The notes below the pieces were generated by a model. The model saw only the letters and a program-made list of their open reading frames with translations, was not told where the DNA came from and made no database searches. A program made the translations under genes and the position numbers. From NCBI GenBank assembly GCA_011524975.1, contig WTJD01000097.1, positions 1 to 39,844 of the forward strand: 39,844 nt of DNA, read 5' to 3'. This document shows, piece by piece, positions 1 to 39,844 of this stretch (its first letter is position 1; each line of letters begins with the position of its first letter). The DNA is from Lysobacterales bacterium. GTDB taxonomy: Bacteria > Pseudomonadota > Gammaproteobacteria > Xanthomonadales > SZUA-36.

Positions 1-465
1 GGTAGTGACATCCGCCTGGTTCATCATGTCACGCAACCGCTGGACGCGTGCCCTGCGCTCCTCCAACCGGAACGGCATGTCGTTTTCCACGATCTGCCCG
101 AGCATTTCGATCATTTCCAGCATCAGGGGAACGACGCCGCGATTGGTCGCCTCCAGCCCCTCCAACTGGTTATTGATCGAAACCACCTCGTCTCGCTGAT
201 CCTGGACGATGGCCTCGAGCGAATCGTTGTAGATTTTCAGACTTTCGGTCTCACGGACCACGGCGCGATACTCGGCCAGCAGATCAGAGGTCTGCTGAGC
301 CAGGCTGGTCACGCGTTGCTGCGACTTGGCCGCGTCCGTGTTGATCTTGTTTTCGACCGACACGGTCGAGTTCAGGTCCTGGGCCATCAAGCTGCCTGCA
401 GACAGCGCTACAGCGAACACCGTCGCCGCCAGGATTCCCGATCGTTTAAGAATTGTATTTGGCAT
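1..465 (-). CDS. DUF3450 family protein, 3' part missing
   Basis: The first 155 codons of an exported coiled-coil protein that runs off the left edge of the window. The start ATG is followed by a signal peptide (basic residues MPNTILKR, a hydrophobic stretch, then an A-Q-D junction near residue 29). The rest is strongly helical and heptad-like. The stretch MPFRLEERRARVQRLRDMM near residue 135 is the hallmark of DUF3450. Members of this periplasmic family commonly sit at the head of TonB/ExbB/ExbD-type energy-transduction clusters, so ExbB/TolQ-like genes may follow beyond the edge; that is inference from the family. The upstream Shine-Dalgarno is weak (GGAACGG). The function within the complex is not established. 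Confidence 0.88.
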   Translation of the reverse strand, partial: MPNTILKRSGILAATVFAVALSAGSLMAQDLNSTVSVENKINTDAAKSQQRVTSLAQQTSDLLAEYRAVVRETESLKIYNDSLEAIVQDQRDEVVSINNQLEGLEATNRGVVPLMLEMIEMLGQIVENDMPFRLEERRARVQRLRDMMNQADVTT

Positions 466-832
466 TGCCCGTTCCAAGTTTTGATCGAAGATGTATTTAG
501 AATTTTATGTTTGACGAACCGCCGCAGCGCTTCCAGCGGTGGCCGGGGCGCGTCAGCATACCCGAATCCCGCAGAATAATGCGAACCGCGCGAGACTTCC
601 AGCATCCGGCCCAAACGCTGCGCCAGGGGGCTGAATGACCTGCCTCTGGCTTCAACCACAGCGGCCGGAGCGCGGATGATAGCAGATGCCCGCAGCGCGT
701 CACAGGAAAGCCACCTCCCACGGCCTGCGACTGCATGAATCCTTGACCACCCCCGGGGTTCCCGGTTTATCTGCTCACGCGGTTTCCCTAGAATCGTAGC
801 CACAATACGCCCCGAAGCAGACATGAGGCCTC
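466..832. other. intergenic region between DUF3450 gene and RDD gene
   Basis: This 367-bp divergent spacer carries no reading frame I can support; the open frames in it lack family signatures and usable ribosome binding sites. The side next to the DUF3450 start (about 480-525) is AT-rich and probably holds that gene's promoter. The side next to the RDD gene holds a candidate promoter at 766-794. No RNA gene or repeat is recognisable. Confidence 0.5.
766..794 (+). promoter_or_regulatory. candidate sigma70 promoter of the RDD gene
   Basis: TAGAAT at 789-794 matches the -10 consensus in 5 of 6 positions. TTTATC at 766-771 is a weak -35 (3 of 6) at a 17-bp spacing. Transcription would begin near 801 and leave a leader of about 32 nt before the ATG at 833. 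Prediction by eye only. Confidence 0.35.
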
Positions 833-1297
833 ATGCAGGAGATATCCGGCCAGCAAGACCATGAACCCACCCGGCATTGCGGGCTCCCAAGGCGCCTGCT
901 GGCCATGGTCTACGACGCCCTGATCGTCATCGCCCTGCTGATCGTGGCCGGGTTTCTGGCCCTGCCCTTCACCCAACTGGACACCCGGGCCGGCGAGGAT
1001 CTTGTTTACAGCGTGTTCGTGCTGCTGGTCTGGGCTGCCTACTTTGTCTACTGCTGGTTCAGGATGGGCGCGACCCCGGGAATGAGGGCCTGGCGAGTCA
1101 GGCTGATCGGCCCTGATGGCGCGCATCCGGGCGCGGCAGCATGCGTCCTGCGGTTTGGCGTCGCCATGCTGTCCGGTCTTGCGCTGGGGGGTGGTTTTTT
1201 CTGGGCGCTGTTCGACGCCAGGCGGCGCTGCTGGCACGATCTCGCCTCGGGAAGTGAGCTGATCGTGGAGAAACGCCGGTCAGGCCGAACGCCGTAA
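833..1297 (+). CDS. RDD family membrane protein
   Basis: A 154-residue inner-membrane protein of the RDD family. The arginine and aspartate that name the family are visible near the N-terminus (PRRLLAMVYDALIV). Two hydrophobic helices follow (about residues 25-47 and 57-77), then the conserved G-x-T-P-G-M-R-x-W-R-V-R-L block near residue 85 and a last hydrophobic stretch near 110-125. The family's role is poorly defined; some members affect ion or stress tolerance. The gene converges with lptG and their 3' ends overlap by 18 bp. The Shine-Dalgarno is weak. The family call is secure but the function is unknown. Confidence 0.9.
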   Translation: MQEISGQQDHEPTRHCGLPRRLLAMVYDALIVIALLIVAGFLALPFTQLDTRAGEDLVYSVFVLLVWAAYFVYCWFRMGATPGMRAWRVRLIGPDGAHPGAAACVLRFGVAMLSGLALGGGFFWALFDARRRCWHDLASGSELIVEKRRSGRTP

Positions 1298-2365
1298 AAC
1301 CAGCATGGCGGCGATGGCCAACGCGACTGAGGGACCGATGACGGTCAGCACCTCGGTGACGCCATAGGCCTCGCCAAGGTTCTGCATCATCCGGTTGACG
1401 ATGGTGAAGACCACGCCCAGGGTCATTCCAAAAAACAGGCGAACGCCCAGTTTTTGATTGCGCCCGGAGGCAAAAACGAACGGCATGCCCGCCAGCACCA
1501 GGGCCAGCACCGTGCCCGGGAAAAGCGCGCGCGAGTAGAGGTTGGATCGATAAATGCGGTTGTCCAGCCCGTTGGCGCTCATGTACTGCATTTGCCCCCA
1601 GAGCATCCCAATGGACATGTGCTGAGGCCGGTTGACGGCATTGTCGACCAGTTCCGGCTGCAGATGTGTTTGCCAGAGGCCACGGTCTGCTGTTTCCTGC
1701 CTGATCTCATCGTTGCTCAGGCTGAGCGTCCGGATGTCCAGCCACTCCCAACGGTCACCATCGTGCAGGGCTCGCTCGGCGCGCGATACGGAGCGCAGCG
1801 ATCCACCCTCGTCGAAGTCATACATGAGGATGTCGCCGAACTGAACCGTCTGGCGACCCTCCTCCAGCGCCACGATCGGCTGGCGGATATTCACCATTCG
1901 GTCACCATCTCGCAGCCACAGCCCGCGCGGGCCGCCGATGATGTATTGCCCGATCATCTTGCCCAGCCGGAACACCCTGGCCTGCTGTTCGGATGCCGGC
2001 GCGACCCATTCCGCCATGGCCATCACGGGCAGGGTGATCAGCAACGTGCCTGCAAGCGCCGCGCCCGCCAGGCGCAGGCGGGACACGCCCGAAGTTCTGA
2101 ACGCTACCAGCTCATTGGCCGCTGCCAGGCCGCCGACGCCGACCATGGCCCCCATCAGCGCGCAGACGGGAAAAATCTGGTAGGCGGTGCGCGGCGTGAT
2201 CAGAAAGACGAAATGCATCGCATCCAGCGCGGTGTAGGTCTCGGTCGTGGAGCGCAGTTCCCCGAGCACATTGAACATGACCGCCAGCAGCAGCACGATG
2301 CTCCAGACGGTCAGAATGCCCAACAGCGCCGCTTTACCCACGTAACGGTCGACACGTTTGATCAT
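1280..2365 (-). CDS. lptG: LPS export ABC transporter permease LptG
   Basis: LptG is one of the two inner-membrane permease subunits of the LptB2FG transporter, which extracts lipopolysaccharide from the inner membrane and passes it to the LptC-LptA bridge. The 361-residue protein has the family layout: one N-terminal and several following membrane helices, with the coupling motif ANELVAFRTSGVS near residue 85. A large periplasmic beta-jellyroll domain follows (about 120-260), then C-terminal helices (about 285-358). The ATG lies 3 bp after the lptF stop, so the two form one operon. LptB, LptC and LptA are not in the window. The length is normal for the family. Confidence 0.96.
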   Translation of the reverse strand: MIKRVDRYVGKAALLGILTVWSIVLLLAVMFNVLGELRSTTETYTALDAMHFVFLITPRTAYQIFPVCALMGAMVGVGGLAAANELVAFRTSGVSRLRLAGAALAGTLLITLPVMAMAEWVAPASEQQARVFRLGKMIGQYIIGGPRGLWLRDGDRMVNIRQPIVALEEGRQTVQFGDILMYDFDEGGSLRSVSRAERALHDGDRWEWLDIRTLSLSNDEIRQETADRGLWQTHLQPELVDNAVNRPQHMSIGMLWGQMQYMSANGLDNRIYRSNLYSRALFPGTVLALVLAGMPFVFASGRNQKLGVRLFFGMTLGVVFTIVNRMMQNLGEAYGVTEVLTVIGPSVALAIAAMLVLRRSA

Positions 2366-2368
2366 GTG

Positions 2369-3442
2369 CTAGCCACTCCTCGGCATTCTGCCCTGGCGCC
2401 TCAGCCAGAGATAGCCGGCCAGCAGCACGGCTCCATGAACCCACCACAGGCCCAGCCAGGGCGGCATGGTCCCATCCGCAATCCAACTGCGCCAAAGAAC
2501 CAGCACGTTGCTGTAAAGGGCATAAATGAGGATACCGAGTATGACCCTGCCACTGCGCCCCTCACGCGGGTTGGAATGCGATAGTGGGATGGCCAGGAAG
2601 GCGAGAACGATGACGGCAGTGGCCGGCGTGAACCGCCACTGTAGTTCCGCCAGGGCCGCCCGATCCCAGTGGGTCACCAGCTCCGCGCTGCTTTTTGACT
2701 CCAGCTCCTTTTTCCTCTGTCGCTTTTCCGGCTCAGGCAGGCGCAGGTCATTGCGTGCGAACTTCAGCCTGCGCAGGTCCAGGCCGTCGTCAAAGCGCTC
2801 CACCACCTCGCCATCTATCAGTGTCAGGTAGCGGTCCCGGCTTTCAGGGTCCAGCCAGTAGCTGCCTGAGCGCCCCACCCATACCTGCTCGCGATCGTCA
2901 TCGATCAGGTGCACAAAAATATTGTCCAGGGACTGACCGTCCTCACCCATGGATTCCACGTAGATGACCAGTTCCCCGCTGCGCATCACGTGGAACTGGC
3001 CGGGTTGCAGCCCCCAGACGGCGGCGTTGCGAACCGCTTCATCGAGCTTTCGTTCCGCCAGATTGGTCGCCATCGGCGCCAGAGCCAGGTCGATCAGCAG
3101 CAACATCATGGCAATGGGAAGGGTCAGGTTGAGCAGGGGCCGGAGAAGATTTTGCCAGCTGAAACCACTGGAACGCATGACCGACATTTCCTGATCCCGG
3201 TAGAGCCGCCCCAGCCCCCACATAATGGCCACAAAACCGGCCAGCGGCAGCACATGCCCGACCGCCCGGGGCAGGTACAGCACAAACTGCGTACCCACCA
3301 GCCCGGCCGGCATGCGCCCGTCGGCGATGTCGTCAAGCATATCGCCAAGGAACAGCGCCAGCAGCACGATGATGAGGATGAAACTGACAGCCAGCAGCGT
3401 CAAGGCCCACTCGCGCAGTATGTAACGCTGGAGAATCGTCAC
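2369..3442 (-). CDS. lptF: LPS export ABC transporter permease LptF
   Basis: The partner permease of LptG in the LptB2FG lipopolysaccharide exporter, 357 residues. It has an N-terminal helix (TILQRYILREWALTLLAVSF), a second helix pair, the coupling-helix region LYRDQEMSVMRSSGFSW, a periplasmic jellyroll domain (about 115-265) and C-terminal helices. I chose the GTG at 3442 because the protein then begins, as LptF proteins do, only a few residues before the first helix. A longer reading from the TTG at 3493 would add 17 unlikely residues. It is divergent from pepA, as in Escherichia coli, and is the first gene of the lptF-lptG operon. Confidence 0.93.
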   Translation of the reverse strand: MTILQRYILREWALTLLAVSFILIIVLLALFLGDMLDDIADGRMPAGLVGTQFVLYLPRAVGHVLPLAGFVAIMWGLGRLYRDQEMSVMRSSGFSWQNLLRPLLNLTLPIAMMLLLIDLALAPMATNLAERKLDEAVRNAAVWGLQPGQFHVMRSGELVIYVESMGEDGQSLDNIFVHLIDDDREQVWVGRSGSYWLDPESRDRYLTLIDGEVVERFDDGLDLRRLKFARNDLRLPEPEKRQRKKELESKSSAELVTHWDRAALAELQWRFTPATAVIVLAFLAIPLSHSNPREGRSGRVILGILIYALYSNVLVLWRSWIADGTMPPWLGLWWVHGAVLLAGYLWLRRQGRMPRSG

Positions 3443-3591
3443 TCGCGATCCCCCGGGGCCGATTTCACTCTGTGCATTCTCAGCTTCCTCCAACCCTTGT
3501 AGAATGGCGGGCTGTTCCGCATTTTAACAGCACCCAACGCGTCCGGCCGACCGATGGCACAGGTCACGGGGATGAAAAGGATTTTGAGCCC

Positions 3592-5064
3592 ATGAAACTC
3601 ACACTGAACAACAAAACCCCACACGCGGTGGAATCCGCCTGCATCGTGGTTGGCGTCTTCGAAGACGAGCCCCTGACCGGGGCGGCTGCAGATCTCGATA
3701 AGGCCAGCAGCGGCGCAATCAGCGCGATGATCGAATCCGGTGACATCGATGCATTCCGGGGCCGCACCACCCTGTTGCACGGCCTGCCCGGCGTCAAAGC
3801 CGACCGCATCCTGGTGACCGGGCTGGGTGAGGCCGACCGGTTTGACCGGGTCAGGTTCGACATGGCCTGCATGAGCGCGGGCGCCTTTCTGCGCGAGCAC
3901 TCCGTGACCGAAGCGCATATCTGCCTGCATGAAGCTGAGTGCGAGGACCTCGATCTCGCGTGGCGACTGCGTCATGCCGGCATCGCTTTCGATCGGGCCA
4001 ATTACGTGTACACCACCACCAAGCCACGCAAGGACGACTCGCCCCATCCGCTGAAGTCCGTCAGCTTCCAGGGCGACGCCGACCTGGAGGACGCCATTCG
4101 GCAGGCCGAGGCCATCGCCGCCGGCTACCGCCGGGCCCGCGAGCTGGGTAATTTACCGCCCAATATCTGCAATCCGGCCTACCTGGCTCAACAGGCGAAA
4201 TCCATCGCCGAGGCGCACGAACGCGTCGATGTGGACATCCTGAAGAAAAAGGATATGGCGGCGCTGGGCATGGACGCGCTGCTGGCTGTGGGCCAGGGCA
4301 GTGAGAACGGGCCGCGGCTGATCGTACTGAAGTACAACGGCGCCGGGGATGAGGAGCAGCCGGTGGCATTGGTTGGCAAGGGCATCACCTTCGACAGCGG
4401 CGGTATTTCACTCAAGCCCGGCGCCAACATGGATCAGATGAAGTTCGACATGTGTGGCGCCGCCACCGTGCTCGGCGCCTTCGAGGCCTGCGTGCTGCTG
4501 AACCTGCCGATCAATCTGATCACCATCGTTGCCGCGGCCGAAAACATGCCGGACGGGCGCGCCTACCGCCCGGGCGACGTGTTGACCAGCATGTCCGGAA
4601 AAACCATCGAAATCCTCAATACCGATGCCGAGGGCCGCCTCGTACTCTGTGACGCGCTCACTTACTGTGAGCGATTCAACCCGCGTGCGACCATCGACGT
4701 GGCCACGCTGACGGGCGCCTGCGTGGTCGCGCTGGGCCATCATGCCTCGGGGCTGATGAGCCCGCATGACGACCTGGCGGAGGAACTGATTGGCGCAGGC
4801 AGGGTGTCGGTCGATCGCGCGTGGCGTCTGCCCGTATGGGAGGACTACCAGCAGCAGCTGAAGACGCCGTTCGCCGACATGAAAAATGTCGGGGGTATGC
4901 CGGCCGGAGCGATCACGGCGGGCTGCTTCCTGTCGCGCTTCGCCAAAAAACAGCGCTGGGCGCACATCGATATCGCCGGGTCCGCCTGGAAATGGGGCGA
5001 GGCGGAAGGCGCCACCGGTCGGCCCGTCGGCTTGCTGACCCAGTACCTGATCAACCAGTCATGA
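3592..5064 (+). CDS. pepA: leucyl aminopeptidase (M17 family, PepA)
   Basis: A 490-residue cytosolic M17 aminopeptidase that removes N-terminal residues from peptides; in enterobacteria PepA also binds DNA in carAB control and Xer recombination. The N-terminal macro-like domain covers about residues 1-160. The catalytic domain carries the two-metal site: the K-G-I-T-F-D-S-G-G block near residue 265 and the signature NTDAEGRLVL near residue 345. The start at 3592 is preceded by an AAGGA-type ribosome binding site and gives the usual length; an in-frame GTG at 3472 would add 40 residues without family support. It leads the operon pepA-holC-valS, with holC starting 9 bp after its stop. Confidence 0.97.
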   Translation: MKLTLNNKTPHAVESACIVVGVFEDEPLTGAAADLDKASSGAISAMIESGDIDAFRGRTTLLHGLPGVKADRILVTGLGEADRFDRVRFDMACMSAGAFLREHSVTEAHICLHEAECEDLDLAWRLRHAGIAFDRANYVYTTTKPRKDDSPHPLKSVSFQGDADLEDAIRQAEAIAAGYRRARELGNLPPNICNPAYLAQQAKSIAEAHERVDVDILKKKDMAALGMDALLAVGQGSENGPRLIVLKYNGAGDEEQPVALVGKGITFDSGGISLKPGANMDQMKFDMCGAATVLGAFEACVLLNLPINLITIVAAAENMPDGRAYRPGDVLTSMSGKTIEILNTDAEGRLVLCDALTYCERFNPRATIDVATLTGACVVALGHHASGLMSPHDDLAEELIGAGRVSVDRAWRLPVWEDYQQQLKTPFADMKNVGGMPAGAITAGCFLSRFAKKQRWAHIDIAGSAWKWGEAEGATGRPVGLLTQYLINQS

Positions 5065-5073
5065 GGAAGGCCA

Positions 5074-5505
5074 ATGGCCGCTTGCCAGGTTGATTTTTAT
5101 ATTCTCCAGACGCCCAGCCTGGACGGCCATCGACTGGCTTGCCGGCTCGCGCTGATGGCCTGGGAAAGAGGCCATGCCGCACAGGTGCTGGCCGCCGATA
5201 AGGAGCAGGCGCAGGCATTCGACGACCTCTTATGGCGCAGCCCGGAAGAGCGCTTCGTGCCGCACGCCCTGGCGGGCGCGCCCGAGGCGGCCGCCGCGCC
5301 CGTCACGATCACCACCGCCGAGGGCCTGGAACGTGGCAGCGTGCTGATCAACATCAGCCGGGCGCCCGTCACCGAGCCACAGCGCTTTGAGCGTTTGCTG
5401 GAGATCGTGCCCCATCAACCGGAAGACCGTGAGGCTTCACGGGACAAATTCCGCTACTACCGCAGCCAGGGCCTGGACCCGAAGACACACGATATCTCAG
5501 GATAA
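5074..5505 (+). CDS. holC: DNA polymerase III chi subunit
   Basis: HolC (chi) joins with psi (HolD) and connects the replicative clamp loader to single-strand DNA-binding protein on the lagging strand. The 143-residue product has the expected size. It starts VDFYILQTP, followed by a helix [15 protein letters not shown], and contains the conserved block [15 protein letters not shown] near residue 50 and [16 protein letters not shown] at the C-terminus. A good AGGAAGG ribosome binding site overlaps the pepA stop. The stop overlaps the valS start by one base (TAATG), which implies translational coupling. The pepA-holC-valS order is the E. coli order, which supports the call. Confidence 0.95.
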
Positions 5506-8258
5506 TGGATAAAAGTTACTCACCCGCAGAGATAGAAAAACGCTGGTACGAGACCTGGGAGGCATCGGGCGCGTTCACACCCGCCGCCGATGGCGACCCG
5601 TTTTGTATCATGCTGCCGCCGCCCAATGTCACGGGCAGCCTGCACATGGGCCACGCGTTCCAGGATACGATCATGGACATCCTGACGCGCTACCACCGCA
5701 TGAGCGGCCATGCCGCTTTGTGGCAGCCGGGCATGGATCACGCCGGTATCGCGACCCAGATGGTCGTGGAACGGCAATTGGGTGAACAAGGCGTTTCCCG
5801 GCACGATCTCGGCCGGGAAAAATTCGTCGAAGCCGTGTGGGACTGGAAAGACCAGTCTGGCGGGCAGATCCAGAACCAGATGCGCCGGCTGGGCGTCTCC
5901 GTGGATTGGGAGCACGACTGCTTCACCATGGATGAGAGCCTGTCAGAAGCGGTGCGAAAAGTGTTTGTCGACCTCTACGACGACCAGCTGATCTACCGCG
6001 GCAAACGCCTGGTCAACTGGGACCCCGTGCTGCACACCGCCCTGTCCGACCTCGAAGTCATGTCGGAAGAAGAAAACGGAAAGCTCTGGCATATCCGTTA
6101 TCCGCGCACCGACGGCAAAGGTTACGTGGTGGTCGCTACCACGCGTCCGGAAACACTGCTGGGCGATACCGCGGTCGCGGTCAATCCGGGCGACGAGCGT
6201 TACTCGGACCTGGTCGGTCTCGAACTGGAATTGCCGCTGACCGGCCGCACCATCCCGGTCATCGCAGATGACTACGTCGACCAGGAATTCGGAACCGGTT
6301 GCGTCAAGATCACGCCGGCGCACGACTTCAACGATTACGAGATCGGCAAGCGGCACGACCTGCCGCTGATCAATGTGCTGAATGAAGACGCGAGCCTGAA
6401 TGAGCAAGCGCCCGAGGCCTATCGCGGCCTGGATCGGTTCGAGGCCCGCGAGCGGATTGTGAATGACCTGGAAGCCGGCGGTCTGCTGGAGGGCATTGAG
6501 AACCATCGCATGGCCGTCCCCAGAGGAGACCGCTCGCACGCGGTGGTCGAGCCGTACCTGACCGATCAGTGGTATGTAAAGATCGACCCATTGGCCAAAC
6601 CGGCCATCGAGGCCGTCGAAACCGGCCGCATCCGTTTCGTGCCGGAGAACTGGAACCGAACCTACTTCGACTGGATGCACAGGATTGAAGACTGGTGCAT
6701 TTCACGGCAACTCTGGTGGGGTCACCGGATACCGGCATGGTACGACGCCGACGGCGGCATCCATGTCGGACTGGATGAGGCAGATGCCCGAGCGCGATCC
6801 GGGCTGGGGCCGGAGGTTCCGCTGACCCAGGACGAGGATGTGCTGGACACCTGGTTCTCTTCCGCGCTGTGGCCCTTCACCACGCTGGGATGGCCCGAGC
6901 GCACGGAACGCCTGGCCAGGTTCTATCCGAGCAGCGTGCTGGTCACCGGCTTCGACATCATCTTTTTCTGGGTTGCCCGAATGATCATGATGGGCCTGAG
7001 GTTCATGGACGATGTCCCGTTCCGGGAAATTTACATCCATGGCCTCATCCGTGACGGACACGGTCAAAAGATGTCGAAGTCCAAGGGTAATGTGCTTGAC
7101 CCGCTGGATTTCATCGACGGCGTCGATGTCGAAACCCTGGTCGCAAAGAGAACCACCGGCCTCATGCAGCCCAGGATGGCGCCGGCGATCGAGAAAGCGA
7201 CCCGCAAGGACTTCCCCAATGGCATCCCGGCCTACGGCTGCGACGCGCTCCGTTTCACCTTCGCCGCGCTCGCGACGACCGGGCGTGACATGAGCTTCGA
7301 GCTCGGGCGCATCGAAGGCAACCGGAACTTCTGCAACAAACTGTGGAACGCGGCGCGCTTCGTACTGATGCAAACCGACGGCCACCGGATCTCGGCGCCG
7401 GAATCACTGGGCGTGACGGATCGCTGGATTCTCTCCCGCTGCCAGATGATGGTTCGCGATGTCAGGCAGCATATCGACAGCTATCGCATGGATCTGGCCG
7501 CGCAATCGCTCTATGAGTTCATCTGGAACGAATACTGTGACTGGTATCTCGAACTCTCCAAGCCCGCCCTGCAGGAAGGGACCGAGGCCGCGCAAAACGC
7601 GACCCGTCATACACTGCTGAGCGTACTGGAAGTCACGCTGCGCGCCCTGCATCCGTTCATGCCGTTCATCACCGAGGAAATCTGGCAGCGCCTCAAAACG
7701 CCACTGGCCATCGCCGGGGACAGCGTGATGAAGCAGCCTTACCCCGAGGCAGGTCAGCGAGATACCGAGGCCGAGAGCGCCATCGGCTGGTTGAAAGCGG
7801 TTTTGCTGGGTATCCGAAGAATTCGCTCTGACCTGGACTTGGCGCCTTCGCTGGAGTTAACGGTCAATTTCCAGGGGGGCGGTGACGCTGACCGCGCCAG
7901 TTTCGAGCGCTTCGAGCCCGTGTTGGGCAGTCTCGCCCGTGCACGCTCATTCCACTGGTTGAATGACGAGGACGACAGCTCCCAATGCGCGGTTGCGCTG
8001 GTCGGCGATTTGAAAGTACTGATTCCGCTGGAAGGACTGGTGGATGTCGAGGCTGAATTGGCCCGCATCAACCGGCAACTCGCGCGCGAGCAGCAATTAC
8101 TCAAGCAATCGCAGGCCAAGATGGGCAACCGGCGATTCATCGACAATGCGCCCGAGTCAGTGGTGGCCAGGGAAAAAGAACGGCTTGAAACGCACGAGGC
8201 CAATGTCCAGCGCCTGCGGGAACAGATGGTTCAGCTGGAGCAGCTCGGCCAGGGCTGA
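5505..8258 (+). CDS. valS: valyl-tRNA synthetase
   Basis: A class I aminoacyl-tRNA synthetase of 917 residues that charges tRNA-Val. The ATP-binding HIGH element appears as HMGH at residues 47-50 ([15 protein letters not shown]) and the KMSKS element at 522-526. The editing (CP1) domain, which hydrolyses Thr-tRNA-Val, lies between them and contains [16 protein letters not shown]. The anticodon-binding domain follows, and the C-terminal 70 residues form the tRNA-binding coiled coil typical of bacterial ValRS. The gene is complete and of normal length. It is coupled to holC by a 1-base overlap, and no leader regulation is visible. Confidence 0.98.
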
Positions 8259-8269
8259 GCCGGCGCCGT

Positions 8270-8755
8270 TCAACTGACGAACGCGGCGGGCAGAAGCGCC
8301 AGCCGCATCACGACCGCGTCTTCCCTGCCCTGCTCGGCAGGGTAGTAGGACGGTCGCCTGCCCACGACATCAAAACCGGCCTCACGGTAAAGCTGGATGG
8401 CGGCCGCGTTGCTCGGCCTGACTTCCAGGAACATCACCATGCAGCCCATGGCCCGTGCGTGGTCAATGGCATGCTGCAGCAGCAACCGGCCCAGTCCCAG
8501 GCTTCGAAACTCAGGATGCACGCAGAGGTTGAGCAGATGCGCCTCGTCCGCGCCCCGGTTATGCACCTCGTAGGCAACCAGCTGTCCATCGATCATGCCG
8601 CCGAAACAGGAATAGCCCACTTTCAGGCAGTCCTCGAAAATCCCCTTCGTCCAGGGAAATGGGTAACTGGCGCGTTCGATGGAAATGACCTGCCCAAGAT
8701 CTGCAGCGGTCAGCGGCCTGATGACGGGCAGCGATTTTGAAGCGGCAGACCTCAC
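8270..8755 (-). CDS. rimI: ribosomal protein S18-alanine N-acetyltransferase
   Basis: A 161-residue GNAT-fold enzyme that acetylates the N-terminal alanine of ribosomal protein S18 from acetyl-CoA. The acetyl-CoA-binding segment is L-C-V-H-P-E-F-R-S-L-G-L-G-R-L-L (Q/R-x-x-G-x-G/A type) near residue 85. RimI hallmarks are also visible: IERASYPFPWTKGIF near the start and FLEVRPSNAAAIQLYREAGF followed by R-R-P-S-Y-Y near the end. I place the start at the GTG at 8755, which overlaps the holD stop as GTGA; a GTG at 8794 would extend into holD without need. E. coli also has holD directly upstream of rimI. Confidence 0.93.
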   Translation of the reverse strand: MRSAASKSLPVIRPLTAADLGQVISIERASYPFPWTKGIFEDCLKVGYSCFGGMIDGQLVAYEVHNRGADEAHLLNLCVHPEFRSLGLGRLLLQHAIDHARAMGCMVMFLEVRPSNAAAIQLYREAGFDVVGRRPSYYPAEQGREDAVVMRLALLPAAFVS

Positions 8756-9306
8756 CGGGGGGTGACAACGCCCCCTGCACACAAACGGGCCCACAACTGG
8801 CGACGAGCGTCACCGCTGCGGCGCAGGGTATCGAGGTCATCGACCACGCACACGCGCGCGGAGCCAATGTGTCCGGGCGGCTCGGCCCCGAACAGGCGCT
8901 CGGCCAGTGCATGGCCGAAGACCACCAGGCAGGTGAACAATGATTCCCCAACCGCCTCAGCCGCTGTCGGGCCATCGTTATCGTCCCGGGGCCAGGCCCA
9001 AACCGGCACGTCCTGCACGGCCCTGGCGATATCGCAGGCCAGCGGACTGGTGGAAGCGCCTTGCCCGGCACACACCATCAAGGTGCCGCCATCCCCCGGG
9101 CCGATGTGCAAACGCCCCGCGTGCGACCGCGGCTCCGGTTGGGGCTGAGCCTGCGGCTGAGGGCGAGCCTGCGGGGGTGATTGTTCCCGCGGCTGAGGAC
9201 TTCCCGCGGGCTGCGATGGCCGCGGGGTATCAGGCGCCGCGCCCCTGAGTTCCCATACGGGAATCTCCATTGCCTTCAGGTAGGCCAGCCGCTGTTGATC
9301 CATCAT
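8752..9306 (-). CDS. holD: DNA polymerase III psi subunit, HolD-like, with Pro/Gln-rich linker
   Basis: The 184-residue product looks like HolD (psi), the partner of chi in the clamp loader. The first 22 residues (RLAYLKAMEIPVWELRG) resemble the E. coli psi N-terminus, which binds the clamp-loader collar. The globular part has LMVCAGQ, DIARAVQDV and ARRQLWARLC at places matching E. coli HolD. Between them, residues about 24-60 are a low-complexity tether containing 13 Pro and 8 Gln. Sequence similarity to E. coli is weak, as is usual for psi; the location directly upstream of rimI supports the call. It starts at ATGATG overlapping the pssA stop; either ATG could be used. Confidence 0.8.
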   Translation of the reverse strand: MMDQQRLAYLKAMEIPVWELRGAAPDTPRPSQPAGSPQPREQSPPQARPQPQAQPQPEPRSHAGRLHIGPGDGGTLMVCAGQGASTSPLACDIARAVQDVPVWAWPRDDNDGPTAAEAVGESLFTCLVVFGHALAERLFGAEPPGHIGSARVCVVDDLDTLRRSGDARRQLWARLCAGGVVTPR

Positions 9307-10127
9307 TCGTCCGCCGGGGATGTTTCGACATCAGCCGAACGACGTTTTTTGGCACGCCGCGAGGCCAGTCGCCGGGCGCGCCGCAATTTCCAGTTGTGCC
9401 GGCCCATCACGGTGATGATCAAACCGGACACCACATAAACGATGCCGATCAGCATCATCATGGCGGGGGGGTCGACCGCCAGCAGGACGAATATCACAAC
9501 GGCCAGGAATATCCAGGTGGTCGGTACCCGATCGCCCTTCGGCCACTTTTTGAAACTGAAGTAGCGCACGCGGGAGAACATCAACAGCCCCAGCGCCAGT
9601 GTCTCGAACAGTATCAGCCACCGGACCGTGGCGCCGTCGATGCCCTGGTCAACGAAAAACCAGATGGTCGTGACCAGGGTGCCCGCGGCCGCGGGGCTGG
9701 CCAGGCCCTGAAAATGGCCTTTGTCCTCGACGCCCGCCTGGGTGTTGAAACGGGCCAGGCGCAATGCCGCGCAGGCCACGTACAAAAAGGCCACGAGCCA
9801 GCCCAGCTTGCCGACCAGGGGCGCAACCTCGCCGAGGCTGCGTAACGACCAGTTGAATGACAGCAAGGCAGGGGCCAGGCCGAATGAGACCAGGTCCGAC
9901 AGGCTGTCGTACTGGATACCGAAATCGGACTGCGTGTTGGTCAGGCGTGCGACCCGTCCGTCGAGCCCATCGAGCACTCCGGCCACCACCACGGCCACGG
10001 CGGCCGCTGCGAACTGTCCGTTGATGCCCGCGACGATGGAATAGAACCCCGCAAACAGGGCGCCGGTGGTCAGCAGATTGGGCAGCAGAAACACACCCCG
10101 GTGTCTTTTGTTCTCGGCCTGGGCCAT
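9303..10127 (-). CDS. pssA: CDP-diacylglycerol--serine O-phosphatidyltransferase
   Basis: An integral membrane enzyme that makes phosphatidylserine from CDP-diacylglycerol and L-serine, the first committed step to phosphatidylethanolamine. The CDP-alcohol phosphotransferase signature (DGxxAR-x8-GxxxDxxxD) is complete, running from DGLDGRVAR at about residue 50 to GIQYDSLSD. About six to eight hydrophobic helices follow, and the C-terminus is very basic. This is the membrane-type family, not the E. coli PLD-type PssA. I chose the ATG at 10127 because it has a GAGGTG ribosome binding site and starts just before the first helix (274 residues). It heads the overlapping run pssA-holD-rimI. Confidence 0.95.
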   Translation of the reverse strand: MAQAENKRHRGVFLLPNLLTTGALFAGFYSIVAGINGQFAAAAVAVVVAGVLDGLDGRVARLTNTQSDFGIQYDSLSDLVSFGLAPALLSFNWSLRSLGEVAPLVGKLGWLVAFLYVACAALRLARFNTQAGVEDKGHFQGLASPAAAGTLVTTIWFFVDQGIDGATVRWLILFETLALGLLMFSRVRYFSFKKWPKGDRVPTTWIFLAVVIFVLLAVDPPAMMMLIGIVYVVSGLIITVMGRHNWKLRRARRLASRRAKKRRSADVETSPADE

Positions 10128-10154
10128 ATTTCCGCACCTCTTCTCAGGACTCGA

Positions 10155-10163
10155 ATCATACCA
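10155..10163 (-). promoter_or_regulatory. candidate extended -10 promoter of pssA
   Basis: On the minus strand the bases read TGG-TATGAT, an extended -10 element (TGn followed by a 5-of-6 match). No good -35 is visible, as is common for extended -10 promoters. Transcription would start near 10148, about 20 nt before the pssA start. Confidence 0.4.
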
Positions 10164-10202
10164 CGCAGAAACCGCATCTCGCTGCGGCTTACGGCAGGTT
10201 TG

Positions 10203-10211
10203 TGCTATAAC
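10203..10211 (+). promoter_or_regulatory. candidate extended -10 promoter of the DUF4124 gene
   Basis: TGC-TATAAC gives an extended -10 element with a 5-of-6 match to TATAAT. The -35 region is poor. Transcription would start near 10218, about 27 nt before the TTG start at 10245. It is back to back with the pssA promoter. Confidence 0.45.
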
Positions 10212-10244
10212 AATGGGGTTCATCGCAACAGAAAGGAAGCAGGC

Positions 10245-10727
10245 TTGAACACGCGAAAGGCCCTACTATTTTCCATCGCGCTCTGCATGGCAGGCATGTC
10301 AGCAGCCGGCGCGCAGGCAGTGTATCGCTGGACCGATGCCGATGGCGTGGTGCATTTCGGCAGCAGAGCGCCGGACGGAGTTGACGCAACCCTGGTGAGC
10401 ACCGCCAACGCTTCGGGCGGGCTGGGTGTATCCGCCTCAGAGATCAACCCACCCGCATCTGAGGCGGGCGCGGAGGGCGAGGAACCGGAACTCTCGTACG
10501 CCGAGCAGCGCAGACAGGAGCGCGCTCAGCGGCGCGCGGACGCCATGGAGGAAAACGCAGAGCGGGAAGCCCAATGTGCCGCCATGCGCCGGCAAAGGGA
10601 TGCATTGGAACCCAGCCCGCGCGTCATCATCAATGATGAAGACGGCAACCCGGTGCGCATGTCTGACGCAGATCGCGTCGCCGGGCTTGAGGAAGCCAGG
10701 CAGTACCTGTCCGAAAACTGTCGCTGA
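10245..10727 (+). CDS. DUF4124 domain-containing exported protein
   Basis: A 160-residue exported protein of unknown function. A signal peptide (NTRKALLFSIALCMAG, cleavage near AGA-QA at residue 25) is followed directly by the DUF4124 core VYRWTDADGVVHFGSRAP. The remainder is acidic and then strongly charged with a helical, probably coiled segment (about 90-125) containing one Cys; a second Cys lies at the very end. I place the start at the TTG at 10245 because GAAAGGAAG lies just upstream and the protein then begins with its signal peptide. DUF4124 proteins are common as small periplasmic proteins in gammaproteobacteria. The gene sits 86 bp upstream of proS on the same strand. Confidence 0.82.
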   Translation: MNTRKALLFSIALCMAGMSAAGAQAVYRWTDADGVVHFGSRAPDGVDATLVSTANASGGLGVSASEINPPASEAGAEGEEPELSYAEQRRQERAQRRADAMEENAEREAQCAAMRRQRDALEPSPRVIINDEDGNPVRMSDADRVAGLEEARQYLSENCR

Positions 10728-10813
10728 ATACCGCCCAAGCTATGTCATGCCGCCGTCCGCGGCGTTAAAATGCGGGGTTTGATCACCCAGTATTCCCTTG
10801 AAGGCCATAAGCC

Positions 10814-12532
10814 ATGAAAGCCAGTCATTTTCACCTGTTCACCACCCGTGAAACGCCCGCGGACGCCGAGATCGTCAGCCATCAGCTGATGATCCGCGCG
10901 GGCATGATTCGCAAGCTGACCTCCGGCATTTACACGTGGACGCCCCTCGGGCTGCGCGTTCTGCGCAAGGTCGAAAACATTGTGCGGGAAGAAATGGACC
11001 GGGCCGGGTACCTGGAGATGCTCATGCCTGCCGTGCAGCCGGCGGAACTGTGGGAAGAAACAGGGCGCTGGGAAGAATTCGGCGGACAGTTGCTCAAGAT
11101 CCGAGACCGCGCCCAGCGGGACTACTGCTTTGGCCCGACCCACGAAGAGGTGGTGACCGATTTCGTGCGCAACGAACTGCGCAGCTACAAACAGCTGCCC
11201 GTCACCTTCTACCAGATCCAAACGAAATTCCGCGATGAAATACGCCCGCGTTTCGGGGTGATGCGCGCGCGGGAATTTCTCATGAAAGACGCGTACTCCT
11301 TTCACATCGACGAGGCCAGCCTGGACGAGACTTATTGGGAGATGTATGACGTCTACAGCCGGATATTCGAACGCAGCGGACTGCGGTTCCGGTCGGTCAC
11401 GGCACACTCGGGCGCTATTGGCGGCAGCCAGTCACACGAGTTTCACGTGCTGGCCGATTCCGGCGAAGACGTCATCGCGTTTTCCAGCGATTCGGACTTT
11501 GCGTCCAATCTCGAAATGGCCGCGGTGGCTGCCCCTGAAGGCCAGGCCGCTGAGCCATCCGAGGCTTTGCGAACCGTCGATACGCCAGGGCTTCACACCA
11601 TCGATGATCTGGTCAGGCGATTCGATATCCCGGTCGAGCGGACCATCAAAACCCTGGTGGTGCATGCCTCCGAGGAGACGGACGCGGCCTACGTGGCCTT
11701 GCTGGTTCGAGGTGACCACACCCTGAACGAAATCAAGGCCGAAAACCAGGACCTGGTGGCCAACCCGCTCGTTTTCGCAAGCGAGGAAGAGATTCGCGCG
11801 GCCGTTGGGGCCGGTCCCGGGTCATTGGGCCCGGTCGGCCTGGACCTGCCGTGCATCGCTGATCAGTCCCTGGCCGTGTCCTCTGATTTCGCGGCCGGCG
11901 CCAATGACGATGGCAAACACCTGTTCGGCATCAACTGGGGCCGCGACTTGCCGCTGCCCAGGCTGGCTGATCTCCGCAATGCCGAGGAAGGCGATCCAAG
12001 CCCGGACGGCCGGGGGCAATTGCAACTCGCGCGCGGCATCGAGGTGGGACATATTTTTCAACTGGGCACCAAGTACTCAGCGTCCATGAATGCCGTTGTG
12101 CTGGGTGAAGACGGGAAATCACACGTCATGCCCATGGGCTGCTACGGCATCGGCGTTTCCCGCATCGTCGCGGCGGCCATCGAGCAAAACCATGATGACA
12201 ATGGCATCTGCTGGCCGCGCCCCCTCGCGCCCTTTGAACTGGCGCTGCTGCCCATGAACGCGAAAAAGTCGCACCGGGTGCGCGAGGCATCCGACCGGCT
12301 GTATGACGAGCTTCGCGCGGCCGGGATTGACGTGCTCTACGACGACCGGTCACTGCGGCCCGGCGTCATGTTCAACGATATGGAGCTGATCGGAATTCCC
12401 TGCCGCCTGGTCGTGGGCGATCGCGGCCTCGATGCGGGGATGCTGGAGTTTCGCGAGCGCAGCTCATCGGAAAACGAAGACATCGCGCTCGATGACGCGG
12501 TGAATGAAATTGTTCGGCGCCTGCGCGGCTGA
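10814..12532 (+). CDS. proS: prolyl-tRNA synthetase
   Basis: A class II aminoacyl-tRNA synthetase of 572 residues that charges tRNA-Pro. It is the bacterial-type enzyme with a YbaK-like editing insertion (about residues 230-390) between motifs 2 and 3, which removes misacylated alanine. Motif 2 is in [17 protein letters not shown] near residue 138; motif 3 is G-C-Y-G-I-G-V-S-R near residue 442. The C-terminal anticodon-binding domain ends the protein. The length is typical. A possible -10 (TAAAAT at 10766-10771) lies upstream, so the gene may have its own promoter as well as read-through from the DUF4124 gene. Confidence 0.97.
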
Positions 12533-12544
12533 TCTCGCTTCAGA

Positions 12545-13720
12545 TCAGTCCTTGCCCGGCATGGACCGGATGTAAACATCCGATTGCGGGAACGGTATCT
12601 GCACCCCAGCCTCGTTCAGGCCCTTGTAAACGGCCTTGTTGAGTTCGTGCAGAATCCGTCCCCTGAGCTCGGGATGGTCGATCCATGCCAGCAGCTCGAA
12701 ATCCAGTGAACTGGGCCCGAAAGCGCGCATCCGCGCCCTGGGGGCCGGCTGCTGGATAACTTCAGCGTGCTCGCCGGCGATGCGCACCAGCAAAGCTTCC
12801 ACTTCATCGACATCACTGCCATAGGCCACGCCGATCGGCAGGCGAATGCGTTCCTTTTCCCAGGGGCCGCCGCTTTCGTTGATGATCTTGGCATTGCCCA
12901 TCACCGCGTTAGGAACGGTGATCTCGATATCGTCCCGCGTCAGCAGCCGCGTGGAGCGCATGCCAAGCTGCTTGACCATGCCGCGCCCACCCGTATCGAG
13001 AACAATGTAATCGCCAATCTTGTAGGGGGCGTCTGCGATGATGAATATGCCGGAAAAGAAATTCGCCAGCGTATCCCGGGCCGCGAAGCCGACCGCGATA
13101 CCGATCACACCCGCCGATGCCAGCCATGCCGTCGGGTCGATGCCCCAGATCAGCATGAACAGGTAGGCCGAGGCGCCCACCACAACGATTTTCAGCGCCA
13201 TGTCGAAGGCCGGAATGGTGCGCTGCTGAACGATACGGAATCGCGACCGGTTGCCCGACAGCATTTCCAGGATGATGTGCGCCACTTTCATGGCAGCCCC
13301 GGTCCATATGACCAGGAGAATCATGTACAGCAGCCTGATGGTCAGATTCTGCAAAAACTCCGGCAGGGTCAGGTAATTGATGCCGATGAGCAGTGCCAGG
13401 ATGATCGTCGTGGGCATGATCGGGTGGTTCAGCTCCCCGACCAGCTGATCGTCGAATTCGCTGGGTGTCCGGCGGGTCAGCTTGTGGACAAAGCGCGAGA
13501 AGAACGCCTGGATCGCCCGCCCAACGCCATAGGCCAGCAGCACCAACACCGGCAGCAGCACCACCGGATAGGTGGCCAGGAAATCCCAATAGGGCTTCAG
13601 CCATCCCGGCAGCCACACTTCGACATCAGGTCCCGATAGCAGGACCGACTGCGCGGGTCTGGATGCTTCTTCCGGTGCCTTGGCCGCGTTTGCTGCCTGC
13701 GTGCTCGACAGATAGATCAT
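12545..13720 (-). CDS. mechanosensitive ion channel, MscS family
   Basis: A 391-residue inner-membrane channel that would open under membrane tension and release solutes on osmotic downshock. About five hydrophobic segments precede the pore-lining helix and beta domain. The MscS core is visible as A-S-A-G-V-I-G-I-A-V-G-F-A-A-R-D followed by NFFSGIFIIADAPYKIGDYI (about 215-255). A cytoplasmic alpha/beta domain with the motif VPNAVMGNAKIIN follows. It is longer than E. coli MscS (286 residues) because of extra N-terminal helices. Its ATG overlaps the trhO stop (ATGA), so it is the last gene of a trpS-led run. Confidence 0.93.
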   Translation of the reverse strand: MIYLSSTQAANAAKAPEEASRPAQSVLLSGPDVEVWLPGWLKPYWDFLATYPVVLLPVLVLLAYGVGRAIQAFFSRFVHKLTRRTPSEFDDQLVGELNHPIMPTTIILALLIGINYLTLPEFLQNLTIRLLYMILLVIWTGAAMKVAHIILEMLSGNRSRFRIVQQRTIPAFDMALKIVVVGASAYLFMLIWGIDPTAWLASAGVIGIAVGFAARDTLANFFSGIFIIADAPYKIGDYIVLDTGGRGMVKQLGMRSTRLLTRDDIEITVPNAVMGNAKIINESGGPWEKERIRLPIGVAYGSDVDEVEALLVRIAGEHAEVIQQPAPRARMRAFGPSSLDFELLAWIDHPELRGRILHELNKAVYKGLNEAGVQIPFPQSDVYIRSMPGKD

Positions 13721-14709
13721 GATTCGAGTTCCGTATCGTCTTCGCTTAATGTTAGCGGCGTCTCCGCACGGCTGCCAAGATGCCGCTGCCCCCTGCCCTC
13801 CGCCAGCGCGATCTGGCGCGCGCGTTCCAGCAGGCCTTCACGTTTTTCAGGCGTCAGGCGATCGAAACAGCGGGGGCAGGAAACGTGCTGCTCAAACAGG
13901 GGTGAGTCACGATCTTCAGGCGTCAGCGGCATGCGACACGCCGGGCAGACTTCGAAGTCTCCGGGCTCGAGTTGGTGGTCCACGGTGACGCGATTGTCGA
14001 AAACAAAACAGTCACCGCGCCACAGGCTGTGTTCGGAGTCGATTTTTTGCAGATAGTTGAGAATGCCGCCCCGCAAATGATAAACGTGCTTGAAGCCCTG
14101 CTGCTTGAGCAACGCCGTTGCCTTTTCGCACCGGATACCGCCCGTGCAGAACATCGCCACATGCTCGTCTCTGTCCGGGTCCAGGTTCTGTCGGACCCAC
14201 TCCGGAAACTCTCGGAAAGAACGCGTACCCGGGTCTTCCGCGCCCTCAAAACTGCCCAGGTGATACTCGTAGTCATTGCGTGTGTCGATCAACCGGACAC
14301 CGGGGCCGGAAACCAGCGCATTCCAATCTTCAGGTTCTATGTACTCTCCCACCTCGGCCAGGGGGTCGATACCTGGCACCCCAAGGCTGACGATCTCTCT
14401 CTTCAGACGCACCTTCATGCGGTAGAAAGGCGCTTCAGAGGCCTGTGACCGCTTGTCCTGCAATTGGGCGAGGCGCGGGTCGGCGCGCAGATACTCCAGC
14501 AAACCGTCAATCGCCGGACCGGGGCCCGCGACCGTTCCGTTGATACCTTCACGCGCCAGCAAAATGGAGCCCAACAGGCCCAGGCCCTCACATCGTTTGA
14601 GCAGGGCTTCACGCATCTCTGTAAAGTCATCGAGCTGAGCGAACTGATAAAAGGCGGCGATGACGCAGGGCGCGCCCGCTGCCGCGTTCGGGTTGCTTGA
14701 TTCACTCAT
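13717..14709 (-). CDS. trhO: tRNA uridine(34) hydroxylase, rhodanese-like (TrhO/YceA)
   Basis: TrhO hydroxylates uridine 34 of certain tRNAs to 5-hydroxyuridine with oxygen, the start of cmo5U formation. The 330-residue protein has an N-terminal acylphosphatase-like domain (with LLAREGINGTVAG near residue 55), a rhodanese domain with catalytic Cys188 in FCTGGIRCEKA, and a C-terminal zinc-ribbon-like segment with two C-x2-C pairs (CPAC and CPRC). I use the ATG at 14709, one base after the upstream stop; an in-frame ATG at 14718 would add three residues and is also possible. It overlaps mscS by four bases. Confidence 0.94.
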   Translation of the reverse strand: MSESSNPNAAAGAPCVIAAFYQFAQLDDFTEMREALLKRCEGLGLLGSILLAREGINGTVAGPGPAIDGLLEYLRADPRLAQLQDKRSQASEAPFYRMKVRLKREIVSLGVPGIDPLAEVGEYIEPEDWNALVSGPGVRLIDTRNDYEYHLGSFEGAEDPGTRSFREFPEWVRQNLDPDRDEHVAMFCTGGIRCEKATALLKQQGFKHVYHLRGGILNYLQKIDSEHSLWRGDCFVFDNRVTVDHQLEPGDFEVCPACRMPLTPEDRDSPLFEQHVSCPRCFDRLTPEKREGLLERARQIALAEGRGQRHLGSRAETPLTLSEDDTELES

Positions 14710-14710
14710 G

Positions 14711-15394
14711 TCATCCATCCATCTCGAATTCGAGGCTTCCCAGGCCATCAATCGTGGCTTGCACCCGATCTCCGGGCAGCAAGCGTCCGACCCCGGCCGG
14801 CGTTCCGGTAAAGACCAGGTCACCGGCCTGCAACTCAAAGTACGAGGACAGTTCGGCAAGCATCTCCGGAACCGGCCAGATCATATCCTCCAGCCGGCCG
14901 CTTTGGCGGAGTTCGCCATTGACCTTCAGCCGGATGGCACCCTGCCTCGGATGCCCCGTGCCAGCCACCGGTACGATGTCGGAAATCGGGGCGGAAGCAT
15001 CAAAGGCTTTGGCCGTCTCCCACGGGCGGCCCGCTGCTTTCGCCTCCGACTGCAAATCGCGCCGGGTCAGGTCCACCCCGATGGCGTGGCCATAAATGCA
15101 GGCCGTCGCATCGCCTGCGGTCAGGCCTCGTCCACCTGAATTCAGCGCCACCACCAGCTCAACCTCGTGGTGTAATTCGGATGTCCTGTGCGGATAGGGA
15201 ACCCGGTCGGCCTGGATCACGGCATCGGCCGGCTTGGCAAAGAAGAACGGCGGCGCCCGATCAGGCTGCCCGCCCATCTCGCGCGCGTGCGCGGCGAAGT
15301 TGCGCCCGACGCAGTAGATTCGGTGTATTGGAAACCTCTGGTCCAGCCCGGCGATACCCACGCTGGGAGGCTCGGGCGGGGTAAAAAGGTACAC
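14711..15394 (-). CDS. fumarylacetoacetate hydrolase family protein
   Basis: A 227-residue member of the FAH superfamily, single-domain type. Visible features are RIYCVGRNFAAHAREMG near residue 25, PFFFAKPADAVI, and the metal-binding pair HHEVELVVAL (E-x-E) with a later D in I-G-V-D-L-T-R-R-D-L. FTGTPAGVG lies near the end. Proteins of this size include acylpyruvate hydrolases, oxaloacetate decarboxylases/tautomerases and uncharacterised hydrolases; the exact substrate cannot be read from sequence. The start is a GTG 3 bp after the trpS stop with no strong ribosome binding site, which suggests coupling to trpS. Confidence 0.9.
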   Translation of the reverse strand: MYLFTPPEPPSVGIAGLDQRFPIHRIYCVGRNFAAHAREMGGQPDRAPPFFFAKPADAVIQADRVPYPHRTSELHHEVELVVALNSGGRGLTAGDATACIYGHAIGVDLTRRDLQSEAKAAGRPWETAKAFDASAPISDIVPVAGTGHPRQGAIRLKVNGELRQSGRLEDMIWPVPEMLAELSSYFELQAGDLVFTGTPAGVGRLLPGDRVQATIDGLGSLEFEMDG

Positions 15395-15397
15395 GCG

Positions 15398-16405
15398 CTA
15401 GCCCAGTGACCGGATGCCAACCGCCTTGCGTATCCGCGCCATGAAGGGCGTGGCAAAGGCCCTTGCCCGCACAGCCCCTTCCTGGAGCACTTCCTCGATC
15501 CTGGCCGGATGCGCAACCAGTTCCTCGTAACGAGCACGCGCCTCGGCCAATTCGCCGTTGATGAGCTCGAAGGTCTGCTGTTTGGCCTCACCCCAGGCAA
15601 TACCCTGCGCGAATGCTTCGCGCATGGCGCTGCGTTGATCGGGGCTGGCAAAAGCGGAGTAGATGGCAAACAGGGCAGAGCCCTCCACCTCTTTGGGTTC
15701 GCCCGGCTCCAGTGAGTTGGTGACGATCTTCATAATGGACTTTCGCAGACGCTTTTCGGGCAGCCACAGCGGAATGAAATTCGAGTAACTCTTGGACATT
15801 TTCCTGCCGTCGTGCCCGGGCAGCACCGCCACATCGTCATCGATCACCGCCGCGGGTATCACGAAGGTTTCTCCGAAATGATGATTGAAACGCTGCGCGA
15901 TATCCCGGGCCATTTCCAGGTGCTGAACCTGGTCACGTCCCACGGGTACGTGCGACGCGTTGAACATCAGGATGTCGGCCGCCATCAGCACCGGGTAGCT
16001 GAACAGGCCCATGGTGATGCTGAAATCAGGGTCCTCGCCCGCATCGATATTCTCCTGCACGGCCGCTTTGTAGGCATGCGCCCTGTTCATCAGCCCCTTG
16101 GCGGTCTGGCAGGTCAGCAGCCATGTCAGCTCCGAGATTTCCGGGATATCGGACTGCCGGTAGAAAACGGCATGGTCGGTATCCAGCCCCAGCGCCAGCC
16201 AGGTCGCGGCAATCTCCAGGGTGGAACGATTGACCACCTCCGGATCATGGCACTTGATCAACGCGTGGTAATCGGCAAGAAAGTAGTAGGATGCCACGCC
16301 CTCCGAGCGGCTTGCGACGATAGCAGGCTTGATCGCCCCCACGTAATTGCCAAGGTGCGGCGTACCGGTGGTGGTGATGCCGGTGAGAAAAGTTTGCTGG
16401 CTCAT
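15398..16405 (-). CDS. trpS: tryptophanyl-tRNA synthetase
   Basis: A class I aminoacyl-tRNA synthetase of 335 residues that charges tRNA-Trp. The HIGH-like element is in [15 protein letters not shown] (residues 9-23), and [13 protein letters not shown] is the KMSKS loop near residue 205. AHAYKAA and the V-P-V-G-x-D-Q motif ([18 protein letters not shown]) are typical. The length is normal. It leads a close-packed minus-strand run followed by the FAH-family gene, trhO and mscS. Confidence 0.97.
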
Positions 16406-16436
16406 GGAAAGGTTCGTTCGCGCGTAGAAAGTGGCT

Positions 16437-16442
16437 ATTTTA
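16437..16442 (-). promoter_or_regulatory. candidate -10 element of trpS
   Basis: TAAAAT on the minus strand (5 of 6) sits about 30 bp upstream of the trpS ATG and would give a leader of about 25 nt. No convincing -35 lies 16-18 bp upstream, so this is a weak call. Confidence 0.28.
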
Positions 16443-16539
16443 CGGCAATCTGCCGGCCAGATGAGGCTGGATGCCCTGCGGCTTGGAGAAGTCGCGGGAA
16501 ATCTGAAATACTAGGGCACCGCCCATCGCACAGGGAATC

Positions 16540-17616
16540 GTGAACAAACGGGTCTTGAATTCGATCATCATCCTGGCGATCGCCACCGGTTCCGGCATGG
16601 CCTTCGCCGGCGCCGACGAGCCTATGGATGACATACAGGCTCAGGAATTACCGCAAACACCGCCCGGCGAAGCCAATCAGCCCGAGCGGCCGGAGGACGC
16701 CGCTGAGGACAAATGCGATCAGCAGCCGACCGACCGGTCAATGATGGAAGTGGTGCAAAGCGGCACCTTCGAATATTCCTGCCGCGCCGTTCGATGGTTC
16801 GACAGCCTGTTCGGGGATGACCACGACTTTCGCGAGGAAGAAATGTACGGGCGCGTTTCCCTGGGCACCGCGTGGAACCAGTATGACGGCTTGCACCCCA
16901 GCCTGCGGTTTCGGCTCAGAACCGACCTGCCGAACGTCAGTTCGCAGTGGAACGCGTTCATCGGCCGCGTCGACGAGGAGGATTTCATCCGCAACACCGA
17001 GACCACCCAGGACAGCGCGTTCCGCCGCGGCATCAATGATTCGGAACAGCCTGAATGGTTGTTCGGGCTGGGCTACAAGAGCAGGAAACCCGGCGAGCCC
17101 GGCTGGGACTTTGGGGTTGGCATTCGGCTGCGTTTTCCGCCCGAGCCCTACGTTCGGGCGACCTACCAGCGAGACTGGCGGCTGGCCACCAACCATGACC
17201 TGCGGTTTCGGCAGACGGTCTTTGCCCGTTACCACAAGGGTTACGGAACCACCACGAGCATCGACACGGCGCGGGAACTCAGTGAAAACGACATACTGCG
17301 CTTCGAAGTCATCGGCACGCTCGCCGACTACACGGAGGGCGTTGACTGGTGGGCGGCGCATACCTGGTACCACCGCCTCGCGCCCCAGCGCGGTATTTCG
17401 CTGCGGAGTTTCGCCCGCGGACGGACCGAGGGCGAGGTCAATCTGACGGAATACGGTTTTGAACTCAGCTGGCGGCGCCAGCTCAACCGCGAATGGTTGT
17501 TTCTCAATGCCGGCCCCACCCTGACCTGGCCGCGCTACCGGGCCGATGAAAAACGCCAGGCTTCGTGGGGCGTGGCCGTGCTGCTGGAGATGGACTTCGG
17601 CTATTACCTGAACTAG
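16540..17616 (+). CDS. putative outer-membrane beta-barrel protein, unknown function
   Basis: A 358-residue exported protein I do not recognise. It has a signal peptide (NKRVLNSIIILAIATGSG, cleavage near AFA-GAD at 24). An acidic, Pro/Gln-rich stretch with Cys59 and Cys81 follows, to about residue 100. From about 105 to the end come alternating amphipathic strands rich in Trp, Tyr and Arg (SLRFRLRTDLP, FGVGIRLRFPP, ISLRSFARGR, YGFELSWRRQL), as in an outer-membrane barrel of roughly 10-12 strands. The last strand is VAVLLEMDFGYYLN. The start is a GTG with an AGGGA-like ribosome binding site. It stands alone, between trpS (divergent) and an SRPBCC gene (convergent). Confidence 0.7.
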   Translation: MNKRVLNSIIILAIATGSGMAFAGADEPMDDIQAQELPQTPPGEANQPERPEDAAEDKCDQQPTDRSMMEVVQSGTFEYSCRAVRWFDSLFGDDHDFREEEMYGRVSLGTAWNQYDGLHPSLRFRLRTDLPNVSSQWNAFIGRVDEEDFIRNTETTQDSAFRRGINDSEQPEWLFGLGYKSRKPGEPGWDFGVGIRLRFPPEPYVRATYQRDWRLATNHDLRFRQTVFARYHKGYGTTTSIDTARELSENDILRFEVIGTLADYTEGVDWWAAHTWYHRLAPQRGISLRSFARGRTEGEVNLTEYGFELSWRRQLNREWLFLNAGPTLTWPRYRADEKRQASWGVAVLLEMDFGYYLN

Positions 17617-17651
17617 CCCGCAGCCATGGCATGGATTCCGATGCCGGCGGG
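17617..17651. terminator. possible hairpin terminator between convergent genes
   Basis: Nested stems CCCGC (17617-17621) with GCGGG (17647-17651) and GGCAT (17628-17632) with ATGCC (17641-17645) enclose an 8-nt loop. The hairpin fills most of the 45-bp gap between the two convergent genes. There is no U tract, so factor-independent termination is not assured. Confidence 0.35.
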
Positions 17652-17661
17652 GGAGAGACAG

Positions 17662-18285
17662 CTACAGGTCGGGACAGTAACCCAGGTCGTACCGTTCCTG
17701 CTCCGTGCTGCCTGAACCGCCCGCCTTGGCCCGCAGGCAGTGCAGCAAATCTGTGACATCCCGTGCCAGGCTGCGACGGAGCAGCCAGCGGGGCACCGGA
17801 AACTTCGCACGCACCCGCATTTCATGCGTCACCAGGGTGATTTGCTCTTCCGGGCGCCAGTCAAATTGCCATCGGCCCTCAAGCAACCGAAGATCACCTT
17901 CCACCTGCTCGTATTCAATGGTCGTGAAAGGGGTGTACTGGAACTCCGCCACGTAATCCAGGCGCGGAAGCAACCAGTGCTGCTTGACGCTTTGACGCAC
18001 CCGCGCGCGGGTCTCGCTGCGCTCGATTTCCTCGCTCAGACGCATGCCCGGGACGAATTCAAAGGTGCGCTCAAAAGCCCGCAGCACCTCCCAGATGGCC
18101 GCCGGGCGTTCGTGAAACATGAACATGGCGCGAACGGCGCCACCCGCCTCTTCCTGCTGTATGAACTCATGAACCACCGTTCCTGCGCGCATTTCCCGCA
18201 AATGGTCCTCCGACATCGGCTCCGCGGTGGCCGTTAGCGGCATTCCGGCCAGCAAGAGGGTCAGCAGCAGGGGGCGAGCATTCAT
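17662..18285 (-). CDS. exported SRPBCC (START-like) domain protein
   Basis: A 207-residue protein with a clear signal peptide (NARPLLLTLLLAGMPLTATA, cleavage near residue 21) followed by a helix-grip (SRPBCC/polyketide-cyclase-like) domain. The pattern fits: RPAAIWEVLRAFERTFEFVPGM, then strands with alternating charged residues, then a long C-terminal helix PRWLLRRSLARDVTDLLHCLRAKA. Such domains bind hydrophobic ligands; an exported one suggests a periplasmic lipid- or quinone-like ligand, but this is inference. Cys205 near the C-terminus and one in the last helix may form a disulfide. It is divergent from oxyR and convergent with the outer-membrane protein gene. Confidence 0.75.
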   Translation of the reverse strand: MNARPLLLTLLLAGMPLTATAEPMSEDHLREMRAGTVVHEFIQQEEAGGAVRAMFMFHERPAAIWEVLRAFERTFEFVPGMRLSEEIERSETRARVRQSVKQHWLLPRLDYVAEFQYTPFTTIEYEQVEGDLRLLEGRWQFDWRPEEQITLVTHEMRVRAKFPVPRWLLRRSLARDVTDLLHCLRAKAGGSGSTEQERYDLGYCPDL

Positions 18286-18344
18286 CCACCGACCGTACCG
18301 GAGGCATGGGGCGGCTTCAAGCAGCAGGCCAGCCCACCTTAGTC

Positions 18345-18373
18345 TTTTAAAAATAGAGAAATAAAATTACAAT
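18345..18373 (+). promoter_or_regulatory. candidate promoter of oxyR in an AT-rich block
   Basis: TACAAT (18368-18373, 5 of 6) with TTTTAA (18345-18350, 3 of 6) at a 17-bp spacing lies in an unusually AT-rich stretch (18345-18400). Transcription would begin near 18380, leaving a leader of only about 20 nt without a clear Shine-Dalgarno. An ATAG tetrad at 18353-18356 recalls an OxyR contact, but the further tetrads at 11-bp steps are poor matches. Confidence 0.35.
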
Positions 18374-18400
18374 ATTGGTTTTAATTACTAAATCAAATCA

Positions 18401-19303
18401 ATGAACCTGAGAGCCCTGCAATACCTGGTCAAGCTGGCCGAACTCCGTCACTTCAGCAAGGCGGCGGAGGCCTGCTTCGTGAGCCAGCCTACGCTCAGCA
18501 CCCAGATCATGAAACTGGAAGAAGAACTGGGCGTGGCCCTGGTCGAGCGTATTCCGCGGAAAGTGCAGCTCACCCCGGTGGGTGAGGAGATCGCGCAGCG
18601 TGCCCGGCACGTACTGCGGGACATCGAGCAGATCAAGATGACAGCCCGACGCAGCCGTGACCCGGAAACCGGGCTACTCAGGCTTGGCCTGTTCCCCACC
18701 CTGGCCCCCTACCTGCTCCCGCACATCATGCCCCTGATCCGCGACCGCTTTCCGGAGTTAAAACTCCAACTGGCCGAGGAAAAAACGTCCAAACTGTTGC
18801 GGCTGCTGGACAACGGCGGCCTGGACGCGGCTCTGCTGGCGCTGCCGGTGGAAGACGAGGGGTTCGAGGTGGAAATCCTGTTCGAAGAACCTTTCATGCT
18901 CGCCACACCCGCCTCACACCCGCTCAGCGAGTCGGAAAACGTGTCCATGTGCGATCTCGACGGTCAGGAACTGCTTCTCCTGGAGGATGGCCACTGCCTG
19001 CGAGCCCAGGCTCTGGAGGTCTGCGCGCTGGCCGGCGCGCATGAACGGGTAGACTTCCACGCCACCAGCATGGAAACCTTGAGACAGATGGTCGCCGCGG
19101 AGGTGGGTGTAACGCTGATGCCGGTGCTTTCGGTCAAACCGCCCATACCCGAAACCCACAACCTGGCATTGAGGCGGTTTGAATCGCCCCCGCCCAGCCG
19201 CACCATTGCGCTGGTCTGGCGACGCAGCTCGCCGCTCGGCGCCCTGATGCGCGATCTGGCCGAGTGCGTGCGCGGCATACCGGCCAGCCTGCTCGAGCCC
19301 TGA
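18401..19303 (+). CDS. oxyR: hydrogen peroxide-sensing regulator OxyR (LysR family)
   Basis: A 300-residue LysR-type regulator whose peroxide-formed disulfide activates antioxidant genes. The winged helix-turn-helix covers about residues 1-60 (FSKAAEACFVSQPTLSTQI). The sensor domain carries both redox cysteines at the same numbers as in E. coli: Cys199 in LLLLEDGHCLRAQ and Cys208 in EVCALAGA. Further identities with E. coli OxyR include YLLPHI and ATSMETLRQMVAAEVGVTL. The start ATG is chosen by family alignment; it lacks an obvious Shine-Dalgarno. The neighbours (SRPBCC protein, cysK) are not the ahpC/katA genes often found near oxyR. Confidence 0.94.
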   Translation: MNLRALQYLVKLAELRHFSKAAEACFVSQPTLSTQIMKLEEELGVALVERIPRKVQLTPVGEEIAQRARHVLRDIEQIKMTARRSRDPETGLLRLGLFPTLAPYLLPHIMPLIRDRFPELKLQLAEEKTSKLLRLLDNGGLDAALLALPVEDEGFEVEILFEEPFMLATPASHPLSESENVSMCDLDGQELLLLEDGHCLRAQALEVCALAGAHERVDFHATSMETLRQMVAAEVGVTLMPVLSVKPPIPETHNLALRRFESPPPSRTIALVWRRSSPLGALMRDLAECVRGIPASLLEP

Positions 19304-19334
19304 ACGGGCCCGGCAGGGGTGCTCAACAGGCCGC

Positions 19335-20288
19335 TCAGAGCCCTTCCAGCAACGCCTCGTCAGAGCCCTCGCTGATGCCCTCAAACAGCGGTGTCGAGAG
19401 ATACCGCTCTCCGGTGTCGGGCAGCATGGCCAAAACCACGGAGCCCGCCTCGGCGCGGGCGGCCGTTTTCTGGGCCGCCGCAAAGGTCCCGCCCGCGGAA
19501 ATGCCGCAAAAGACACCTTCCTGAGTGGCCAGCGCGCGGGATGCTTCGATGGCTTCCTCGTCGGTGACCGGGACGTTGTCATCGGCAATCTGCTGATCCA
19601 GCACATTGGGAATAAAATCGGGCGTCCAGCCCTGGATTTTATGCGGCTGCCACTCTTTTCCATCGAGCAGTGCGGCGCCCGCCGGCTCTGTCACCACCAC
19701 CCGGCAATCCGGACGCGCCATCTTGATGACCTGGCCTGCACCCGTCAGCGTGCCTCCCGTGCCATAGCCGGTCACGAAATAATCCAGGCGGCGGCCGGCA
19801 AAATCGCGCACGATTTCCGGGCCGGTGGTGTTCCGGTGATAGGTGGGGTTGGCTTCGTTATCAAACTGTTCGGTCATGAACCAGCCGTGCTTTTCCGCCA
19901 GCTGGCGCGCCACCCTGACCATGCCGGAGCCGCGCTCCGCCGCGGGCGTCAGGACCACACGGGCCCCGAGAAAGCGCATCAGCTTTCGGCGTTCAATGGA
20001 GAAAGAATCGGCCATGACAGAAACGAAGGGATATCCTTTCACCGCGCATACCATGGCCAGCGCGATACCGGTATTGCCGGAGGTGGCCTCGACCACCGTC
20101 TGTCCGGGCTTGAGCGCGCCGCGACGCTCGGCGTCTTCAATAATGCCCAGGGCCAGCCGGTCTTTGACCGAACCCAGCGGGTTGAAGGCTTCGACCTTGA
20201 CGTACATTTCGACACCCTCGGGCGCCAGGCGGTTGATGCGGATAACGGGCGTGTTTCCCACCGTATTCAGTATGGAGTCGTGGATCAT
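19335..20288 (-). CDS. cysK: cysteine synthase (O-acetylserine sulfhydrylase)
   Basis: A PLP enzyme of 317 residues that makes L-cysteine from O-acetylserine and sulfide. Lys42 in NPLGSVKDR binds the cofactor, TSGNTG (69-74) holds its phosphate side, and GYGTGGTLTGAG and GISAGG are the later glycine loops. The length and motifs fit CysK/CysM; the CysK A isoform is more likely than CysM, but a CBS-type side reaction cannot be excluded. It has a consensus AGGAGG ribosome binding site 6 nt before the ATG. The 180-bp upstream spacer contains tandem and inverted repeats (listed separately). Confidence 0.95.
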   Translation of the reverse strand: MIHDSILNTVGNTPVIRINRLAPEGVEMYVKVEAFNPLGSVKDRLALGIIEDAERRGALKPGQTVVEATSGNTGIALAMVCAVKGYPFVSVMADSFSIERRKLMRFLGARVVLTPAAERGSGMVRVARQLAEKHGWFMTEQFDNEANPTYHRNTTGPEIVRDFAGRRLDYFVTGYGTGGTLTGAGQVIKMARPDCRVVVTEPAGAALLDGKEWQPHKIQGWTPDFIPNVLDQQIADDNVPVTDEEAIEASRALATQEGVFCGISAGGTFAAAQKTAARAEAGSVVLAMLPDTGERYLSTPLFEGISEGSDEALLEGL

Positions 20289-20302
20289 TCGATGCCTCCT
20301 GT

Positions 20303-20332
20303 CATTCTGTGTTTATTCATTCTGTGTTTATT
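20303..20332 (-). repeat. two exact tandem 15-bp repeats upstream of cysK
   Basis: CATTCTGTGTTTATT occurs twice head to tail at 20303-20317 and 20318-20332, ending 14 bp before the cysK start. On the coding strand the unit is AATAAACACAGAATG. The unit is AT-rich compared with its surroundings, and each contains an in-strand ATG followed by A. It could be part of the cysK leader or an operator duplicated by slippage. Confidence 0.85.
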
Positions 20333-20355
20333 AAGGCGACTTCCCGCGCACAGCC

Positions 20356-20379
20356 TGTCATCAAGCTGGGCGGATGACA
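20356..20379. repeat. inverted repeat TGTCATC-N10-GATGACA upstream of cysK
   Basis: Perfect 7-bp arms at 20356-20362 and 20373-20379 with a 10-nt spacer. The 17-bp arm-to-arm step and position about 70-90 bp before the cysK ATG suit an operator for a dimeric regulator, but no regulator can be named. Confidence 0.55.
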
Positions 20380-20416
20380 AGTGCCAGAAGGCAAGGGCAA
20401 GGGCAGGGTCAGTGCG

Positions 20417-20462
20417 GCCGGCAGGAATGACCAAAGGATCGCCGGCAGGAACAGCCGGCAGG
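20417..20462. repeat. three copies of GCCGGCAGG after ubiI
   Basis: GCCGGCAGG occurs at 20417-20425, 20441-20449 and 20454-20462. Each contains the palindrome GCCGGC, so copies can pair with one another; copies 2 and 3 would form a 6-bp stem with a 7-nt loop just downstream of the ubiI-like stop. It may act as a weak terminator, though there is no U run. Confidence 0.5.
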
Positions 20463-20468
20463 GGTTGC

Positions 20469-21713
20469 TCAGGCGCGGAGGCGCAGCAGCGCTTTCAAAC
20501 TGTCGCCCCGCGCCATCCTGGGCGCGTTGCGGCCAAGCCCAGCGGCCTGCCGGATAAAGAAATCCCGCGCCAGCCAGCTCTTACCCACCTGGCGCAGACC
20601 AAAGGCGCGGATGCCCGAAAGAGCCGATGGCGTAAACAGCGCTCTGATGGCATGGGTGCCTCCGGCCATGACCTGGCTTTCAGACCGTCTCCAGCGCTGC
20701 CATTTCGTCAACTGCTCGGGCACATTGCCCTCCGCGCCTGCATGACGGGCCGACAACAGGGTCTCCACCAGCGCCGCTGCGTCCGCCAGACCCAGATTGA
20801 CGCCCTGGCCGGCCAGGGGATGAACCACGTGGGCTGCGTCACCCAGCAGCGCGACACGTCCACTGGAGTAACATTCGCTCAGGCGCATGGCCAGCGGAAA
20901 GCCGGCCCGCGGCCCCACCGCCACCGGTTTGCCAACCCCGCCCTCTGCAGCCTCGGACAGCACGTCCAGGAATGGATCGTCAGGCAGCGACAGCAGCGGT
21001 TCGGCCTCGTCAGCCGGGCGCGTCCACACCATCGAAGAACGGCCATCGGCCAGCGGCAGAAACGCCAGCGGTCCGCCGGGAAGAAATCTTTGCCAGGCCA
21101 CGCCCGGGTTGGGTGGGTCTGTGGTGACAACGCAAACGATGCCCTGCTGATTGTATTCCCACACATCCTGGCGGATGCCCAACTGCCGGCGCAGTGGCGA
21201 AGTCGCGCCCTCAGCAGCCACCAGCAAACGGGCTCTGAGCCGCCTTCCGTCGCTCAACGCTACCTCGATACCTTCCTTGATCTCATGGAATGACTGAATC
21301 GTGGCGGGGCACAGGACATCCACCAGCGGATGGTTTTCCAGCACGGACCACAATGCCGACTGGACCAGGTCATTTTCCACGATGGTGCCCAACCGCTCCA
21401 GCCCGAAGCTGACAGACTCGAAATCCAACCCATCCGGGTGGCCGGCCTCTTCAACGTGCATCCGCCGATAGGGGCAGGATCTCCGCTTTTCGATCTCCCG
21501 CCAGGCGCCCGCCTGATCCAGCACCCTGGCGGACCCGGGGGAAATGGCCGAAACGCGCATCCCGGGTTCACCCTCAGGGTCAAATCGGGGCGGCTGCCTG
21601 GCCTCAACCACGGCGACCGCGAATCCACAGCGCAGCAGCAGGCAGGCCGTGGCCGCGCCGACCATCCCGCCGCCCGCGACAATCACATCGACATCATGGC
21701 TTTTGCCCGTCAT
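20469..21713 (-). CDS. ubiI: FAD-dependent ubiquinone hydroxylase, UbiI/VisC-like
   Basis: A 414-residue flavin monooxygenase of the UbiH/COQ6 family, which hydroxylates the polyprenyl-phenol ring in ubiquinone synthesis. The N-terminal dinucleotide fold is DVIVAGGGMVGAATACLLL, the middle motif is LLVAAEGATSPLRR (E in place of the more usual D), and the FAD ribityl motif is GDAAHVVHPLAGQGVNLGL near residue 285. Its position right after ubiH, overlapping by ATGA, matches ubiI (visC) in E. coli, which acts at C5. The family also contains C6 (UbiF) enzymes; assignment to C5 rests on synteny. Confidence 0.85.
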   Translation of the reverse strand: MTGKSHDVDVIVAGGGMVGAATACLLLRCGFAVAVVEARQPPRFDPEGEPGMRVSAISPGSARVLDQAGAWREIEKRRSCPYRRMHVEEAGHPDGLDFESVSFGLERLGTIVENDLVQSALWSVLENHPLVDVLCPATIQSFHEIKEGIEVALSDGRRLRARLLVAAEGATSPLRRQLGIRQDVWEYNQQGIVCVVTTDPPNPGVAWQRFLPGGPLAFLPLADGRSSMVWTRPADEAEPLLSLPDDPFLDVLSEAAEGGVGKPVAVGPRAGFPLAMRLSECYSSGRVALLGDAAHVVHPLAGQGVNLGLADAAALVETLLSARHAGAEGNVPEQLTKWQRWRRSESQVMAGGTHAIRALFTPSALSGIRAFGLRQVGKSWLARDFFIRQAAGLGRNAPRMARGDSLKALLRLRA

Positions 21714-22954
21714 GGCTGCCTCGCGCGCAATGATTCACCCCTGGCCAGCAATGGCACCCTGCCCCGGTATCCCATCGCGCCTGCCGCCAAGCGTCGCCTG
21801 AGCGCCGGAAACAGACCATGCGCGATCAGCCCTGCGCTGCGCAGGGATGAGGCCAGCCATGACGGGTTGGAAAACAGCCGGGTCAGCCCGTCCGACAGGC
21901 CGATAGTGGTGTCGTGATCTGGCCGCCGCCAGCCGCTGTACCTCCTGAGCACCTGCTGCGCCCCCGGGTCTCCGCCCCGGTCGGTGGCAAGCACCTCCGC
22001 CAACACGGCAACGTCCCTGCAGCCCAGGTTGAAGCCCTGGGCGCCCACCGGGTGAATGGCGTGCGCCGCATTCCCCAGGATGATCACACGCTCAGAAGTG
22101 TCCCGCGTGGCCCGCACCAGGCGCAGCGGATACTGGCTGCGCCGGCCCATGCGCTGAAACGCGCCCAGTTCATCACCGAAGCGCTCGCGGGCCTCAGCCA
22201 GGAACGCGTCATCGGTCAACGCCATCAGCCTGTCCGCTGCTTCCCTGTCCACCGACCAGACCAGACCGCAGCGGTCGCCGGCATGTGGAAGAATCGCAAA
22301 CGGCCCTGTCGGGGTGAAGCGCTCAAATGCCCGTCCAGCGTGATGCACTTCGGGCACGATGTTGCAGATGACGGCAGTTTGCCGATAGTCATGTTCCCGT
22401 GTCGGTATGTCCAGCAGCCTGCGAATGGTAGAGAAAGCACCATCGGCAGCCACCAGCAAGCTGCCTTTGATGCGTCGCAGGCCCGCATCCACCGATATGT
22501 TCACATCGACCGAATCCCCGGTCCGCTCGATCTGCTGCACCGTGGCCGGGCAGATGATTTCGATCCCTTCCTCTTGTTCCATTCGCCGGATCAGCGCGGC
22601 GCCGAAGCGGCGGGCCTCCACCACGTGGCCGAATTCACTCAGCCCGGTTTCGGCGGGGTCCAGTTCGACCCTTCCCGGCCGGCCCAACTCGGTGACGATG
22701 ATCCTGCGGATCGGCGTGGCATGCTGCTCGATGCGCGGCCATACGCCAATGCCCTGGAGAATGGCGCAGGAACTGCGGCTGAGCGCCAGGGTCCGGTCAT
22801 CGAAACTGGGCTGGTCTCCAACCTCTCTGGAGACCGCCTCGATCAGCGCCACTGAATAGCCCAGCGGCGCGAGCGTGCATGCCAGGCAAGAGCCGATCAG
22901 GCCCCCGCCAACGATGACGACGTCGAAGGAATCCATGGCGCCGGAACCACTCAT
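21710..22954 (-). CDS. ubiH: 2-octaprenyl-6-methoxyphenol hydroxylase UbiH
   Basis: A 414-residue FAD monooxygenase that in E. coli hydroxylates C1 of the ubiquinone ring precursor. It starts DSFDVVIVGGGLIGSCLACTL and contains LLVAADGAFSTIRRLL. Its late FAD motif is ILGNAAHAIHPVGAQGFNLG; the GNAAH/Q form (rather than GDAAH) is typical of UbiH. It shares an ARGxSL C-terminal signature with the UbiI-like neighbour, which points to an old duplication. Both ends overlap their neighbours by ATGA (pepP upstream, ubiI downstream). An oxygen-dependent ubiquinone pathway is therefore implied. Confidence 0.93.
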   Translation of the reverse strand: MSGSGAMDSFDVVIVGGGLIGSCLACTLAPLGYSVALIEAVSREVGDQPSFDDRTLALSRSSCAILQGIGVWPRIEQHATPIRRIIVTELGRPGRVELDPAETGLSEFGHVVEARRFGAALIRRMEQEEGIEIICPATVQQIERTGDSVDVNISVDAGLRRIKGSLLVAADGAFSTIRRLLDIPTREHDYRQTAVICNIVPEVHHAGRAFERFTPTGPFAILPHAGDRCGLVWSVDREAADRLMALTDDAFLAEARERFGDELGAFQRMGRRSQYPLRLVRATRDTSERVIILGNAAHAIHPVGAQGFNLGCRDVAVLAEVLATDRGGDPGAQQVLRRYSGWRRPDHDTTIGLSDGLTRLFSNPSWLASSLRSAGLIAHGLFPALRRRLAAGAMGYRGRVPLLARGESLRARQP

Positions 22955-24258
22955 GCGGCCATTAATGCCTCTACATCCGCAATGGTCTTGGGGACTTGCC
23001 GCGAGAGCACATCGGGCTCGTCACGCGTGACGGCGACATCATCTTCGATTCGGATCCCCAGGCCGCGCCACTTCTTGCGTACCCGGTGGTCATCCGGCCG
23101 GATATACAAACCCGGCTCGACCGTGAGCACCATGCCCGGCTCCAGTTCGCGCGAATGGCCGTCGATGGTGTATTCGCCCACATCATGCACATCCAGGCCC
23201 AGCCAGTGACCGGTATTGTGAACATAGAATCGCTTGTACTGCTTTTTCTCGAGCGCTTCGTCGAAACCGCCCTTGAGAATACCCAGATCCAGCATGCCCT
23301 GGGTCAGCACGCGAACCGCCGCCATGTGCACGTCGTCCCACTGTTGGCCCGGCCTGGCCTGGTCGATGGCTTTCAGCTGCGCTTCCAGCACCAGCTCGTA
23401 GAGATCCCGCTGCGGCCCGCTGTAGCGGCCGTTCACGGGAAAAGTTCGGGTGATATCGGAGGCATAACCGTCATACTCCGCGCCCGCGTCAATCAGCAGC
23501 AGGTCGCCATCGGCCAGTTCATCGCGGTTGGCGATGTAGTGCAGGACACAGGCGTTGGCGCCGCCCCCGACAATGGGAATGTAGGAAGCCTCGCAATGAT
23601 GGGCGGTGAAGGCATGCAGGAGCTCGGCGTGAATCTGGCCCTCGGTCATGCCCGGACGGCACAGCTGCATGGCGCGTCGATGGGCCTCGGCCGCCACACG
23701 GGCTGATTTTCGCATGGCGGATATTTCACTCCTGCTCTTGTAAAGACGCATGTCATGCAACAGCTGGTCGATGCCGACAATTTCATCTGGCGCGTGAAAA
23801 TCCTTGCGCGGCCGGTTGCGCAACTCATTGACCCACGCAATCAGCTTGCGATCGAATTCCGGCACCTGCCCAAGGTCGAAGAAAATTCGTGTACGGTCCC
23901 TGAGCAATTTCGGCAGCCGCGTCTCAAGCTCGGTGAAAGGATAGGCCTCGTCCATGCCGTGGTCATTGACGGCGCCCTCGATGCCGGCCATGGGCCCATC
24001 CCACATCTCGCGCTTGGCATCGCGTTCCCGGCAAAACAGGACCGCCTTCCCGCCACGCGCCTCGGGCAACAGCACCAGCACCGCCGATGGCTCGCGAAAA
24101 CCGGTCAGGTACAGGAAGTCGCTGTGCTGGCGGTAGGGATAAAGCACATCACTGTTGCGCGTGCGCTCCGGCGCTGCGGGTATGATGAGCACGGCCCCCT
24201 CCCCGGCACTGCGCATCAGTTGTTTCCTGCGCCTCTGGTATTCACTCGGCTTGATCAT
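22951..24258 (-). CDS. pepP: Xaa-Pro aminopeptidase (M24B, PepP)
   Basis: A 435-residue cytosolic metalloaminopeptidase that removes an N-terminal residue before proline. The pita-bread fold ligands are visible: DAGAEYDGYASDITRTFPVNG (two Asp), HNTGHWLGLDVHDVG (His), then TVEPGLYI and GIRIEDDVAV (two Glu). The N-terminal domain starts KPSEYQRRRKQLM. I chose the ATG at 24258, which has an AGGTGG ribosome binding site and gives the E. coli-like length; the frame is open further upstream but runs antiparallel through ygfB in another frame. It lies 25 bp after ygfB and overlaps ubiH. Confidence 0.96.
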   Translation of the reverse strand: MIKPSEYQRRRKQLMRSAGEGAVLIIPAAPERTRNSDVLYPYRQHSDFLYLTGFREPSAVLVLLPEARGGKAVLFCRERDAKREMWDGPMAGIEGAVNDHGMDEAYPFTELETRLPKLLRDRTRIFFDLGQVPEFDRKLIAWVNELRNRPRKDFHAPDEIVGIDQLLHDMRLYKSRSEISAMRKSARVAAEAHRRAMQLCRPGMTEGQIHAELLHAFTAHHCEASYIPIVGGGANACVLHYIANRDELADGDLLLIDAGAEYDGYASDITRTFPVNGRYSGPQRDLYELVLEAQLKAIDQARPGQQWDDVHMAAVRVLTQGMLDLGILKGGFDEALEKKQYKRFYVHNTGHWLGLDVHDVGEYTIDGHSRELEPGMVLTVEPGLYIRPDDHRVRKKWRGLGIRIEDDVAVTRDEPDVLSRQVPKTIADVEALMAA

Positions 24259-24283
24259 TCGTGCCACCTGTGTTGCTGATCGT

Positions 24284-24838
24284 TCAGTGTATGGCCTCAT
24301 TCGATTCAGGGCCACGCAACTCCTCGCGCAAAAGCAACGTGACAACCCGAAGGTATTCCACCACCTCGAAGAACGCCGTCTCCTCATCCTCGGCGACGCC
24401 ATCCCCTGCCTCTGCCTGGGCGATTTGGCGCAAGTCCTCCAGCGCCTCTGCGGCATCTTCCGAGAGATCACCCAACCCGCCCTCTGAGCCAGCAAGCCCG
24501 GCAAGGAAGCCGGTGCACCACTGGGCCAGGGCCGCGGTCCGCTCGTCCAGTGGTTCCTCGTCACCGGGCAGCCAGATACTGAGGCGCAGGAGGTCGTCCG
24601 CCAGCTGTGACTGGGTTGCGGCGAACAACTCCAGGAGAACCGTCCTGAGGCCCTCCGGCGGCTCGGAGACCAGCTGCAGTAATTCGAGCAGCCGCAGAAA
24701 ATCATCGCCATGGCTGTGGTTCGCCCGGCATGCCAGGCCGCATGCGGCGCCATGAATTTCGGACAACTCGGCAAGCGCCAGGTCGCCCCTCGCTTCGCTG
24801 AGCGCAAAATCAAAATCCGGAAGTTCCAGCGGCGGCAT
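24284..24838 (-). CDS. ygfB: UPF0149 family protein YgfB
   Basis: A 184-residue, acidic, mainly helical cytosolic protein of the YgfB family (UPF0149). Family landmarks include EIHGAACGLACR near residue 28, ALAQWCTGFLAGL near residue 105 and EVVEYLRVVTLLLREEL near the C-terminus. Its molecular role is not fixed; in Pseudomonas, YgfB has been linked to control of beta-lactamase expression. It heads the ygfB-pepP-ubiH-ubiI run, as in E. coli, with a GAGG ribosome binding site. The promoter block is shared with the divergent ZapB-like gene. Confidence 0.93.
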   Translation of the reverse strand: MPPLELPDFDFALSEARGDLALAELSEIHGAACGLACRANHSHGDDFLRLLELLQLVSEPPEGLRTVLLELFAATQSQLADDLLRLSIWLPGDEEPLDERTAALAQWCTGFLAGLAGSEGGLGDLSEDAAEALEDLRQIAQAEAGDGVAEDEETAFFEVVEYLRVVTLLLREELRGPESNEAIH

Positions 24839-24920
24839 CTTGAAAACCTCTTTTCCCGGGGGAAAACGTCACGTTCTGGGGGCCGCGCGGTGTTTGAGGC
24901 CGCACGGTGTCGATTGGCAA

Positions 24921-24949
24921 TTGACCGTTATACAAGGCCAAATTATAGT
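24921..24949 (+). promoter_or_regulatory. strong sigma70-like promoter of the ZapB-like/zapA operon
   Basis: TTGACC (24921-24926, 5 of 6) and TATAGT (24944-24949, 5 of 6) are separated by exactly 17 bp. The expected first transcribed base is 24956, which is the A of the downstream ATG, so the mRNA is predicted to be leaderless. Confidence 0.75.
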
Positions 24950-24970
24950 GTCCTTATGGACACCTTGGAA
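24942..24970 (-). promoter_or_regulatory. candidate divergent promoter of ygfB
   Basis: On the minus strand 24947-24942 reads TATAAT, a perfect -10, overlapping the forward -10 by four bases. The -35 at a 17-bp spacing (TTCCAA, 24970-24965) is weak. Transcription would start near 24935, giving a leader of about 97 nt before ygfB. Confidence 0.5.
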
Positions 24971-25177
24971 CAAACAGGTCAGGATCTCGAGCGCCTTGAA
25001 GGTCAACTGCACGCGCTGCTGGAACAGATTCGCCGGCTGAAGGAAGAGAATCATTCCCTGCAGGCGCGCCAGGACTCCCTCGTGGCCGAACGCGCTGCCC
25101 TGGTTGCCAAGAATGATGAGGCCCGAACCAAGGTCGAGGCGATGATCAATCGCCTGAAAGCCCTGGAGCAGGTTTAA
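24956..25177 (+). CDS. ZapB-like small coiled-coil protein (TIGR02449 family)
   Basis: A 73-residue protein that is almost all one coiled coil, with leucines at heptad positions from L4 to L70 and no Cys or Trp. It fits the TIGR02449 family of ZapB-like proteins, which are found directly upstream of zapA in many gammaproteobacteria; a role at the FtsZ ring is likely but inferred. The ATG at 24956 has no Shine-Dalgarno and coincides with the predicted transcription start, so translation would be leaderless. zapA begins 14 bp after its stop. Confidence 0.82.
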   Translation: MDTLEQTGQDLERLEGQLHALLEQIRRLKEENHSLQARQDSLVAERAALVAKNDEARTKVEAMINRLKALEQV

Positions 25178-25191
25178 CTAAAAGAGACACG

Positions 25192-25497
25192 ATGTCTAGC
25201 CAAACCACCCCGATTTCCGTCTTCATACTGGACAGGGAATACAAATTTACCTGCGAGCCCCATGAACGGGATGATCTCAAGGCCGCCGCGGCGCTGCTTG
25301 ACGACCGCATGCGCGAGATCAAGAAAGCAGGCAACCTCATGGCATTGGAGCGCATTGCCGTCATGGCCGCTCTGAATATGGCCGATGAAGTGGTCAAGCT
25401 CAAATCCATCGACCGCCAACGAAAGGAACAGGTGGATCAGCGCATACGCAACCTGGCCGACCAACTGGATGGTGCGCTGGGCGCGGCGATGGATTAG
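25192..25497 (+). CDS. zapA: cell division protein ZapA
   Basis: A 101-residue cytosolic protein that bundles FtsZ protofilaments and stabilises the Z ring. The N-terminal domain has the family form PISVFILDREYKFTCEPHERDDLKAAAALLDDRM, split here as VFILDREYKFTC and DDLKAAAALLDDRMREI. It is followed by ERIAVMAALNMADEVVKL and a C-terminal coiled coil for dimerisation. The ribosome binding site is AAGAG. It is placed between the ZapB-like gene and 6S RNA, as in E. coli and Pseudomonas. Its stop codon TAG is part of the -10 of the 6S RNA promoter. Confidence 0.95.
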   Translation: MSSQTTPISVFILDREYKFTCEPHERDDLKAAAALLDDRMREIKKAGNLMALERIAVMAALNMADEVVKLKSIDRQRKEQVDQRIRNLADQLDGALGAAMD

Positions 25498-25500
25498 AAT
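25495..25500 (+). promoter_or_regulatory. -10 element of the 6S RNA gene, overlapping the zapA stop
   Basis: TAGAAT (5 of 6) includes the zapA stop codon TAG. Its spacing predicts a start at 25507, where the closing stem of the 6S RNA begins. The -35 region inside zapA is weak. Confidence 0.5.
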
Positions 25501-25505
25501 AGAAC

Positions 25506-25695
25506 TGTCCTCTGTGATGTTCGCCAGCGGACCCGATTAATGCCTTGTCCCTATGTATTGACCTCGGGGTGGCGAATCTGAGAGCCGGTGTGCAAGTTCG
25601 CTTAAAGGCGAAAAGCCTGAAGCCCAGCTAGCCTTCCCACCTGAACCTTTGGTTCAAGGTCACCGGGTTCGCAACGGCATCATGGAGGACACTTC
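25506..25695 (+). ncRNA. ssrS: 6S RNA (SsrS)
   Basis: 6S RNA folds into a long hairpin with a central bubble that mimics an open promoter and sequesters sigma70 RNA polymerase in stationary phase. The 5' part CTCTGTGATGTTCGCCAGCGG and the 3' part CACCTGAACCTTTGGTTCAAGG with GGCATCATGGAGGAC match E. coli 6S RNA. The ends pair: GTCCTC (25507-25512) with GAGGAC (25685-25690), and TGATG with CATCA. GAACCTTTGGTTC forms the usual hairpin near the 3' side. The location between zapA and fau is the conserved one. The length (about 190 nt) is close to the 184 nt of E. coli; the ends are estimated. Confidence 0.93.
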
Positions 25696-25737
25696 TTTGA
25701 TTCACGCACCCCGCCCTCGACGCTGTCACCCTCCGGG

Positions 25738-26328
25738 ATGAGCGACAGCGCAATTCACGAAAAAAACCAGCTGAGGCGCGAGGCGCGCCGGCGCCGGCAG
25801 GACCCCTCGGAAAGCAGATCACGCCTGGACCAGCAGATCCGGCAACACCTGTTGCGCGGCATCGAAGGCTCAGGCCACACCCGCCTGGCGGCCTTCCTGA
25901 GCTTCGATGGCGAACCCGACCTGGAGCCCGCGCTTCTCCGTCTCCGGGATCAGGGCCTGACCATCGCGCTACCCGTTCTGGACCCGGACGCGCCGGGCAT
26001 CATGAAGATGCGCGAGTGGCGGCCGGGCGTGACCATGCGGGCCAATGCATTTGGCATCCGGGAGCCCGCGCGGGGCGACAGGGTGTCACTGGATTCGCTG
26101 GACCTCGTGTTGCTGCCGCTGGTCGCTTACGATGCCAGCGGAGCCCGGCTGGGCATGGGTGGCGGGTACTATGACCGATGGCTGGACCCGAGCCGTTCCG
26201 CCCAGGTTCCCGTCCGGGTCGGTGTCGCCTACCACTGCCAGCAATTCCCCCGGGTGCCCATGGAGGCGTGGGACGCGCCAATGGACGCGATCGTCAATGA
26301 AGACGGATGGTTTTCTTTCCCGCTGTAA
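25738..26328 (+). CDS. fau: 5-formyltetrahydrofolate cyclo-ligase
   Basis: A 196-residue cytosolic enzyme (YgfA in E. coli) that converts 5-formyl-THF to 5,10-methenyl-THF with ATP. It begins with the basic helix KNQLRREARRRRQ. It shows the substrate/ATP motif LPLVAYDASGARLGMGGGYYDR near residue 130 and ends VGVAYHCQQ...PMDAIVNEDGW. It follows 6S RNA as in E. coli, where ygfA is co-transcribed with it. rpiA starts 39 bp downstream on the same strand. Confidence 0.95.
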   Translation: MSDSAIHEKNQLRREARRRRQDPSESRSRLDQQIRQHLLRGIEGSGHTRLAAFLSFDGEPDLEPALLRLRDQGLTIALPVLDPDAPGIMKMREWRPGVTMRANAFGIREPARGDRVSLDSLDLVLLPLVAYDASGARLGMGGGYYDRWLDPSRSAQVPVRVGVAYHCQQFPRVPMEAWDAPMDAIVNEDGWFSFPL

Positions 26329-26367
26329 GCCATCAGAATGGGCGCGGGAATGGTCAGGAGTAGCTCA

Positions 26368-27033
26368 ATGGAACAAGTGCTGGAACAGGATCGCCTCAAG
26401 CGGCTCGTCGGTGAGGCCGCCCTTGCGTTCGTCACATCTGACAGCATCATCGGCGTCGGCACCGGCAGCACCGTCAATTGTTTCATCGACGCCCTGGCCG
26501 AAAGCCGCATCCAGATCGAAGCGGCGGTCTCAAGCTCCGAGGCCACCACCGAGCGGCTGACGCGGCACGGCATCGAAGTGGTGGAACTGAACCAATGCGG
26601 AGATCTCGACCTTTACATCGATGGCGCCGATGAATGCGACGCTCATCGCCGCCTGATCAAGGGCGGCGGCGGTGCGCTCACGCGCGAGAAAATCGTAGCG
26701 GGCGCCAGCAGAAGATTTGTCTGCATCGTGGATGAAAGCAAAAAAGTCAATGTACTGGGTCAATTCCCGCTTCCCATCGAAGTGATCCCCATGGCCCGCA
26801 GCATGGTTGCGAGAAAACTCGTCGCGCTGGGAGGCCAGCCGGAGTGGCGCGAGGGATTCACCACCGACAACGGCAATTGGATTCTGGATGTACACCATCT
26901 CGACCTGGTCGACCCCGTGGCCATGGAGTCGAAGATCAACGATATTCCGGGCGTTGTCACCTGCGGCCTGTTTGCGCGCCGGCCCGCCGACCTGGTCGTG
27001 ATCGGGTCTTCATCGGGCATCCAGCAGTTCTGA
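26368..27033 (+). CDS. rpiA: ribose-5-phosphate isomerase A
   Basis: A 221-residue enzyme that interconverts ribose 5-phosphate and ribulose 5-phosphate in the pentose phosphate pathway. Family motifs: [10 protein letters not shown] near residue 26, the catalytic [11 protein letters not shown] (about 80-92) and [16 protein letters not shown] (about 97-112). The ATG at 26368 has an AGGAG ribosome binding site and gives the usual length; an in-frame ATG at 26338 would add ten residues. It is linked in E. coli too with the fau/6S region. Confidence 0.96.
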
Positions 27034-27060
27034 CCAGGCGCTCTGCGCCGAATCCAGCCA

Positions 27061-27080
27061 CGGCCGCCCATTGGCGGCCG
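27061..27080. terminator. possible hairpin after rpiA
   Basis: CGGCCGCC and GGCGGCCG form a perfect 8-bp stem with a CATT loop, 28 bp after the rpiA stop. A smaller hairpin, GGCGC-TCT-GCGCC, lies at 27037-27049. Neither has a U tract, so they may only assist termination or protect the mRNA 3' end. Confidence 0.4.
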
Positions 27081-27276
27081 CGTCAGCGGCCCATACCGGT
27101 CTGAACACAGCTGAGCCCGCCTTTTCCTGCATTTTTTCAGTTCAACCCTGTCAGTTCTTACAGTTACTGATATCGCGCCCGACTTCCATACTTTGATCAC
27201 GGCTTGGGGATGGAATCCCGCTGACTCGCAAGGAACCAGCGTTTGATCTTATTGCCACTTGGAAGAGGTTAATCAG

Positions 27277-27435
27277 ATGAACGACATTCGTGACATGCTC
27301 AAGCAAACCATCTTATTGGCAACCGCAATCTTTTTAATGACGGCGCCAGCTCCGGATGCACAGGACCTGTCGGAAATGAGTGGGGGGTTCTTTGTTCAGG
27401 ATAACGAAGCCCCGTTGGTGGCAGACGAACGTTAG
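27277..27435 (+). CDS. small secreted peptide precursor, unknown function
   Basis: A 52-residue reading frame with a strong ribosome binding site (GGAAGAGG, 8 nt before the ATG) and a Sec-type signal sequence: a short charged part, then hydrophobic TILLATAIFLM, then a TAPAPDAQ cleavage zone. The mature peptide would be about 24 residues, acidic, with LSEMSGGFFVQ near its start and no Cys. A good terminator follows 60 bp later. Codon use is more AT-rich (TTA, TTT, GTT) than in its neighbours. I do not recognise the family. The upstream 243-bp spacer after rpiA contains two TTTGATC copies and a GGGAT-GGA-ATCCC hairpin, but no clear promoter. Confidence 0.6.
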   Translation: MNDIRDMLKQTILLATAIFLMTAPAPDAQDLSEMSGGFFVQDNEAPLVADER

Positions 27436-27495
27436 TCCATTTAAAGAAGTTTCAGCGATAAAAGTCCGGCCCTGTCCACAGCCGGCAACGCAAAG

Positions 27496-27519
27496 AACCC
27501 GGCCTGCGCCGGGTTTTTT
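27496..27519 (+). terminator. intrinsic terminator of the small secreted peptide gene
   Basis: AACCCGGC (27496-27503) pairs with GCCGGGTT (27508-27515) around a CTGC loop, followed by an uninterrupted T run. This is a textbook factor-independent terminator. It lies 60 bp after the small gene and 55 bp before the end of the convergent porin gene. Confidence 0.9.
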
Positions 27520-27573
27520 CTTGCTCAACCAAAGCCCGGATGGCCCAGGAGTCCGGGCGCATCTTCCCGGGTA

Positions 27574-28800
27574 CTAGAAGTCGGCGGTCAATTGCAGCCA
27601 GAGCTTTGTGGTGTCTGCGTAGGCCGCCGATGCGCCTTTGAAATCTGCGAATTTAAGCAGCACACCGTAGTGATCCGCGAAGCGCCGGGAGAATGAGACA
27701 TCGATTTCGGAACCGTATCCGGCCGCGCCTGATTCGGCGGCAAAGTCATGATAAGCCACGTACCACGACCACTGGTTCAATGGGCCTTTAACACCCACGA
27801 ATAAATCTTCCAGCCCCGCTTCAGGCGTCGTGGAAAACCTGTCCGCCCAGCCATTGAACGCATGCAGCGTGGCCAGCGGGGTTCTGAACGCCTGGCCAGG
27901 ATCACCCTCCTGCCCGCCGAGCGACTCGAAACCTGCAAAAACCTGTGCGTACTCGGGGCCCCATGACAGGTCCAGCCTGTAGTAATCAGCGTCATAGGGG
28001 ACCGGGTTATCACCCGTCTCTGACTGCCGCGCGTACTCCAACGCGTAGGTAAAATTCGACCGCTCGAGTTCCTTCTGCCCTGTCAGCCTCAGGCCCCAGG
28101 TGCGATTCGAAACCGAGGGGTCGTCCTCGTTATCGATATCAAACCAGTACACGGCCAACTTCCCCACACGGTCGAACTGCCTAGTGGCATTCAACAGGTA
28201 AGTCTCGTGCTTCTGGTCACCGGCCGGCACGTCATTGCCGAAGATGCGATGAACCTTGCCGACGTAGGCGAGGCTGTAATCAATCCCTCCCGTAGCGGAG
28301 CCTTCAACCGACCATGCGTCGTAGGTCTGCTCGTTCTGTCGCCAACCCACGTTACCTATAAACCTGGCGTTGTTGATGATGATCCGCTGACGCCCGAGGC
28401 GGGTTTTCCATCGGTCTGCCTGGTATTGCAGGTAGGCCTGGTTGAGATCCTCGCCCTTGGGATCTGCAACCAGCGGGTACTGCGCGCGGTCCGGTGTGTT
28501 CCCGCCGCCCGCGTTGTATCGATCGCTGCCGACCTGGGCCACGTAATCCAACTCGACGAAGGCCGAGAATCCACCAAGGCTGCCCGTGAGAAAATTGAGC
28601 CTGCCCCTGAGCGTAGACGCCAGGGCGTCCCGATCAAAGCCCGCTTGCTCTACCTGCTCGAGACGGTATCGAAAGGAAATACCGACCTTGCTTTCGGAAC
28701 CGGCCTGATTCTCGGGCCCATCGGCGCTGGCCCAGTCGATGTTTGCGGCCTGAAAACACCCCGACAAAAAGAGGAAGGCGCACGCTTTGAGCGGTCTCAT
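27574..28800 (-). CDS. alginate-export-like outer-membrane porin
   Basis: A 408-residue protein with a signal peptide (RPLKACAFLFLSGCFQAANI, cleavage near residue 19-26) and a full-length outer-membrane barrel ending LWLQLTADF with the terminal Phe used by the BAM machine. The segment GRQRIIINNARFIGNVGWRQ near residue 137 is the characteristic block of the alginate_export/AlgE-like family. No alginate genes are nearby, so the substrate is unknown; many members are general or carbohydrate porins. Cys15 is within the signal region and is not followed by a lipobox. It has a GGGAG ribosome binding site and is divergent from nsrR. Confidence 0.85.
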   Translation of the reverse strand: MRPLKACAFLFLSGCFQAANIDWASADGPENQAGSESKVGISFRYRLEQVEQAGFDRDALASTLRGRLNFLTGSLGGFSAFVELDYVAQVGSDRYNAGGGNTPDRAQYPLVADPKGEDLNQAYLQYQADRWKTRLGRQRIIINNARFIGNVGWRQNEQTYDAWSVEGSATGGIDYSLAYVGKVHRIFGNDVPAGDQKHETYLLNATRQFDRVGKLAVYWFDIDNEDDPSVSNRTWGLRLTGQKELERSNFTYALEYARQSETGDNPVPYDADYYRLDLSWGPEYAQVFAGFESLGGQEGDPGQAFRTPLATLHAFNGWADRFSTTPEAGLEDLFVGVKGPLNQWSWYVAYHDFAAESGAAGYGSEIDVSFSRRFADHYGVLLKFADFKGASAAYADTTKLWLQLTADF

Positions 28801-29106
28801 CTATTTACTCCCTGTGTGTACGGCAACGGAAATCGCCTGGTCCGGAGAACGCGATGACGATAAATCATTCATGATTTGGCATAAATGATTCAATCCGTAT
28901 GCATGAATCATCGTCCGACATTTTGGGGTCATCAGCCGCGTGGCTTGATGACCTGGATCATCGAGATCAACCGCTGGCTGCAGGTTCACCGCGCGCCCGC
29001 TCATGGAGGCCTCGGCGGTTATTAGCTGATCTGCATCAGATTCATGCCTAGCCCGCGCATCTAAAATGGCTCCAATTCCAGTCATGCCAATCGCCTGGAG
29101 CCGCTC
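28801..29106. other. porin-nsrR divergent intergenic region
   Basis: A 306-bp spacer without a supportable gene. It contains the large inverted repeat at 28856-28915, a smaller GATGA-N6-TCATC repeat at 28947-28962, and a candidate -10 (TAAAAT, 29062-29067) for nsrR with no good -35. The half nearer the porin is AT-rich. Confidence 0.6.
28856..28915. promoter_or_regulatory. large imperfect inverted repeat, candidate operator
   Basis: Arms 28856-28872 and 28899-28915 match in 14 of 17 positions. Inside lie a perfect 7-bp palindrome AAATCAT-TC-ATGATTT (28862-28877) and arms ATGATTCA/TGAATCAT (28885-28892 and 28904-28911). The core ATGATT/AATCAT thus occurs four times. It lies 56 bp upstream of the porin start and about 190 bp upstream of nsrR. 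NsrR half sites in other gammaproteobacteria resemble ATGCATTT, so NsrR binding is plausible but not shown. Confidence 0.6.
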
Positions 29107-29550
29107 ATGCGCCTGACCCGATTTACCGACTATTCTCTGCGCGTCCTGATCTACTTGGGTTTGCAGGATGACCAGCTGGTCACCATTCGCAAGATCTCAG
29201 ATGCCTATGGCATCTCCCGTAATCACCTGATGAAGGTCGTCAGTCTATTGACCCGCATGGGCTATCTGAAAGCGCAGCGCGGCCCCGGGGGCGGTATCAG
29301 GCTGGCCCGAATACCGGAAGACATCAACCTGGCTGATGTGATCCGCGACACCGAGGAAGATCTCGTGATGGTGGAGTGTTTCGACGAGGAAGGCAGCTGC
29401 GTCATCAGCCCGGCCTGTAAACTTCACCACATTATCGGTGAAGCGCTGAACGCCTACATCAGCACACTGCGTAAATACACGTTGCAGGATCTCATCGACC
29501 CGAAAGACGAACTGGCGCGCCTGCTGCAAGTAGAACGTAACGCCGCCTGA
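29107..29550 (+). CDS. nsrR: nitric oxide-sensing repressor NsrR (Rrf2 family)
   Basis: A 147-residue Rrf2-type repressor with an iron-sulfur cluster that is destroyed by nitric oxide, releasing genes for NO detoxification. The winged helix contains FTDYSLRVLIYL, ISRNHLMKVVSLLTRMGYL and RGPGGGIRLAR, all close to E. coli NsrR. Cluster cysteines are Cys91, Cys98 and Cys104 (C-x6-C-x5-C); E. coli has C-x4-C-x5-C. The C-terminal Y-T-L-x-D-L-x-D matches NsrR. No hmp, norVW or ytfE gene is in the window, so its targets lie elsewhere, besides a possible role at its own spacer. Confidence 0.92.
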   Translation: MRLTRFTDYSLRVLIYLGLQDDQLVTIRKISDAYGISRNHLMKVVSLLTRMGYLKAQRGPGGGIRLARIPEDINLADVIRDTEEDLVMVECFDEEGSCVISPACKLHHIIGEALNAYISTLRKYTLQDLIDPKDELARLLQVERNAA

Positions 29551-29648
29551 TTCCCGCGGCCTGCCGGCGACCAGCGTCTGAAACGACGGCCGGGGAAAGG
29601 CCTGGTCACGGAAGCGGCCATCCATACAGGCCACCCTTATTTCCCTGT

Positions 29649-31376
29649 TCAGGGTTGCGCTTGCGCCTTGCCCACGGCCTCATTGACGGTCGCAACCAGG
29701 TCATCACGCTGGATCGGTTTGGGTATGACCCCCGCCATGCCAATCTCGAGGTATTGCTTGACGTCCGTCTCCAGCGTGTTGGCCGTCAGCGCGACAATCG
29801 GCGGCGGCGACGCCAGGCGTGACCTGATCAATCGAGTCGCCTCAATGCCGTCAATAACAGGCATCTGGATATCCATCAGGATGACGTCGTAATCCGCGCC
29901 CTCTCGCGTTGCTTCCTCGACCACGGCCTCGCCGTTTTTAGCGATGAATACGCGCCAGCCCAGTGAATCGAGCATCTGCTCCAAAATCATGGCGATGACG
30001 TCGTTGTCTTCCCCAACCAGTACATGATAGGCCACTGGCCCTGCCTCCTCTTCAGTGGTCTCGGCGTGTTGTGCCGGAGTGCGCGAATGTACAGCCTTTA
30101 AAACTAGGGAGACGGTAAAGACAGACCCCTCTCCCACAATACTTTCCACGTCGATGCTGCCGTCCATCATCGTGACCAGTTCCTGCACGATGGCAAGGCC
30201 CAGCCCCGTACCCTGGTCGGTCCGTGAGCGCTTGGACTCCATCTGCTCGAAGGCCTTGAACATATCATCCAGGCGCTCCGCCGCTATGCCACGGCCGGTA
30301 TCCTCGCAGCGCCACGTGACGTGAACCGCATCCGCCACCGGCTTTGCCATCATGGACAACTTCACCCCGCCGCTTTGCGTGTACTTGACGGCATTACTGA
30401 GCAAATTGAACAGCACTTGTTCCACCCTCTGCGGATCCGTGATGACTTTCACCTCGCCAGGGGGCAATTCCAGCTCGTAGCGCAAATCCTTGCCCGCCGC
30501 CATGCCTTCAAGACCAGCCCATGCCTGTTCCGTGACCATTCGCAGGTCGCATTCCGCCGAGCTGAGGGTGAACTTACCCGACTCCATCTTGGCAAAAAGC
30601 AGAATATCGTCCACCACCGCCAGCATGTGATTGGCGCTGGAACTTGCGATACCCAGCATTCTCCGCTGCTCGCTGTCGAGGTCGGTGTGCTCGAGCAAAC
30701 CGTGCATACCCAGCACCCCCGTCATGGGTGTTCTCAGCTCATGGGTGGCGTTGGCGACGAATCGCTTCTGTGAAAGCTGCGCTTTCTCCAACCGGTTGGC
30801 CACGTCCTTCAACTCCACCAGTTGCTGGATCGCCTGCCTGAAAATGGGCGCGTAGGAGTAATAACAAAACGCCGAGAGCAACGCACCAATGGCGAGAACG
30901 GGCATCGATTGCTCGAAATTCCAACCGAACGACCAGACTAAAATCAGCGCGCCCAGGCTGACCAGGCTCAAAATGGCAAGCCATAGCGCCATGCGTCGCG
31001 TGCCCAGCCCGATGATCACCATGATCGGTATCAACCTGAAGAATTGCCAGACATCCCGCTCGAGATGAAACAGCCAGGCCCAGTTGAAAAACAAGAGCGC
31101 GACGGTCCCAACGTAGACCGGCCCCATCCATGAACCTGTGATTTTTTGATCCCGGGAAAACAGGATCACCGGCAGCATCAATGCCGCGGTCACCAGCGCG
31201 GGAATGGCCCTGAGCCAGACCAGGGGAGGCTCCAGCGTGGCTAACTCGATACCCCCGCGCGCCCCGAAGAAAATGGCGACAACTATGCCCAGCACAAACA
31301 TGAACCGGTTCGAGTACTGCCGGTACAGTTCGCGCTCACCATGGGTGTTTATCGAAACCGTTGGATGGTTTTCCAT
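29649..31376 (-). CDS. hybrid sensor histidine kinase with C-terminal receiver
   Basis: A 575-residue membrane-bound kinase. About six membrane helices (residues 24-175) form the input part, with no large periplasmic loop or PAS domain. The dimerisation domain has FVANATHELRTPMTG with phospho-acceptor His212. The ATPase domain has NLLSNAVKYT (about 324-333), EDTGRGI and GTGLGLAIV (389-397). A receiver domain follows with phospho-Asp502 in DVILMDIQMPVIDG and a late K-P-I motif. There is no HPt domain and no response regulator beside it, so its partner is elsewhere. I chose the ATG at 31376; a TTG at 31391 would add five residues. The signal sensed is unknown. Confidence 0.92.
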   Translation of the reverse strand: MENHPTVSINTHGERELYRQYSNRFMFVLGIVVAIFFGARGGIELATLEPPLVWLRAIPALVTAALMLPVILFSRDQKITGSWMGPVYVGTVALLFFNWAWLFHLERDVWQFFRLIPIMVIIGLGTRRMALWLAILSLVSLGALILVWSFGWNFEQSMPVLAIGALLSAFCYYSYAPIFRQAIQQLVELKDVANRLEKAQLSQKRFVANATHELRTPMTGVLGMHGLLEHTDLDSEQRRMLGIASSSANHMLAVVDDILLFAKMESGKFTLSSAECDLRMVTEQAWAGLEGMAAGKDLRYELELPPGEVKVITDPQRVEQVLFNLLSNAVKYTQSGGVKLSMMAKPVADAVHVTWRCEDTGRGIAAERLDDMFKAFEQMESKRSRTDQGTGLGLAIVQELVTMMDGSIDVESIVGEGSVFTVSLVLKAVHSRTPAQHAETTEEEAGPVAYHVLVGEDNDVIAMILEQMLDSLGWRVFIAKNGEAVVEEATREGADYDVILMDIQMPVIDGIEATRLIRSRLASPPPIVALTANTLETDVKQYLEIGMAGVIPKPIQRDDLVATVNEAVGKAQAQP

Positions 31377-31530
31377 TTTTTCTCGCCGCAAGGCACGTGC
31401 CCCGCCTGCCCCCTAAAACCATGACGCTGACGCCATTATGCCCGAATTCAACCGGCGACCACTGATCGGCGGCGCCGGAGCGGAGATAAAGCTGTCATAC
31501 TGAGCGTTGAGCCGAATCAGTTGACGAACC

Positions 31531-32286
31531 ATGATGATTAAAGACGCCATCATCAGCATCACCGGCGCGGGCGGCGGCCTTGGGGCGGCCATGGCCCGAC
31601 AGCTTGCCGCCGATGGCGCCAGGCTGGCCCTCATCGACCACGACATGGGACAGGTAGAGCCTTTGCATCGGGAACTGGGCGACGAGCGCTGCCTGGTGCT
31701 GCCTTGTGATGTAACCCGGGAAAACCAGGTCGACGGCGCGTTCGCCGCCATCACCGAGCATTTCGGGCGGCTGGACGCGCTGGTGAACAACGCCGGGATC
31801 ACCCGCGACGCAATGCTACTCAAATACCAGGAAGGCGAGCCCGTATCCCGCATGTCGCTGGAACAGTGGCGCGACGTCGTCGATGTCAACCTCACGGGCG
31901 TGTTCCTGTGCGGCCGTGCAGCCGCAGAGCAGATGGCCCGGGGCGGCCGGGGCGGCCATATCATCAACATCTCCAGCATTTCCCGCGCCGGCAATATCGG
32001 GCAAAGCAATTACGCGGCGGCCAAGGCCGGCGTCGCCGCGCTGGCGGTCACCTGGGCCCGGGAACTGGCACGATACGGGATTCGCGCCAATGCCATTTCA
32101 CCCGGATTCATCGGTACCGAAATGGTTCGCGGCATAAAGCCGGAGATCATCGATAAGCTACAGGGCATGATCCCAGTGGGCCGGATCGGCGAACCTGATG
32201 AGATCGCTCACACGGTCAAGTTTCTGCTGGAAAACGAGTTCATCAACGGCCGCAATATCGAGATTGACGGCGGCATGCGGTTATAG
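31531..32286 (+). CDS. short-chain dehydrogenase/reductase, FabG-like
   Basis: A 251-residue classical SDR oxidoreductase. The cofactor loop TGAGGGLG (residues 11-18), the NNAG motif and the catalytic triad in N-I-S-S-I-S...S-N-Y-A-A-A-K-A-G (Ser, Tyr, Lys) are all present. The C-terminal ISPGFIGTEMV and the ending N-I-E-I-D-G-G-M-R-L are typical of FabG-type 3-oxoacyl reductases. Without acpP/fabF neighbours it is more likely a specialised reductase than the fatty-acid FabG; the substrate cannot be read. It stands alone and converges with the aldehyde dehydrogenase gene. Confidence 0.9.
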   Translation: MMIKDAIISITGAGGGLGAAMARQLAADGARLALIDHDMGQVEPLHRELGDERCLVLPCDVTRENQVDGAFAAITEHFGRLDALVNNAGITRDAMLLKYQEGEPVSRMSLEQWRDVVDVNLTGVFLCGRAAAEQMARGGRGGHIINISSISRAGNIGQSNYAAAKAGVAALAVTWARELARYGIRANAISPGFIGTEMVRGIKPEIIDKLQGMIPVGRIGEPDEIAHTVKFLLENEFINGRNIEIDGGMRL

Positions 32287-32338
32287 CCTGACTGCGCGGC
32301 ACGCGGCTCCGCCAGATTCGCCCGACTGAGCGTCAGCT

Positions 32339-33922
32339 TCAGGCGGATTCGGGCGTTTCCCAGCCGGCCGGCGCCGGGCCCTGGTCCATGATGATTTCGC
32401 GGTGCCCGCTCCACGTGGAAATAATGGCCTCGGGGGTACCGATGCCCGCAGCCCGCGGATCACCACAGGGCCCGAACCAGTGGTTCTGGGGCGCGCCGGT
32501 GGTGCGTGCGCGCATACCGCAATACGTGGTTCCGTTGACGCTGGCCGCCAGCACCTGCTGCTGAAAGTGAACATCCGCGCTGACCACGGCCGCGGTCAGG
32601 TGGTGTGACATGCGCTCCAGCATGCCCAGCACGGCCGGCAGGTCATCATCGCCGTATTCCACGATCACCTGGAACGGCCCGAACAGCTCGGTGGTCACCC
32701 GATCGAAATGCTCACCCGCCGCCTTGCTCAGCGGCACCTTGACGGCGGTGGCCTCGTAGGCGCCATACACATCAGGAATGGCATGCCCGCGCAGCGGCTC
32801 GCCACCAAAGACCAGCTCTGAGCCCGGGATGCTCAGCATGCCCTCGATATGCCCTTTGATCCGGTCGTTGGACCAGGTCAGCACCGGGCCCAGCGACAGA
32901 TTCTCCAGGCTGCGACGACCCGCAAGTTCGCCCAACTTGGGCATCAACGCCTCAGACCAGTTCTCATGCGCAAACAAAATGCTCTGCGCCGAACACTTCT
33001 GGCCGGCCGCGTTGTAAGCGTCCTCATCGCACTGCCAGGCCACGTAGTCCAGCCACGATGGATCAAAGTCCGGCCCCAACACTTTCCAGTCAAAGCCTGC
33101 ATCTTCCACGCGCACCCGGCCATTCATGACATCAGCAATGATTTCCGCCACGTCGCTGGAACCGGTGAACTGGACCATCCGCAGCATGTCCTTGGCCTGC
33201 TCGATCAGCTCACCCATGACGCGCCCGCGGCAATGGATCAGGTCGACATCCCCGGGCGGCAGGCCGCAGTCAATCAACAAGCGCAGAAATTGCTCAAAAA
33301 CGGCGCTGACTTTCGAGTCCACTTTCACCAACGGCTTGTTGCCCATGAATAAGGCGCCCATGACCTGCAGGGCCGGGATCTCCAACGGGAAATTGAAGGG
33401 CGCCACAACCGCGACCGGGCCCCATGGCCAGCGATAGCCCCTGGACTCCTGCCCGGGATGGTTGCCCGGATTGGAAAACCCCCTGCCCAGAAAACGCACA
33501 CGGTCACCGGCGAAGTTCTCGAGGAAGACCCGCGTGACCACCACCTCATTCAGGCACTGCAGCCGGCTCTTGGGCATGACGCGCTGCAGCAGCTTGACGA
33601 AGTACTCCTCTACGGCCGGCTCAGCCAGCCGCGCGGCCGCCCGAGCACACACATCGCCCAGCATCAGGTAGCGCTGCGGCTGCTTCCAGGGGTTATGCAA
33701 GCCCGTCTTCGGGCATCGCGCCAGGCTGTCGATAAAGGGCTGGACGTCCGTGGTGTCCGGCACCCGCAGAAACTCGCCCCCGTGCAGCGGGTCCGGTATA
33801 TCCTGGCGAATGCTGCTGGCGATGTGCCAGGAGCCGTCAAGCAAATTATGGACATTGCCCGGCGCTTCCGGTGTCATGCCATGAAAGGGGTCCAGGGTGG
33901 CGAAGTCGGGGATCTGGCTCAT
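32339..33922 (-). CDS. L-glutamate gamma-semialdehyde (P5C) dehydrogenase, plant ALDH12 type
   Basis: A 527-residue NAD-dependent aldehyde dehydrogenase. Nearly the whole sequence follows plant mitochondrial P5C dehydrogenase (ALDH12), as I recall that family: QPFIDSLARCPKTGLHNP, WGPVAVVAPFNFPLEIP, MGNKPLVKVDSKVS, VEDAGFDWKVLGPD, AGQKCSAQS with catalytic Cys310, TTGAPQNHWFGP and the C-terminal G-P-x-P-x-G-W-E. It would oxidise glutamate semialdehyde to glutamate, the last step of proline breakdown. No putA or proline dehydrogenase is nearby. I chose the ATG at 33922 before SQIPDF; an in-frame ATG at 33970 is possible. It is divergent from GH43. Confidence 0.9.
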   Translation of the reverse strand: MSQIPDFATLDPFHGMTPEAPGNVHNLLDGSWHIASSIRQDIPDPLHGGEFLRVPDTTDVQPFIDSLARCPKTGLHNPWKQPQRYLMLGDVCARAAARLAEPAVEEYFVKLLQRVMPKSRLQCLNEVVVTRVFLENFAGDRVRFLGRGFSNPGNHPGQESRGYRWPWGPVAVVAPFNFPLEIPALQVMGALFMGNKPLVKVDSKVSAVFEQFLRLLIDCGLPPGDVDLIHCRGRVMGELIEQAKDMLRMVQFTGSSDVAEIIADVMNGRVRVEDAGFDWKVLGPDFDPSWLDYVAWQCDEDAYNAAGQKCSAQSILFAHENWSEALMPKLGELAGRRSLENLSLGPVLTWSNDRIKGHIEGMLSIPGSELVFGGEPLRGHAIPDVYGAYEATAVKVPLSKAAGEHFDRVTTELFGPFQVIVEYGDDDLPAVLGMLERMSHHLTAAVVSADVHFQQQVLAASVNGTTYCGMRARTTGAPQNHWFGPCGDPRAAGIGTPEAIISTWSGHREIIMDQGPAPAGWETPESA

Positions 33923-33993
33923 GCGCTTTTCCGGGCTGAGATTCAATACCGACAGTTTAGCAGTCCCCATCCGTACCGGCAGCGCGAACCCCT

Positions 33994-33999
33994 TATAAT
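33994..33999 (+). promoter_or_regulatory. candidate -10 element of the GH43 gene
   Basis: A perfect TATAAT lies 61 bp before the GH43 start. No good -35 is present at 16-18 bp, so an activator may be needed. Transcription would begin near 34006. Confidence 0.4.
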
Positions 34000-34060
34000 G
34001 CGATCAAAGTCAATGGCCGAATTGAGCGGCCGATGCCAGTTGGACCCGGGGTTTGGACTC

Positions 34061-35743
34061 ATGCGGATACGATTAATTATTCTGATGCTGTCACTGGTCG
34101 GCCACGCGGTCGCCCAGACGCCATCCGGGTACACCAACCCCATCTTGAGGGGCGGCTACCCTGACCCCTCAATCTGCCGCGTGGGCGAGGACTATTACCT
34201 GGTCAACTCGACTTTCGAGTACTTTCCCGGCCTGCCCGTTCACCACAGCCGTGACCTGGTCAACTGGGAATTGATCGGCTACGGCCTGCACCGCGAGGAC
34301 CAGGTTACCGGCGCGGTGAACCTGGTGGATGTGCAGTCCAATGGCGGCATCCACGCGCCGTCCATCCGCTGCCGCGATGGTGTGTTTTACATCATCACCA
34401 CCAACGTTTACCTGCCGCCCGGTGAAGGCGCGGAAACCGAATTCGTCAATTTCGTCATCACCGCCACCGACCCGGCCGGCCCTTGGTCAGAGCCTCATGT
34501 GCTGGAAGGGGCGCCGGGCATCGATCCCGATTTATTCTTTGATGACGACGGCCGCGCCTGGTACGTCGGCACCCATTCCCCCGATGAACCCAACTTTCCA
34601 GGCGAGGGTGAAATCTGGCTGCAGGAGGTCGATACCGATCAATGGGCGCTGATCGGTGAGCGCTATTTCCTCTGGCGCGGCGCCTGCGGCGGGGTGTGGG
34701 CAGAAGGGCCGCATCTGTATAAGCGAGACGGCCGTTACTACCTGCTGGTGGCCGAGGGCGGCACCCACTTCAATCACGCCGTCACCATCGCGGTCAGCGA
34801 TCGCCTGACCGGGCCATATGAATCCAATCCGCGCAACCCCATCCTCACCTCCCGCCACCTGTCCTACGACAACTGGGTCAACAGCACCGGTCACGGCGAC
34901 CTGATCGAGCTGCCCGACGGACGCTGGTACATGGTGCTGCTGGGCATCCGCAACGACCTGGAGCGCCGGTCCAACATGGGCCGGGAAACCCACCTGGTGC
35001 CGGTCAGCTGGGAGCGCGAGCCCTTCGAATGGAAAGCAGTGAAGATCGAGTGGCCCGTGCCCGCGCCTGGGACCGGCCGCGTCGAACGGGTCAACCCGGC
35101 CGTTTTCGCCGAGACCCGCCAAGTGTTGAACGACGACTTCATCGACCGCTTCGAGGGCGAAGCGCTGAATCCGCGCTGGAATTTCCGTCGACTGCCCCTG
35201 CCGGGCAGCTGGTCGCTGCAAGAGCGGCCGGGCCATCTCCGCCTGCACGCGCACGCCAACGTCATCGCCGAACGCGGCCGGGCCAGCCTGGTCGGATTCC
35301 GGCAAACAGAAAGCGACTTCAGCTACTCCGCGCGCATGCGCTTTGACGCCCGCGAAACAGGCAGCGAGAGCGGGCTCTCGCTGTTTCAAAAAGACGACAA
35401 TTTCATCAATTTTACCGTCACCAGGCGCGAGGATGGGCCCGTGCTTCACCTGGCCATCGCCGGCAAGGATCAACCCACCGCTGTTGTCGAGGTGCCGCTG
35501 CCCGAGTACAACGGCGCGATCACGCTGCAGGCCTCCTCGGAGGCCGACGCGTATCGTTTTGGTTACCGCCTCGATGAGCGGGATACTTTGATCGAGGTGG
35601 CCGAACTACCCGCCGGGCTCATTCTCAGCCGTGGCTATACCGGGGCCAACCTCGGCCTGTACAGCACGACCAATGGCCGGGCGGTCCAGAGCCACGCCGA
35701 TTTCGAATGGGTCAGGTACATCGCCCATCCGCGCCTCCGATGA
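34061..35743 (+). CDS. glycoside hydrolase family 43 protein, secreted
   Basis: A 560-residue secreted glycosidase, probably a beta-xylosidase or alpha-L-arabinofuranosidase acting on plant or algal xylan/arabinan side chains. The signal peptide (RIRLIILMLSLVGHAVA) ends near residue 18. The five-bladed propeller carries the GH43 residues: base Asp35 in GGYPDPS, Asp155 in APGIDPDLFF and acid Glu215 in VWAEGPH. The C-terminal half (about 355-555) is a beta-sandwich domain of the GH43 C2 kind. The start is the ATG before the signal peptide; the frame is open much further upstream, opposite the aldehyde dehydrogenase gene, but that part has no support. No other carbohydrate gene is adjacent. Confidence 0.92.
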   Translation: MRIRLIILMLSLVGHAVAQTPSGYTNPILRGGYPDPSICRVGEDYYLVNSTFEYFPGLPVHHSRDLVNWELIGYGLHREDQVTGAVNLVDVQSNGGIHAPSIRCRDGVFYIITTNVYLPPGEGAETEFVNFVITATDPAGPWSEPHVLEGAPGIDPDLFFDDDGRAWYVGTHSPDEPNFPGEGEIWLQEVDTDQWALIGERYFLWRGACGGVWAEGPHLYKRDGRYYLLVAEGGTHFNHAVTIAVSDRLTGPYESNPRNPILTSRHLSYDNWVNSTGHGDLIELPDGRWYMVLLGIRNDLERRSNMGRETHLVPVSWEREPFEWKAVKIEWPVPAPGTGRVERVNPAVFAETRQVLNDDFIDRFEGEALNPRWNFRRLPLPGSWSLQERPGHLRLHAHANVIAERGRASLVGFRQTESDFSYSARMRFDARETGSESGLSLFQKDDNFINFTVTRREDGPVLHLAIAGKDQPTAVVEVPLPEYNGAITLQASSEADAYRFGYRLDERDTLIEVAELPAGLILSRGYTGANLGLYSTTNGRAVQSHADFEWVRYIAHPRLR

Positions 35744-35800
35744 CCATGACAGGTGGTGGCCCGCTGTCTCATGTCATCACCGTCCATGCTGAGTCTGGTT

Positions 35801-35806
35801 TAAAAT
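35801..35806 (+). promoter_or_regulatory. candidate -10 element of the fumarase gene
   Basis: TAAAAT (5 of 6) lies 70 bp upstream of the fumarase start; the -35 region is poor. Its presence suggests the fumarase gene is not simply co-transcribed with the GH43 gene 127 bp upstream. Confidence 0.3.
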
Positions 35807-35870
35807 AAGTACGCCTCCCGGGCGCGGTCCGAGGGGGTTCCCTTACCCGTGTCAGCCAGAGAAAGCCATC

Positions 35871-37391
35871 ATGACCACCCTGATTCGCCAAAGTCACCTG
35901 ATCGACAGCGTGGCGGACGCGCTGCAGTTCATTTCCTACTACCATCCGGTCGACTTCGTGCAGGCCGTCAACGATGCCTACGAGCGGGAAGCCAATCCCG
36001 CGGCGAAAGACGCCATGGCGCAGATACTGATCAACTCGCGCATGTGCGCCGAAGGCAAGCGCCCCATCTGCCAGGACACGGGTATCGTCACGGTGTTTTT
36101 GCGCGTAGGCATGAACGTGCAGTGGGAGGGCGATATGAGCCTCGCCGACATGGTCAACGAGGGCGTCAGGCGCGCCTACATGGACGCGGACAATACCCTG
36201 CGCGCTTCCGTGCTGGCCGATCCCGACGGTGCCCGCAGCAACACGGGCGACAACACGCCCGGCGTCGTCCACGTTGAACTCGTACCGGGCGACACCGTTG
36301 AGGTGCACGTCGCGGCCAAGGGCGGCGGATCAGAGGCCAAGAGCAAGTTCGCCATGCTGAACCCCTCCGACTCGGTCGTCGACTGGGTACTGAAAATGGT
36401 GCCGCTCATGGGCGCGGGCTGGTGCCCGCCGGGCATGCTGGGCGTGGGCATTGGCGGCACGGCCGAGAAAGCCATGTTGCTGGCCAAGGAAGCCCTGCTG
36501 GAACCGATCGACATCCAGGCATTAAAGGCGCGCGGCGCCGGTAACCGCGCCGAGGAACTGCGGCTCGAACTGTATGAGAAGGTCAATCAGCTGGGCATCG
36601 GCGCACAGGGCCTGGGCGGTCTCACCACCGTGCTGGATGTAAAGGTAAAGGATTTCCCGACCCACGCGGCCAACAAGGCCGTCGCCATCATCCCCAACTG
36701 CGCAGCCACCCGGCATGTGCATTTCACCCTGGACGGCAGCGGCCCGGCCACGCTCGAGCCGCCCCGGCTGGAAGACTGGCCCGAGATCACGCGTGAGGCC
36801 GGAGGCGGAGCTCGCCGGGTCAATCTCGACACCATCACCCGTGAAGAAATCGCCACATGGGAACCGGGAGATACCCTCCTGTTGAATGGAAAAATGCTGA
36901 CCGGCCGCGACGCCGCACACAAGAAAATGACCGACTTGCTGGCCGCAGGCGAGGAGTTGCCGGTAGACCTTACCGGCCGCTTTATCTACTACGTCGGTCC
37001 GGTAGACCCCGTGCGTGATGAAGTAGTCGGCCCGGCGGGCCCTACCACTGCGACCCGCATGGACAAGTTCACCCGCACCATGCTGGAAGAGACCGGCCTG
37101 ATGGGTATGGTCGGTAAGGCCGAGCGTGGACCTGCCGCCATCGAGGCCATCCGCGATAACAAGGCCGTATACCTGATGGCCGTCGGTGGCGCCGCGTTCC
37201 TGGTGTCCCAGGCGATCAAGGGCTCTAAAGTGCTGGCCTTCCCGGAACTGGGCATGGAGGCCATCTACGAGTTCGAGGTGCAGGATATGCCGGTGACTGT
37301 TGCCGTTGATGTAAACGGTGAATCGGTGCACAAAACCGGACCGGCCACCTGGCGGGCCCGGATTGAGAATGGGGAATTCGTGGTTTCGTGA
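35871..37391 (+). CDS. class I fumarate hydratase (iron-sulfur, FumA type)
   Basis: A 506-residue single-chain class I fumarase that hydrates fumarate to malate in the citric acid cycle using an oxygen-sensitive 4Fe-4S cluster. The three cluster ligands appear to be Cys67 (PICQDTGI), Cys185 (GWCPPGM) and Cys277 (IPNCAATRH); their spacing (118 and 92) is close to that of E. coli FumA (119 and 94). The C-terminal beta domain has YYVGPVDPV, G-P-T-T-A-T-R-M-D and KGSKVLAFPELGMEAI. The length is slightly below that of FumA (548). The start ATG follows AGAGAAAG. Confidence 0.95.
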   Translation: MTTLIRQSHLIDSVADALQFISYYHPVDFVQAVNDAYEREANPAAKDAMAQILINSRMCAEGKRPICQDTGIVTVFLRVGMNVQWEGDMSLADMVNEGVRRAYMDADNTLRASVLADPDGARSNTGDNTPGVVHVELVPGDTVEVHVAAKGGGSEAKSKFAMLNPSDSVVDWVLKMVPLMGAGWCPPGMLGVGIGGTAEKAMLLAKEALLEPIDIQALKARGAGNRAEELRLELYEKVNQLGIGAQGLGGLTTVLDVKVKDFPTHAANKAVAIIPNCAATRHVHFTLDGSGPATLEPPRLEDWPEITREAGGGARRVNLDTITREEIATWEPGDTLLLNGKMLTGRDAAHKKMTDLLAAGEELPVDLTGRFIYYVGPVDPVRDEVVGPAGPTTATRMDKFTRTMLEETGLMGMVGKAERGPAAIEAIRDNKAVYLMAVGGAAFLVSQAIKGSKVLAFPELGMEAIYEFEVQDMPVTVAVDVNGESVHKTGPATWRARIENGEFVVS

Positions 37392-37447
37392 CTCGTAATC
37401 CGTAATCCGTGACCCGGGCCATGGATCACGGATCACGTTTCACGAGT
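37391..37447. terminator. bidirectional hairpin built of inverted heptamer repeats
   Basis: The 59-bp gap between two convergent genes is almost filled by a hairpin. The left arm (37391-37415) is ACT followed by CGTAATC, CGTAATC, CGTGACC; the right arm, read on the minus strand (37447-37423), is ACT followed by CGTGAAA, CGTGATC, CGTGATC. Twenty of 25 positions match and the loop is 7 nt. It likely serves as a terminator for both genes, though neither side has a U run. Confidence 0.6.
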
Positions 37448-37450
37448 CTC

Positions 37451-38611
37451 CTAGAACTTATGCCCTCCCGCCAGCACCCGGTGGGTGGGCCGGAAAATAT
37501 CCTTCTCGTAGCGATCCGCCAGGAAGTTCAGGCCGTCGATCAGGTCCCACTTCGAGATCTGACGTCCAATGGTGACCGGCCCAACGGGGGCGCCGAAGCC
37601 ATTGATCATGGCCAGGTCGACCTCGTTCATCGTGTCGACCACACCCTCCTGGATCAGTTTGGAGGCTTCGTTCACCTGCACCATGTAGGGCCACAGGAAG
37701 TTGAACTTGCTGGTCGCCCTGGTCATGTCGATGGCGGGTCTCTGGCCGTCGATCCACTCGAAGTAGCCTTTGCCGGTCTTCTTGCCCAGGTCGCCGCGCG
37801 CCTGCATGGCCACCAGGTGTGATGCGGGGCCGTACTCCGCGCCCAGCGTTTCGGCAAAGTAATTGCTGACATTCACCATGATGTCGATGCCGACATAGTC
37901 GGTCAGTTCGCAGGGGCCCATGGCCGCGCCCATGGCGCGAACGAAGGCATCCAGCGCCTCCGGCTCGATCTCGCCCCGTTCGACAATCTCGGCAACCAGC
38001 ACCGCCGGCGCCTGGTTGACCCGGTTGGCGATGAAACCCGGTGAGTCCTTCTTCACATAAACGCCCACTTTCCTCTGCTTCGCGGCGTAATCCATGCCAA
38101 TCTGCATTGTCTCGTCCGAGGTGCCGTCAGCGCGGATCACTTCCACCAGCCGCATCAGCACCGCGGGGTTGAAATAATGCAGGCCAAAGACCTTGTCCTG
38201 CCTGGAGGTCGCGCTGGCAATCTCGGTGATGCTCATGGTCGAGGTATTGGAGGCCAACAGTGTATGAGCCGGCGCGGCCTTGTCGAGGTCGCCGAAGACC
38301 TGCTTTTTCAGATCCATGATCTCCGGCACCGCCTCAATCACCAGGTCGGCATCGGCCGCCGCCTCGGCGAGGTCCGTAGTGGTCTTCAGCAGCTTGTTCC
38401 GGATCGCCTCGTCCAGTTCCGCCGGTACCCTGCCCTTTTCCACCAGCTTGGCGACGCTGGAAAAAATGCGGTCCCGGCCCCGCTCCACGAATTCGTCCTT
38501 GATGTCATACAGGTTGACGCGGTAGCCGGTCAGCAGGGCCACTTCCGCGATGCCATGTCCCATGTCGCCCGCGCCCACGACGGCAACCGTCTTGATGTCA
38601 TTGATGTTCAT
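37451..38611 (-). CDS. 3-hydroxyacyl-CoA dehydrogenase
   Basis: A 386-residue NAD-dependent enzyme that oxidises L-3-hydroxyacyl-CoA to 3-ketoacyl-CoA in beta-oxidation or related CoA pathways. The Rossmann motif is VAVVGAGDMGHGIAEV at the N-terminus, with ASNTSTMSITEI and the catalytic FGLHYFNPAVLMRLVEV further on. A C-terminal helical domain (SPGFIANRVNQAP onward) follows, with a second, duplicated one. It is a stand-alone dehydrogenase without a fused hydratase. I chose the ATG at 38611, which overlaps the thiolase stop (ATGA); this makes a two-gene operon with the thiolase. Confidence 0.94.
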   Translation of the reverse strand: MNINDIKTVAVVGAGDMGHGIAEVALLTGYRVNLYDIKDEFVERGRDRIFSSVAKLVEKGRVPAELDEAIRNKLLKTTTDLAEAAADADLVIEAVPEIMDLKKQVFGDLDKAAPAHTLLASNTSTMSITEIASATSRQDKVFGLHYFNPAVLMRLVEVIRADGTSDETMQIGMDYAAKQRKVGVYVKKDSPGFIANRVNQAPAVLVAEIVERGEIEPEALDAFVRAMGAAMGPCELTDYVGIDIMVNVSNYFAETLGAEYGPASHLVAMQARGDLGKKTGKGYFEWIDGQRPAIDMTRATSKFNFLWPYMVQVNEASKLIQEGVVDTMNEVDLAMINGFGAPVGPVTIGRQISKWDLIDGLNFLADRYEKDIFRPTHRVLAGGHKF

Positions 38612-39807
38612 GCCTGGGCCCTCGCTTCGTTTTCTATGATCATGGCCACGCCCTGGCCGCCGCCCACGCACATGGTGGCGCAGCCGTAGCGGCCGCCCTC
38701 GGCTTGCAGAATGCGGGCCAGCGTGCCGACCAGGCGGCCGCCGCTGGCGCCCAGCGGGTGACCGATGGCGATGCCGCCACCCTTCACATTGACCCGGTCC
38801 GGGTCGATACCCAACTCCCGGATGGCATACAGCGCCACCACCGCAAAGGCCTCGTTGATCTCCCAGTAATCGATATCGGAAGCCTGCAGGCCGGCGGCGT
38901 CCAGTGCCCTGAGCGAGGAAGGCACCGGCCCCGTGCCCATGATGTTGGGCGCCACGCCGGCAAAGCCGATCGACCGAATGGTGGCCAGCGGGGTGAGCCC
39001 CCGGGCCTCGGCCACTTCCCTGGAGGTCAGCACCAGGGCGGTCGCGCCCGCGTTCAGCGGCGAGGCATTGCCCGGATGGATGCTGCCATTTTTGCGGAAT
39101 GAAGGTCTCAGCTTGGCCAGGTCTTCCAGGGAGGTGTCTTCGCGCACGGCCTGGTCGCGATCGACCGTCATGGTGGAGCCATCCACCTGCTCCACTTCCA
39201 GCGGCAGGATTTCCTCATCGAAGAAGCCTTCCGCCCGCGCCTCGCTGGCGCGCTGATGCGAGCGCACGCCCCAGGCATCCATCTCGGGGCGCTCAAAACC
39301 CATGGCCGCCAGCTTCTCGGCGGTCAGGCCCATGTTCATCCCGGTGTAGAAATCCCAGTGCGCCAGCCTGGGATCGGTGAGCAGGCGGAGATTCAGTTCA
39401 ATTTTGCCGTCACCGGTCATCGGCAGGCGCCCCATGTGTTCCATGCCGCCCACCATGACCACGTCCGCGAAGCCCTGCGCAATCTCCATGAAACCCACCT
39501 GCAGGCCGGCCATGGTCGAACCGCACTGCTCATCGATCAGTTTGCTCGACGTGCGCTTGTCCAGGTTGGCCAGCAGCATCGGGCTGCGACCGCCAATGCT
39601 GAAGTTTTCACCCACCGCCTGGGCGCACCCGACGATAAAGTCGTCCACATCCGCCGGCTCCAGGCCGGCACGCGCGATGGCCTCCGGCAGCAGGCTGGCC
39701 AGCAGTTCATCAGCCCGCATTTTGAACAGCCAGTCACGTGAGGGGTCATTCGGCCGGCAGCGGGATTGCGCCGTCCGCACATAGCTCGCAATGACGACAT
39801 CGCGCAT
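38608..39807 (-). CDS. acetyl-CoA C-acyltransferase (thiolase)
   Basis: A 399-residue thiolase that cleaves 3-ketoacyl-CoA with CoA to acetyl-CoA and a shortened acyl-CoA. The acyl-carrying Cys95 is in EQCGSTMAGLQ; the other active-site groups are in NEAFAVV, GGGIAIGHPLGASGGR (His) and CATMCVGGGQG (Cys). It has a consensus AAGGAG ribosome binding site and lies first in an operon with the 3-hydroxyacyl-CoA dehydrogenase. An acyl-CoA dehydrogenase or enoyl-CoA hydratase may lie beyond the right edge. Degradative chain-length preference cannot be read from the sequence. Confidence 0.95.
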   Translation of the reverse strand: MRDVVIASYVRTAQSRCRPNDPSRDWLFKMRADELLASLLPEAIARAGLEPADVDDFIVGCAQAVGENFSIGGRSPMLLANLDKRTSSKLIDEQCGSTMAGLQVGFMEIAQGFADVVMVGGMEHMGRLPMTGDGKIELNLRLLTDPRLAHWDFYTGMNMGLTAEKLAAMGFERPEMDAWGVRSHQRASEARAEGFFDEEILPLEVEQVDGSTMTVDRDQAVREDTSLEDLAKLRPSFRKNGSIHPGNASPLNAGATALVLTSREVAEARGLTPLATIRSIGFAGVAPNIMGTGPVPSSLRALDAAGLQASDIDYWEINEAFAVVALYAIRELGIDPDRVNVKGGGIAIGHPLGASGGRLVGTLARILQAEGGRYGCATMCVGGGQGVAMIIENEARAQA

Positions 39808-39844
39808 CGGAGATCTCCTTCATCGAGTGCAGAAAATGAGCCTA

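Follow-up and report, generated by a model that had tools for sequence, protein, structure and literature searches.

A bacterial ALDH12 gene, predicted to encode a P5C dehydrogenase, in a gammaproteobacterial genome and its relation to the plant enzyme

The gene at positions 32339..33922 (reverse strand) of the analyzed window, a stretch of 39,844 nucleotides on contig WTJD01000097.1 of a Lysobacterales bacterium, is an ALDH12 gene, as judged by sequence, tree, and structural model together. Its open reading frame, homology, placement, and model predict a protein of 527 amino acids acting as an NAD-dependent delta-1-pyrroline-5-carboxylate (P5C)/glutamate-gamma-semialdehyde dehydrogenase. From family membership, catalytic residues, and the gene context of other bacterial ALDH12 loci, we consider it probable that this genuine bacterial ALDH12 converts free P5C to glutamate and handles P5C outside PutA. 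The start was chosen at 33922 (MSQIP...), and the copy from a genome of the same genus begins likewise; an alternative in-frame ATG is found at 33970.

Search of PDB sequences with the window protein gives ALDH12 of maize (PDB 6d97, source organism Zea mays) as the top match, with 664.8 bits and E 7.8e-199 over residues 4–525; the second match is PutA, with 67.6 bits and E 6.5e-18. The BLASTP alignment with the maize enzyme runs end to end, with 300 identical residues out of 524 (57%). The signature TTGAPQNHWFGP occupies residues 474–485 (codons at 32468..32503, reverse strand, coordinates computed from residue numbers), and the second motif VEDAGFDWKVLGPD is also present. Hence, both the near-continuous agreement with plant P5C dehydrogenase claimed in the preliminary description, which had quoted these two motifs, and the assignment to ALDH12 hold: the next family scores 67.6 bits against 664.8, the protein belongs to the clade of its own formed by ALDH12, and 6d97 is also its closest structural match. 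Residue 4 of the window protein aligns to residue 26 of the maize chain, and thus the bacterial protein lacks the first part of the latter.

The only Pfam match is PF00171 (ALDH domain); the protein therefore lacks the fusion of a Pro_dh domain to ALDH that defines PutA. Among the NCBIfam matches listed (25 of 37), no model exceeds its cut-off; the top one is a PutA model, at 85.3 bits versus a cut-off of 747. The models for ALDH4-type enzymes score 53 (TIGR01236), 59 (TIGR01237), and 77 bits (PRK03137), far below the respective cut-offs of 613.6, 659.65, and 648, which places the protein outside this type. As none of the listed models reaches its cut-off, such genes probably carry a generic aldehyde dehydrogenase name.

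Asn, Lys, Glu, Cys, and Glu are the catalytic residues of aldehyde dehydrogenases. In an alignment of the window protein with ALDH12 from maize, Myxococcota, and a SAR86-like bacterium, two PutA domains, an ALDH4-like protein, and another ALDH, residues Asn177, Lys200, Glu273, Cys310, and Glu412 of the window protein align with their counterparts in PutA and the other ALDHs, and none of the five varies among 34 bacterial ALDH12 rows. Here, Glu273 (codon at 33104..33106, reverse strand) corresponds to the general-base Glu, and Cys310 (32993..32995, reverse strand) to the catalytic Cys. The TTGA stretch of ALDH12, which we take to be the substrate anchor loop, aligns with IGA/TGA in the PutA rows and with TTGA in the ALDH4-like row. 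Full-length homology, a separate clade, and the five catalytic residues together characterize the protein as ALDH12.

The AlphaFold model, built with the 34-row alignment, has a mean pLDDT of 82.5 and pTM of 0.85. Compared with 6d97, it yields Z 43.7 (470 aligned residues, 1.9 A), the next entry being at Z 33.4. The low-confidence parts (residues 141–164, 309–311, and 480–507) cover Cys310 and a large share of the signature loop; on the geometry of these two, the model is silent.

With plant ALDH12 (maize 6d97), the window protein thus shares whole-length homology, the signature, the catalytic residues, and the best structural match; it differs in being bacterial, in coming from a genome that also has PutA, and in belonging to a subclade other than that of maize. 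With PutA, it shares the predicted reaction of the second domain and the aligned catalytic columns; it consists, however, of the ALDH domain alone, is encoded apart from the PutA of its genome, and is 21.0% identical to the aligned domain of that PutA. With the ALDH4-type enzymes, it has in common the predicted reaction and the aligned TGA-type stretch, while model scores and the clade, separate from the one ALDH4-like row, set it apart.

The gene is flanked by an SDR family 3-oxoacyl-ACP reductase-like gene (31531..32286, forward strand, convergent) and by a gene for a GH43 glycosidase with a GH43_C2 domain (34061..35743, forward strand, divergent; its start is assumed, from a signal-peptide-like N-terminus). 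Neither has an evident role in P5C metabolism, and neither ornithine aminotransferase (OAT) nor another P5C partner is found beside ALDH12 in the window, a difference from the ornithine catabolic operons described below, where OAT is adjacent. The GC content of the gene resembles that of its contig. Elsewhere in the window, we observed a protein with a weak Alginate_exp match (27574–28800, reverse strand; 31.3 bits, cut-off 25.2), an Rrf2 regulator that most resembles NsrR without reaching the NsrR cut-off (29107–29550, forward strand), and tandem 3-hydroxyacyl-CoA dehydrogenase-like and acetyl-CoA acetyltransferase genes with overlapping open reading frames (37451–39807, reverse strand).

A single Pro_dh match is present in the genome (3.24 Mb on 293 contigs, completeness 96%), located in an open reading frame of 1056 amino acids on a contig separate from that of ALDH12. 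The same frame contains an ALDH domain that retains Glu and Cys, and hence encodes an uninterrupted PutA; ALDH12 is therefore additional to PutA. The preliminary description had noted that no proline dehydrogenase is close, which is correct for the surroundings of the gene but not genome-wide, given PutA on another contig; ALDH12 as a stand-in for PutA does not survive this finding, and replacement of PutA by ALDH12 is rejected. OAT (TIGR01885) gives no match at E 1e-100 in this genome, at its completeness of 96%.

In the bacterial family of the window's genome, Pro_dh matches are seen in 37 of 39 genomes, in 34 of these 37 within open frames of 987–1298 amino acids. Full-length ALDH12 occurs in six of the 39 genomes, with an additional contig-edge fragment in G015, and is therefore an optional extra here. 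The copy from the same genus is 82% identical to that of the window, and four further copies are 71–73% identical. None of the six full-length carriers has an OAT match at E 1e-100; the only family genome with OAT over the cut-off (1/39, G009) lacks ALDH12, and OAT as the partner of ALDH12 in this family is rejected.

Bacterial relatives were collected by scanning genome contigs with two peptide patterns, which miss relatives lacking those peptides; 117 relatives were confirmed, and the best 80 were examined. These come mostly from Woeseiaceae and other gammaproteobacterial metagenome-assembled genomes (MAGs), and from SAR86 and its relatives; also among the best 80 are four Myxococcota and one Ca. 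Magasanikbacteria MAG (L096). ALDH12 is found in 2 of 369 evenly drawn Gammaproteobacteria, with at most four candidates scored per genome, and the window's genome is one of the two. The search of Myxococcota covered five genomes, at least four of them reached via ALDH12 loci, and gives no frequency. Viral contigs yielded 29 pattern matches and no ALDH12 relatives; plasmids gave no ALDH12 match at E 1e-100. ALDH12 is already known as a family, and its occurrence in bacteria has already been stated, in a passage of a diatom study (PMC10888605) that cites Korasick et al. (2019). Our literature search met no report placing ALDH12 in myxobacteria or gammaproteobacteria; within the literature searched, its bacterial locations and the bacteria closest to the plant form seem to be new.

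Analysis of gene context (68 of the best 80 of 117 loci include 2.5 kb downstream) reveals links to ornithine and proline metabolism. In eight of the 80 loci (L076–L078, L080, L084–L086, and L089), ALDH12 is followed by an OAT family gene on the same strand, with gaps of −21 to +10, and then by a gene for a CtlX-like hydrolase. Three of these OATs were scanned, and all exceed the TIGR01885 cut-off of 378.4 (533.5, 510.2, and 536.2 bits); three scanned hydrolases score 270–288 bits, under the CtlX cut-off of 334. CtlX is described as a putative citrullinase with the motifs FPNN and HTN in a passage of PMC9007349. An ornithine-forming step ahead of OAT would be the natural reading of the CtlX-like hydrolase. 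The hydrolase of L089 (8816–9709) has FPNW and HTD where CtlX has FPNN and HTN, and its substrate may therefore differ from citrulline. All eight OAT loci fall inside one 13-row clade, and hence represent few independent events.

A methionine-type aminotransferase family gene (typed on the member from L024) directly follows ALDH12 in 11 of the 80 loci, and a CN hydrolase gene is found about 1.1 kb past ALDH12 in 13 of the 80. L024 (7604–9525) and similar loci show ALDH12, the methionine-type aminotransferase, and the CN hydrolase (PRK10438, over the cut-off) in this order; the latter pair resembles a transaminase plus an omega-amidase. Locus L096 has the gene order proB, a DAO-type oxidoreductase, proS, ALDH12, and proA. 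The top PDB match of the oxidoreductase is 1y56_B, and a passage of PMC1949818 identifies 1y56 as an L-proline dehydrogenase complex of Pyrococcus horikoshii. The GC content is about 60% in the middle stretch versus about 38–40% at proB and proA; the GC-rich part (2642–7545: oxidoreductase, proS, and ALDH12) is either an imported proline cassette or a chimeric assembly join.

We also surveyed 50 selected carrier genomes from the best 80 loci, which are related to one another and of unstated completeness, counting a Pro_dh match under E 1e-50 as PutA-type. PutA-type matches are found in 26, stand-alone-type ProDH alone in 13, and no Pro_dh match in 11. OAT over the cut-off is seen in 12/26, 13/13, and 6/11 of these, respectively, compared with 52/369 in the draw of Gammaproteobacteria; in five of the 50, Pro_dh and OAT are both absent. 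Carriers without PutA thus have OAT in 19 of 24 cases, and those with PutA in 12 of 26 (Fisher p 0.02, kinship ignored); despite this raw value, a link between OAT and the absence of PutA is not supported by tree-independent pairs. The 30 carriers tested (the 24 without PutA and six of family f1) have no match above the cut-off of TIGR01236 or TIGR01237. Since the control genomes seldom pass either (0 of 14 for TIGR01236, 3 of 14 for TIGR01237), the absence of ALDH4 from carriers is a weak result. One carrier without a Pro_dh match encodes an ALDH4-like protein of 522 amino acids (L121, 1483–3051; 389.7 bits to PRK03137, cut-off 648), which may be a second P5C dehydrogenase.

The phylogenetic tree was constructed for 43 of the best 80 loci, picked across clades, the window protein, the maize enzyme, and six outgroup rows (two PutA domains, one ALDH4-like protein, and three other ALDHs). 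ALDH12 forms a single clade apart from these six (support 100/99); a position inside ordinary ALDH4, as represented by the one ALDH4-like row and two PutA domains, is not observed. Next to the window protein stands L021 (100/97), and a grouping of the window protein with L032 and L036 is less certain (94/98). The maize enzyme, the one plant sequence sampled, groups with the four Myxococcota rows (100/98), and L096 joins next (97/95); maize and L096 are long branches, which calls for caution on their placement. Trees that force maize into the window's lineage (p 0.0025) or together with L075 (p 0.009) are rejected, both groups having been chosen once the tree was known. With up to 10 changes per column, the outgroup branches are saturated, and they place the root inside ALDH12 only loosely, among gammaproteobacterial rows. 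Constraining family f1 to one clade, as a single acquisition would require, costs 24 log units and is not rejected (p 0.137).

Regarding the origin of the gene, identity as an ordinary bacterial ALDH4 or PutA-type P5C dehydrogenase merely resembling ALDH12 has practically no chance of being right: the NCBIfam model that scores highest is one for PutA, yet it stays far below its cut-off, while identity to the PutA, ALDH4-like, and another ALDH row is 21–23% and the ALDH12 clade is separate; such identity is refuted within the rows used (one ALDH4-like, two PutA). A recent plant or algal donor, or contaminating eukaryotic DNA in the assembly, would agree with the strong similarity to the plant enzyme and with the rarity of ALDH12 in the gammaproteobacterial draw, but is very unlikely in view of the copies in the same genus and family, the flanking genes of bacterial type, the contig-like GC content, the single uninterrupted frame, and the rejected grouping of maize with the window's lineage. 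The preliminary description had proposed an ALDH12 lineage shared by gammaproteobacteria and plants. The presence of ALDH12 in gammaproteobacteria is borne out; the Myxococcota rows, however, are closer to maize. That the plant enzyme descends from, or is sister to, the gammaproteobacterial lineage is thus improbable: most of the best 80 of 117 loci are gammaproteobacterial, and the loose position of the outgroup root makes an origin of the whole family there possible, but maize is placed with Myxococcota and then L096, and its identity is 61.9% to L097, 59.3% to L077, and 57.8% to the window protein. Among the sequences compared, Myxococcota, rather than the window's lineage, are the nearest to plant ALDH12.

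Regarding function, the main competitor of P5C oxidation is a protein of the same family with another job: with PutA kept, ALDH12 could have come to act on a different semialdehyde or to clear aldehydes in general. The PutA-length Pro_dh frames of most family genomes suggest that PutA already takes care of P5C oxidation, ALDH12 is optional in the family, and Woeseiaceae-like loci have other neighbors, of which the methionine-type aminotransferase gives no direct pointer to P5C. Also counting against the P5C role are the lack of an adjacent partner and the window's own genome, with PutA and without an OAT match. Nevertheless, we regard a different job as rather unlikely, as 34 rows, carriers without PutA among them, show no variation in the catalytic columns and in most of the signature, and the window protein retains its 57.8% identity to the maize enzyme. 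The P5C role is favored by the ornithine and proline gene links of other bacterial ALDH12 loci: these two contexts converge on P5C, hence, P5C oxidation is likely the general function of ALDH12, which fits the reaction of the plant enzyme. The enzyme of the window's bacterium would oxidize P5C using NAD, taking P5C that is not channelled in the tunnel of PutA; candidate supplies are ornithine-type transamination, spill-over, and biosynthetic P5C.

More tentatively, ALDH12 may be bacterial at its root, being carried by Myxococcota, Woeseiaceae-like, SAR86-like, and, by transfer, other bacteria, and serving ornithine/citrulline and proline routes as a stand-alone P5C dehydrogenase; the plant enzyme would then derive from the Myxococcota branch or be its sister. 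These results assign to defined bacterial lineages a P5C dehydrogenase family known from work on plants, and the operons of bacterial ALDH12 give testable roles. For the origin of the plant enzyme, the bacteria to sample are Myxococcota, not the gammaproteobacterial lineage of the window.
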